A stretch of DNA of 64,000 nt from Neolentinus lepideus HHB14362 ss-1 (Eukaryota > Basidiomycota > Agaricomycetes > Gloeophyllales > Gloeophyllaceae). The position numbers and the translations under genes are program-made. A model generated the notes under the pieces. The model ran no database searches. It was not told the origin of the DNA and saw only the letters and a program-made list of their open reading frames with translations. Of this stretch, positions 1-64,000 are shown in pieces; the stretch's first letter is position 1; each line of letters opens with the position of its first letter. The stretch lies in assembly GCA_001632425.1 (NCBI GenBank), contig KV425555.1, positions 454,795-518,794 on the forward strand, written 5' to 3'.

Positions 1-420
1 GATCCCGAATATTGGGAGTGAGGGTCGTAGAGCGTCACGGACGGAGAGGTGTATTCAGGGTCTTCGAGCTCTCGTATTCTCTGCTCGAGACGAGCGATAT
101 TCTCACGAAGGAGCTGAGTCCTAGTCTTTCCCTTTCCATCGTCGTACTCGCACACATCACCCTTCTTGGCACGGACACACTGGTGACAGGCTGGCCTCAT
201 ACCATCGCATCTCTGTCCGATACGGAGACGATGAGAGATACACTCCATTGACACGTAGAACCACTTTACCATCTTCCTTTTTCTGAGCAGACAAGTCAAT
301 GCTTTGTTGTGATAGGAAGAGACTCCGATCGGCGTACCTGCACCTCAGGCACGCTTTGCCCCTCTGCAGGGTCGTTGGGGGAGATGCAGAGCTGCCTGCT
401 ACTGTTCCCTTGTCGGTCAT
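1..420 (-). CDS. Zn2Cys6 fungal transcription factor, N-terminal part (runs off the left edge)
   Basis: DNA-binding transcription factor of the fungal Zn2Cys6 class, predicted nuclear. Three exons can be read on the minus strand: 420-338, a 13-base microexon 282-270, and 212-1, which stays open to the window edge. Introns are GT-AG, 55 and 57 bases. After splicing the six zinc-binding cysteines appear in order (CLRC, KMRC, RPAC, HQC, GDVC), followed by a basic linker and the start of a heptad-rich dimerisation helix beginning near LLRENIARLEQRIRELE. The microexon encodes the basic K-R-K-M between cysteines 2 and 3, so a model that skips it destroys the zinc cluster. The start is set at the ATG at 420; an in-frame alternative begins at 453 but uses a non-ATG codon unless an upstream exon exists. 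The regulatory domain lies outside the window, so target pathway cannot be told. Confidence 0.9.
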
Positions 421-1157
421 TTTGGAAGATCCGAGGGAGATTCGGGTCAACAAGTTACAAGACCTGGCTTGTCCAGACGAGGAAGGCGAAAATAGAAAAA
501 TAGGTAAGAAGAGAAAGCCTAGAGGATAGCGGGAGAGCAGACACGCTAGAGGCTAAAAAGAACCGGGACAACGCATTAATAAAAGAATGACTAGGAGACG
601 AGAGATGGGAGAAGCCGTTGAAGGTTATAAGGCTTCAGAAATTAGGTTTAGCAAGCCAGCACTGCCTTTCCGACCCTTATGTCGGAGGGTCTGGCATGAT
701 TGAGTCTCTAAGGGGCGGAGGCCACGCGAGCGCCCGATGCGAATCGCCCCTTTGCAAGACCGCTATTTTCGCGTCCTTCCACATCACTTTTGATGGCTTC
801 GACGCCAAGGACTGTGCCGGTCCACATGGTCCATCTCAGGTCCCGCATTGCTCGCACTCAGTTCTTACCCTGCTTCATTCTTAGCCTGCTCATTGAACTC
901 TGCCACACCTCCTTGCTCAGCGGAGGCCACCGTCCCAGAACACAAACCAGACAATGGGTCCAGACGAGATAAACACAAACTCTGCATGTGACTGGCCACT
1001 CACACACCGGTCAGTTAAAGCCGTCCTCTTCGTAAAGTCATCACCTCCGGCTTCTTGGTCGGATCCGGCCGTGTTACGACAACAGCCAATCTAACGACCG
1101 AGTCACCAACACCTTTACCGACCTCAATCGAATGCAATTTAGCATCTAATTAACAGT
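421..1157. other. Intergenic, no gene seen
   Basis: Upstream region of the minus-strand transcription factor. Only short overlapping open frames with no recognisable motif and no splice-consistent continuation. It presumably holds that gene's promoter, but no clear TATA element was found. Confidence 0.5.
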
Positions 1158-1191
1158 AGTCATTCGTAGTCAGCAGTCATTCGTAGTCAGC
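1158..1191. repeat. 17-bp perfect tandem repeat, two copies
   Basis: The unit AGTCATTCGTAGTCAGC occurs twice back to back (1158-1174 and 1175-1191). Small, probably a slippage product. Confidence 0.85.
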
Positions 1192-2380
1192 GAGCAGTCT
1201 TGCGCTGACTACTGCCCGACGTCGTGCGCGATAACATTTACGTTGGATGGCCCAAACAATAGAATGATGACCATCACAGTTCTTACCTTGCCCCCAACTG
1301 ATTGAAGCCCTCGAGCCGCTATGGTCATGATTGTCGAGACGCATCATCGCCTGTGCCGGAAGAACACGGCACATAAATCCTACCGACGTGGACGCTGCAG
1401 ATCTGCAGAAGTTCGCTGAGCGCATCAATCTACTCTCAGGTGGATTCGAAGCCGCTCGTCGCTCTACCTCTCGAACACCGATCGCAGATTTTCACACATT
1501 TCCCGAATGTCGGTGTCCCGACCTTTGTCACCGACCGGGCGATCTATTGTACCGTCCATATTACATGTGGACTCATCGATCTGGGGTCTGTCACAGCAAG
1601 GTAGGATTCAAGTGTTGAAGCGTCGGACATGTCCTGCCTCTGTCTCCCTGTGATGGTTTGATTTTCAGGAACGTCGGGAAACCCCTTCGCAAGCTCTTGT
1701 TGGTGGCGCACCCGTACCGCGACAAACCTGTTGCACTTGGTACTTTCACCTATCCATCTTTTCTCTGCGAGTTTGGTATTCGCTGAACACACCGGGTTTC
1801 TCTCGTCGGTGAGTACACTGGTCAAGCAGAAGTGATACTGGGTCAGATATGGTGTGCGTTGTGCCCCAGCTGTAAGTATTTTGTTTTCTGAAGCATACCG
1901 GTCGATTCCGGTTTATTTCAAGGCTTTGTAATAGATAAGCCATAGTGTACTATTGGCTGTAGGATGCGGTACCAGGTAATGATCACGGCGATTTTCGCCT
2001 TCGTGGGGAAGACTGCTACTTGACAACAGCGGGCAACTCAGCACGACAAAATGGACTGGCTTCTTTGACTTCGTCCTTGACGAAAGTCAGCGTCGTGTAC
2101 GCTACCGCCATCGGAGATAAAATCTTTCCGTGCTGGTTCTGAGTGACACGTAAGTGCCGCTAAGCTTCTACACCACTTCGCTACTTACTTGTCTCGCCAT
2201 CCTCGACGTTTCAGGGTTGCTGGGCTGCATGGCTCTGCTGCACCACAAGACGTTTGCCTCTGTGTATGGCCTGCCTTCACCGTTACGTCTTGTGTCTAAC
2301 TTCAGGTCATCGACACTTGTCTCCTTTCTCCGCCACCAAGATGGATAGGTCCAACCATGTCCTATTCATGACTGAAACGA
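1192..2380 (+). other. Coding-like fragments, possibly a decayed gene
   Basis: No intact gene could be assembled. Several stretches on the plus strand look protein-like when frames are switched: one at 1331-1500 (contains DVDAADLQKFAERINLL), one near 1500-1620, and one at about 1675-1785 (contains GKPLRKLLLVAHPYRDK), then a further stretch near 1965-2130. Stops and frame changes separate them and the junctions are not convincing introns throughout. I do not recognise the family. It could be an unknown multi-exon gene or a pseudogene. Confidence 0.3.
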
Positions 2381-2710
2381 CTCAATCACCTGTTGTCTAC
2401 ATGCATTTCTGGTGCTAGAGGAGTAGGGCGATCAGCGCCTCCGTTCCTAGAGGGCAGAACTGTGCGCCACAATATTCTATCTGCGCGTGGTCATCCCGGT
2501 CAGCAGCAACTTTAGTTCTCGTCATGGTATCTGGTCTCCGTACTCAAGCACCTATTGTCTACATGCATTCGTATGATGTCTGGTGCTAGAGGAGTGGGGC
2601 GGTCAGTGCCTCCGTTTCCAACGGGTAGAACTGTGCGCCACAATATTCTATCTGCGCGTGGTCATCTCGGTCAGCAGCAATCTTAGCTCTTGTCATGGTG
2701 TCTGGTCTCC
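2381..2710. repeat. Tandem duplication of a ~165-bp unit
   Basis: Two imperfect copies, about 2381-2542 and 2543-2710. Both contain the shared blocks GTGCTAGAGGAGT, then ACTGTGCGCCACAATATTCT, then TCTGCGCGTGGTCAT and end with ATGGT(A/G)TCTGGTCTCC. A few indels (six extra bases in copy 2) and scattered substitutions separate the copies. Confidence 0.9.
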
Positions 2711-5700
2711 TAGGCTATGACCTCCGCCTCCCTCGTGAGGCCCATGTTTTCATGGCCGTGTCGCGGGAAGATGCGTGTTGAGGACATTTGAAGATCATAC
2801 GTTGTCATTACACTATCAGTTTTTGAAATGTTCTTTCGCCTGGGTCCTAGATTAACGTCTGGCCACGTCTGTTGGTGCTCTGAACTAGGCCTACTGTTGT
2901 CACAGTTCCATAGCTTGGTCCCTATCGATGTGTCTCGCTCGGGCTGCATCTGTACCACCAGTTCCTGCGGCCGATGAAGAAGTAGACGTCTCCGGTGAGG
3001 ATCACATACCAGTTGCATTTTACTTATCTTCCATGGTCAGTAGCGCGGTGGATAATATTAGTGTTGATCTCACCAGATCCAATTATAGCCTAGCCCTTCC
3101 AGATGACGGATCAAAATGGCTGTAGCCAGCGTCATACGACATCGTGTTAGTGGCATTATCACACGGTTAGTGAAGAATGCTATTGTGACAGAAATAAGCG
3201 GCCCAGCTGGCTGATCCCTGGACGAGGAATTTCCAACATCGGGCTCTGAGGTAAGTAGACATCCCGTCAGTTCCGACTGCGAACTAGCGAATGATTAGAA
3301 CAATTATAGAACCCAATGCCATCGCTCCGCATCTTTTCAAAGGAATAGTTGTATAGCCATGACACTCGGACGCAGGTCTGCGATGATACCGACGCTTCCC
3401 CAATCATCGGTACACTTTTTGCCAACGAGGGCAGCTTTTTCCTTTATGTGGTGCGCAACATCCGGCGCCTGCTATAGTTAGAGCTGATCCTAGCATCATT
3501 TCTGTGCCTACATCTGATGCCGCTAGGGATAAGAATTAAAGTCAGCATTTCTTGTCGCCGACGTTTCATGAGGGAGGAGAACCTTCAGTCTGGCTGGAAT
3601 TCGAGCGGTCAGACGTACCAAACACCCACCCCCTTCCCTCCGCTTCCTTTTGGTATGTATGGCTTCTGTGTCATTTATCCACGACTTTGAATTATGATGC
3701 ACGATGCTGATCGCAGTCACTGTCAGTAGTCTTCGGCACGCCTCCAATCACCTATTGCAGGTCGGTTCCAATCATCTCCGAGGCCAGGACTTAGATGAGT
3801 AAGTCTTCTAGCCTGTCTTCATTTTCCACAGTTACGGGATCCGTTGACGATGTCCTCGCCATCGTTTCGCGTACATGCGATCCTCGTGGGACTGGTGTTT
3901 CTTTCAGAGCCACACAAAGTGCGATGTTCGCGGAGTTTCCTTTATCAACACATCAGCACAGCCACATGGTCCCGCAGATCCCCCGTGGACGTGCACCGCC
4001 GGGACGCAAGCGTTCCAGTTCGCTACGCTAGACCATCACAGGCACGCACAGGAAGGTTATATCTAGCAACCTGCATTAATGGTCTATACCCAGACGGGGC
4101 TGGTCGTGTCTCAGTTCTTGGAGACGAAGCACAGGTGTACGCTCCGTTATATTCATTTGAGCCCGAGCCACGCACGTTGACCACATGTTTTCCCATCAAA
4201 GTTCACTACCGGACATATGTGTCCGTATTACCTGTCTGGTTGCACTGCTAGGGTCCATTGGTGTGACTGATGCATTGATGTCTCTGTCACTAGATCAGAC
4301 TTCTGGCCCTTGCCAATGACTGAGTTGGGAAAGCTGTACGTGGGAATCCCATCGCTGATGCAAACGTGATTCATGATGCGTGCAGTCGACTCTATGCGGC
4401 AGAGCATCATGTCCCCTCATGGCCAAAGCATACCCTCGTATCAGCGCTCTGGTCTGGCAGCGACTCTGACGTCTAGTCTGAGTTTTCTGGTCAGCCCTTT
4501 CTCAGATTGCTGTGAACCGTCGGCATTCTTAGGTACGTGATGTGAACCCACGACATTCGCTCTGTTCCTGAGGCTTGATCGTCGGCATAGAATGCTGCCA
4601 CCCGGTCTCTTGTAATATGCCGATCGATCCAATGGCATGTTCTATCCCCCATCACAACCTGTTATCGATAGTGATACTGTCTAACTCCGACCTTTACGGA
4701 AAGCAGGCTTCGACTTTCGATCGCAAGGTAGATAGCCCACCATAATTGTCGTGGACCATTAATGACTCTGAATATGTTCCTGACTGGTAGGGACTGTCAT
4801 TACCGCTAGCAGAGCCGACCACTTATCCTTAATTTCAGCGACGACTGGTATTCGAAAAGAACGTTGAGATCAGATCCCCGTCTTAGCTCGGCGTGTCCCG
4901 CATAATCTAACTAATATCATCCTCCCCTCGCGACACTGACGGACTGAGACATTGTCATCAGTACGTGAGCCTGAGAGCCCAGAGAAATGCTGGTCTGTTC
5001 TCAACTTGCTACAGGGTAACGGTTAACATTAGACGACCGGACTTCACATTGGAAGCATCGTCACAAATCGTAACACCGAGTATGTTCCTGGGATACCGGA
5101 GCAGGACGTAGTTCGCCCAAATCGCCAAGTCGTCGCTCGCTATGTCTTTCAGCGGAACAGGATGACTACGACCTGCAACCGAGATGCACGTCACTCCCTG
5201 CCTCTCCCCTGTTCGCGTTGGCCCTGGCACTAAGCTAGAGTCCAATAGATGCATCCTAAGGCCTACACGAAGTCGCCATCCCATATGCATTAACTGATAA
5301 CGCACAATGTGTCTTTGCCGCGAACGCGAACGAAGGGCGTTATCGCACGCAGTCAATAGACTCACCCGCCGCCGGGTACTCAAGTAGTACTCCTCGTCGG
5401 CATTCTGCAACGTGCTGCGCATCGCGGAAGTAAGTCTCGTAGGGGATGATCGATCGTCAGTTTGACTTGTCTACCCTGTGACAGAAAAATAGACTGATAT
5501 CATCGAAAGTTACTTTGCCGTTCCCCCCGTCATACGCCGTCTCTTCGGGCTTCCGCTGGGGAAGGCTAAAATTCACCAGAAAGGCGTGAATCCCGACTGC
5601 GCCTTCATTTGCACGATATAAAATCCCGTCTTCCCCAGCTTTTTACCGCCACCCCGCATGCCTCCCAAACAGTTTTCAGAATCTTTCAGATGCGATCTCC

Positions 5701-6661
5701 TTCATCCTCGATAAATACCCTGTCAATCAGCCAACGGTCTCTCGCATTCCCCAGCCGGCCTCCGAACCCCTGACGATGAGGTGACACCCGCAGCTGTCAT
5801 GTCACCTATCTTTAAGGCCGCCTTAAACGCCAGTACACTCGTGCTCGTGACTCCAGCGTCAGTAGGAGCGCGTGTCCTCATTTCCGTCATGCATTCGGGG
5901 CGAAGAGCATCAAGATGGATGTTAGTTGTCATTGGAAGGCTGCGGATGGGGTGTCACCGCAGCAGCCGAGCTTTCTATATATAAGGCCACCTTGGTGCCA
6001 GCACACTTAGGAGCACGAACGTCGCATCTGTCCCGCTTTCTTAGGCAACGAGTGTCGAGGTGAATGCTTGAAGGCCGCGAGGACTTGGTTCTATAGGACA
6101 TCCACGTATGCACTGAGTGGGTGGTCGACGTTCTCTCCTGCTAATGGCGCTAACTCTTTACTGGTACCTTATCAGGATGCGCATAACCCTCGCAGTAGGA
6201 CAACCAAGTATATTAGCGCCAGCGGGCAACAACCTCATGCACTGTATGGTTTACCACGTTGTACTTCAAGGCGAGAGCTTCTCTGTCTCCATACCAGCTG
6301 ACAATGACAGAAGACTACTACAGGCGATTCACGAACCGTCCCCATTTTCCCACAGCTACATATTACAAAACTTTCAAATACGACCGCATGTCTCCTCGAC
6401 ATATACTGCATCGATCAGCCTACATTCCCGGGGCGGCCTCCAAACCCGGCTGCGGACTACAGACAGGTATCATCCGCAGTTGCGAGGCTACCTATATATT
6501 GTACCTCCTCCTCAAGCGACAGTATCCTCGAACTTCGTACCCTCTGATATGTTGTGGCACCCAGCTGGAGCCGCCTGTCATGTATCATAGCAGTTGACGG
6601 GCCCTGGAGTCTACCACTGCTCGAGAGCCAGTCTCTCCCTCGATATCTGTTGCCTCCCGGA
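2711..6661. other. Long gene-poor stretch with scattered open frames
   Basis: About 4 kb without a supportable gene. Open frames of 60-137 codons occur on both strands (for example 3844-4251 + and 5009-5422 -), and some short runs look coding, such as 3875-4060 + with CDVRGVSFINTSAQPHG, but no set of splice junctions joins them into a recognisable protein. TATA-like strings are present near 5618 and 5975. The two stretches 5715-5800 and 6400-6480 share weak similarity (GGCCTCC(G/A)AACCC followed by GACA(C/G)) that may be an old repeat. Confidence 0.35.
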
Positions 6662-6695
6662 CTTCGAACCAGAGCTTAAACAGTCTGGTTCGAAG
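6662..6695. repeat. Perfect 12-bp inverted repeat (hairpin)
   Basis: CTTCGAACCAGA at 6662-6673 is followed, after a 10-base loop, by its exact reverse complement at 6684-6695. It contains GGTTCGA, as tRNA T-arms do, but no acceptor or D-arm partner was found around it, so a tRNA is not supported. It may be a regulatory or transposon-derived hairpin. Confidence 0.6.
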
Positions 6696-7126
6696 TGCGA
6701 GATGTAACAGTAGGACGAGGCGCATTGGCGTTCAATACACATTGGTGAGGAGCTACTCGGCTTCCAATACTTGCCCTTTCACCAAATTCCGGTCTTCGCG
6801 AGGGTCAGGTCCGGGAGCACCAAGCTCATGGCGCGAAGGTCTGCAGGTTATGTGCCGTTCGGCAAGAGCAACGAGTTTGACTGCGGCAATTGGGACGCGG
6901 AATTAACTCGGCTTGTATTTCCATGGCGCCCATTCGTCTTGTCAATATGACGTCGGTAGGCAAGTGCGCGTTACGTCCAAACGGCAGGTATGGCAATATA
7001 GTAGCTTAATTTATAGCGATTGGCACCTCTGCACGCCACAACCCACTGCATCAAGTGTTGTGTTTGACAGACGGGCTGGTGCTGGGCATGTCGCCATTGT
7101 GGCATTGTGGCAGCGCTGGCAATTGC
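6696..7126. other. Upstream region of the aspartic protease gene
   Basis: Non-coding as far as can be seen; only short frames without motifs. Confidence 0.4.
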
Positions 7127-7156
7127 CACGTGATCAGCAAGGGCAGGGTCCACGTG
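7127..7156. promoter_or_regulatory. Two CACGTG E-box motifs upstream of the protease
   Basis: CACGTG occurs at 7127-7132 and 7151-7156, 24 bases apart and about 70-100 bases upstream of the protease start codon. Such palindromes are bound by bHLH-type regulators. That they act here is inference from position and pairing only. Confidence 0.45.
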
Positions 7157-7224
7157 ACCGTGCGTCATGGCCGCAGCACTACCCGCCATAAAGCCGGCCC
7201 CCTCATTTCTTCTCCTGCCAAGCC

Positions 7225-9363
7225 ATGCTGCCATCTGCCCTCTTCCTCCTCTTCCTCGCTTCCCTTCCCTTCACTGGCGCTGCCCCCCAGCCTGGCTCGG
7301 GCTCCATCCGCATTCCCCTCACAAAGCGCGCCCCCAAACTCATTCGCCGCGGAAATACTCTAGACCATTATGCTGCCGCTGCCAGCCACGTTCGCGCCAG
7401 GTACGGCTATGCGAACTCGACGACAAGACGGAAGAGGGCGAACAGTGCAGGGGAGTCAATTATTGACCAGGTGCGCCCGACGTCGGTGTGAATTTCGTTT
7501 TATTTCTGAAAAATTGTTGGGACTATTTAGGGCCAGGACCAAAGTTATTTGGGCAGCGTCAATATTGGCAGTCCGTGAGTAATCAATCAGCATTTCTTCT
7601 GTTCGTGGTTCTATGCAATTGGCGTGCACTCTGGCGCAACACTTCGGGAACTATGACTATTTTAGCCGTCTCTAACACCAATGTCTCTATCCTAGCGCCC
7701 AACAATTCAACTTGATCCTCGATACCGGTTCCGCCGACCTCTGGGTCGCCGGTTCCTCCTGCACTTCCTGCTCCTCCTCTACCCCCACATTCTCATCCTC
7801 CCAATCCTCCTCCTTCCAGTCTTCCACCAACTCTGCCGGCCAGCAGCAGTCCCTCACCATCAAGTACGGCTCGGGCGAGGTCGCGGGCACCCTGGCCTCC
7901 GACTCGGTCACGATGAGCGGGTTCCAGATCAGCGAGCAGCAGTTTGTGGTCGTGGACCAGACGAGTTCGGGCTTACTCAGCGGGAGCAATGCGGGGATTA
8001 TGGGGCTGGGGTTCCAGGCGATCGCGAGTAGCGGGGCGACACCGTTCTGGGAGGCCCTCGTCAACGCCAACCAACTATCCCAGCCTATGATGTCGTTCTG
8101 GCTACGCCGCCTCATCGACGATTCCCAAGCGTCGTCGACGTCAGAGTTGTACGGCGGTGAGTTTACGCTGGGTGGGACGAATACGTCGCTGTATACCGGG
8201 GACGTGCAGTTTATCGACTTCCCGAGCGGGGCGCAGCCGAGCTTTTGGCTGCTCAGCGTGTCAGGCGTGACTGTCCAAGGGAAGAGTGTGAGCGTGCCCA
8301 CGGGGAACGGCGCGCTTGCTGCGATTGACACGGGCACGACGCTCATCGGGGGTCCGAGTGATGCTGTGCAGGCGGTGTGGGCGGCGGTGCCGGGCAGTCA
8401 GGCGCTGAGTGGGGAGTACTCTGGGTTTTATTCGTTTCGTGAGTAGTTTTCCTTGTTTTTACCGCACCCTCCCTCCATTCCAGCCCCTTTCCTACTCACG
8501 TCCGTGCGACGCAGCCTGTAACACGAACGTCGAAGTGAGCATCTCGTTTGGCGGGAACTCGTGGCCGATTTCGCCGGCGGATATGAACCTGGGGGCGATC
8601 AATGGGAATACGTGTCTGGGGGGCATTTTTGACCTGACGGAGGGCGCAGATGTCGGGAGCGGGAACCCGAGTTGGGTGGTGGGGGATACGTTCTTGGTGA
8701 GTGCTTGTTCGTTTGGTGTTAGTTGCCACGTTTGTCTTCTTTTTTCGCATCTGCTGTCTTTGACCTTACTATTATGTTCTGAAATTTATCCTTCATCTGT
8801 CGTCTTTCGCATTTTACTTCATATCTCGGCTCCTGAATATCCCACTTTCATATTTGATTGGGTCAACCAAAAGGAAAAGGAGAGGTGAGGCTGACGACTG
8901 GTTTTTTTTGCAGAAAAACGTGTACACAGTCTTCCGCGCGAACCCGCCGAGCGTCGGGTTTGCGCAGCTGAGCAGTGCGGCGGGAGGTAGTTCAGGTTCG
9001 TCTAGCGTTGATGTCGGGACTTCTGCGCTTACTCCTTCGCCTTCCTCGCGTATCTCCCCCACTCTATCGACCATCTTCCCCACACTCTCGACTTCCCTCT
9101 CCCCCTACCATCCAACCGCCTCACTGTCCTTTACTTTGGAAACTATCACGGCAACCTCGGTGACGTACACTCGTGTAGGCGCGCCCGCGTCGGCGCCGTC
9201 GTCCGTCGCGATATCGGTGTCGGGCACGGGCACTGCTGGGATACCTACCGGGACCGGGTCGGCGGGGAGTGAGAGTGGGAGTGGGGCAGGGAGTGTGAAG
9301 GTGGGGGGTGTGGGTGCGGTGATGGGGTTGCTGGGGCTGGTGGCGGGGGCGATGGTGCTATAG
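7225..9363 (+). CDS. Secreted A1 (pepsin-family) aspartic protease with C-terminal GPI-like tail
   Basis: Endoprotease of MEROPS family A1, 554 aa from five exons: 7225-7470, 7531-7574, 7696-8438, 8515-8696, 8914-9363. All introns are GT-AG and keep frame. Residues 1-20 form a signal peptide (hydrophobic run LFLLFLASLPF) and a propeptide with basic sites (TKRAP, LIRRG) follows. The first catalytic Asp lies in LILDTGSADLWV (Asp106), the flap tyrosine in IKYGSGE (about Tyr154) and the second catalytic Asp in AAIDTGTTLIGG (Asp308). After the catalytic domain comes a Ser/Thr/Pro-rich linker of about 100 residues, then a small-residue stretch and a hydrophobic end (AVMGLLGLVAGAMVL), which suggests a GPI-anchored, cell-surface enzyme. 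The start ATG opens the signal peptide directly. It probably digests proteins outside the cell or works on the wall; substrate is not visible. Confidence 0.95.
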
Positions 9364-9365
9364 TG

Positions 9366-9413
9366 GAGACGGTGCTGTTATTTAATGGTGAGACGGTGCT
9401 GTTATATAATGGA
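9366..9413. repeat. 24-bp tandem repeat after the protease stop codon
   Basis: The unit GAGACGGTGCTGTTAT(T/A)TAA plus TGGT or TGGA occurs twice in a row just 3' of the stop codon, within the likely 3' UTR. Confidence 0.8.
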
Positions 9414-10207
9414 CGTGACGAGGACTGGGTGCGTTTTGCGGTGTGTATATTGGTTGTGTTGGTGCTGCTGTTGATTGTTTTTTGGTTTGCTTCCATTGGT
9501 TTGGGAGCGTCGACGTTAGTTATGTAGTTGTTGTTGTTATTGTATACCTGATATTATACTTGTGGTTGTGGGGTGGTATGTGATGGCCTGTGGAAGGATC
9601 TGGAGTGTTGAGTGTACTGAAGTCAAGCTCGTTGATGCTGACGGCGGTACAAAGCAGAGACGGTGAGGATTTGCCAGGTGCGGGTGTTTTTGAGGTAGGT
9701 TATAATACTCCGGGTCTTTACGTCTAAAGTGCTGAGATGGGGTGGTAACACAGTCTTGATACTATGTAGCCAAGGTAGACTATGGGACCTTCTATTGATG
9801 AGCATACTGTGCTTTTCTGTCGGACACGTTGGATGCATCGTATAACTTCCATGGCAGAGTTTGTGCATCCCGTCCGCTCGGGTCGGAAGGGTGCATCCGG
9901 GGTCTCGGTGTCATCAGTCTAACTACCCAAATAGGAAATACCCTTACCCTTTACGTCGTCACTCTCTTCACTCTTCACGGCGATGTTTGGCGCAACTCGA
10001 ACCACCACTTTGAGGGTGGAAGGATGCGCCAAACAGGCTTCCTATAAAATCCTACCCGTTCGCCTTTCCTCTCTCTTCCTTATACTGTCATCATCTCGAG
10101 AGACCTCTGAGCTCTTAGCGATATATAACTTGCACTTTGCGATTATAATTCTTACTTGCGATATACTTTAGATCAACATAATCTTTCTTCCTCTACTCGC
10201 GTTTGCG
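9414..10207. other. Intergenic; likely promoter of the 10208 gene
   Basis: No gene. A TATA-like CTATAAAAT lies near 10041-10050, followed by pyrimidine-rich stretches (CTTTCCTCTCTCTTCC, near 10066) typical of a fungal transcription start zone, about 165 bases before the next ATG. Confidence 0.4.
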
Positions 10208-10790
10208 ATGGCGATACAGCTCCTCGCCAACATCCCCCGCCCGCGTATCCCCGCCTTCGCCCATTGCCATCGACGCCCCGTCCGGGCTCAATTGGGCTCC
10301 AGCGGCTTTCAATATCATCGAACGCATGAACGTCAACGTGAGGCCAAAGAGTCCCCTGTTTTCAGGTATTTGGGACGGTCCAGTGGCGATGATGTACGAG
10401 CCACTTCCCCCGCAACTCGAGACGCTCCCGGAGCTCCCGATGGATGTTTGGTATTATGAAGACGGGGAGGAGGACGGTGGGGTGAGGTCGTCGTTGACGG
10501 AGGGGATGGGGAGCTATGAAACTGAGTTTGGGTGGTATGAGGAGTCGAAGGCTGCCCAGGTGACGTCCGACGCTGTGGCTGTCTTCCTGCCTATCGTGAA
10601 TGCTCCCGCTCCCGCCATCGACGAGGACGTCGTGGACGACGAGAACACCTCGGAGGTCGACTTCAGCCGAGACTGGAAGAAGAGCGGGTACTTATACCTT
10701 GTACCTTCTTTATTTTACCAGTCGGTACGCCATCACGCGTTTAAATATTCCGACAAGTACACTCTTCGTGTACGCATTCGTCCCCTGTGA
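10208..10790 (+). CDS. Small acidic hypothetical protein
   Basis: Function unknown. The best model starts at the ATG at 10208, removes a 58-base GT-AG intron (10245-10302) and continues in frame to the stop at 10790, giving about 174 aa. The intron is inferred: without it the ATG frame ends after 83 codons, while the longer downstream frame has no ATG of its own until 10326. The product is rich in Glu/Asp (for example YYEDGEEDGG and DEDVVDDENTSEVD), with Tyr/Trp in the middle and no membrane segment or known domain visible. A GT at 10690 could start another intron that would replace the last 30 residues. Codon use in the acidic part matches neighbouring real exons. Confidence 0.45.
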
Positions 10791-10912
10791 CGACGTTTTA
10801 TGCATTATGCATTATGTCTTACCGTCCCCTACGACGCCTTATGCCTTCCTTACTTTATGCCCATATGCCTGCCTTGCATCTTGTACGCTTTGTGGCGAAA
10901 GCCTTATGTAAC

Positions 10913-11066
10913 CCGAATGTTTATATCATAGCAGCAATTGGAATAATGTTTGTAATACTCACCGAGCGTGCATGATCACAAGTACTACCGGTAGAGGACT
11001 AGTCTACGCCCAGAACCTGCTCTTCGCTGCGAAGGATTCTGCGTTGTTGAAGCTTTATTTGTGTGA
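10913..11066. pseudogene. Remnant of a duplicated chitinase 3' end
   Basis: Blocks here repeat, in the same order, sequences at the 3' end of the adjacent chitinase: GATCACAAGTA..CCGG against GATTACAAGTAACCGG around the stop codon, and CTTCGCTGCGAAGGATTCTG against CTTCGCTGCGAAAGACTGAG in the last exon. Immediately outside, ACCCGAAT...TTTATAT.ATAGCAGC is also present twice (near 10913 and 11067). This looks like an old partial tandem duplication with the middle deleted; it can encode nothing. Confidence 0.65.
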
Positions 11067-11133
11067 CCCGAATATTAGCATAATTTATATGATAGCAGCT
11101 ATTAGGAAGATATAATAGTCAACGGGCATAAGA

Positions 11134-12551
11134 TTACAAGTAACCGGCTGCACTGCGAACTGCATTTAGAAGGATATCATCAGAGTCTCCGCCAGCCTCC
11201 CACATCGCGAAACCTCCGAGACCTGCAGATTTAATAAACTTGCCCTTCGCTGCGAAAGACTGAGCGTTGTCGAAGGCGACCATAACCTCGGTTGTCGCGT
11301 TGTAGACGTAAGGCTGAGCATTCGAGTAATATGAATCAGAATCTCGTTCCTGCGAAGGATGTGCATATACTTACAGTCTGGGTGCAGCCGTCGTAGCGAT
11401 AGCTGATGCCTTCGGCCGCATCTCCCTTGGATGTCAAGTACCCGAATTTCATGAGTCCCCAGAAGTCAATGAGCCCACCAGGCCCATTGTAATTCCCACA
11501 TTCGTCGGTACCAGCCGCATCGTCCCACGCGTCGCCAGTCGGAGGATCGCTGGCATTGAAGGGAGGATACGCAGCCATCTTCCCGTCGACAATCGCGTCG
11601 CTTTTGGCTACGCGGAAGGAGTGCCCGTACGCCGCGACGCCCAAAACGATCTGGTTGCGCGGCATGCCCGCTGCCGTCCACGCCTGCACAGCTGAGACGG
11701 CGCTGCCTTGCTGATCTTCCGGGGGCGCGCACGTATCGTTGAGAGGCGAGTTCGGACCGACGGACTCGCTCCAGCTACCCCAGATATCGTAGTTCATCAC
11801 CTCGATGTAGTCCAGTACCTCCGCGAAGCCCTTGATATTCCTACTCTGTTCACCCTTTGCGTTATAGAACGGCCCTATTCCCGTTGCGGCGGACAAAGTG
11901 AGATTCTTCCCGATGGGGTCCTTGCGCAACAGCTGGAGGAACGCGAGGAAGTTGGAGGTGTCGTTGCGCGAGATAGTGTTGCAGCCGATGCCCTGGTTGG
12001 CGGGGTACTCCCAGTCGAAGTCGATGCCGTCAAGGTGGTAGGTGGTAGCGAGCGTGGTGACGGTCTTGACAAAGGCCGTGCGGTTGGCAGGGCTGGCGAC
12101 AGCAGTAGAGTAGTAGCGTGATCCAGTCCAGCCGCCGACGGAGACTGCGACTTGGACGCCCTGCGAAGGGGTTCAGAATGTCTGGATGAAGAAAATGACC
12201 GGATTCGTGTACTCACATGGGCATGCGCTGCTGATACGAGCTCGGTGAGCAGCTTCTTTCCCGAATCTCCTAGATCTAAGGTATGCACGTCCGAAGTCGT
12301 TTCTCTGGTTGCCGTACAATATTGAGCGAGGCACTCCAGTGCTAATCGGGATGATAGACTTACGCAAATGCGTATATCACGCGGTTGTATTTGCTCCAGC
12401 TAAGCTTCGATACAGGGAAATCGGACGCGTGCCAGCTCGTCCACCAAGTTGAGGCAACTTGGCTGGTAGATGCCAGGGACGCTACACCGCCGATACGAGA
12501 AGCTGCGAGCAGAGCCACACCAAGCGAGCACAATTTCGATAACGGCTTCAT
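11134..12551 (-). CDS. GH18 chitinase, secreted
   Basis: Endo-type chitinase of glycoside hydrolase family 18, hydrolysing beta-1,4 bonds of chitin; 425 aa. Exons on the minus strand: 12551-12364, 12304-12217, 12160-11375, 11349-11134, all joined by GT-AG introns in frame. An N-terminal signal peptide (about residues 1-26, hydrophobic run SLGVALLAAS) is followed by the domain: strand YNRVIYAFAETT, SVGGWTGSRYY (the SxGG motif) and the catalytic DGIDFDWEYP, with proton-donor Glu143. Further GH18 landmarks are EVMNYDIWG, GVAAYGHSF and, at the end, GGFAMWEAGGD. No carbohydrate-binding module is seen. Likely roles are wall remodelling or use of fungal or insect chitin. A damaged copy of its 3' end lies directly downstream. 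Confidence 0.96.
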
Positions 12552-12666
12552 CGTCGAGGTAGGTCTTGATTGTGTCGTCTAAGCGGCAGGAGCAGACGAG
12601 ACAAGGTGCCAGCCGCTGGTAGGGGAGTTTCAGACCGGACTGACTGAAGCATTGCAGAGGCGGTCA

Positions 12667-12686
12667 TCAGTATTTATGCTGATGGG
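12667..12686 (-). promoter_or_regulatory. Palindromic TATA-like element of the chitinase promoter
   Basis: CATCAGTATTTATGCTGATG is a near-perfect palindrome whose minus-strand core reads CATAAATA, about 120 bases upstream of the chitinase ATG at 12551. Position suits a TATA box; the role of the palindrome is unknown. Confidence 0.4.
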
Positions 12687-14014
12687 AGAAAAACGGACTT
12701 CGGTTTGAGCTCGGGGCTTGTCGTCAGCGAAGGAGTGCACCATATGCTGTCCTGGCCTCGCGTTCGGCTAAGGCTAGCATGCTACCGGCCTGGGAATCCG
12801 ATGAGCCACTCCATTTCCTTTCCTCCTCGTCAGTCATCAGTCAGAGAGAGCTCTCCATAGTGGATAATCTGCAGGACTGCGGCAGAATGCGGCAGAAGAC
12901 GAGGACGATGAACGAAGCAGAGATCACACGACAAGCTTGGGAAGACACGGACATGAGGCGCCCATGATCCGCCACTATCCACACAACCTCCCCTCCACGA
13001 ATTAATGGGTGGAAGCTCTCAGATTGTCTTTGCACCTCGGTTTAACGAAGGGGTCTTATGCGGTATCTCGAACGTACTAAAAATTTCGGGTATCCACTGA
13101 AAGACAATCTACAAATCTCACTCTGGATAACGAGCTTATACGGGACGCATGAGAACGAATGGACCATTGGGAGCTTCCTGGCTTGCGAACATTTACTCTG
13201 CTAGCCCTTGTCAAGCCGCGATATAATCTGCATACATCACTCCTTGGAGACACTCTCTTCCGAAACACGGACGTCGGTCGCCCCGCGCTGTGCTTTTTCC
13301 TAGCTCGATCTCGCCTATCTCATGCACCTGCTGCTACAAGTCGTCGAAGCAGCCGGTGGCGGTATTTTTCCACAATGTCTACTGTGTAGAAGGTGTCTCA
13401 TAGAATCTGTTCGCACGGATATCCCTATCCTACGTGTACACGCTCGGTATACCAGGTTGAGCAGGGACGCCCGTGCTCTGTGGTACCCTCCAGGCTGGAA
13501 CTGCGCGAAGCTAGGTGGACTATAACTTCGGGATGCCCTCAATCGTACTCTCCTTTCATACCCTTCCATTCGTTCGGTCGAAAACAATGTTCGAGTGAGA
13601 TGCAGTATCTCGCTTTTCGCTGACTGGCCAAAGGAAAGGATGCCATGGCATGCACACCAACGTACGGGAAGTCGAAGGACATCGATTTCCTTTTAGCTGT
13701 GGCCACAGCCGTGCTCATTGGAACATCGAGCCACAGCAAGTCCAATTAGTGTCTCAAATAGTGCGTAATCGAGGATGCTTGTCATAAGTTAGCTATTTGG
13801 GTTGCCATGCTGGAAGTGTTATACTCCCAGCTTGTGTTGTTCAAAGAGCTAGCGTATGTAGGATACTTGTATTATTTGCTTTGAGGTACACCGTCATGAT
13901 ATCGTTTCTCCTCGCCTACCAATGGTTCGCCCACGTGGGAGCTAAAACGACCTATATAAATATGATCGCGCTCGTCAGTTGTCTGGTCACTTCCTAGGTC
14001 GACTATCATCTCTC
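12687..14014. other. Intergenic between chitinase and MYND gene
   Basis: About 1.3 kb with only short frames on both strands and no domain. A TATA-like CTATATAAATA at about 13951-13961 precedes the MYND gene start by roughly 55-65 bases. Confidence 0.45.
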
Positions 14015-14937
14015 ATGCAAGGACGCCAGTCACACCGTGCCAAAGAACGGTGTATGAAGTGCGGGTTCGAGGTTGGGTTCGAGGTTGATAAGCTTTACAA
14101 CTGTTCGGGCTGCAAAGGCGCCGCAGGCCGCTACTGTGTACGTGTCTTTTACGACGCTGCAGCAACACCGAACTTGATGCAACCTTTTCTTTGTTTTCTC
14201 CACCGGACAGGGTGCCAAATGTCAGAAGGAACACTGGCCAGTCCACAAGCCAATCTGCAGGCCTCTGAAGTCGGACGAAGTGTGGGGTATCAATATCCTG
14301 CCAAATCAGATGGGCTGCCTGGAGGGTGGCAGCAACACAGGCGGCGATGATGATAGGGAAAAGCTATTCGAACACGTTCTCCTCAAGATTAATCATCCAG
14401 TATTCTCCATGGGAGAGTTGTGTCCAGTCACGCGTATGGCTGGGCTACCCCTCATAGTGTATAGTGGCGCGTTGATGATGGGGGTGGGGATTGAGACGGC
14501 CAGAGCTAATCAAGCTGCCGTTTACTTGAGGATAGAACCGGATAATGGACTTGCTCCCATACAGTTCGTGACCGCGATGCTTCTATTCTTTCATCGTATC
14601 TTTGACCCCTGCCAACAGCTAGCTAAACAACAATGCAGGAAATGTGGAGTGTCTACGCTGATTGGTTTGCCACCGTATCCCCCTACTAACACATTCTCTA
14701 TAATAGTGTATCGTTGTGCGCCAGGATCGTCGCCCATTGACGAGGCAGACCATAGAGACCATGTGGCAATTTGCAGCAAAACTCATCGATGCATTCGGAT
14801 ATCCTACCGACGATGGCTGGGCTCCGGTGAAGTCACTCATGGTCCCCGCATACTGGCAGATGTTTTCGAGAGACTACTACGAAGAGCAGCAGAAGAAGGG
14901 CAGGGTTGGCTTTGACTCGTTTTGGGAGCCGTTGTAA
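14015..14937 (+). CDS. MYND-type zinc finger protein
   Basis: Probable protein-protein interaction factor of the large fungal MYND group, about 236 aa. Exon 1 is 14015-14137; intron 14138-14210; exon 2 14211-14567; intron about 14568-14706; exon 3 14707-14937. Splicing the first intron inside the finger creates the MYND signature: RCMKCG..., YNCSGCKG, then RYC joined to GAKCQKEHWPVHKPIC, with all zinc ligands in place at about residues 13-57. The C-terminal part (contains LTRQTIETMWQFAAKL and YYEEQQKKGRVGFDSFW) has no named domain but is typical of basidiomycete MYND proteins. The second intron has a weak donor (GTGACC) and could be two introns around a tiny exon, so residues near 160 are uncertain. 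Partner and pathway cannot be inferred. Confidence 0.85.
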
Positions 14938-15628
14938 TAAAGATAACGCAAGCGCTCCTCTTTCCCTCATTTCACCTCGATTCTCCGCTCCTCGTGAGGT
15001 TCGTGGGCTACTCCGTAATAAAATGAATATTGCAAGTACTAGTATAGCGTGGTGTCGACTTAGATGACGGAAAATAAGATTATCGCAGTACTTCATGTTG
15101 ACGTTCAGCTCATTGGTGTTCGTTGCGATTGATTCCTGATTCTTGCGACTGATGCACGTCCTAATTTCTCTTTTGTCTTCATCCACCAGTCCGGAACAGC
15201 GGTACCATTCAGTTCCTCAATAATACGAATTTTAAAGGTACGGTTATCGCCCTCCCGCAAGTCATACCAGTACTAGGTTTTGAAATGGGATATATTAAGT
15301 GTATATGTAGCTATTATGTAATATTACCCACAATGACGGATATTAGAGCCTACGACATAGTATTAGTACATATGCGTTAAAGATCGCTCGTGCCCTCGCG
15401 AGTCCATTATCGTGTACGACGCGTCTCGGTCACGTGCTGATCTCCTACAATCGTAAGGATGGTTCAATAAGGAAGGTCTGTATTTTCCCTCAGCCATGGT
15501 ACCTCGAGCACTGTACGCACGAGGCCCTCGACCGTTATCCTTGCTTTTGTATCATATCTGTTGGCTAGCTTGTGTTGCAATCTACGGGCGGGAAAATCTA
15601 TAGAAGCCGTCGTTTTCTGTGAACCGTC
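14938..15628. other. Intergenic between MYND gene and TSR1
   Basis: No gene seen; AT-rich stretch near 15230-15380 and a short minus-strand frame at 15464-15649 that overlaps the TSR1 first exon and is taken as spurious. Confidence 0.5.
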
Positions 15629-18538
15629 ATGGTAGAAAGCCATCATCATAGGTCTACACTTAAGCAGGTCGGTCTGTGTGCTGCATGAATGACTATGATC
15701 GTTCTAAGAATCACAACATCAGCAAAACAAATCGTTCAAGTCAAAATATGCGAGCAAGTCCGCGATAAAACGCACTGCCAAGGGTGAGTAACGCCCTGGA
15801 CAATATATTTGACTTCTACTGCTATGGACTGCAATTAAATCTTGTTTGACTTGTAAAACTCATTACTAACCACTCACCCCTACCCCCCTTTCTCCCAGGA
15901 AAAACAAATCGTGCCTCACCCAAATCTCACCCCAACACCCCCTCCGCCGCCCAAGCCCGCCAAAATCGCCGCAACCACGCGAAACAGGCTCAGCTCCAAA
16001 AGCGCCAGTCCCTCGTCGCCTCTACGCGAATATTCAACGGTGTAGACGGCGCCCCGCGCATCGTTGCAGTCGTCCCGCTCAGCCCTGACGTGAAACCATC
16101 CGATGTTAGTAAAGGGCTTGCAGAGGCATTAAGTTTGAGTTCGGAGGAATGTCCGGAGACGGGGGTGTGGAAGATTAAGTGAGTGCTTGGGATAACGGTG
16201 AATAGTTTGTGTCCAGATTTCCAACCCTTGACAGGGCCGACCGGTTCAAAACGTCTCTCCAAATAATTAACCTCCCCTATCGCTCCCTCTACTCCACCCT
16301 CGATGCCGTCAAAGCTGCTGACTACGTCCTCTTCGTCCTCTCCCCCACCACCGAGGTCGACGCTTGGGGTGACACTCTCCTTCGCGCTCTCCAAGCTCAA
16401 GGTCTCCCCACCGTTGTCTCTGTCGTTGCTCCCAACCCTTCTCTTGACGCAAAGTCCCGGCCGACCATCCTCAAGTCTCTCCTGTCATTTATGCAGTACT
16501 TCGTCCCGAGCCAGACGAGGGTGTACGATATGCATTCGAGCGCGGACCGGATGAATGCCCTGCGCGCTCTGTGTGAGGGCAAGCCGGACGAGGTGAGGTG
16601 GAGGGAAGGGAGGGCGTGGATGTTGGGCGAGGGGGTGGTGTTCGAGGAGAAGGGGGAAGCGAAGGGGACGCTGAAAGTGACGGGAGTGGTCAGGGGGGCG
16701 GCGTTAAGCGCGAATAGACTTGTGCATCTACCGGGGAGGGGAGATTATCAGGTCGAGAGGGTGAGTGCGCTCTCGTATCGCTACCGTTTGTGTGCGGTAT
16801 GATAAACCCTGTCGTGAAGATTACGTCCTTCCCGCTCCCTCGACATTTAAGGGGCAACGATGCCGGTATGGACATCGAGCCTACGACTCTCGCCGAGCCG
16901 GACGCCGACGAAGCCGACTCGCTTGTGTCCAGCAACGACCCCGACGATCTGGCAAATGAACAGACATGGCCCACTGAGGAGGAGATGAATGGCCACGGAC
17001 CCGGACAGAACGGGAACGACATTCCAGATGCGAAAGAGGGCACGACGCCCAGGAAAGTGAAGAGGGTGCCGAAGGGGTGGAGCGATTATCAGGCAGCATG
17101 GATCGTTGATGATGAGGATGATGAGAATAACGAGGGAAGTGAGAGTGAGGAGGATGGGGAGGAGATGAGGGATGTTGAGATCGGGGCGGAAAGAGAGGTG
17201 ATGGTGGAAGGAGAGGATGAGATGGAGTCAGTGACGCATCGGAGTGTGGCGTTTGAGGACATGGATATGGCTGACGAAGAGGAACAGTGCGTACCGTTTA
17301 CGTTCCTTTTTTCAATCTTCATCACATATTCTCCTCTTCGTTTCTTTTACTCCAGGTTACAAAAGTGGCGCTCCCGCACACGAGAAGATGAAGAAAAGGA
17401 CGACATGCAGTTCCCTGACGAGATCGACACACCTTTGGACATCCCAGCGAGGACACGGTTCCAGCGATACCGCGGCCTCAGATCGTTCCGAACGAGCCCG
17501 TGGGATCCGTATGAAAACCTGCCCAAGGATTATGCGAGGATATTTCAGTTTGAGGATTATAAGAGGACGGAGAGGAGTGTGAGAAGGAGGGCAGAGGAGG
17601 ATGTTGCGGTCGTTCAGGTGTGTGGCGCCCCCAGCTGCCGCTTCTTGTCGAGCCACTGATTTTTGTGCTGTAGCCTGGGGTTAGGGTTACTGTGCACTTG
17701 AAAGATGTGCCATTGGAAGCGGCAATTGTGGCGGCAGGGACACCGTTTGTAATGTTTGGGTTGTGGCAGCATGAGCACAAGATGACCGTTCTCAACTTCA
17801 CTGTGCAGCGGAATACGGAGTACGACGGGTCCGTGAGGTCTAAGGTGAGAAGAGCTTTTTATCGTCCCTGAAGTGGTGATTGACGGTGCATTGGTGTATC
17901 GCAGGACCCTCTCATCTTGTGTGTTGGACCACGGCGGCTACATACCAGACCGGTATACAGTCAGCACACACAAGGTGGTGGAAAGGGGTACAACAACGTT
18001 CATAAGTTTGAGCGGTATTTGAGGCATGGAGATATGTATGTCGCTACGACGTATGGACCGGTGGTATTCGGGAAGCAGTCTTGTATGCTGCTTCGTGAGA
18101 CCAAGGATCTCGAAGGTCAGTCTTCGTGCTTCCTTTATTTCCTTCACTCTGACCTCGCACGCAGCCCCGAACCTCGTAGCCATGGGCACCTTCTTCAATC
18201 CCGACACGACGCGGATCATCGCGAAGCGCATCGTGCTTACCGGGCACCCCTTCAAGATCCATAAGAAAACGGCGACTGTCCGCTACATGTTCTTCAACCC
18301 CGATGACGTGCGGTATTTTGCTCCCATACAGCTGCACACCAAGTACGGCAGGGCTGGCCACATAAGGGAGTCCTTAGGAACACATGGGTACTTCAAGGCG
18401 CACTTCGATGGTCCGGTGAATCAAATGGATACGGTGTGTATGAGCTTGTATAAGAGGGTGTATCCGAGGTGGTGTGAGCCGTGGACGTGCAAGGGGAATG
18501 TGCAAAGCCAGGTGGATGGAGATGCTATGGAAGAGTAG
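15629..18538 (+). CDS. TSR1: TSR1, 40S ribosomal subunit assembly factor
   Basis: GTPase-like (catalytically inactive) late 40S assembly factor of the BMS1/TSR1 family, acting on pre-40S particles in nucleus and cytoplasm. Nine exons spliced by eye: 15629-15667, 15723-15783, 15899-16178, 16217-16760, 16820-17286, 17356-17617, 17674-17844, 17905-18115, 18165-18538; 802 aa, the usual length. The N-terminus carries the basic [19 protein letters not shown] segment. The GTPase-like domain follows ([29 protein letters not shown]) without a classic P-loop. An acidic stretch lies at roughly residues 370-440, then [28 protein letters not shown] and the C-terminal barrel ([45 protein letters not shown]). 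The first two exons are short and easily missed by gene callers. Single-copy housekeeping gene, and a good phylogenetic marker for the species. Confidence 0.97.
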
Positions 18539-19920
18539 ATAGTTTTGTACATCAGGCAGGCAGTATTTGGCTCTTATCACACATACGGGATCACTGACTG
18601 TTTGAGACGGAAAGAAGCACTGAATCTGCCATAGAATCTTATGGGCTAGTCGGATCTCCGTCGTGCCGCTGCGGCTTTGGTATACGGTAACGTTGAGAAG
18701 ACCAAGGGAAAGGTTTGGCCAGTATACTGTGTATGCCACAGAGCCGTTACTCGCAAGGAAGCGACGGAAGTAGTGAGTACGTGGTCGGGAACGTCTTCCG
18801 ATTCCGCTCGTCGAGGCACGCGAGTACCAACTCCTGGAGCTCGGAAGCTTCGATCAGCCATTGTATACTCTAGCAAGTCTTCTCGTGACGCAACACATAG
18901 GGGCCTCTTTCTCCATCAACCATGAGACAGTCGTCACAGCGTATCAAGTTCTCATCTTGCTCTTGCTGTTCGACTACGCCTACACGATGTTTTGTTTTCA
19001 CGTTAACGTTTCGTGTCGAAGAGACATATGTGAGATGAGCATGGTTCAGTACTCGCCATCCCTAACGCGTCGCGATATCCTTGATCAAGTTCAGCGTTCA
19101 ACTTACGCTACTGCCAAGCCTGGAAATTGTGCTCTGAAGCGAGCTTCCATGCACCTCTTCCAACGTCTTCTGATTCTCGAAAAAGCCCCGAGTTGCTACA
19201 CAAGACGGAGGTTGCAGATATCGATCACCGTAAGCTTTCGAGACCAGTGTCTACGGTGCTGAATAACGGACTTGGTCTACGAGAAACACGCCCAGCTCAA
19301 AGCTCAGTGCCAAGATCGCCTTAAAGGAGATTACTAGCGCAGGTTCGCACTATGACTCTGATACTGACGATATTATCGCACATAAATTGGGATGCATGAA
19401 TTTCGGGCGCCTTGTAGTAAGCTGTTACTCCCATTATCTCATGACATGGACTTAGTATATCGTCCTCGAAGAATGTAATTCAACAAGCTAGAGTGAAATT
19501 GACCCTATAAACCCGTGTGAACAAGTAACTTGAAGTGTTCTTGGACCAACAGGATTATACAACTTCCATTTATGGGAATGTTGTGATCCGTGATCTTACG
19601 ATCTTAACCTTGCTTCTTATATCCGCGATGTCCGGGGTCACTACGAGTGGCACAGGTTCGACGCTGAAGCGTTAAAACAATAAACAGGCACTCGAGACGG
19701 TCCAGTACTCAGTACCTATATATATATAAGTAGCGTTCATTTGGGTGGCTGGTGAGTTGCGGGTACGACTTCCTGAGTTTTACCAGTTTTCTTTTGCTGT
19801 TCTCACAACTTCTCAGTTATCCTCCCTAGTACTGGATGTATTGCATACCCGAATACCATGACAACCTCTTTATATATCTTTGCTGTGCTTGCCAGCAAAG
19901 CATATGCGGCGCACACCCCA
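18539..19920. other. Intergenic between TSR1 and TKL kinase A
   Basis: About 1.4 kb. The first kilobase has only short frames without motifs. The last part (19540-19870) is a dispersed repeat described separately. Confidence 0.45.
19540..19870. repeat. Dispersed repeat, copy 1 (copy 2 at 40255-40585)
   Basis: Shared blocks in the same order and orientation as 40255-40585: ACAACTTCC(A/T)TTTATG, GTGATCCGTGATCTTACGAT, CGATGTCCGGGGTC, GTTCGACGCTGA and TACCATGACAACCTCT. One copy lies 3' of kinase A (minus), the other 3' of kinase D (plus), but both run in plus orientation, so this is not simply a co-duplicated gene flank. It may be a solo LTR or MITE relic. Confidence 0.65.
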
Positions 19921-21596
19921 TTACCCGCTACTCATACCTTGAAGGTCTCTCATTTGAATCCATACGTCTTTGGCTCGCGTCCTATCGGCCACGTTCCGTT
20001 TCCAGCACGATTTAATGATATCCCAGATATTGTCCGATATCTTTCTCGAGCGTGGAGGCCTCCGAGATAGAAGCTCGTGGTAGATGCTAAGGCCCTTCTT
20101 GTCTCCCCAAGGCCGCCTCCCAGAGTACACCTAGGAGCAAGCAACATGTCAGCAACATATAATATAGCTGGAAGCAGGACGTTACCTCATAGCAGAGACA
20201 TCCAAAGGCGTACATGTCAGCTGCCGACGTGGGATTAAATCCGTTGTCAGATTCCCAAACCTCGGGAGCTCGGTATTGCTCATAGCCCTTTTCGCTGGAT
20301 ATTGCTGAAGTTGTGAAAGACCTGTAGAATTGACTAAGGCCGAAGTCGGTTACCAGCGGCTGCTGATCATGGTCGATCACAATGTTTGCCTGGGTGAAAG
20401 AGAAGGCCATTGAGTACCAAGGGATAATGTGTCGTAGATGTGCACCGCACAGGATGTAAGTCCCCATGGACCATTTCTGGATCATGCGCGTGAAGATAAC
20501 AGAGGGCATCTGCTACTTTCGTGAGCTACCAGCACTGCTATCAGGCATCACTCCACGCAACACAAAACGAATGTTGCATACTATAGAGAGGCGATCGCAC
20601 GCCTGGCCTTCAGGCACTCTCAGATACTCGGAAAGCGTACCGTAGGCGGCCCACGGACTTACGATGCACATCGCGGCCACTTCATGCGGAGAAGTTTCCT
20701 CCCAGTATCGTATTCCAAGTAAAGGGAGAATATTGGCGTGCTGAAGCTGTCTCCATACGACTAACTCGCGTAACCAAGTCTAACCAAATTCCTCATGCAT
20801 CAAACCCTAAACAATATCTGCGCGCTGATGTACTCACCTTCTTTTTGCCCTCTTCCGCAGTTTCGCCCTGTCGCACTGGCTTGGTAACAACTTTGATGGC
20901 CACGCTCTCGCCCAACCACTCCCCCTGATAAACTTCTGCGAAAGCGCCTCGCGCTCGGCATAATGCGGCGCCTGGTCTCTCCAGGTCATAGATGAGCAGA
21001 ACGGAAGGTGCGATCTGGCGTTTGTAGCTGATCTTCCGCAACGCGGTATAACATGACATTCTGAAGGAATTCATAACTCTTGACGGCGTATCTGATTCTC
21101 CATATGTCGGTGACCAGACTGGCATGTTGTCGACTGTCTAAGCACTCGTGTATAAGCCTTGGACACGGAAAATAGGTATTCAGGGTCACGTACGAGCTGT
21201 AGCATGTTCACAAAATGGCTGACTATATCCTGATGAAGATCACTTATATGATTATCCACCGCGTTTAGCTCCGTCAAACTCTTCATCGTTGGTTCAAAAT
21301 CACTCGTGTAGTAAATGGAGGACAGACCTGGGGGAGTGCAGTCGTCTGTCACGGATGCTCGAATGCATGATGCATGACGTTGACTTACTGGTGATCATGT
21401 CAGAAAAGTCCCGTTGCACTCCAGGTACAAGTAAAGCCTGCGCCTCCAGCGCCTGTTGCTCGATATCTTCGACAACGCTAGTCACTGCTGCGATCTGCTC
21501 GTGCAAACGGCTGCTATCGCAATTTGGGCCGTGCGCCTTCTGGACAGAGAGCTTGACAAGGCCCGCAATAGTGGAGGGAGCGTCCACGGCAGCCAT
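19921..21596 (-). CDS. TKL-like protein kinase A
   Basis: Predicted serine/threonine kinase of the tyrosine-kinase-like group, 442 aa. Minus-strand exons: 21596-21389, 21327-21194, 21137-20838, 20779-20582, 20525-20451, 20389-20186, 20130-19921; GT-AG throughout. Residues 1-114 form an all-helical N-terminal region (contains AAVTSVVEDIEQQALEAQALL). The kinase domain has a glycine loop (RGAFAEVYQG), the VAIK lysine (Lys196), catalytic loop VHGDLHP+ANIVID (Asp302), VTDFGLSQF (Asp320), APEVWESDNG and YAFGCLCYE. The catalytic-loop lysine is replaced by His. Exon lengths match kinase D, its closest relative here. It follows AgaK-like gene F1 on the same strand by 510 bases. No signal or membrane segment, so probably a cytosolic signalling kinase; substrate unknown. 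Confidence 0.92.
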
Positions 21597-22106
21597 GTCG
21601 CGTGTCTTGATGAAAAGACCCTAACGGATGGAGTGCTTGCTGTAGCACCATCTTCCCGGACCTGTCTTTATATTTCTTCTCCACTCGGATGTGCAGGAAC
21701 CGTACGAACAGAATCTGGCTATAATCCGAGAGTGGAGCATGTCAAACACGTTGTGGGAAACACATGCAACGAGGCAAGAACAACATGTGCGGCATGCGTG
21801 AAGCAAATGTGAGCCGTCACAAACCCGGCATCAACCTGAATTTTGGCGCCGCTCACGACACATTGTCACACGAATCAAGGTACAAGATTGATCGCGACTC
21901 ACCGGCCGCTACCCAATCGAGAAGTTGACCAACGGTCGCATCCGTGTTTGTGCTTGGAAGATCCATTAGTGATTGTCAAAAGAGCGATGACACAATATGA
22001 CTGCGAGTGCGTAGATAACGAGTGAATGGCAGTACTACAGAAAAGAGAATATGATACGGGAGCATCCCTAGAATCATAATCGAGAAAGATCATATGCCAA
22101 GGCAGC
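21597..22106. other. Spacer between F1 and kinase A
   Basis: 510 bases, no gene; presumably the 3' end of F1 and the promoter of kinase A. The corresponding spacer of the F2-D cassette is 487 bases. Confidence 0.5.
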
Positions 22107-23444
22107 TTATGGAAGCGGTACTGCGGGAGTCCGCATGATAATGTACTTGATACGTCGTCTCCAGTGGACAAGAGACCGATATATTTCGATCATAGCAACG
22201 GAGTCCCGTTCAGCGACGCGAGAACGTAGCTTCCAGCTGCTAAGGGACTTTTGAATGTCTTCGAACCGAGCTACCACTTCATCTATTGTTGGTCGTTTGG
22301 ACGGATCATTCTGAACCATGTCGGAAACGAGGGGCTCCATAAACTCGAACCCATACTTTGCCTAGACATTTGCTCAGGAGATATTCGTTCGAGAGAGTCA
22401 GAGACGCACCTGGATGAAATCTTCCCGTATCATGTTCCCCAGATAATAAATATCAGTCGGGAAGGGATCTACGGGTTCGTCAGAATTTTGGAATTCCGGG
22501 ACACTCCGGTCACCACCCAATATCGGCGGTTCACGCGGGGGGCCATCTTCAGGACTGTACCGCCTGGAAATGCCGAAGTCCACAAAGTAATATTTTGCAG
22601 GTCGTTCTGTTCGGCTGTAGTGCCTGGCCCAACCACTAACATCGGGTTTCACATCAGTGTTCATTGGATGGAACCCGCCCGGATAGAGATGTATTCCGTC
22701 CATCATTATATTACGTCCATCGCAGTCCCTGATAGATACGTGAGTGATACGGTAGACTCTCGTCACTAAGAAAGTAATTCTGGCAGACCGATGAGCTACA
22801 TGAAGGGTATGCATGAACTGGAGACCCTAAATACAGCTTAGGTAGTCTTCGAAGTGAAGGGAGAAGGCAGCGAACCTCGAATACCTGCTTGAAGAACGCA
22901 ATTGTTTCACCGAAAGTATCAAATGCGGGAGAGTCGTAGTCGCACAGGAATGGCATGACAAGTAGTACTAAATCGTCCTCTTCAGGCGGGTCAAGAACCT
23001 CTAGGATCGGGACACAATGATTCCTGAGATCAGAAGCAAGAGCCCCCGACGATAGAAAGAGGCCAATCTCCACCTCGTACGGATGCCGAGACTTAGCCAC
23101 TTGCTTTAGAATGACAAGAGATCCATCAGACATACGCGTCGCGTCAACGACATTTTGGTCCTGATAATCATATCGAAACATTCAGCCTGCACTGGAAAAG
23201 AAAAGGTACATACCCGTGCAGGAATCCCATCTTCACATTTGAAAAACATCTTTTTAGTGCCCTTCCACGACGGTGTCCACGTTTCGTGGTATCTAGCCCT
23301 CAGCATGTAACCGGACTGCTCGAGCCATTTCTGACGATGCCGCCAGGATAGTTCCGATCTGGTGAGGTGTCCAGGCTCTGAGGGATCAAGCGGCTGGTTG
23401 CGTAGATCGTCGTCGGCGCCATCGCCTCCAGCATCTGCAGACAT
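22107..23444 (-). CDS. AgaK-like protein kinase F1
   Basis: Predicted protein kinase of an agaricomycete-expanded family, 375 aa; the name AgaK-like is my reading of the family and not verified. Minus-strand exons: 23444-23214, 23160-22876, 22826-22789, 22728-22410, 22361-22107. The N-terminus has the family signature (WRHRQKWLEQSGYMLRARY, then TPSWKGT and CEDG). The kinase core shows DATRMSDGSLVILKQV (N-lobe lysine), LVMPFL, GLQFMHTLHVAHR spliced to DCDGRNIMMD (HRD catalytic loop), FVDFGISRRY and DPFPTDIYYLGNMIRED. It ends with the conserved KLRSRVAERD...RTPAVPLP. A 38-base exon splits the HRD motif. It is the upstream partner of kinase A. Divergent from kinase B, with a 362-base shared upstream region. 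Confidence 0.92.
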
Positions 23445-23806
23445 TTGCCTGTGCTCCCCGCACGACGCAAGAGCGTTGGATGTGGACGCGCCTGCCGACT
23501 GCGAACCTGGTCACTCCTACTGAGAGATTTAACTTCCGATTCCCACGAGCATGTAGTACAGGAAAGCCTCGAGCCAGATTTCTTCGACTCTGCCTTGCGT
23601 TCGATCGCCATGGCAGTGGCGCTTCATCCATGTATTGTCTTGCCTTTGCATTCTTCCTAGAATAGCTTAACATGCCAACGTGTATATTAAGTTGACACCG
23701 CGGCATGGCTTAATAACTACCGAGGGTATTGACTGTCGCGTATTCCCGCCACGATCCAGCTTCAGACTCGTTGATTCATCTCCCTCAGGCCTTGACGACT
23801 GTACAG
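23445..23806. promoter_or_regulatory. Divergent promoter region between F1 (-) and kinase B (+)
   Basis: 362 bases between two start codons pointing away from each other; no open frame with support. No specific element was identified. Confidence 0.4.
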
Positions 23807-26072
23807 ATGGATCAGGAACCGCCCAGACCGATAGATGTCATTCGAGCATCCAAGACCCCCTTACCAGGACTTCCAGCTTGGCAGTTGCGGGCCGCGGACG
23901 AGGCGATGGAGCTTGGGTACGATCGTATGCAGTCCTATGGCTCAAGAATGGACAAAAAGGAGCGCGAGAGTGTCAGAAACATGTATATAAAGTACGGGTT
24001 GCATATCATAATGTTCTTCGATTATGAAATTTAACATCTTGACTATTAGTGTTGTTGACATGCGCAAGGCAATAGGTGAGAGGGTGGACACCTTTGGAGG
24101 CTCCTACGGCAGTATGTTCGACATTATAGGACTACGTAACGAAGCACGACGGTTTAAAAAGCGAGCTCGAGTGAGAAATCCAATCTCGGTATCATTGGGC
24201 AGTGGCTTACCGGACTTCGAACAGAAATCCACTGAGATACGCAGGTCTTTGGCTCACGCAAACGAAGAAAATCGACCACCCCTGCCAATCCGTCAGTCGT
24301 CCTCTACCTGTACGTCGTCGAATCCCTACGAGTCAAAACTGCGTCCTAAATTTACACTAATGCAAGCGGACACCTCTCTTATGTCTCCAACCACAGTTTC
24401 AGGCAGCAGTTTTGCTAGTGGAAGCGAAAGCGTAACCGTTGTCTCCCCGACTCTGGAATCGCCGGTCGAGAAGACTACTGATGATATGGATGAGAAGGAA
24501 TTGATGGAGTCCTTACTGTTGTTATCGCCAGATGATCAGGCTCTTGCCGAGGAACTTCTACGTATGTTCCTGTTCCTGTCTCCATCCTCCTTGTCTTGAA
24601 TGTACACGTTATATTTTCGTAGGGGTCGCCAATTTAGCGAACGAAAGCTGGTCGGAATTTGGGAGTGCAGTGGAAAAACTTCTCGATCAGCCCCACAAAA
24701 CTCTGGATAACGTGAAGGATATGCCGGAAGCGATAATAAAGGTTGTGCTGAATTTATTGCAACGCGTGAGTCTTGATGATGTGTATCGCGTCACCATGGA
24801 GGGCGTTACATTTGCGGGTATAGGCTATTATGCATTACGATCAGAACCAAGGAAGCGGTGTCTCAACTTCATTTAGGGATGTCTGCGAGGTGGTCTTAAG
24901 AAGAATCTGCCATCATAGAAACCTACTCCCTCGCTGCATTTATGTGTCCATCGGGTTGTGCCACGAGCAACGTATAGCTCACGGAGGGTCGGGCTCAATC
25001 TACAGCGCTGAACTGAACGGCCAAGTCGTTGCAGTGAAGACATTCCACACAGAAAAAGATGTCGCTCTCAACACCATGCAGGAAACGGTATGACTACTCG
25101 GATGTCCTCTTTGAGTGACTCATATGCTACCTCGGTTCAGAGATTTGTCCGCGAGGCCATTGCATGGAAACAGCTCAATCATTCAAATATCCTCCCCCTT
25201 CTAGGCGTGTGTGATCACGTTCCACATCTTGGCCTTGCGGGATTGATTTCTCCATTGTGCGAAAGCGATCTGATTGACTACATCCGAAAGAACAAAGAGG
25301 ACAAAGAGAAATGCAATCAAGTCTACATGGTAGGTCTCTTGGTTATTCATCTCACTACTAGCTCTCACTTCAATATTTCGCGAAGCTCGAACGTATTGCA
25401 GGTGCACTCCATTATCTGCACAGCCACGACCCTCCACTAGTGCATAGGGATATAAAAGGGGTGCGTCCTGATTACAGACAATGACTCCACTTTTCTGACT
25501 GACCCGACGGCGCAGGCAAACATTGTGGTGAAGAACGGCGAGCCACAGCTGACCGACTTCGGCTTGACTACTTTCAGCAACTCATTCACAGTGTCGGCAG
25601 AAAGGGCAGGTGACGGAACTTACCAGTTTCAAGCTCCTGAAACATTTCCGCCGGCACCTCGTCCCAGTGATCTCAATGGAGAGACCAATCAGGAACAAGA
25701 GGCAAGCACTGAAGAAGCCGAAGATGAGATGGAGGTCACCGTCGTCTTCGACGAGCGCCGGCGTCTACTGGCGCCACCGTGTGACATGTACAGTTTTGCG
25801 TGCCTCTGCTTCCAGGCGCGTCAATTGTATCTATTTTGCATTCAAATACTGAATTCGCACAGGTATACGCTCTGACCATGCCCTGGAAAAATGAGGAGCA
25901 GGTGTCGGTCGCCTATAAAGTAACTCATGGACGTCGTCCCCCTCGTCCGGCCGGGAATGTTATTCCGGACCCTGTCTGGTCCCTCATGCAGGAATGCTGG
26001 CCGCAGGAACCGCAACGCAGACTGACGAGCGGTGCTGCTCAGGATAAACTAAGAGACATGCTAAATCCGTAG
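23807..26072 (+). CDS. TKL-like protein kinase B
   Basis: Predicted TKL-group kinase, 625 aa, eight exons: 23807-23991, 24050-24561, 24623-24765, 24824-25087, 25141-25329, 25386-25460, 25516-25815, 25863-26072. The intron 25816-25862 begins with GC (CAG|GCGCGT) where paralogues have GT. Residues 1-280 are a helical and Ser-rich N-terminal region. The kinase domain has HGGSGSIYSAEL, VAVK (Lys352), LNHSNILPLLG, catalytic LVHRDIKG+ANIVVK (Asp453), LTDFGLTTF (Asp470), DMYSFACLC and a C-terminal PGNVIPDPVWSLMQECW. An insertion before DMYSF (about 45 residues, many Glu) is shared with pseudogene E, so B and E are sisters. All catalytic residues are present; the product is likely active and cytosolic. 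Confidence 0.92.
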
Positions 26073-26598
26073 TCCTATCGCTTGTGACTCCACACGAACA
26101 ATATTGTATTAATAGACAATGTATTCTATGTCAATATGTAATTATCTACACCATGGAATAGCAGGCTTTAATCCTTATTTCGCCGTCGCACGCGGAGGCA
26201 TGTGATGAAACGTAATAATCAAGAGATACACATGTGGCATTACTTGCGAGAGACATCCATCATGATACTGCCACAATGCTCGGTTTACCAGACCCGAGAA
26301 ACAACCAGACCACCCCTGCCATCGTACCTTGTTCCCAACCACATCGCAACTTACTAGGATCGATACACAGTTTGTGGACCTACAAGGATCCATAATCCCA
26401 GCACGTTCCCTGCCGCCATGCATTGTATTACATTGCGGTCGGTCAAAGGTACACCGCGGATGGAACAATAGGTTGACGAGATGCCACGTGTCAGCATTCA
26501 TCGATGCATCCTAGACCCTTGTTCTGCTGATGGCAACCGTCCGGAAGTTCATGGCCGCTGAACGCGGCCTCGTACCTAAGCTAGCCAGATACAATTAA
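26073..26598. repeat. 3' flank of kinase B, shared with the flanks of kinases C and E
   Basis: A block at about 26375-26500 (TTGTGGACCTACAAGGATCC, ATTGTATTACATTGCGGTC, ATGGAACAATAGG) recurs 3' of pseudogene E (42900-43020, plus) and 3' of kinase C (33640-33775, minus). The kinase units were therefore duplicated with their downstream DNA. I do not recognise a product. Confidence 0.7.
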
Positions 26599-26759
26599 GG
26601 CTCCGTTCGGTTGCACGGCCGCGCCGCGGCGCCCCCAAAGGGCCAAAGCCAAGTTGGTCGCGGCGCGGCAGTGTGGCAGTGCTTTTCCGAGCGTTGGATT
26701 GGCTGAAGGGGCATCCTGGCAACGTTGGCCGCGTCGCGGCCGTGCATCCGAACGCAGCC
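26599..26759. mobile_element. MITE with PIF/Harbinger-like ends
   Basis: 161-bp non-coding element with imperfect terminal inverted repeats of about 30 bases (left GGCTCCGTTCGGTTGCACGG, right, reverse complemented, GGCTGCGTTCGGATGCACGG) continuing into GC-rich CGCG. It is flanked on both sides by TAA (26596-26598 and 26760-26762), fitting the 3-bp TWA target duplication of the PIF/Harbinger superfamily. No transposase is inside. Confidence 0.75.
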
Positions 26760-26762
26760 TAA

Positions 26763-27189
26763 GACAGGATCAGGTGAGTATATATGGCTCTTGTTTTCTA
26801 CACACGGCGAGGGCGGCGAATCGATCTTGAGGCTCTCATCCGTCCGGCTGGGCCTTATTGCGTTATTATTTCATTGACAACTTTGGCAGCTTTTTACCAG
26901 TGTTGACACTTGGACATTATTGTCTTGGGTCCAGGCAGAGCTTACTTCGCTTGAGCTGATATTCATAGCAGCAATTGCGATACTCCTTGAGAATTAATAC
27001 AACATGCCAGTGCTTGCCGCGCAGGATGTACCTATCGAGAATTAACGATAGCAACGGGAGATGACCATGCGGAACTAGTCGACCATTTAGTCCACTGGAC
27101 TTCCTCAGTCCTAGTTGAAGACTGTGAACATTTACATACAAATTCTACATAAACTGAAAACATTCTGTCACTATTAGAGCAAGGATCTT
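26763..27189. other. Intergenic, no gene seen
   Basis: Short frames only; nothing with recognisable motifs. Confidence 0.4.
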
Positions 27190-27440
27190 GCAGAAAACAT
27201 GTGCAAGCATGTCTCACGCTCGTGGCAGATTGGACCCACAATGCCACACAATTTCCTTCTCAGGAGGATTTGATCGGCGATCAGATTTTGTTGATGGCAA
27301 GATCTCGATCCATTTGCAGAAGCAAATAGTGGGCTTCTCGAGGTGTTCAGGGTCCGTATCAATGGTCGCAAGTTCAATGATCCTGCTGGATGCCTGTCCG
27401 CATGTCGGCTTGCCTGTATCGGTGTGGCCATCTACCTAGC
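27190..27440 (-). other. Unknown protein-like segment, homologous to 53110-53390 (+)
   Basis: On the minus strand the segment reads GKPTCGQAS..., then ELATID.DPEHLEKP..CF..WIEI and EIVWHCGSNLPRA. The plus-strand segment 53110-53390 reads the same in matching order (GKPTCGQAS, ELAAIHKYPEHLEKH, WIEIWSS/EVVWHCGSKLPRG) with one frame change. Neither copy is a complete gene. The conserved peptide suggests fragments of a real but unrecognised protein family. Confidence 0.5.
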
Positions 27441-27559
27441 TTGTATAACCCCTTGAGCTAGAGGGCAATTCTGATGCATTAACGTTGCCCCTTGATACGA
27501 GGTAGAATTAGGTATGTAAGTAATATAATATGCAACCGAATGGCAGGGTAATTTCCACT

Positions 27560-28844
27560 ATGCCAGCGTAACTGAAGCATGAACATGGATTCAGTTCACA
27601 GAGTTTCATGTCTAGCAGCTCGAGGACTTCGGCTAACCACAAATAATCGAATTGACTCACGATGGCGCGAACGAACTCACTACCATGCCTACCAGCAGGT
27701 TAAGTTAGTCTGGCTGCCCCTAGTCCACAAACAAACCAGCCGACTTGTTCTCGACCTCGAGGCGGAGTCAATTGGTGATATATTGTTCCGCAAGTGTGAC
27801 ATACGACTGACCTTGCTTAACTCGAGTTTGACAAGATCGAATGCCTTGACCACGGACTGAAACAGGCGTACCTTACTTCTCTTTTTCTTTTGGCCTGGGC
27901 GCCTCGGACAGCGGACTCGTGCCCCTCGACAGTCTGTCCGAGAGGGACCGAACAGGAACTCGAATTACCTAGGTTCCAGATGAACGGTCTTGCACGTCCA
28001 TCTTCCGCATCACGAATCAGGTTGCTAGATGTTCCAAAGGTTGATCAATGTAACCTGCTGATCAACCACTGGAATTGTGATACCACACCGTAGACCAGAC
28101 ATAGGACGAGCAGTACATAGGAATGCCACGCCTTCGCCTGCAGGCGGTTTGTGGGTCCACATGTGAAATCGCAGTACACAATATTCCGAGTACCTGAATG
28201 GCCAGGATCTTCATCCTACCATTTGGGCTTGGATCAATCCTGCGACTTCAGTAATGGAATACGTATCAGAGCTCATCACGGTCAGAGAAGCTGAAACTTG
28301 AGTAGCCATTACCATTAACATTGGTCAACAGCGGAAATTTCCAAGGTCCCTCTGCCCGCGGGGACTCCATCCAGGCTACACTGAACCCAATCACCTATAT
28401 GTTGGGTAGAGTCATGCCGTGTGTTACGCATCTGTTGTCTACTCACTGGGCACGCCAAGCTGCAAAACAGGTTGCCAGACTAGAACTGATATGAAGTGTA
28501 CACAAGTTGGCGGAGCCTTTCGCTGACTCCATGAAACTAGACTGATAGAAAGAAAGCATTTCAAGATTGACGTCGATGCTTCATCAAAGAAAGAACAGGG
28601 TCAATGACATTACACGGTCCATGATGACAAGAAAGAGCACCTACTTTGACGATAAGATGAACCTGATCGAGTCTCCAAAAGGAACCATCCTCCAGCCTGA
28701 TCAGAAGCAGCCATGCTGAACCACAAAGAGTCGTAGCTTTGAGCTTATCATCTCGAGACAACTGCAGAACAAAAGCAGAGAGTTCGAGGTTGATCATAGC
28801 CGATAGCATCATTTACAAGTCTAGCCCGATTGCGAGGTAGCACC
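27560..28844 (-). other. Outer part of the left arm, conserved exon-like blocks
   Basis: No complete gene. On the minus strand the block 28024-27969 (NLIRDAEDGRARPFIWNL) is bounded by AG and GT and has a counterpart at about 48838-48883; 28795-28640 holds an open frame (contains DDKLKATTLCGSAWLLL) matched near 48040-48200. These may be exons of an unrecognised gene now decayed in one or both arms. Confidence 0.35.
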
Positions 28845-30813
28845 ACAAACGACAGGCCAGGGTTCATTAACCCAGTCAAATGCGATCCCTTCTTGCTCCT
28901 CTTGTCGCCGATCTCGAACACATTCACCTTCGGCAGCGCGGCCAGGTATCCACTTCACAACACCATCGGTAAGGAATGAGCCGGACGAGAGGAGAATGTC
29001 ACCTACGCTCTGCCCATGTATTGCGCGGCACCCCATGTTCCAGCAATGAGAAAATCTGGATCTGCACGAACAGCCATGCGAGATGATAAGTCGACGACCT
29101 CGTCAGCAAATGGTCACGACAAACGCGTTCAGGACATTCACCAAGATCCTTTCAAGCTAGGGCTGGCACAAACACCGCCTAAAACACTCTTTCAGACGAA
29201 GCTCTGACAGCATGAGCAAGACACAAGCGCACCCATCCATGCGGAGTTGATATAGTATTGGTGCTGCCGCAGTTCCGCATTTCTGTGCATAACAATCGAA
29301 AAACGCTATAATCACAGTAAAATCTTTGGATTACTACCTTTTTACAGAACTCAACACCAGCCGAGAGACAAACCTTAGGCGCAAGCCCATACTACTCTAG
29401 CCACAAGAACTCAGCCAACCCTAACCCTAATAGGCATCATGAACTATCTTGTGCGTATCGCAACGAATACTCGCCACTTCCGGCACTCTAAAGTCAAACA
29501 ACGGGACTTTCTTCTTCTTCCCACTCGCCGCGAAGTCCGGGAATTCGCGCAAGCCCGCTTCCTCGAGGAAGGGCATGATAAGCAAGCCGAGGCAGCAGTC
29601 GGCGTGCAGTCCGATATCGTGCTTCTTGGCGGGAGTGCCGAGCTCCGAGATTGGGTCAATGTTGCCATCGGGAAAATCGATCGCGAAACCGACAAGCTAT
29701 AGCAAAGGGAAGGTGAGTGGTAGTCGAAGGAGGCGGCGGAGATGTATTGATCATGTTGCCGTTACTGGAGCAGTCAGGTGAGTAGACCATTTCGAAGAGT
29801 TTTGTTTGTAACTTACATGGCCCCGCTTCACGCGCTTCAAATCGACCCGACGAGTGAAGAGGACCACAGAAATGGAATGCAACTTGATCTTGAAGTAGTT
29901 CGCGGCCTTGTCGACTGCAACATGTGTGGAGGCTGGTATATCGGATCAACTCATGGCAAGGTCTACTAGCCAGCGTCGACATCGAATGCCTCCCCACTTT
30001 TCAGGTTCAGTAGTACCCCTTTCTGCCTCGTCTCATTAATCTCTGTGCGTCTCGACAACCATCACGGTACTTTCAGTTCCTCCGAAAGTGGTTGCACCTG
30101 CACCGTTGAGGTTATTGTATATTCTCACGTACATAGGCACGATTTCGGCCTCCATTGTGCGAGCTGCTAGGAAGACATCGGGATGAAGAGAAATTGAGAC
30201 GCCGTACCACTGGAAGGCGGCGACGATGATTTCATGATTTCCTCCACATCGGAGGCCACTATCTGCGCGATGCACAGGGTCACATGAAACGAGTTCATGA
30301 GGTGAATGTAGAGCATGGGTCACTTACGATAAACGGCACCGCTCAATTTTCCGACCCTCCGTTTAACCTCATTGCCCATCTCCGAATCCATCCTCTCGGT
30401 CTTCCGAGGTTCACTCCGCGGTTTTACCCTGAGCGGGTGAGGATAGATGCCACATAACGTTCGGTCCCTGCGGTACCAACATGCCCTCAATCTGGATCTT
30501 GGACGTCACCATCATCGTCTCAACCTTCTTCTTCATTTGCGGCATGCGCAGGGCGATGAATATCACTTGCGGGGGCCATTGCTGAGTACGACGAGCGCGT
30601 AGGGGGATGAAGAACCGCACACCTGGGCGACCCATTTGTAGGTGTCTGGGACGGTGGATACCACGCCACGTGCATAAAGGTGTCGATAGAGCTTAAGAGA
30701 GTTGGTCCACACGAGATAGAAGAAAAGGAGCGGTTTGACATCGTCGAAGCTGAGGCGCTGCGACGAGCCGGTGCTGAAGCCACATGTGTATGTTTGGATC
30801 AAGGAAGAATCCT
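28845..30813 (-). pseudogene. DPL1: DPL1 pseudogene (sphingosine-1-phosphate lyase, left-arm copy)
   Basis: Inverted, broken copy of the intact DPL1 gene at 45424-47838. Homologous exons run along the minus strand in order: N-terminal membrane segment (LLFFYLVWTNSLKLYRHL), [22 protein letters not shown], the catalytic-domain piece MYVRIYNNLNGAGATTFGGT and the exon before the PLP lysine. Lesions seen: the start codon region reads ATT instead of ATG (about 30812), a TGA with a following indel where the intact gene reads GAG TGG (about 30415), a stop right after THR (about 30030), and loss of the 3' exons by a deletion that joins sequence near the 11th exon directly to the downstream flank (about 28850-28960). 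It cannot make the enzyme. Confidence 0.9.
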
Positions 30814-31731
30814 GCCAAAGTGCGCCTTTGGTCAGAGAGGGTATTTAGACACCTCCCGAGCGCGCAGATTGCTATCAGTTCAAGTTTACAGACTGTACAA
30901 AGATGCGACCAGACTGTCTGGTCTTTTTTGAGTTACACCTGGCAGCCTTCCGAGTATTTGCGAATAGGTCGCCGGATTAGTGGAGATTCGACTCTGACGA
31001 CTTGAAAGATGTCGACCTCGCCTCGACAGGGAGATAGAACCCGGACATGATGATAGTCTTTGCTCACCACAAACAACGTGCGAGCACCAGACTGGTCCGG
31101 CATCGGGGCGTTGCAAGGGGCCGACAGAAAGAAAGTTCTATACACGACGTCAGAAAGTCCGACTAAGGCCCCGGGAGGGACCCCCCCCTCCCTTACGTAA
31201 TCTTCACACGACCCATATTTAGTAAATAAATTACCAAATCCGTCTTATTCTGTCATTTCAACATATCTCAAGTTGGAGTAAACAAGTATCATTGGTCTCT
31301 ATTAAAGCAACATACATCAGATAATATTATGACATGAATGAAGACTAAGTTTTCTAGCCAGCCTTCATTAATGGGAAACTAAGCGACGACGCCAAACAAG
31401 GTCAAACAGCACAGTGGCACGTCTTCCTCGACCTGCCTGCAAGTGAAAGAAATGCTGGTAGTCCACTATAGCTATTTTACACTATTCTGAGATTGTATGG
31501 GCTTCGAATCATCTATCTGTGGTCACTAGCAGCCCAAATAAGGGGGTCTGCAGAAAGTCCTAATAAAGACCTCGAAGGACCCCCCCTCCCCCTACCCCGT
31601 GTGCCGGCAACTCCCGGTGTCGGCCCCTTGGGGCGTTGCCGAATTCCGAGGCCAGCTCGACGTATCGTGGCCCGCGAAAGTAAAAACACCTGTCTAGCAT
31701 CGACTCTCTTCGATACATATTCGTCACAAAA
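30814..31731. promoter_or_regulatory. Intergenic region between DPL1 pseudogene and prefoldin 4, interrupted by the MITE
   Basis: In the right arm this divergent region is only about 360 bp; here it is about 920 bp because of the 515-bp transposon. The prefoldin promoter must now work from the roughly 100 bases between element and start codon, or through the element. Confidence 0.5.
31115..31629. mobile_element. Mutator-like miniature transposon (non-autonomous)
   Basis: 515-bp element with perfect 12-bp terminal inverted repeats (AAGGGGCCGACA at 31115-31126; TGTCGGCCCCTT at 31618-31629) and a perfect 10-bp target duplication GGGGCGTTGC at 31105-31114 and 31630-31639. The right arm of the inverted duplication holds the empty site with a single GGGGCGTTGC. 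A 9-11-bp target duplication is the hallmark of Mutator-like elements. Near both ends an imperfect direct repeat of about 42 bases occurs (CAGAAAGTCC..., ending in a C-run, at 31150 and 31551). No transposase frame. Confidence 0.92.
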
Positions 31732-32352
31732 ATGCGGATGGTAAGACCAAGCTTTGCCGCTCGAGTGTCCAAAATTTTGACCATCTTTTATGTGTAGCTA
31801 GCGCAGGAAGAGGAAACTGACGATGTTGAGGTCACCTGGGGTTAGTTCTAATGTCGCGAAATTCGCTTCGGCCACTATATTCACGACGTGCTGGTATCCC
31901 TAGAGGACCAGCATAGAATTAACAATTTCTCGAAGCTTAATACGCGTTTACGAGCTATCGAGGAGAAATTAGAGAGTCTAAAGGTGCATAAAACTCGGTT
32001 CGTATCGGTCAGTCGTGTTTTGACACCGGATTCAGCAAGAGAAGGACGCTTTAGATGATTTATCAACGGAGATAGAGTTAGCAGATGAAGATGAACCAGT
32101 CTTGTGCATAGCCATTGGTTTATGTACGTTCCGTTTATTCGGTCTGACCTCCACAACAGGTACAAAATTGGCGAATCCTTCTTCAACCTCTCCCATCCGA
32201 GTGCGATGAAACATCTAGAGAGTGATCAAGAATCTATCTCTTCTGAAATATCTGCTCTGGCATCCTCTGCGGAAGGATGCGAAACCACGATGAAGGAACT
32301 GAAGGTTGTTCTTTATGCAAAATTCGGCAAGGCCATCAACCTCGATGAGTAG
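31732..32352 (+). CDS. Prefoldin subunit 4, left-arm copy
   Basis: Beta-type subunit of the hexameric prefoldin chaperone, which hands nascent actin and tubulin to the TRiC/CCT chaperonin in the cytosol. Five exons: 31732-31740 (only ATG plus two codons), 31798-31840, 31904-31983, 32036-32103, 32160-32352; 130 aa, the normal length. Landmarks are DQHRINNFSKLNTRL, LRAIEEKLESLK, DDLSTEIELADEDEPVLYKIGE and the C-terminal coiled coil ending in VVLYAKFGKAINLDE. The nine-base first exon was fixed by comparison with the right-arm copy, in which every junction is conserved. The frame is intact, so both copies may be expressed. It differs from the right-arm copy at a few residues (for example Q to H in DQ(Q/H)R). 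Confidence 0.93.
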
Positions 32353-34059
32353 TTGCGTCTGGGATGGATGGCCATGGTTCCGGCGACGTGACGGCGATTA
32401 CCTTTGCCGTGGGAAATGACTGTTGAAGGCTGGGGTTAACGTTGGCTGTAACAAGGGTATGTTCGATGTATTCATAGTTGCACTCTTGGGCGTGATATAT
32501 CCTAATGAACACTGTTCTTAAATTGAAGATTCTCTGCAACATGTTACTTGCCAGAAAGTACTTTGCCGGAGTCCACGGCAAGCTTGTTCTTCTTCCTCCA
32601 CTCTCCTCACCCATCTTCCCATCCTTCTGATGGTATTTCAACTCGTGCGCATATCTGAGCGATAAGATAAGATAAACGATCGAATACCTCCGTCTCGACG
32701 ACTACGACTAGTTTGCCAACCAGAATGTATACATAGAATACTTAGTAAGGGAACTCCTTCAAGGTGCATACTCATCTGATCCTGTTTTGACTGTATCTTT
32801 CCCTCTCTAGGTGCGAGGCCGCGTTCAGGGTGTAAACTTGCGTCACTGGACGACAACAGAGGCACAGTCTTTAAACCTCAAGGATGGGTGCGAAACACGC
32901 CTGAGGGACATGTCGATACGGCTGAGATGTGGTCGCTCTTTTTGATGATGTGGTAGTAAGAAGAGGCTGCACCAAGCATCGCACAAGTGAAGGCGGTGGA
33001 AGTTCGGAGGAGGATATAAACTGCGAACTGACGAGCTTCTGTATTCGCCGATAAATACGAGTCAACCAAGAGCGTGAGTCCTATCGTTGTATTAGATGAG
33101 TGCTTCATCCGTCCTAAAATGCGTCGAAGGTGGCGTTCATCTACCGTGGACAATCTCTTCGCTTTGATTCTTAGGGATGTGCGGCGAGCCGTGAAGTACG
33201 AGATCACGGTTTCCGGTATATCTCCGACTAGTGTCGTTCCCATCCGAATTACACCGTCCGTCACTGACCAGAACTTGGCGTTAAATAGTAGTTCAAACAT
33301 CGGTGCAGCCAACCATCGGTAAGTCACGCGGAATTGATGTGCAATGTATGACAGCCATCAAGTAACACCGACAAGTTCTTGTCTACCAAGAGGACCTCGC
33401 TAAAGTACATTTGAGTCTCCTAAGCCCTAGACCCCCTGCAACCGCGTCTGTCACCTGTTCCTCATGCAATCTGCGAACGACAGGACGACGTTGCATCGAT
33501 ACCCCTGATAAGACACCGCTGACGGTGTTCACGTTACGTTTGGAATAGTCTTCCACTGATATTATAGTCCATCATGGACGAAGCCATCAGCAGAACAAGG
33601 GATGATCGATGAGCGCTGACCAGAGTTCCGTCGATGGCTTGATAGGTAAAATCTTGTCTGCCTATTGTTCCATTCTCGGCATAGGGGTCGGAGCTGCATT
33701 GTCCCACGGCAATGTGGTACAATGAATAGCGGCAGGTGCTGGGATTGTGGGTCCCTCTAGGTCCAGAATTCACGTATCTTTTTCTGATAGTGCGGTCGTC
33801 CTCCTGGGAATATAGGGCTCAGATCGGTCGCAAACGGAATCATCGGCCTTTGGGCCTGATTATAGCACGTCATGACAGAGGCCTCCACAGCCACTGCCTT
33901 GTACGACTCCCAGATTTTTGTTTGTGCACTTTTAAACATCCAGGGGCAATCCGCGAAACAGCTTTGGGGCTTATTGATCGCTGTTCGATGGCAGAGACCG
34001 GAGTTGTAGTGAAGGAGACTTCACGCACTGCCTGCATAGACGGTCTACCAGCGACTCGA
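32353..34059. other. Inner part of the left arm; unknown conserved sequence
   Basis: Homologous to 42670-44446 in reverse. It contains a minus-strand open frame 33327-32878 (149 codons, with FELLFNAKFWSVTDG and a hydrophobic stretch AVYILLRTSTAFTCAMLG) and, on the plus strand, a possible donor at 33318 (CATCG|GTAAGT). The right-arm counterpart (43365-43616) keeps FELLFNSK and HGNIGTVISY but is otherwise interrupted. No family recognised; could be a decayed membrane-protein gene. Confidence 0.35.
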
Positions 34060-36256
34060 CTAGGACGGGCTCAGCATGTCCGCCAAATCCTTCTGAGCGG
34101 CCGCGGCGGTCATCCTAATCTGTGGATCATTGACCCAACACTTCTCCATAAGCAACCACACCTCGTTTGGAATAACATCGCCGGGCGGGCGTGAAGGTCG
34201 CATACCCGCCAGGACCTTCTCCCTGATTTGAACATCGGAGAGCATCCTGGGCTGGCCGTCGACGATCTCTCCCTGCCATGGGCTCTTCAGAGTGTATGTC
34301 TGGGCAAAAATAAATCCACAGAAGCTCTGACGATACGATGGACATACCTCATAGCAGACGCAGGCAAATGCATACATGTCGCACGCTGGGGTGATCCGCT
34401 CTCGTATCTGCTGGTTCGTTGTGTTTGGATCTTCGAGGATTTCCGGGGCCATCCAACGGAGCGTGCCACTGCTTGCGTACTCATTACTAATGGTGAATGA
34501 ACTGGAGAACGTGCTGATGCCAAAGTCAGTCAAGCACGGCTCGCCGTCATCGTTTACGACGATGTTTCCCTAGAACATGACCTGTGAGATGACCAGGTGC
34601 TCAACGCATATGAATGAATCAACATACTTGTTTTAGATCCTTGTGAATGAGAGGCGGTTTGTGGTTATGCATGCAACGCAGCGCATTCGCGATCCGTTCA
34701 AGCTTGGAAGAGACGCTAAGTAATCTGGACAGTACGTTTCGTTCATTAGCTTACTATGCGGATTCGATCAACACTCTCGTTTCTTCGAGCCTTCTCTGCC
34801 AGATATTTCCTCAGACTACCGTTCTTGCACCAAGACGACACCATGCCTGGACCGCGGGGTGCTGGAGCAGGCAAATGTTGGGCTACCCCGATGAGAGGTT
34901 GAACATTACTAAAGGAGCTAGCCTGTTGCCATATAATGGCTTCACGGTTGAACTGCTAAGGTGACTATCAGAGACCGTAATTGCACCACTCATTGATAAG
35001 GATACCTCCATGCCAGTCTCTCCCGGTTGGTTAGTGAAGTCCTCTAGATGCGTCTGGTGGACTATCTTCACCGCCACATCCATTTCTCCAAAACTACCCT
35101 TGTAGACGCTAGCAGCACCGCCACGCGCAGCGTGGAGATGCGGGTAGATCTTCACGCCCTCCAAGAACATAGAGGGGGGAAGTATCCTTGCTTTATGGCT
35201 TATTCCCCGAACTACTCCCTCGAATCGGGATCTAAGCAAGACTGCTTCGTTTGATCCAGCCGCGTCTGAAACACGATCCCCGACGTCCTTGATAGCCTGG
35301 GAAAAGGTAAGGTCGATGATGCCACACAGATGATTCATTACAGAGAACGAACCCTTTCAAACATGTCGAGGGCAAACTTTATGATGATCTTCGGCAACGC
35401 TGCCACTTGCGGGACGATATTTTCCTGGTCCACTAACTGCTTCGTGCCGTTCCTAAACTTCGGCCTATCACGATCTGCTGTGCGCTCTAGATCTATTAGC
35501 AGAGGTTAAATTGATGTGCGTGATTGGTTCGTTGGATGCTATCCACGAAAGACAGTAGAAATCAGGCTCACCGACGACCTTGATGAGCAAATCCAGGAGC
35601 TCGGGTCTCTTGGTGGTTCCGCGCAGCTCTTCAATGAATTTATCATCAAAAAGCAGCTCATGCAGGGTTCTCTCGGGTTGTTCTTCATCCTCGGAATCCA
35701 ATGTCAACTTATGAAGGTTAGTATCGCTGCCGGAACTCGTGGACCGCTCTAATCGCATTGGAGGGAGAGATTGAGCTCTTCCCATCGCCTCTTTACTCGA
35801 CAGCTAAGGAGCGACATGAGATCGTGGTATTGTAACTTGATATATGCATACTGTAGCGGTGTCGCTAAATTCTGCTGCTATGGCCCTGAGTTTCCAGAGT
35901 TTTGGCACTGCTTTAACAGACCCAGAGATGGTAGCAGTCTGTATCCTCAGATCATTGCGCAAGTCAACCAACCTGATCAGGCATAAATTAGCTAAAGTCT
36001 GCCGGGTACTGTAAATCACGTACGCTGAATAAAGATCATCCAACGTCGAAGCGTGCCCTTCTGGCATGAAGGGCCCCCAGTAGCACCACTTCATGTAACT
36101 AGCTTCGACTGACTTGTCTACGGCTTTGAGTGCTTTTCTTACAGGAAAGGCAGCCGCATGCTTGGCCGAATGAAAGACGTCGCTGACGGGCGGTTTTGAG
36201 GATATCCGAGTAGGCTGACCTGTCGGGCTCAGCGGAGAACTTGAATCCGACGACAT
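34060..36256 (-). CDS. TKL-like protein kinase C
   Basis: Predicted TKL-group kinase, 584 aa, nine exons on the minus strand: 36256-36024, 35972-35852, 35803-35572, 35492-35353, 35296-35006, 34955-34755, 34702-34628, 34569-34348, 34299-34060. The N-terminal half is helical and Ser/Glu-rich (LRNDLRIQTATISGSVKAVPKLW, TLHELLFDDKFIEELRG). The kinase domain has ARGGAASVYKGSF, VAVK, catalytic LIHKDLKQ+GNIVVN (HKD in place of HRD, Asp and Lys present), LTDFGISTFSSSF, GTLRWMAPEILED and PSRPPGDVIPNEVW. It is closest in architecture to kinase J. The ATG at 36256 is preferred; upstream codons in frame lack an ATG. It lies at the inner end of the left inverted arm, mirrored by broken kinase E. Confidence 0.92.
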
Positions 36257-36577
36257 AGGAGGGAAATGCAAGGGCGAGAAGATACGATGCTAAATTACAG
36301 CCCAGTATGCTGGCACGTATGCGATATATATGTATATTATGCTAAGATATTATGTTAGGGTTATGCAGCTTCTAATATTGTCCACGCGTTCCCAGGGTGG
36401 ACTCGAAGAGAAGAAGGTGCATGGCGGTCCGCAACCGACCACGTGTTTGCACGTGCCTATCGAGATCCGTCGATCTGAGATGCATCGGGACACCGAACAC
36501 TCTTGCAGGGTTCCATCAGCGGTGTTCTTGTCGCTGCGTTGTTGCACGCACCGCAGGCCACTGGTGACCATCCAAGC
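36257..36577. promoter_or_regulatory. Divergent promoter region between kinase C (-) and F2 (+)
   Basis: 321 bases between two divergent start codons. AT-rich ATATATATGTATATTATG at about 36322-36339 could serve either gene. No open frame with support. Confidence 0.4.
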
Positions 36578-37891
36578 ATGTCCACCTCCGTCCCGGCTGA
36601 AGAGGAGGTCGAGCAACCTGCAAGGGAACCTGGCTCTCTGAACAAACCGGAGCTGTGGTGGCGAGATCACCAGAAATGGCTCGAACAATCTGGTTACATG
36701 CTCAGGCAGCGATATCGTGATGCGTGGAGTCCATCCTGGAAGGGCACTGGCAAAAAATGGTATGACTGTGAGGACGGCGTAACTCCACGGGTACGTAGTC
36801 CATTGTGCATCATCCGACCTTGCTCACTGTTGTCAGAACGCGGTCATGCTTGACGCTACTCGGATGTCAGACGGATCCTTGGTTGCTTTGAAGAAAGTGC
36901 ACAAGCCCAGTTATCCCTATGAAATTGCGATTGCTTTACTCTTCTCGTCCGATGCTCTGGCCTCTGACCCAAGAAATCATTGTATCCGAATTATCGAGGT
37001 CCTGCAGGTCCCGGATGACGAAGATTTCGCTATACTTGTCATGCCATACATGAGGAAGTACGATTTGCCTCGCTTTGACACTTTTGGAGAAGTCGTATCT
37101 TTTTTCATCCAAGCATTCGAGGTTCGCTTTCTCTTATTTCGTGACGTTCTCTGACGGAGGGTGTCATCTAGGGATTGCAATTCATGCACGCTCACCTGGT
37201 CGCTCATCGGTTCGTGCGCAATACATTACTGTAGTTCTGGTCAATGTTGATGTTTTGGCTCTCTCAGGGATTGTGACGGCCGCAATATCATGATGGATGG
37301 GGTACATTTGTATCCCCAAGGTTTTCATCCAGTAGACACTATTATGAAGCCGGACATGAGTGGCTGGGCTAAACACACTACCCGTACGCTGCATCCTGTC
37401 AAATACTATCTCGTGGACTTCGGTCTATCGCGACGATATAGCGCTGAAGATCTTCCTCCTCGCGAACCGCCCATAAGGGGCGGAGATAAAAGCGTACCGG
37501 AGTTCCAGCACTCTGATGAGCCAGTGGACCCGTTCCCAACCGACGTTTATTACCTGGGAAATATGATAAGGGAAGGCTTCATTCAAGTACGTGTTCCTTT
37601 TCGTACTCTTTCTTGTCCGCTGATGGGACATCGCAGAAGAGATACGGCTTCGAGTTCATCGAACCTCTCGTCTCTGACATGGTCCAGGACGATCCCTCAA
37701 AACGGCCAACAATGGACGAAGTCGTGTCTCGCTTCGAAACCATCCGCAAGTCGCTGAGCAGCTGGAAGCTGCGGTCTCGCATTGCTGAGCGGGATGAGCT
37801 CGCCATAATCGAATTCTACCGGGCTATTATTCATTGGAGACGACGCATTGGGTATTTCATCCGCCGAATACCTGCTGTGCCCCTTCCGTGA
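36578..37891 (+). CDS. AgaK-like protein kinase F2
   Basis: Predicted kinase of the same family as F1, 369 aa. Exons: 36578-36790, 36837-37121, 37172-37209, 37268-37586, 37637-37891; the last four have exactly the same lengths as in F1 (285, 38, 319, 255). Key motifs are QKWLEQSGYMLRQRY, LDATRMSDGSLVALKKV, LVMPYMRKYD, GLQFMHAHLVAHR joined to DCDGRNIMMD, LVDFGLSRRY, DPFPTDVYYLGNMI and the terminal RIPAVPLP. Asp of HRD and of DFG and the downstream Asn are present, so it is probably catalytically competent. It is followed after 487 bases by TKL kinase D on the same strand, the same arrangement as F1-A. Confidence 0.93.
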
Positions 37892-38378
37892 ATCCCTTTC
37901 GGTCCTTGTCACCTCGGAGACTAATGCCGTTGTCCACTCGTTATCTACATTTACAATATACCATGACATCCTATTTTGTTTTCCGGTAATGGTATTTAGG
38001 AACTGCGAGTCGCATCGACAGCCCAATCTTTTCCCGTTTGGTCAGGTGCCAGATTCCCACAGGTACAGGCCTACACCGTACCTTTTTCTTTCACGCTGTG
38101 TTTCAGCGTCTTCTAGTCCGGTCAACGCACAAATGGCTCGATCGTCGCCACAGGTCCTGCGTACAGTGCCCCCTCATCTTGCGTCGCGATGGCAATTTCC
38201 CGTACTGTAACAAAGAGCCTCCGTCGCCGACTCCACTGGGCAGGCATACATTGTACAAACTTTGCACGAACAAGCATGGGGGTAACCAGCCGCAGTTGTC
38301 CGAAGGAGTGGTAACATGCAGGCAGGGGAGGGGGTATATGAACACCAAGCAGAACTACACGGCAACATCTCTAGATTA
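37892..38378. other. Spacer between F2 and kinase D
   Basis: 487 bases without a supported gene; equivalent in position and size to the F1-A spacer (510 bases). Confidence 0.5.
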
Positions 38379-40018
38379 ATGGCCACCGTCGCGACCCTCA
38401 TCGCTCAGTCCATCTCGAGGCCATATGGCCAGCACTACGATGCGACGCAGATGGAGGAGCAAAGGCAACTTGTGACTGCGTTGGTCCAAGGCGAGGAGGA
38501 CCAAGCACACGTCGCTAAGGCTTCGCTGACTGGTGACGAACCGAAATTTGGTCTCGCCGATGATATAACTAGTGAGTGGACTCGCCCTGCTCAGGCCACG
38601 AGTTATTGTAATCGTGCTGTAGGGCTGACCGTTCTCTACACGGAGGACCAAGCACAATTTGAACGTACAATGACGGACTTGACAAATATGGAGATCGTGA
38701 AGGAGAATATAGCAGCTCTTCCGCCCCAAATTATCCAGCATTTTATGAATGTGCTCCAACTAGTGAGTATTAAGTCTCGCACGTTTGACGTCGAGATAAA
38801 AACCAAAGTGACTCTGCCTAGGTGGTAGACAACGCAGCGGTCTGGTCCAGCGACCCTGAAGTAGAAGATCGAGCTCAGAATCCGTTCAGAATGCGCTGCC
38901 ACAACGCGCTGCGAAGGCTCAGCTACAAGTGCAGGATGCTTCCCTCGGCTCTGATGATTCAAGGCACGCAGCAACCAATGGTGATAAGGCACGGCGCCCA
39001 AGGCTCTTTAGCTAACGTCTGGGTGTCACATTGGATGGGTCGAACCGTAGCCGAGAAGAGATTCCACATTCCGGAGGATGCTGATGCTAGAGAGGAGACC
39101 ACGAAGGTGCGTGTCGCATTCCTTCGGGCGTTATTAACTATGACTGAATGTTTTATCAGAGCTGTTACCGAGAGATAATGCTTTGGAGGCAGCTATCGCA
39201 CAAGAACGTTCTGCCTCTACTAGGCGTCATCGTAACCGGAGACCCTGAAAGCGAGACGCTGAGCTTGCTATCACCGTGGGCGGAGAGCGGCACAGTCACA
39301 AGATATTTGAAGAGGTCGATTCGGAAGGGCGAGGATCCCGACCGGCTTGGAATTGTAAGAAAGCGTGCATCTGAAGAAGCAACATATGCCTGATACAGAA
39401 TTTTGTTTAGCTCATGAAGGTAGCGGACGTGCTTGCATATATGCACTCGCACGACCCTCCAATGGTACACGCGGACATTCATCCCGTACGTATGCTGGCT
39501 GGCGCCTACTCTTCGATGCTATCTTACAGTTTCACGCCAGGGAAATATTCTGATCGACGAAAAGCCCGAGACGTTCGTAACCGACTTTGGCTTCAGTCGC
39601 TTCTCGGGGTCGTTCACGACTACGGGAAACAATCGCGCCAAGGGCATCCCTGCGTATTGGGCGCCGGAGCTCTGGAAGGAAACGGGCAGGTGGAAACCGT
39701 CGGTAGAAGCTGATGTGTATGCGTTCGGGTGCCTTTGCTTCGAGGTGAGCTCCATTACTCAACGTTACACCAAGATTCTGACTGCAGCAGATATATACTC
39801 TAAAAGCGCCGTGGTCGGGCTTAAGCAACTATTATATTGAGAAGCGGGTGGCGGCAGGAGAGAGGCCTGAGCGTCCATTAGAGGCCATACCCGATGCCGT
39901 TTGGGACATCATCGAATCTTGCTGGCAGGATGACCCTAAGGACAGGATGAGCATGAAGAACGCGTGGATTAGGCTGAAAGCATTGCACGATACTAGCAGG
40001 GGCAGACTTGAACAATAA
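38379..40018 (+). CDS. TKL-like protein kinase D
   Basis: Predicted TKL-group kinase, 440 aa, seven exons: 38379-38571, 38623-38762, 38822-39106, 39160-39354, 39411-39485, 39541-39744, 39788-40018. Same exon layout as kinase A. The N-terminal helical region (MEEQRQLVTALVQGEEDQAHVAKASL, in pieces) is followed by LTVLYTEDQAQFERTMTDL and then the kinase: GAQGSLANVWVSHW (degenerate glycine loop), VAEK, catalytic MVHADIHP+GNILID (HAD for HRD, His for the loop Lys), VTDFGFSRFSGSF, YWAPELWKETG, YAFGCLCFE and IPDAVWDIIESCW. Catalytic Asp and DFG are kept, glycine loop and loop Lys are not canonical, so activity may be low or regulated. Downstream member of the F2-D cassette. Confidence 0.92.
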
Positions 40019-41036
40019 AACGAACTAATGCATCGTGCCATTATGGGTGAATAATCGTGTACGTCTTTCGAGTTCGACAGGCATGTTCATTCGACCTGTT
40101 TCTTTCTGCTACGTATGTTGGCGAAGAGGTCAAATTGTCAAGTCCGCCCACCAAAGTTCCCTTGCACGTCCCCTTGGGCAATGCAATTGCAAGCGACCTG
40201 GTTCACGCCACGCGTCAGCAATATCATTCCAGGGGATGGCGTCAACGTGATCTTGGACCTACATGATTACACAACTTCCTTTTATGACTTATTGTGATCC
40301 GTGATCTTACGATCCACGATCCGATCTCCCGGAAGCAATCTGCGATGTCCGGGGTCCACGACTTTGCCACCAAGTTCGACGCTGAGGACGGTAAAGTTAG
40401 TCCGCACCATCGTTCGTAAACCAGACACATGCCAGAGGTTGCAAGATATATACAGTACACCTGAATGCTCTGATATTGGTATTCGCTGAGCTACAGGTAC
40501 GAATCGACCGTGTGATTACCTGACTTTGACGCCGTTCTCGGGTACGAGTATCGTTCATATGTCCCGGAGTACCATGACAACCTCTATCTGCTTCATCATT
40601 ACTAATGATCTATTTTTGAGAAACAATAAACGGAGCAGGCCAGGGAGGGACATATGCCTGAATCTGCCACGCTACGCCACACTCAACCACTCGGCAACGG
40701 TGACCCCGGTCACTGTGCACGGGTTCCAATAGGCTTATCGTATTCTTCTCGCATTCCATGCGCGTTGTAAGCACCCTCGTCTTCGTGCGATAGCGTACTA
40801 TTTTATAGCATGCTGCATAGAAATCGACCGACATCATCAAATCATTGTCAACGCCACATTCAGAGTCAAATCCCCAGCCAACCAATTCTTGTACGTGCTG
40901 CGCGAAACTTGATCCCGAGGCCTTGTCTTGATTCCAAACATCCCAACGCGCCACCTCACCTGCGTTCTCTACTGGGGATGCACAGAGTCATTTCACTAGC
41001 GCTGGCGCTAGCGTAACGTCTTTTCCCGTAGAATCT
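40019..41036. other. Region between kinase D and pseudogene E
   Basis: Holds copy 2 of the dispersed repeat and a minus-strand open frame of 114 codons at 40610-40954 (contains GWGFDSECGVDNDLMMSVDFY) that I do not recognise; it lacks a convincing start and may be an exon or chance. Upstream exons of E, if any remain, would also fall here. Confidence 0.35.
40255..40585. repeat. Dispersed repeat, copy 2 (copy 1 at 19540-19870)
   Basis: See the blocks listed for copy 1; the shared 20-mer GTGATCCGTGATCTTACGAT is the clearest anchor. Confidence 0.65.
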
Positions 41037-42668
41037 TTGGACGATCCATCCAGCGCAGCGTCTCATGAAGCGGACATTAATGAAATGGTCAAGCTCTTGG
41101 CCTCTATGCCGGAGAAGAGTGACTTCTCCCAGGTAATCCTAGGTATGTTGGGCGCCTCAGGTTTCCGTCTTGGTCCTCAAGGTTTGGAATTCCCACCCGT
41201 AGGGGTTGCTATGTCAGCGAAGGAAAGCTGGCAGGAATTTGCAGCTAAAGTAGCCTGTCTGCTGAGGACACAAAGGCAACCACCGAATCCCTGAAGGACA
41301 TGCCCCCGCTCATTATAACAGTTAGTCTCAATATGTTACAACGCGTGAGTCTTGATTCAAATATTGCCGTCTTGCGACCTACACATAGGGTCCCAGGCTA
41401 AAATCCTCTACGATCTCAATGAAGGAAGCGGCGTTTCGGATTCTTTCCGGGAGGACTGCGAGACGGTCTTAAGAAAAGTTAGTCACAAGACGGGCGTCCT
41501 CCCCCCTTGTCTCTACGTGTCCATCACATTGAGCGAAGAAGGTGTTGTTGCGAACGGTGCGACGGCCCATATCTACAAGGACAGAATGGGTGATACGATT
41601 GTCGTTGTAAAGATGTTCCACAAGAAGCAACACGAGGGAGGATATACCAATGTCAAGCAGCTAAAGGTGCGATTATGCGGCGGACGATGTTGTGTTTCGG
41701 TCTTTCATCCTCGCATTTCAGAGGTTCCGACGGGAGGTTATTGTATGGAAGCAGCTCAATTACCCAAATATTCTTCCTCTGTTGGGCGTTTGCGGGTCCG
41801 TGCAGGGGGTCGGCATTTTAGGATTGGTTTCCCGGTTCTGTGAGCAAGGAAGTCTGATTGATTATCTTTACGAGAACAAGGAGTGCAATCAGGTCTACAT
41901 GGTGAGCTATCTAATTTATAATTCATTACGTGCTATTTCCTCAACTTTTCGTGGAGCTGGAACATGTCGCAGGTGCACTCAGTTATTTGCACAGTCATGA
42001 CCCACAAATAGTGCACAGGGATGTGAAAGGAGTGCGTCTTGTCTTCCTGTGTCACACCACCTTCCCGCCATTGACCGTCCGAGATATTAGGGAAACGTCG
42101 TCATATCGGCAGGCGAGCCACGGCTGACTGACTTGGCATAAGCACCTTCAATCAATCGTTTACTCTAACGTCAGAGAATCCCGGGAGCGGGACTGACCAC
42201 TTTCAAGCTCCGGAAACGCTTAGGGACGACGGTAGGGCGGATGCCAGCACCAGTGAACGAGGTGCTAGGGTCTCTGGAGAAAGTGGGAAGACCGGCGTCA
42301 AGAAAGACGACGTACCAAAGGATATCGTATTCGACGAGCGTCGGCGCGAGCTCACACCAGCGTGCGACATGTACAGTTTCGCCTGCCTATGCATTGAGGT
42401 ACGTTGATTCCTTCTCTTCAATCTTGGCGGTCCAGAAGCTGAACTTGAATGTTTATAGGTTTACACACTGCAGTTACCCTGGGGCAAACTGAAGGACACC
42501 ACGATTGTTCCCTGGGTGTTGATCGGTCTTCGTCCTCCTCGCCCGACCGGGAACGTTATCCCGGACCCTATCTGGTCGCTCGTGCAAAAGTGTTGGCCGC
42601 AGGAACCGCAAGATAGAATGACGAGTGGCGCTGCTCAGGAAGCTTTGAGAGCCATGCTGAATCCGTAG
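41037..42668 (+). pseudogene. TKL-like kinase E, frameshifted
   Basis: Sister of kinase B with at least two frameshifts. Homologous exon pieces: about 41037-41155, 41206-41345, 41397-41666, 41722-41901, 41957-42031, 42091-42398, 42459-42668. A one-base loss near 41264 breaks the third helical exon (frame changes between CLL and EDTKATTESLKDM). A second one-base loss at about 42133-42136 destroys the DFG motif itself: the sequence reads GAC TTG GCA TAA where GAC TTT GGC ATA is expected. All splice junctions and the rest (VVVK, VHRDVKG, DMYSFACLC, NVIPDPIWSLVQKCW) are still clean, so inactivation is fairly recent. Sequencing error could mimic one lesion but hardly both. Confidence 0.88.
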
Positions 42669-44446
42669 TCCTCTGCTTCGCAAGGACTCCAGACCAAGAT
42701 GTATTCTATGTTAATGTGTATTATCGTATACCATCGAATAGCAGGCTTCAATCTGGATGTCATAATAATCAAGGGACTGCGTGAATAAGCATCACCTGTG
42801 AGAGGTATTCATGCACGATGCTCCATCCGGAATGCTGTTCAACTACGTCTGCGAACTCTTGTTCCCAGAAGAACCACCACATCTTATCAGAACGACAACC
42901 CAGAGCAAATTGTGGACCTACAGGGACCCACACTCCTGGCATGTTACCAATTCATTGTATCACATTGCCGTTGGTCAATGGAGCTCCGAACGCCCGCACC
43001 AAGGATGGAACAATAGGTCGACGAGACGGCAGGCCTCAGGCATCAGCGCTCATCCAAGACCCTTGTTCTGCTGATGAATTTCTTTATGATGGAATACGAT
43101 ACCAGCGGGGAGCCACCCCGGAGCGTAACAACAGTGGGATGAACGCCGTTGGCAGTGTCCTGTCGGGGAAATCGACTCACCGTCGTCCTATCAATCGAAG
43201 GTCGTATAGGCACGGGAAACGGACCACAGCAGCGGTTGAAGGGGTCCTAGGGTTTAGGAGACCCAGTGGTAGTTTGGCGAGGTCCTCCCGGCAGACAAGA
43301 ACTTATCAGTACTGCCTGATGGTTGTGAACCATTGCTCACAGGTTTCGCATAACTTACCAATGGTTGGTCGCACTGATGTTTGAGTTATTATTTAATTCC
43401 AAGGTCCAGCCGGCGACGGACAATCCCAATCCAAACGGGAACGACACTAGTCATGGAAACATCGGAACGGTGATCTCGTACGTACTTCACAGCCCGTCGC
43501 ACTGGAAGCACAACGGAAAGCACCATACTGCACGATGCCTAACAACCGAAGCGAAAATCTTATCCACGGTTTATTATCCAATGAGTACGACCTTCGACCT
43601 ATTTGAGTATAGGTGAAACACTCGTCTAATACAACAATAGCACTCACGCTCTTGGTGACTGATATTTATCGGCGAATAGAGAAGTTCGTCAATTCCCAGT
43701 TTATATCTTCAGGCTTTTCAACAGTCTCCTCCTTCTGAATTTCCACCGCCGTCACCTGTGCGATGCTGGGACCTTGATGCAGTTTCTTCTTACTATCACT
43801 CGATCATCAACAGAACGACCGCATCGCAGCCGCTCACACATACAATTTCGCGATATCGTTCTCTGCACCGAGAGCAACGCCATCGACATGTCCTTCGGGC
43901 GTATTTCGCACCCATCCTGTAAGGTTTAGAGACCGTGCCTCTGTTGTCGTCCAGTGACGGAAGTTTACACCCTGAACGCGGCCTCGCACCTAAAGACAGA
44001 GAGATACAGTCAAAACAGAATCAGATGAGTATAACCCTTGATGAAGTTCCCTTACTAAGTATTCTATGTATAACATTCTGGTGGCAAACGAGTTGAAGTT
44101 GTTGTCGAGACTGAACTCGTAGGAGGTATCTCATCACATCGATCGTTTATCTTATCTTATCGCTCAGATTTACGCACGAGCTGAAATACCATCGTCGGAT
44201 GAGAAGATGGGTAAGGAGAGTGGAGGGAGGAGATCAGCCCGTCGTTGACTCCGGAAAAGTACTTTCTGGCAAGTAACATGTTGCAAAGAATCTTCAATTT
44301 AAGAACAGTGTTCATTAGGATATATAACGCCCAAGAGTGCAACTATGAATACATCGAACATACCCTTGCTGTAGCCAACGCTAACCCCAACCTTCAACAG
44401 TCATTTCCCACGGCAAAAGTAATCGCCGGAACCCTCCCAGACGCGA
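42669..44446. other. Inner part of the right arm; unknown conserved sequence
   Basis: Counterpart of 32353-34059. Open frame fragments near 42811-43074 (contains FNYVCELLFPEEPPHL and SLYHIAVGQW) and 43365-43616 lack a complete gene structure. See the left arm. Confidence 0.35.
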
Positions 44447-45065
44447 CTACTCGTCGAGGTTGATGGCCTTGCCGAATTTTGCATAAAGAACAACCTTCAG
44501 TTCCTTCATCGTAGTTTCACATTCTTCCGCAGAGGATGCCAGAGAAGAGATTTGAGAAGAGATAGATTCTTGATCACTCTCGAGGCGTTTCATCGCACTC
44601 GGATGGGAGAGGTTGAAGAAGGATTCGCCAATTTTGTACCTGTTGTACAGGTCAGACTGAATGAACGGAACGCACATAAATCAATGGCTATGCACAAGAC
44701 TGGTTCATCTTCATCTGCTAGCTCTATCTCCGTTGATAAATCATCTAAAGCCTCCTTCTCTTGCTGAATCCGGTGTCAAAACACGACTAACCGATACGAA
44801 CCGAGTTTTGCGCACCTTTAGACTCTCTAATTTCTCCTCGATAGCTCGTAAACGTGTATTAAGCTTCGAGAAATTGTTGATTCTCTGCTGGTCCTCTAGG
44901 GATACCAGCACGTCGTGAATATAGTAGCCGAAGTGGATTTCGCGACAAGAACTAACCCCAGGTGACCTCAACATCGTCAGTTTCCTCTTCCTGCGCTAGC
45001 TATACAGAAAAGATCGTCAAAACTTTGACCATTCGAGCGGCGAAGCTTGGTCTGACCATCCGCAT
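44447..45065 (-). CDS. Prefoldin subunit 4, right-arm copy
   Basis: Second intact prefoldin subunit 4 gene, 130 aa. Minus-strand exons: 45065-45057, 44999-44957, 44895-44816, 44763-44696, 44639-44447, the same lengths as in the left-arm copy (9, 43, 80, 68, 193). It reads EDQQRINNFSKLNTRL, ESLKQEKEALDDLSTEIEL, YKIGESFFNLSHPSAMKRL and ends VVLYAKFGKAINLDE. The first intron begins GTCAGA rather than GTAAGA. It shares a 358-base divergent promoter with DPL1. Prefoldin 4 is normally single copy, so two intact copies are unusual. Confidence 0.94.
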
Positions 45066-45423
45066 TTTTGTAAAAAATATATATCGAAGAGTCGATGTCA
45101 GACAGGTGGAAATATCTCGCTTGGAGCTGGCTTCGGAATTCGGCAACGCCCCGATGCCGGACCCGCTCTACGTCGTCGTAGGCGGCGAGCAAATACTATC
45201 ATCAGGCCTAGGTTCTATCTGCGGTCGACATCATTGTGTTCCAAGTAGAATCTCGACTAATCTGGAGACCTGAGGCCTTCCGTTAAGCTCCCAGGCGCAG
45301 CTCCAAAAAAGTCCAGACAGCCTGCTTGCATCTTTGCGCAGTCTGTGAACGTGACCTGATATCAAGGTGCGCAGTTGTGATTTATCTAGATATCTTTTCT
45401 GACCAGAGGCACACTTTGGCAGG
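45066..45423. promoter_or_regulatory. Divergent promoter of prefoldin 4 and DPL1
   Basis: 358 bases between the two start codons; contains the unoccupied target site GGGGCGTTGC (on the minus strand, near 45150) that carries the transposon in the left arm. Confidence 0.6.
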
Positions 45424-47838
45424 ATGTCTTTCGTGATCCAAAAATTTACAGGTGGCCTCAGCACGGGCTCATCGCAGCGCCTGGTTAGCTTCGACAATGT
45501 CAAAACGCTCCTGTTCTTCTATTTCGTGTGGACCAACTCTCTTAAGTTCTACCGACACCTCTGTGCACGGGGCGTAGTATCGACCGTCACAGACAGCTAC
45601 AAATGGGTCGTGCAGGTGTGTGCTTCTTCTTCTCCTTCAAGCTCGCCTTATACTCAGCACTAGATCCTTAGCAAGTGATATTCATCGCCCTGCGCATGCC
45701 CCAAATGAAGAAGAAGGTCGAGACGGAGATGGCGAAGGCCAAGATCCAGATTGAGGGCATGTTGGTACCGCAGGGACCGAACGTTATCCGGCATCTGTCT
45801 TTACCCGCTCAGGGCAAGACCACGGAGTGGATTACGCAGGAGATGGAGAGAATGGACTCGGAGATGGGCAATGAGGTTAATTGGAGGGTCGGCAAATTGA
45901 GCGGTGCCGTTTATCGTAAGCGACGCACTGTTATACATTCACTGCATGGACTTGTTTCATGCAAACCCTGTGCGCCGCACAGATGGTGGCCCTGATATGG
46001 AGCAAATCCTCGTCGCCGCCTTCCAGAGGTACTGCGTCTCAAATCCTCTTCATCCCGACGTCTTTCCAGCAATCCGCAAAATGGAGGCCGAAATCGTGGC
46101 TATGTGCCTTAGGATGTATAACAATCCCGACGGTGCAGGTACAACCACTTCCGGAGGAACTGAAAGTATCGTCATGGCTGTCAAGACGCACAGAGAATGG
46201 GCCAAGGCGGAAAAGGGTATTACTGAACCTGAAATGTGGGGAGGAATTCGATGCGGGCAGTGGACCTTGCCATGAGCTGATTCGATGTATAGGATTGTAC
46301 CAGCTTCAGCACATGCTGCATTCGACAAGGCCGCGAACTACTTCAAGATCAAGTTGCATTCCATTCCCGTGGACTCCGTAACTCGTCAAGTCGATTTGAA
46401 GCGCGTGAGGCGGGCTATGTAAGTCGCTAACAAAACCCTTCGAAATGATCTGCTCACGTGATTGCTCCAGCAACGGCAACACGATTATGGTCAATACGTC
46501 TCCTCCGTCTCCTACTACCACTCACTTTTCCCTCGCTATAGCTTGTCGGCTCGGCGATCAATTTCCCTGATGGCAACATTGACCCAATCCCGGAGCTCGG
46601 CGCTCTTGCCAAGAAGCACAATATCGGACTGCACGTCGACTGCTGCCTCGGCTCGTTTGTCATGCCCTTCCTCGAGGAAGCAGGCTTTGGCGAATTCCCG
46701 GACTTCACGGCAAGTGGTGAGAAGAAGAAGGTGCCGCTGTTTGACTTTAGAGTGCCGGGGGTGACGAGTATTAGTTGTGATACGCACAAGGTATGTAGTA
46801 CGGTTTATGATGATTGTAGGGTTAGGGTTCGCTAACTTCTTGTGGCTGGGGTAGTATGGGTTTGCGCCGAAGGTATGTCTCTTGACTGGTGTTGAGTTTG
46901 CAAAAGGTAGTGATCCAAGAACTTTGATGTGATTATAGGGCTCTTCGGTGGTTATGTACAGAAATGCGGAACTACGGCGGCACCAATACTATGTCAACCC
47001 TGAATGGATGGGTGCGCTTGAGTGCTGTTCATGTTATCAGAGCCTCTTCTGAGGCATGTTTTAGGCGGTGTTTATGCCAGCCCTAGCTTGGCAGGATCAC
47101 GGTGAATGTTCTGAGCTCCTTAGTCGTCATCAATTGCTGACAATATCATCAACTTCTCGTCCCTCACACATGGTTTTGCACTTGCGTAGACCCGGATCTC
47201 TCATTGCTGGAACATGGGCTGCTATGCAATACATGGGCAGAGAGTATGTGAGATTTCCTCTCATCCGACCCATCCTTACCGATGATGTTGTGAAGTGGAT
47301 ATCTGGCCTCCGCTAACTCCATTGTCGCTTGTGCCCGCAAAATTGGGCACGCGATTACAGAAACCATTCCTGAACTATACGTCCTCGGCAACCCACCCGC
47401 CTCTGTCATCGCGTTCGCATCTAGGTCTCCGGAGGTGAACGTACTGGAGGTCGGCGACAAGATGAGCAAGAGGGGATGGCATTTGAATGGGTTGATGAAC
47501 CCTGCTGCGGTACACATTGCTTGTACGGTGAGTAGGGATTCCCTTAATGTCGGAATGAGGCGTATATATAATTATTGTATGTTACAGCTTCTGACGGTAC
47601 CAATTGTGGATACGTTCATCGCGGACCTGAAGGACTCTGTCAAGGAGGCGAAGATGCAACCTTCTGGTCAAGGATCAATGGTTACGGTGTATGGTGCGTT
47701 CCCGCCGGCTGACTCTATGCCTTACACGATCATTAATCGTTGCTTTGAATGACAGGTCTCGGAAACTCGAGCGCGGTGGGCCCCAGAATGGTCAATCGGT
47801 TAGCCACCACCTTCTTGGACACGTTGTACAAGGCGTGA
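45424..47838 (+). CDS. DPL1: Sphingosine-1-phosphate lyase (dihydrosphingosine phosphate lyase)
   Basis: PLP-dependent ER-membrane enzyme that cleaves sphingoid-base phosphates to a fatty aldehyde and phosphoethanolamine, the exit step of sphingolipid breakdown. Thirteen exons: 45424-45615, 45672-45915, 45983-46235, 46293-46418, 46471-46489, 46542-46790, 46855-46872, 46939-47011, 47065-47101, 47190-47243, 47296-47527, 47588-47693, 47756-47838; 561 aa, normal length. An N-terminal membrane segment ([16 protein letters not shown]) precedes the group II decarboxylase-like domain: [53 protein letters not shown] and SISCDTHK+YGFAPK, with PLP lysine at about 361. Exons of 19 and 18 bases (46471-46489, 46855-46872) flank the PLP-lysine exon. 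No lesion seen; this is the working copy. Confidence 0.95.
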
Positions 47839-49533
47839 GGTGATCTAGACATATTGTCTTGGTTTCATTCATTTCTTGGTTGCGCAGCAGTTCTTTCTGT
47901 TGTGTTTTATTGTTTATAGACGGTCGTTTGTGGTGCTACCTCGCAATCGGGCTAGACCTGCGAATGATTTAATTGATCTCAATCGGGACTAGGTGTCCGA
48001 CGTGAGGCTGCCCTTGGTGTACAAGCTTTCGGCTATGATCGACTTCGAGCTCTGCTTTTTTTTTCTGTCTCTCTCACCAGACGATTCGGATAAGCTCGAG
48101 GGTACAACTCTTTGTGCGCTGTAGAGTGATTCAGCGTGGATGCTTCTGGACTGATCAGATTCCTTCTGAAGACTCAATCAGGCTCATCCCATCGTCAATG
48201 AAGGTGCCCTTTCTCGTCATCATGAACTGCATAATGTCATTGACCCCGTTCTTTCTTCCACAAATCGATCTCGATCCCGAAATGCTTTCTCTCTATCAAC
48301 CTAGTCTCTTGGGTCAGTGAAAGGTTCCGCCAGCTCATGTACAGTTCTGAACTATATCAGTTCTAGTCTGATAACCCGTCTTGTTGCTCAGCATGCCAAG
48401 CGGGTAGAGAGCTTACACCTAATGCACGACCTGCGGACTATGCCAACGGTAGGTGATTGGATTTAGCGCGACCTGGACGGGTCCCGACGAGCAGAGGGTC
48501 CCTCTGGAATGGTCATACAGTTTTCGTTGTTAACTGACGATAGTATCCCACCACGAATCGTGGGCACCAGAGTGTTTTGGTCCCTGTAGATTTTATCAAG
48601 TTTCAGCTTCTCTGAAAACCGCTGTACACAGGTAGGATGAAGACCCTGGCCACCCTGATACTTGTGTACTGCGATTTTCATATGTGGACCCACAAACTGC
48701 CTGCAAGTGAAAGCATGGCGTCCCCGTGTATTGCCTACTCTACATCTGGTCTGTCGTGTGGTATCATGATTCCAGGCTCGATGAGACGGTTGATCGGAGG
48801 GACAGGTTGCATTGATCAACATTCGGAACATATAGCAACCTCATTCGTGATCTGGACGTGCAAGACGGTTTGCTTGGAACTTAGTTAATTCAAGCACCTG
48901 TTCGGTGACTCTTAGACAGTGTTGGGAGGCAACAGCTCTCTGTCAGAGCCGTTCTAGGCCAAAACAAACAAAAAGACAAACAAAAAGGTAAGGAAGTAAA
49001 CCATGCCTGTTTCGGTCCAAGGTCAAGGCGGTCAATCTTGGCGGCCATATGTTACACATGCGGAACAATGTGCCCCCAATGGACCCCATCTCGAGTTCGA
49101 GAATATGCGGGTTGGTTTGTCTGTGGACTAGGTGTAGTCAGACTAACTGAACCTGCTGATTAGAATGCCGGTGAGTTCGTCCGCGATATCGTGAGTAAAG
49201 TCGATTATTCGTGATTAGCCAAAGTCCTTCAGCGAGAATATAGGTGAACACGAGTGACGCTGACCTGCTCTCACGAACAGCTATCAACTATGACTTGAAC
49301 TCACAGTTACTCGCTTCATGTACACCAGTTTTAGCGCTCCTTTGTTCCCTAACTTCCCTTCCTTCAACTGCTCTCATTATGGCTGCTATAGGAATGAGCG
49401 GTATTCTTCTCATCTAATGTGACACGTCCGAAGGGGGGGGGGGGGGCAATGACCAGCATCCGCTCGAGACTGGGGAACATGTATCAGATTCCATACCTCA
49501 CGCGCACGGGCTCTGTGCACCCCAACGTTTCAT
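47839..49533. other. Outer part of the right arm and beyond
   Basis: Up to about 49300 this is the partner of 27560-28844, with exon-like blocks near 48040-48200 and 48838-48883 and a conserved GTAAGG donor-like site near 48987. No complete gene. A run of 14 G is at about 49433-49446. Confidence 0.4.
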
Positions 49534-49731
49534 ATGGCGACCGCTTTTATTCGTTCTGGCCGAGCTCTTCGAACGTCTTTCAACATGTCTGCTCCTACCC
49601 CTCTTGTAGCAAATATTAATGTGGCCCGACCTGCCTACTCTTCCAAGCCATGCTCCTGTGATTATGCGAGCAGCCTTCTCGGTGAAAGGGAGCTATTTTG
49701 GCAGTCACTGCGCCAGTGGGCGACTCGATAG
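49534..49731 (+). other. Presequence-like open frame, possible gene fragment
   Basis: 65 codons beginning MATAFIRSGRALRTSFNMS, rich in Arg, Ser and Ala and lacking acids at the start, as in mitochondrial targeting peptides, followed by VARPAYSS. After that the frame turns unremarkable and stops. It could be the first exon of a mitochondrial protein whose remainder has decayed, or chance. No downstream exon was identified. Confidence 0.3.
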
Positions 49732-50250
49732 CTTGGACGAGAACATTTTGTGCTTTACCTGGGAAGTATCACCGAAGCTAAGGGGCGTTTCAACAAATTT
49801 CTGGGCCAGTCTGATATCTGTCCAAGTCACAGCCAGAGCGTCGTTAATGATTGTGCGATGAAGAAGCGCCCACGGACAGCCACGGACTCGCTATCTCTGC
49901 CTTCGGCTCCACGTGCAATACTGGCAGTGCCGATGAAGTAGTTTACGGCGATACGCAAATTTCTTTTCTGAGAGTTGTGGCACCGGTTCGCACCCGAACG
50001 GAGCCGCGATAGGAAATACAGGCATGCCTGCGTCAAACGTCGAAACAGCTCTCAGTATCCAGGAACATGATCACGACAACATTATATTCCAAGACTATTG
50101 GTAGAGAAAGGAAAGGAGCGGATGACTGGGTGTCAGCAAGTAATGGAAGCGTGATAACGATGGTGAAACACGTGAAGAAGTCTGAAGATGAAGCAGGGAC
50201 GACTCCACAAAATCGAGACAGCCGAATGACCAAACGCGAAGAACAAGGCG
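49732..50250. other. 3' flank of F3, duplicated 3' of pseudogene F4
   Basis: The stretch 50020-50135 (GTATCCAGGAAC(A/C)TGATCA, ATATTCCA(A/G)GACTATTGG) recurs at 55670-55785. No gene. Confidence 0.6.
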
Positions 50251-51595
50251 TTACGACGGCAGAGGAACAGCAGGTGTCCGCTGCACTATGTATCCAACGC
50301 GCCGATACCAATGGCTTAAGCTCCGGAAGAAGCCCTCAATCGTACCCTCCTTGCGAGGAACGACTCTGGATCGCAGCTTGCTAGTGGCGAGGGTCTTGCG
50401 GATCTCCGCAAACCGGTTGAAGACCTCCTCCATACTCGGCCGCTCATCAGGCTTTTCGTGGACCATGTCCAAAACCAGCGGCTGGAGGAATTCAAAACCA
50501 ATGTTCGGCTGCAAACAAAAATACGCGTAAGAGACATTGAAAATACCAGGAGAGTAGCGTACCTCTATCAACTGCTTTCGAATCACGTTGCCAAGATAGT
50601 ACACATCCGTCGGAAAAGGATTGCACCTCTTTGTGGGATTCTGTTCTAAAGCAGCAGGTTGATGCTCCGGTGCCGATCTATCACCACCCTGTACGATCTC
50701 TTCCGTGGGAGGGATATCCTCCGCCTTATAGCGGCGGGTTAAGCCAAAATCTATAAGATAGTACTTAACAGGCCTCTGGGTCCGGGTGTAGTGTTTGGCG
50801 TCCCCCTTGAAATTTCTTCGGCGCCTAGTTCGGATAGGGTGGAATGAATCCGGATACAAAGCAGACGGGTCAAGCATGATATTACGCCATGTGCAGTCCC
50901 TGTGTGCCACTCCTAAGTCAGGTCCAGAGTGTGGGGTAGCTCACGACACCGTGCGCACCTGTGCACTATTAAATTCTTGTGCATGAAATACAACCCCTTC
51001 AAACGCTCTGCAATCGGTAATTGGGCAAAGATCACAAACAGAATAGAATTACCTCGACAGACTGTTGGATGAAAGAAACTACTTCTCCAAATGTATCAAA
51101 TGGAGGGTCGTCCCAAATTCTTAAGAATGGCATCACAATGATCTGTATTTCATCATCGGCTGGTACGTCCAATACTTCATAGATCGGTACGCAGTGGTTC
51201 TGAGGGTCGTCGCGGAATGGTTCTGAGGAGAAGAGAACACCAAATTCCCTCTCTTCAGGCTCGTAGACATTTGAGATACGCTTCAGAGCGACGATCACAC
51301 CGTCCGATATGCGAACAGCATCCATCAGCTGAGAGTACTAATTTGGACCTTAGTACGCAAAGCGGAGACCATATGTTTGGTCACAAACCTCGGAGCTTTG
51401 TCCGTCTTCGCACGAGAAGCGAGGCTTCCCACTGACTGTCCACGACGGTGCCCAGTCAGGTGCATAACGCGGTCTGAGCATGTAACCTCGCGTTTTGAGC
51501 CATTGCTGCTGGTCACGCCAGAAGATCTCATAGGGCAGGAGGTCCTCTTGGACGTCGGGCGGGGCACTCTGAGACGTGTCTGGATCGTCAGGCAT
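50251..51595 (-). CDS. AgaK-like protein kinase F3
   Basis: Predicted kinase of the F1/F2 family, 371 aa. Minus-strand exons: 51595-51389, 51328-51053, 50996-50959, 50899-50563, 50508-50251. Motifs: FWRDQQQWLKTRGYMLRPRY, APSWTVSGKPRFSCEDG, MDAVRISDGVIVALKRI, IIVMPFLRIWDDPPFDTFG, GLYFMHKNLIVHR spliced to DCTWRNIMLD, LIDFGLTRRYKAED, NPFPTDVYYLGNVI and RTPAVPLPS at the end. It forms a separate subfamily with pseudogene F4 (basic insert RTRRRRN after the catalytic loop region, and ALEQNP). The first intron has a GTTTGT donor. HRD and DFG are intact. No TKL partner lies downstream; the hypothetical gene at 51934 is divergent from it. Confidence 0.92.
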
Positions 51596-51933
51596 GGTGG
51601 ACAAGCATGGCAGGAACCAAGAACAGGACAGTTGCGTCGGGCAACTAGAGAATAGCCTCGGAGTCTTTTAGCAACATGGACAAAGACGTAAATGTGCCAA
51701 ACAGGACCAAATACGGACCAGCATGGACCTATGTCTCCGGCCTCCTTCAGCCCCCTTCTCACCCATCAACTATGTTCCGCGCCTTTTGTCTTTGTTCCCC
51801 AAATGGTCGTCTTCTTTTGAGAACAGTCCCTGCCGCCCGTTATATATCACTATCAGTCAAGGCCTAGGGTACAATCCCTCTGCTGGCTGTTCGGTTGCTC
51901 ACGCACCTCTCAAATAATTCCCCGCCGTATGAA
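51596..51933. promoter_or_regulatory. Divergent promoter between F3 (-) and the 51934 gene (+)
   Basis: 338 bases between divergent starts, with a TATA-like TTATATATCA at about 51840 on the plus side. Confidence 0.4.
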
Positions 51934-52811
51934 ATGCGTAAATCCGAAGTCATCCTAGAAAATGCTCGTCAACATCTATACCAAGGGATGCTTATCCTTC
52001 ACGATAGTAGAGAGCTCCTTCGTGATAGGGATCCGAAAATGTTGGAGGGCCTTGTGACCCGGCATGAGAGGTATACTCCCGTCCTGCTGTTTGACTAAAT
52101 AGCGACTGAAGTCTCAATACTCGTGTAGGCTTTTTCAGACACAATCAGACCTTGCAAGCCGCCAGACTAGTCTGATGCGTAGGTTTGTAGCAATACTCCG
52201 AGCCAACAGAGATATTCTAGAACACTGGGAAGACTGCAAGAAGTTCGACATCCATGTTCAAGTATGGCTTGTCCCACTTAGAGAGACCTCTACTCATGCA
52301 TTATCAGACCGCTTCGCAAGCCGCGAAAGCCAAAGAAACAAGGGATTCGATTCCTCCACCCACACCTTTGCTGGTCTCTGAGGTGGACCTCGAAAATCCC
52401 TTCGACGATCAAATGGGAGTCTCTAGTCAGCCATTGCGCGAGACCGACCGTACCGATGCACTCCCTCTGACTTTTACTTTTTCCAATAACTCGATTGCTA
52501 CTTTTTCTACGGTTGACTCCTATGTGCCGCTGATGCGAAGATCAGCTGACAACGAAGATCCCGACAGAAGCAATGAGTATCTTACTCCAGAGGCTTCTTC
52601 GCCCCCCAACGTGACTGTCTTGCCTTTCACCGGCATACGGCTATCTGGAGAAGATGTGGTGCACTGTCAGGTTCACGGTATGCTACGTTGTTCTTGTGCC
52701 TCGGTATCTGCCTCATGCAATTATTTGGAAGATCCGGTAAATGTCGACGTGGAGGCTCTCACTAGTGGGTTGCAAGATAGTGGAGAAAATCACGAAATGG
52801 ATACTTTATAG
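51934..52811 (+). CDS. Hypothetical helical protein
   Basis: Unknown protein, about 257 aa, from exons 51934-52070, 52129-52261 and 52308-52811 (GT-AG introns of 58 and 46 bases, frame kept). The first 95 residues are charged and probably helical (EVILENARQHLYQGMLILH, LMRRFVAILRANRDILEHW), resembling in style, though not in sequence, the helical N-terminal parts of the TKL kinases nearby. The rest is Ser/Pro/Thr-rich with acidic patches (SEVDLENPFDDQ, NEDPDRSNEYLTPE) and ends with a Cys-containing segment (CQVHGMLRCSCASVSASC). No kinase domain follows, so it is either an independent protein or a kinase accessory region that lost its kinase. Confidence 0.65.
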
Positions 52812-53929
52812 CGCCTCTGCTACGCTGGCGTACAGGACATTGCTCTATCACTCATTTACCTTCCTCCGTACTTCATACTTAATCTTTATAAATACCTTGT
52901 GGATAATGTACAATCGAGATCATATGCTCAACATCTGCGCCGCTTGTCAAGGTCGCAACCACCCTCTTATCATCGGGTGAGACGACCCGGATGTTGTCAG
53001 TAAGCTACCAGAATTTCTTGTCAGAGATCGAGGGCTAGACCGCACGCAACTGAGTCTGTCAGCGACACTAGGCACCGTTTCTGCATTCTGCACGAGCTAC
53101 CGTGGCATTATGGATCCCACCCTAACTCAAAGGGCTGTGGGGAAACCGACGTGCGGACAGGCTTCAGAATCGGAGACGTTGAACTTGCGGCCATCCACAA
53201 GTACCCCGAACACCTTGAGAAGCACATCCATTGCTTCCGCACACGAATCGAGATCTGGTCATCAGCCGAAATTGATCGCCGATCACGTCTTCCCGCGAAG
53301 GAAGTTGTGTGGCATTGTGGGTCCAAGCTGCCACGTGGAATGCAAGAGTCGACGATGGCTTGCAAATATTCTTTGAGCAAAATCTTTACTCAGTAATGCT
53401 AACACTCGCCGTCCTCAGCCTCAGCTGAGACTATTGAACCTACCAGGTGGTCGACTAGTTCTGCCAAGTCATCTTCCGCTATTGTGCCATCATTAATAGA
53501 GTGACATGTCATGCATTGTTACATTATGTCACAATTCGTAGCTGCATAAGACCCCGTAATGCATAGCGGAAGCCCGGTCCCGACTTTATGCGTTATGAGA
53601 AACTCAACTGTATCACTCTAGAGGTGATTACGGGCATGTCAGCGATCAACCACTGCCAGTTCCAGGGCAATGTCCACTGGCACTTGCAAGAAGCTGCCAA
53701 AGCTGTCCATGAAGTAACAATATTTGCAATGAGGCCCAGCCAATGGACCGGACCGATGGGAGCCTCAAGAATCCTGAATGGGCACTAGGCACCGTCTTCG
53801 GCATAGTAATCGTTGTCGAGAACGGGAACCGTGGCGTTCAGAAGGCGCGCCACGAGGGCGCACAATGCATTCGTTAGCTTGCACAATGCGACGACGCTCT
53901 GCCACTGGTATTCCCTTGCGACTATGACG
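52812..53929 (+). other. No intact gene; contains the 53110-53390 unknown segment
   Basis: 53110-53390 is the plus-strand partner of 27190-27440 (see there). A further frame at 53588-53788 (contains HWHLQEAAKAVHEVTIF) is unsupported. Confidence 0.4.
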
Positions 53930-54303
53930 GTCTCTAGCATGTCAGAATGAAATCCATTTTTCTGGAGCTATTTGTCTTTTTTCTAATCTTGTGTAGGTAA
54001 CTCGCGCTGCAGTACTTCGTCTCAAGTTCGACATTTAACGTTGTCTACCCTTGCAATGCATACATGCATCATCTACATTAGTCAGTAAATCCATCACATC
54101 TTGCCTTCTCTGCTGCCAAAAACTATTTCGTTCTTCCGTCTATAATATCTAGTTGTTCATCTTCTTCAATCAAGTGTGGTTTGCAGTTGAAAGTGTCGTT
54201 ATCAAAGTCCATGAGCAATTTTAGCATTAAGTCGGCGGAATCGCACGGTAATAATCGTCCTGCGCGGACGCGCAGGTCTTGCTCGAGTAGCTTCCCCGGA
54301 CTT
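53930..54303. repeat. Direct repeat, copy 1 (copy 2 at 54893-55330)
   Basis: Shared blocks in order: TGTCAGAATGAAAT, GTAACTCGCGC, TGCAATGCATACATGCATC, TATCTAG(T/C)TGTTCAT, TTCTTCAATCAAGTG, AAGTCGGCGGA(A/G)TCGCA and GCGGACGC(G/A)CAGG. Period about 0.96 kb. Confidence 0.85.
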
Positions 54304-54892
54304 GGAAATGATCCACCTGCAAGAACATCGATCGTCTAGAACTCCAGCCAGCACGGGGTGACAAAAACAGGTCACCATGCATGGATGATAGCGGGGATCC
54401 AAGCATATAGACAGATGTTAATTAGGAGGTCTGGATGTGGCGTGATGTCAGAAACATTATTCGTGACTAGAGTGAATATGCTACTGTACCAGAACCGCAC
54501 CCACGCTCTATTTTCGCGACCAAAACATCGTTCAGCCCATGTCTCTCAGCTCATCCGATGGCCATCACGTACTGCAGAACACAGCGAGTGGAGGGTAAAA
54601 GCTGAGGGACGGAAATAAACTCAGTACCTGTCTCGACGAAGAATGGCGGAGTACGACTTACATGTCGAGGAAATAGAGCAAACCATCAGAGAAGGTCCGA
54701 GCCATTTGTACTCCTTTGAGGTAGTAAAGTCTATGACAACAGCGAAGAAGGGTACGGAGCAAGCAGGGCTTGATATACTGGACAGCATGCCTGCGCAGTG
54801 CGAGTACGGCGGAGCCACCCGGTCTTCTTTTGGCGGTGTAGTAGCCTTTTTCTGTATTACCTTGCGACTAGCAAAGCCAACTTGAAGGTCCG
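54304..54892 (+). other. Sequence between the two direct repeats
   Basis: Open frame 54643-54885 (80 codons, contains VEEIEQTIREGPSHLYSFEVV) begins with ATG and looks protein-like but has no recognised domain or partner exons. Confidence 0.3.
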
Positions 54893-55330
54893 TAGTCTGT
54901 CAGAATGAAATTCAACTTTCTACAACTATTTGTCTTTGTTTTTTTCTGATCCTTTTAAGTAACTCGCGCCACAGTGCCACACCGTCCACCGGTGCAATGC
55001 ATACATGCATCGTCTATATCAGTCAGTAAACCCATCATATTTTGTCCTCTCTCCTGCATCTACTGCCAACACTATTTTGTCCTTCCATCTATCATATCTA
55101 GCTGTTCATATTCTTCAATCAAGTGCGGATGTTGTGAAAAGTGTCGCTATCGAAGTCCCTAAGCAATTTTCACACTGCGTATCACAACGTTCGGGGATAT
55201 AACTGCTCATGTTAGTGTCCTACAATCACCAACCAGCCACATAAGCCACAGTAGTCCTCTGTAAGACAAAGTCGGCGGAGTCGCAAGGTATTTGTCCTGG
55301 GCGGACGCACAGGCGTTCCTCGACCTCAGA
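54893..55330. repeat. Direct repeat, copy 2
   Basis: Partner of 53930-54303; somewhat longer because of an insertion between the ATCAAGTG and AAGTCGG blocks. The pair could be degenerate LTRs around about 0.6 kb, or a tandem duplication. Confidence 0.85.
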
Positions 55331-55890
55331 TTAGGGACTCAAAACCCTACGTCGTCCGATGCGCACTGACGGCCTTGGCTTCTAAGAAAATAATCTGTTC
55401 CCGGTTCAATTGATCTCATGCCGTTTGTTCGAGTTATCCTCACTTTTAATGCATACGTACAGCCCAACAGTCGGACATCGTTCGAAATATTGAGCGTTGA
55501 ATACGGTGGTAGCTGCGATGCGACGCCTTAGATCTTAGACTTTGCGCTAGCCCACTTCCACCTCCACGCGTGATATGCCAATTCACTTACTGCGATAGAT
55601 CAGAAGACCCTGTTCTCACCTAGGGCTTACGGCACCGGCACATGCACATAAAGAATTTTCAATGAAGGCACGCCTGCGTGAGATGTCGAAATAACTCTGT
55701 ATCCAGGAACCTGATCAGGACAACATGATATTCCAGGACTATTGGCAGGGGATTGAAAGGAGCAGATAGCGAGGTACTAGTAAGTAAAGGAACTGTTCCA
55801 ACCATGGTGAACGCGTGGAGAGGATGGAGTAGGGAGGACTCCATAAAAACTCACGTAGCCGAATAACCAAGCAAGTAATAGATCAAAGCG
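55331..55890. other. Intergenic; includes the duplicated 3' flank of F3/F4
   Basis: 55670-55785 matches the 3' flank of F3. No gene seen. Confidence 0.5.
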
Positions 55891-57197
55891 CTATGCTGGC
55901 ATGGGCACAGCAAGCGTCCGCTTGACGATGTACTCGACCCGTTGATAGCAGTGGCCGATGCTCCGGAAGATGCCCTCGACGGTGCTTTCGTCACGAGGAA
56001 CGACCCCTGACCACAGCTTTGACGTAGGGAGAGTCTTGCGAATCTCTCAGAATCGCTTGAGCACCTCCATGGTGGGCCGCTTGTCAGAATTTTCGTGGAC
56101 CATGTCAGAACGCCAAGGGCTGACGGAACTCAAAGCAGATGTTAGGCTATAGTACAGATAAGCATTAGTTGAGGTAAGCTAGACTAAAAATGTCGCTCAC
56201 TTCCATCAACTGCTTCCATACCACGTTACCCATGTAGTATACGTCTGTCGGAAATGAATTTTAGCTCTTTGTGGAATTCTGTTCCAAAGCAGCAGGGTGA
56301 TGCCCTGGAGCTGATTTATCACTACCCTGCAAGATCTTTTCTATCGGAGGCATGTCTTCCACTCTACAGCGGCGGGTCACGCCGAAGTCGATAAAGTAAT
56401 ACTTCAACAGGTTGCTGCGTCCGGGTATGATGCCTGACATCGCCCTTAAATCTCTCCAGAGGTTGATCCGTACAGGATGGAACACATCTGGGATAAAGCT
56501 GATGTATCTATCATGATATTCCGCATGTGCAGTCCCTTGAATTCAGATGAATGTTGAATATGGACGGGTAAGAGCAATTTCGCTTACCTATGTGCAACTG
56601 GATGTTTGTGGATAAAATGCAATTCATGAGAGCACTGTCCAATCAGGTATAGAGACGGAACGCTCACTTGCACGGCTCACCTCGATAGTCTACTAGATGA
56701 AAGATATTCCGATTGTATCAAATGCAGGGTCGTCCCAAAATTCGAAGGAATGGCGAGAATTTGCTGCCCAGCATCGTCCAGTACGTCCAGTATTTCATAT
56801 GTCGGCACGCAATGGTTCTGAGGATCGGCTCGAAGGATGAGAGAATACTAATTTTGCCTTCTTCGGGCTCGCAGAGCTCTAAATTACGTTTCAGAGCGAT
56901 GGCAGTGCCATCGGACATGCGGACGGTGTCCGTGAGTTGAGCATACTAGTTCTGACTTAAGTAGAATGAGCCGCAAAGATAAGATGGTCACAAACCGGGG
57001 ACATTCGCCCATCCTCACAAGATATCCTCTTCCTTGCACTACATTTCCAGGATGGGACCCATTCTGGCATGAAACGTGGTCTAAGAATGTAGCCTCGACT
57101 GTGGAACCATTGTTGGCTGTCGCACCAAAACACCTTGCAGGTCTCCTTCGACACCGGTAGCAGAAGCCATCTGAAGAGTTTTTGGGTCGTCAGGCAT
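55891..57197 (-). pseudogene. AgaK-like kinase F4, decayed copy of F3
   Basis: Minus-strand remains of an F3-type kinase: start MPDDPKTLQ (57197; F3 starts MPDDPDTSQ), then after a frame change near 57140 QQWFHSRGYILRPRFMPEWVPSW, then MSDGTAIALKRNLELCEPEEGKI with a frame change at about 56820, a catalytic-loop region near 56520, KYYFIDFGVTRRC, an in-frame stop after NSTKS (about 56261), and the end KRTLAVPMP with TAG at 55891. Several frameshifts and stops; it cannot make a kinase. The duplicated 3' flank shows that F3 and F4 arose by segmental duplication. Confidence 0.9.
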
Positions 57198-57867
57198 AGC
57201 GCACACCTGCATCCCTGACTTGCTCCACCGGGTGGGATCACACCTCACCCCCTGCCCAAACCATGTCAACAAGACATAAATCTCCCATTTAATCTAAGTT
57301 CGCGAGGCCAACAAGATTCGTGGAGGAATAAGCCAAGTAGAGAACGAGCCAGTTCAGAGCACCAAGTGCTGTGCAGTGCGTGTATGTCAGTCATGATGTG
57401 GCTGCAGTCACCTAAGGGTGGTTGGATTCAGGGAAAACCGGAACCCTTTTACTGACAACGCAACTCGCCGCCACAGTTAGCGTCTATCCTGCAGTTGGCC
57501 TCGATGTTGGGACAAGGTTGAGCAGCGCGAGTCGAGCCAAGTTGAAGCTATTTCGAACTGCACGCACTGATACTGAGCACGTGGAGGCCATGTGGCGCGC
57601 GCCACCCGTTTTCTCTTTTCACGTGCTTCCCCTTCTTGCTCGTCGACGCTAGGCTCGTGACCACCTCCCTTTCACTCTCTGTCCAGTGGTTGGGTATAGG
57701 CCGATTTAGTTGAGTCGCTAAACGACGCGTTTGTGGCTTCACCCTGAACCTCGTGCCCGGCTCCCGCATTCAAGTTCGTGGTGCCACATCTTGCCACATT
57801 CCCGGTCATGTGTCTGCAGTTATCTATCACGTGATTTTCACCGGCTTTGTCAGCCCGAGCCTCCCCG
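57198..57867. other. Intergenic, no gene seen
   Basis: A short palindrome GGCGCGCGCC near 57596; only short frames otherwise. Confidence 0.4.
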
Positions 57868-58022
57868 GCCTTGAAAAAATTGTCAGACATTTCCGTACCC
57901 CATTATAATTGAAAATTGATCTAAATGGATTTAAATGGACTTTTACCCTCATCTTGATCCATTTCATTCATCTTTCCCCTAATAATCGATTATAACGGGG
58001 CACGGAAATTTCCGACAAAGGC
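57868..58022. mobile_element. Inverted-repeat element (MITE-like)
   Basis: Imperfect terminal repeats: left ATTTCCGTACCCCATTATAA (about 57889-57908) and, from the right end reverse complemented, ATTTCCGTGCCCCGTTATAA (about 57987-58006), extended outward by GCCTT...GTC(A/G)GA on both sides. Total about 155 bp, AT-rich core, no coding capacity. Target duplication not clear. Confidence 0.6.
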
Positions 58023-58141
58023 TCTAAAATCTAGACTCGCTCCGCTGGCCGTAGTTCGTTTAGACAGCTCGCGCCCGAGTGTTTGTACTGGTTTGCGTAG
58101 TGTAAACAGTGACCTCGTCACGCTAATTTGCCCCTTCTCTT

Positions 58142-58350
58142 ATGCCTCCGCCAGTGTCTATAGAGTTGCAACGGCGCATTATTGTATGGTATTATGAGTA
58201 ACATCTCGATGTTCCAGAGATTGTTTGACTCTAGTCTCTCCGGCCATTGCAAGGCAACAATCCACAATATCTTGAGGCTCCACGAGGATTATAGCGACAT
58301 TGTACACCCTTTCACCCAATCTGCAGGACGCAAAAGGGCTTTAGAGCTTT
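58142..58350 (+). pseudogene. Tc1/mariner-type transposase relic
   Basis: Begins ATG CCT CCG CCA and reads VSIELQRRIIVWYYE followed by a stop; the DVPEIV block comes next and, in another frame, TIHNILRLHEDY and HPFTQSAGRKRAL. This order is the N-terminal helix-turn-helix part of basidiomycete Tc1/mariner-like transposases. Only this part remains; no DDE catalytic region was found. Confidence 0.6.
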
Positions 58351-58815
58351 GCCCTGGACGGTAAGCATTATTACCGCATTATCAGCTCACCGACGATTCG
58401 AATGATATGCATAAAGCATAGCAATAGAGAACACAAAAGGTCCGGTTGGATGCATCACTGTTTGTGAAGTACAAACTAGTACAAATACTCGGGCGCGAGA
58501 CGCGGCTGTCTAAACGAATATGCAAAGCACTGCGCTGGCACCGCCACTACCGCGCTAAGTTCCCTTTTGTGGCCGTCCCTTTCCATCCCTTGTGGATCGA
58601 ACAATCATGTTTAGTACTAGCCGCCGCTGTTACATTTGATCCTTGCGTTCTAATTTCTTCATGCTGCTTCCTAATACTGAAACATGCATTGTTCACGCCG
58701 CTTCCTGATAATCTAGCCCCACAGGGCCACATGTGGCGTCGATCCCGCTGTTATAAGAGAGCAAAGTGCATTGGCTGACCAGACCCTCGTCTTCGAACGC
58801 TACGAAACCTGGATC
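58351..58815. other. Upstream region of the chimeric kinase gene
   Basis: No gene; one 110-codon plus frame at 58446 has no motif and is taken as chance. Confidence 0.4.
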
Positions 58816-60848
58816 ATGCCTCATCCCGCAGTCATAGCGAAGCTTACCGACAACTCCCTCCGGAAAGTCTACGGCCAGAATTTTGATGCCGTGCTTTTGA
58901 ACGAGCAAATCCGCATTGTGTCGCAGGCAGTCGAAAGCGTCGAGGGACAGGCTGAAGACGCTATAGCTTCAATCACATCTGGCGAAGCGGGGTATGCTCT
59001 AGCTGAGAAAATTAGTCGTGAGTGCTGTTCTACTTTCGATATGTCGACTGTAGGTCTAACGAATGTCAACCACAGGTCTGACTGTCCTCTATGAAGTTGA
59101 CAGGACACAGTTCGAGCAAGTAGTGACGGATCTGACATATGAAGGCACTGTAGACAACGACATTTCGACACTTCCCAAGATCGTCATCCATCACCTTGTG
59201 AACATGCTGCAATTTGTATGCATTGTCTTTTCTTTCATCGAAGACTAAATAATTCTGCGATAGACGATCGATTATACACCTGTCTGGTTAGGTCGCTCGG
59301 ATACAGCTTCACGCACTCTGAATCCTTTCCGAGTCCAGTGCGAAAATGCACTACGGAGGCTTAGCGACAAGCACCGGATAATCCCCTCTGTTATGTTAGC
59401 TCAAGGCACACAGCAGTTGAACCAAATTGCGTTCTCAACCGTTGGCAGCTATGCGCATGTTGTCAAGTCCGAGTCGGAGTGGCTTGGACAACATGTTACC
59501 GAGAAAGTCTTCAAAGCTGCGAATGAGGAAGAGCAGAAAGAGAAGCAGAAAAAGGTATGTCCAACATTAGAGCGGGATTATCTCGATGAGCCCGGTGCTC
59601 TGCTCGAATCAGAACTGTTCTGGCGGCGGCACCAGAAGTGGCTCGAACAGTGCGGTTACATGCTCAGGCCTAGGTATCACGACAATTGGTGTCCATCATG
59701 GGAGGGAACAGAAAAGAAGTGGTACAGATGTGAAGATGGCATACACCCATGGGTACGCACGTCAGTTCGAACCGTTCTGACCGTATGGTTGATGCCCAAC
59801 AGCGGGTGGGTGTCCTCGACGCGACTCGTATCTCCGACGGCTCACTTGTAGCTCTCAAGCAAGTGCTCAAGTCTAGGCATCCATACGAGGCCGAGATAGG
59901 CTCCTTCTTCTCATCGGAAGCTCTCGTCTCCGACCCTAAGAATTACTGTATTCCCCTCCTGGAGGTGCTCCAGGTCCCAGATGACGAGGACCTGACCTTA
60001 CTTGTCATGCCTTTTCTACGCGAATACGATTCTCCTCATTTTGACACCGTTGGTGAAGTTGTCTCGTTCTTCAGCCAAATATTTGAGGTTCAGTATTTTC
60101 CTACCTTGTTATGAACCCATCTGAGACCATATTAGGGCCTACAATTTATGCATGCTCATCATGTTGCACATCGGTACGTTACACTTATTTCATTTTCGTA
60201 TTAGTATTTATTACCTGTCGACTCAGGGACTGCGATGGACGCAATATCATGATGGACGGCGGGCATCTATACCCTAAAGGCTTTCATCCATCTGACGGAG
60301 ATATGAAACCCGACATGAGTGGCATGGCCGAGCACTACACCCGAACCCAGCGCCCAGTCAAGTATTATCTCGTGGATTTTGGCATATCGCGTCGTTACAA
60401 GGCTGAGGACCTCCCCATTCGTGAACCACAGATCTGGGGCGGTGATAGGACTGTTCCGGAGTTCCGAAAGTCGGACGAGCCGGTAGATCCTTTTCCAACT
60501 GATGTCTACTACCTGGGCAACATGATACGGAAGGACTTTCTCAATGTCAGTATCTCTTACCTCAACCACCTCTTTGTGCTCATAAATTTGTAGAGGAAAT
60601 CTGGCTTCGAGTTCATGGAGCCTCTGGTCGCGGACATGGTCGAGGACGATCCTTCCAAACGACCTACCATGAATGAAGTGGTATCACGCTTTGAGGGTAT
60701 CCGAAAATCCCTCAGCAGCTGGAAGCTGCGCTCTCGAGTTGGCCACCAGGATGAGCTTGGCTTTATTGAAGCGTACCGATCTGTTGCGCACTGGAAGCGA
60801 CGTTTTGGATATGCTGCTCGGCAGACTCCGGCTGTGCCTCTCCCGTGA
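58816..60848 (+). CDS. Chimeric kinase: TKL N-terminal part fused in frame to an AgaK-like kinase
   Basis: Predicted 575-aa protein from exons 58816-59017, 59076-59215, 59264-59752, 59803-60087, 60136-60173, 60227-60545, 60594-60848. Residues 1-211 match the first three exons of kinases A and D: helical region (IRIVSQAVESVEGQAEDAI), LTVLYEVDRTQFEQVVTDL, NPFRVQCENALRRLSDKHR and the N-lobe to the beta-3 lysine (HVTEKVF). At 59554 kinase D has its donor; here GTATGT is present but the frame runs straight on into ESELFWRRHQKWLEQCGYML, the AgaK N-terminus, whose own ATG is missing. The complete AgaK kinase follows (DATRISDGSLVALKQV, VAHR+DCDGRNIMMD, LVDFGISRRY, RQTPAVPLP). The last four exons have the family lengths 285, 38, 319, 255. 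Skipping 59555-59752 would also keep frame. No stop or frameshift. Confidence 0.87.
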
Positions 60849-61634
60849 AAATACGGTGGATGCCGTTTCGCTCGTCAACAATTTCCCGGCTTTGCTGTCT
60901 GCTGTCGACACTGTTGTCTACTCCACCGCTCGTTAACTGATTTCTGTCTTCTCATCGCATATCTACGTAGTGACTGCGCGTGGCGCCGTATACTTCGGTT
61001 GTAATATGCGCATACTACCTGTACTAAGCAGCAATGAACACCCTGATTCAATATATCGCAGCGGTGACTAAACTTTTCCCTCTGCTCCGTCCCAACCGTT
61101 GTTCAACTTTGCACGAGCTTGCATCCAGTGTGGAGCGCGATCTCTGAGATGTGTCATTCGGCTGGAATTGGCGTTGAGGAGGGTGTTCGCCGGCACTGAG
61201 GCCTTCGGGTGTGCTCTGACAATCTATTGTTCCAGGTTTGACAGAAGAAGGTGCTATAGCCGGAAACTCGCAGTATGTGACATTAATATTACGACTTTGT
61301 TTGACAGTGTGGACGATACGCAGGTCCATGTCTTGATAAATTCTGATGCGCTCGCCGTGAGGACCAAGTATACTGGTGGCAGTTGGGCCGATACGTTGTC
61401 TGTCTTACCGCACCAAAATATAGAACATTATACTTGGCCCGTTAGCGACTCACTCCCCTACGTGGTTTACACCCGTGGTTACGAAAATGTTCTGTGTCCA
61501 TCCCAGCCCACCACATGGCCGCTGCTCATTTTCTTGAAGGCTGTTTATCAGTTTCCAAAGGGGAGAACCGACTACCGAGAGAGAGAACAATGCCATTGAG
61601 TACCGAACCTCACAGCAGAACAAGAACTATCGAA
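60849..61634 (+). other. Region between the chimera and kinase J, one long unsupported frame
   Basis: A 166-codon plus frame at 61099-61599 has no ATG at its 5' end and no recognised domain (contains KYTGGSWADTLSVLPHQN). It may be chance or an exon of an unknown gene convergent with kinase J. Confidence 0.3.
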
Positions 61635-63841
61635 TTAGGTAGTCAACATGGCCTGAAGAGCCTGCCGAGCGTCGTCGCTCGTCATCCTCTGCTGTGGATC
61701 CTGCGGCCAGCATTTCTCCACCAAGGACCAGACCTGCTCGGGAATGACATTTCCAGGTGGACGCGAAGGTCGCTCACCATTTCGCACCCGCTTCTTCACC
61801 ACTGCGTTGTCCATAGGTCCAATCTCACTCCACGGATCTAACAGGGTGTACATCTGCGCAACGACAACTGAGAGATGGCAACCAAGAAAGTAGGTAGGGC
61901 GAACCTCGAGGCAGAGACATGCAAAGGCATACATGTCGATGGCTGGTGTTACTCGCGCCCGCATTTCTTTGTAGAGCACGGATTCGTCTTCAAAGATCTC
62001 TGGTGCCATCCAACGAGTGGTACCGATGTGCGCCCTCTCATGACTCACAGTAGTAGAATTGGCGATCGTGCTTATGCCAAAGTCAGTTAGGCGTGGCTCA
62101 AAACCGTCGTCCACGACAACGTTGGCCTATAGTGCAATCGGTTAGGCAGTCCTATCATCATATCAACGGATATGTATACCAGCCTAAGATCCTTATGTAC
62201 CAGTTGATACTTATGATTATGCAGATAGCATAGAGCATCTGCAATGCGAGCAAGCTTGTACAAAGTCAATATGTGCCTGAAGGAATAAACCTATAGGTTG
62301 CTTACGAGACTGATGCGATCGACGACCTCATTGTTGCGAGTTTTTGCCTTCAAGTAGTTCCGGAGATTTCCGTGCTGACACCAGGCCGAGATCATGCCCG
62401 GCTTGTTCGGAGAGAGGCCGTCAAATTTCTCACAGATCCCGATGAGAGGAAGAATGTTCGGGTGTTGAAGCTGCTGCCATAACATCGCTTCACGATGAAA
62501 TGTCTGAAGAAGAGTCAGCTGCCACGAAGATACAACGCATCTTCACATATACCTTCAAGCCTTGTCGCTTTTCCTCATCATTATCAGAATCGTTTCCGTA
62601 AATAATCTTCACTGCCACCTTTGTCCCTCCGAGTTCGCCTCTGAAGACCGAACCGTGGCCTCCGTTGACAAATTCCATGGAGAGACGGACTTTGAGGTCT
62701 GTGACGTACATACAAGGAGGAAGCAATCCCGCCTTGTAACTCACTCTTCTCAGAATCTTTTCGCACTCAGTGGCAGAAAGGCCTTCGGTGGCACGGCAGT
62801 CATTACTTGCCTGACAGGAGAGCAGACGTTAGGTGTGTGGACGGATTTCATCAGTATGATAACGTACTCGTTGCAGCATGTCCAAAGCAATCTCTATGAT
62901 AACATCGGGCATGTCTAGCAGTGACTTCACTAGATCTTTCCGCAGGAGTAGCGACTTTACGCCAAGCCTGAACTTTGTGTCATCAATTCCTGCAGAGCGC
63001 GCTGTGTCTTGAAATGGGGTTCAATATAACAGTGTAAGCATATACCGTCACAATGGATGCACGCTGATGACATTGTACTACCGACTCACCAATGATAGCA
63101 AGGCTCAACTTCGTCTCAGCTTCTCCTTGGATGTTTTGTCGAAGCCAATCCATTATATTCTCATTCCAGAGTGTTTCGTATAGTTTGAGCTGCCGTTCCG
63201 GCATAGTATCGAGACTGCTATCACTGTTGGGGCTCAAGACTTCCACGCTACTGCTGGAAGAAGCTATGGCAGTGACACTACAGCATGAACGCCGCACTCG
63301 TCTTCAGAATGATTCGGGTGGCACTCACAACTATCGGAAGAGCCAGAGGGTCGTGGCGATTCGATGATCCGGTCATACATACTCTCCCTAGATCGCTTGG
63401 GGTTTACAGATGACATGAGCGCGGCCTAAACAACAGAGGCGCTCGCTTACTTGGGCCGACGTATAAAATTTCCGAGCCAACTTTCGAAGGGACCAAAGGT
63501 CGGGAATCGCTTTACATGAGCCTTTCCACGTCACTGTATTTTCCTTCAGTTCATTCCGCAGCCTAATCAGTCTGATCATTGTGTTAGGTAGAGGTTTGGA
63601 AAGATTGGCGGAACACTTACGATCCGTATAGACCGTTCAAGGTCAATCTATCTGTGGCCGACATATCCTTGTGACAATATGCCCAGTCGCAATAAGCCAA
63701 GCGCACAATAGTGTCCGACCCTTCCAAAAGCGACTTCGCTAGCGGGCCCTTTGCTTTTCGGGAGGAGACAAATACTTCTCCCGCTGGCAAGTGTCCCGAG
63801 ATTCTGGTATGCAGCAGTGAGCCCTGTGATGTGGCAGACAT
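61635..63841 (-). CDS. TKL-like protein kinase J
   Basis: Predicted TKL-group kinase, about 567 aa. Minus-strand exons: 63841-63621, 63571-63451, 63425-63383, 63296-63090, 63007-62868, 62810-62553, 62503-62306, 62254-62180, 62126-61905, 61853-61635. Exons 3 and 4 are the least certain: the donor GTATGT at 63382 and acceptor GAG at 63297 were chosen because they are the only pair of normal length that keeps frame. The N-terminal part resembles kinase C (LIRLRNELKENTVTWKGSCKAIPDLW, in pieces). The kinase domain has GGHGSVFRGELGG, VAVK, HPNILPLIG, LVHKDLRL+ANVVVD, LTDFGISTI, GTTRWMAPEIFED, DMYAFACLCLE and PSRPPGNVIPEQVWSLVEKCW. Catalytic residues are present, with HKD in place of HRD as in C. 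Confidence 0.87.
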
Positions 63842-64000
63842 GACGGGCAGGAATTAAGGCAATTGTTCTGAATGGATCGAGCTTCCCAATAGATATAGTC
63901 CGCAACGATTACCAAGCGTCGTCGATGCTGAACACGAGGTGCCGACTTGAAGAGTGATTATTTTCATCGTGAGAATAGGGACTAGCTCGATACTGATGTT
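63842..64000. promoter_or_regulatory. Upstream region of kinase J to the window edge
   Basis: 159 bases 5' of the kinase J start codon; no clear element. Confidence 0.3.

Follow-up and report, generated by a model that had tools for sequence, protein, structure and literature searches.

On the plus strand of the window (the whole 64,000-nucleotide stretch of Neolentinus lepideus DNA that was analysed, lying in an assembly of 33.8 Mb and 168 contigs), positions 58816-60848 hold a chimeric gene in which the front of a TKL-type kinase gene runs into an AgaK-like kinase gene. At the DNA level the chimeric gene is real in this assembly, and its predicted product is probably a fusion protein. The gene model consists of seven exons, giving 575 codons and a stop, and is open throughout; its six introns are all of the GT-AG type and 48-58 nt long, so that a single open frame and its splice sites span both parts. 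A preliminary description of this DNA had proposed seven intact exons and two halves in one frame, with a TKL front and an AgaK-like remainder, and both points are borne out, the latter by matches to the TKL and AgaK-like genes of the window itself. On balance, we favour the explanation that this is a rearranged chimeric gene in which an old splice donor is read through to give one protein of 575 residues.

The kinase cluster and the two halves of the chimera

The window contains two cassettes, each composed of an AgaK-like gene followed by a TKL gene on the same strand, at 23444-19918 (minus strand) and 36578-40018 (plus strand), the two genes being 510 and 487 nt apart, respectively. In the first cassette (A), AgaK-like copy A (22107..23444, minus; similarity and an exon model) lies upstream of TKL copy A (19918..21596, minus), of which exons 1-3 were modelled and the later exons are placed by similarity only. 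The second cassette (B) comprises AgaK-like copy B (36578..37891, plus; similarity and an exon model) and TKL copy B (38379..40018, plus), for which seven exons were modelled, encoding 439 aa with a complete kinase domain (PF07714, 4.9e-36). Two further AgaK-like copies were pieced together from similarity blocks, namely copy C (51541-50257, minus) and copy D (L031), which is located outside the window at 457-1750, near the start of contig C52. A decayed AgaK-like copy carrying frame breaks and stops adjoins the chimera on the minus strand (57169-55897), and two additional AgaK-like matches outside the window (L032 and L033, on contig C70) are partial or contain stops. More TKL-type kinase matches occur at 25150-26060, 34946-34096, 41731-42656 and 62768-61638, and the window thus represents a kinase gene cluster. 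Both halves of the chimera are nearest to genes of the two cassettes, in agreement with the earlier proposal that they group with AgaK-TKL cassettes.

The TKL-derived part encompasses exon 1 (58816..59017), which carries the ATG start, ends at a GTGAGT donor and is, over its open frame, 38% identical at the aa level to its counterpart in TKL copy B; exon 2 (59076..59215), with 48% aa identity to exon 2 of copy B and the same length of 140 nt; and the first 291 nt (59264..59554) of the chimeric exon 3 (59264-59752), which encode a linker plus the beta-1 to beta-3 strands of the kinase, lysine included, with approximately 40% identity to either TKL copy, A or B. Taken together, this 211-residue N-terminus exhibits 39-42% aa identity to exons 1-3 of TKL copies A and B and retains their intron phases. 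Lysine 195 is invariant across the three TKL copies and was taken as the beta-3 lysine; the N-lobe had been described as reaching up to this residue, which is indeed present, but the TKL part extends a further 16 residues beyond it. An alignment of exon 3 is poor, placing the TKL strands on the AgaK element.

No Pfam family was detected at the curated cut-off in the TKL N-terminus, which the preliminary description took for a putative helical, sensor-like domain. In profile searches against solved structures, the end of the TKL part matched the first N-lobe strands of activin/TGF-beta receptor kinases weakly (E 0.007-0.3), while the strongest matches of the N-terminal profile were to designed leucine-rich repeats (positions ~78-121, best E 3e-7), which may reflect either one motif of that kind or a chance likeness to consensus repeats. 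In window coordinates, the stretch over which the TKL profile resembles a single leucine-rich-repeat motif corresponds to 59076-59290, i.e. exon 2 and the start of exon 3. The chimera has no full TKL-derived catalytic domain bearing the HRD and DFG motifs and is therefore not itself a TKL kinase: TKL similarity stops at ~59554, and beyond this point the same strand is devoid of a TKL catalytic part of the subgroup. A genome search with the TKL part of exon 3 listed four places: besides the query, these are copies A and B and a single distant match on contig C1. A search for an orphaned catalytic part of a TKL gene from this subgroup, using copy B as the source of the query, revealed no clear candidate: the 81 matches listed were led by copies B and A, the best piece of copy A scoring 62.5 bits and the best match elsewhere among those listed 46.7 bits (contig C7). 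It is possible that a diverged orphan catalytic part exists elsewhere in the genome.

The AgaK-like part begins within exon 3 (59555..59752), where a conserved N-terminal element precedes the kinase and where likeness to the AgaK copies starts at ~59585, with 68-70% identity to copies A and B versus 55% to copies C and D. It continues through exon 4 (59803..60087), encoding the kinase N-lobe; exon 5 (60136..60173), carrying the H of HRD; exon 6 (60227..60545), with the remainder of the catalytic loop (RD...N) and the DFG motif; and exon 7 (60594..60848), with the C-terminus and stop. The lengths of these last four exons (285, 38, 319 and 255 nt) are identical to those of copies A and B as modelled, and the motifs VALK, HRDCDGRN and DFG can be read directly. 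Pfam kinase matches are confined to this half of the chimera (PF00069 at residues 281-443, 3.1e-10; PF07714 at residues 359-396, just above the cut-off). With its Pkinase domain, N-terminal WR..Q.WL..GYMLR element and exon structure, the chimera belongs to the AgaK-like kinase subgroup of this genome, an assignment made from an alignment of five copies and from exon lengths. AgaK1 is the family name used in Coprinopsis cinerea; 'AgaK-like' is employed here as a provisional label for a putative relationship to it.

Constraint on the chimeric gene

Since two abutting pieces would yield an open and in-frame junction by chance in about one case in five (~0.20-0.22), the shared frame alone is weak evidence; it counts for more that all exons are intact and that the AgaK part is conserved. 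The same chance figure lends some credit to the view that the chimera died recently, in which case the rearrangement would have stripped away the AgaK promoter and start along with the TKL catalytic portion, leaving a frame shared by coincidence and kept by no selection; that copies do die in this cluster is evident from the decayed AgaK-like copy next to the gene. However, not a single stop, frameshift or splice lesion is present in the 1725 nt and 24 splice-site bases of the chimera, and if the gene is dead, neutral change since its death amounts to less than ~1.0-1.9% (for assumed indel-to-substitution ratios of 0.15-0.05).

To gauge how well the AgaK part is conserved, departures were counted at columns where the other four copies all agree, using only columns with letters in all five. 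For the chimera this gives 7/144, compared to 14/151 for copy A, 10/147 for copy B, and 11/148 and 6/143 for copies C and D, the latter two being similarity-block assemblies (329-335 codons aligned) that may or may not be live genes. The N-terminal element is free of the seven departures, the earliest of which occurs at column 127. The AgaK part thus departs no more than its relatives do, which speaks against a dead gene and indicates that this part was constrained until at least recently, although this constraint may predate the join.

Codon positions provide a faint hint in the opposite direction. Of the changes in the AgaK part that are specific to the chimera's lineage, 60/120 are at third positions, a smaller share than in copy B (87/136, p = 0.03), as might be expected if the AgaK part were relaxed, but not significantly smaller than in copy A (76/139, p = 0.46). 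For the TKL part, the lineage-specific changes by codon position number 35, 21 and 37 in the chimera, 43, 32 and 38 in copy A, and 27, 20 and 35 in copy B; the three copies all change rapidly here, and the counts therefore tell little. Weighing these observations, we regard a recently dead chimera as doubtful, and prefer a gene that is read as one protein.

The junction and the former splice donor

As had been proposed, the frame crosses the former TKL intron-3 donor at 59555 (GTATGT, preceded by AAG; 59555..59560, now coding) without encountering a stop. The position and phase of this donor coincide with those of the end of exon 3 in the TKL copies, at 20838 (minus strand) and 39106 (plus strand), where the sequences are GTGAGT (copy A) and GTGCGT (copy B). 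Scored with a matrix trained on the 19 modelled donors, the chimera's own six included, the old donor reaches 7.7 bits, inside the 2.5-10.5 range of those same donors, and 1.8% of the plus-strand GT sites in the window score equally high. It is thus of normal strength, and could still be used, fully or in part: the nearest acceptor, a CAG at 59612, would define an intron of 58 nt, a normal length, and splicing from 59555 to 59612 would produce a short protein of the TKL N-terminus with a frameshifted tail, the AgaK part being left untranslated or translated only from unspliced transcripts. The AgaK frame would be destroyed by such an intron, while the nearest frame-keeping acceptors (59635, 59638 and 59650) imply introns of 81-96 nt as against 46-61 nt in all 19 modelled introns. 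The stretch 59555-59612 lacks a YTRAY branch-like motif, yet this absence weighs little since 11 of the 19 modelled introns also lack one under the same rule. Splicing at these sites, by leaving the AgaK part untranslated, fits badly with the conservation of that part unless the join is very young. Continued use of the donor appears unlikely to us.

The AgaK-like gene had also been described as having lost its start codon, a statement that has to be qualified. AgaK-like copies A and B start with ATGTCT and ATGTCC, respectively, and ATGTCC is also found in the chimera at 59557, overlapping the old donor, but its ATG is not in the frame of the AgaK part. Either coincidence or descent from the original AgaK start may account for this ATG, and in the latter case the breakpoint would lie where donor and start overlap. 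An ATGTCY has a chance of ~0.02 of occurring within 31 positions, yet at 5 of the 34 GTATGT sites of the window CY comes next. The idea that two genes merely abut here, with an AgaK gene starting at this very ATG, its offset due to assembly error or recent mutation, and the TKL exons a remnant, draws on this resemblance to the starts of copies A and B but is improbable, as the frame from 59557 meets a stop after 10 codons, the TKL exons carry no lesions, and the junction stretch has no long homopolymer that would make an indel error specially likely. The only in-frame ATGs of exon 3 are at 59393, in the TKL part, and at 59660, inside the conserved AgaK element; a product with the whole of that element must therefore use a start within the TKL exons or one other than ATG.

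An assembly misjoin at a repeat was also considered and is judged unlikely, as a DNA search that ignores simple and very common words revealed no second near-identical copy of 59420-59720 in the genome, and the window has no run of N. With this segment as the query, the search returned only the segment itself and a 73% match to AgaK-like copy B over 112 nt.

Origin of the join and relation to known kinase fusions

In the favoured explanation, that of a chimeric gene read through its old donor, a rearrangement within the cluster of AgaK-like and TKL kinase genes would have severed a TKL gene at its exon-3 donor and joined its promoter side, together with exons 1-3, to the body of an AgaK-like gene. 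Transcription would proceed from the TKL side, the old donor would most likely be read through, and the 575-residue product would consist of a TKL N-terminus and partial N-lobe (beta-1 to beta-3, with no catalytic loop) followed by one complete AgaK-like kinase. The TKL piece may now regulate or place the AgaK kinase, and we infer that it most likely supplies location or partner binding.

Unequal crossing-over in a cassette array had been put forward as the source of the join. The order, TKL first and AgaK second, is indeed the product expected from a deletion or an unequal exchange between tandem cassettes. Such an event should also leave a same-strand AgaK sequence upstream and a TKL sequence downstream, but remnants of this kind are missing beside the gene: at E 1 or better, no same-strand AgaK match was found in 57001-58815, where only the end of the opposite-strand decayed AgaK occurs, and no TKL piece in 60849-61640. 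Unequal crossing-over between tandem cassettes is a possible but only partly supported origin of the chimera.

Directly upstream of the chimera, 57875-58018 is a short inverted-repeat, MITE-like element with diverged matches, among those listed, at 27 other places in the genome. A second terminal-inverted-repeat element occupies 58055-58530, with 28-nt arms at 58068-58095 and 58472-58499; its relatives on contigs C102 and C20 are 81% and 76% identical, and split matches lying ~0.7 kb (C3) and 2.9 kb (C93) apart may be longer versions of it. No RNA family was identified in 57000-61700 at the gathering score, and, as one would expect of a fungus, collections of prokaryote genomes and viruses yielded no homologues.

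The chimera's nearest known counterparts are tandem kinase proteins of plants, WTK1 (Yr15) being one example; gene fusion is given as the origin of 40 of 92 such proteins (PMC6170490). The likeness consists in the joining of kinase parts of different families in one gene, and since cross-family fusions are known in plants from that report, the chimera is not a new kind. Plant tandem kinase proteins carry two kinase or pseudokinase domains (PMC6170490), whereas the chimera keeps only beta-1 to beta-3 of the first and is accordingly not a tandem kinase protein; its kinase families are also different, its host is a fungus, and no phenotype is known for it. Among fungi, an expansion of TKL kinases is reported in Laccaria bicolor (PMC2838846) and an expanded TK-like lineage in Agaricomycetes (PMC3937382). 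Exons 1-3 of the chimera are likewise of the TKL type, a likeness that implies no match of lineage, but the TKL catalytic core of those kinases is missing from it. AgaK-like copies A and B share with the chimera the sequence identity, final exon lengths and N-terminal element set out above, but start at their own ATG, whereas the frame of the chimera starts in the TKL exons. No report of a TKL-AgaK fusion was found in open-licence full texts, among queries that did not pair both families as a fusion.

Going one step further, it is conceivable, though we hold this only tentatively, that the gene encodes a working protein in which a fast-evolving TKL N-terminus with a stranded half N-lobe controls, or serves as bait ahead of, an intact kinase of another family; such a protein would parallel, in a fungus, the tandem kinase fusions of plants and would have been built from families that were already adjacent as cassettes. 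If the fusion protein is made, an expanded fungal kinase cluster would have yielded a new architecture by joining neighbours, as is the case for plant tandem kinases, and the chimera provides a straightforward way to ask if overriding an old splice donor can give rise to a new protein.
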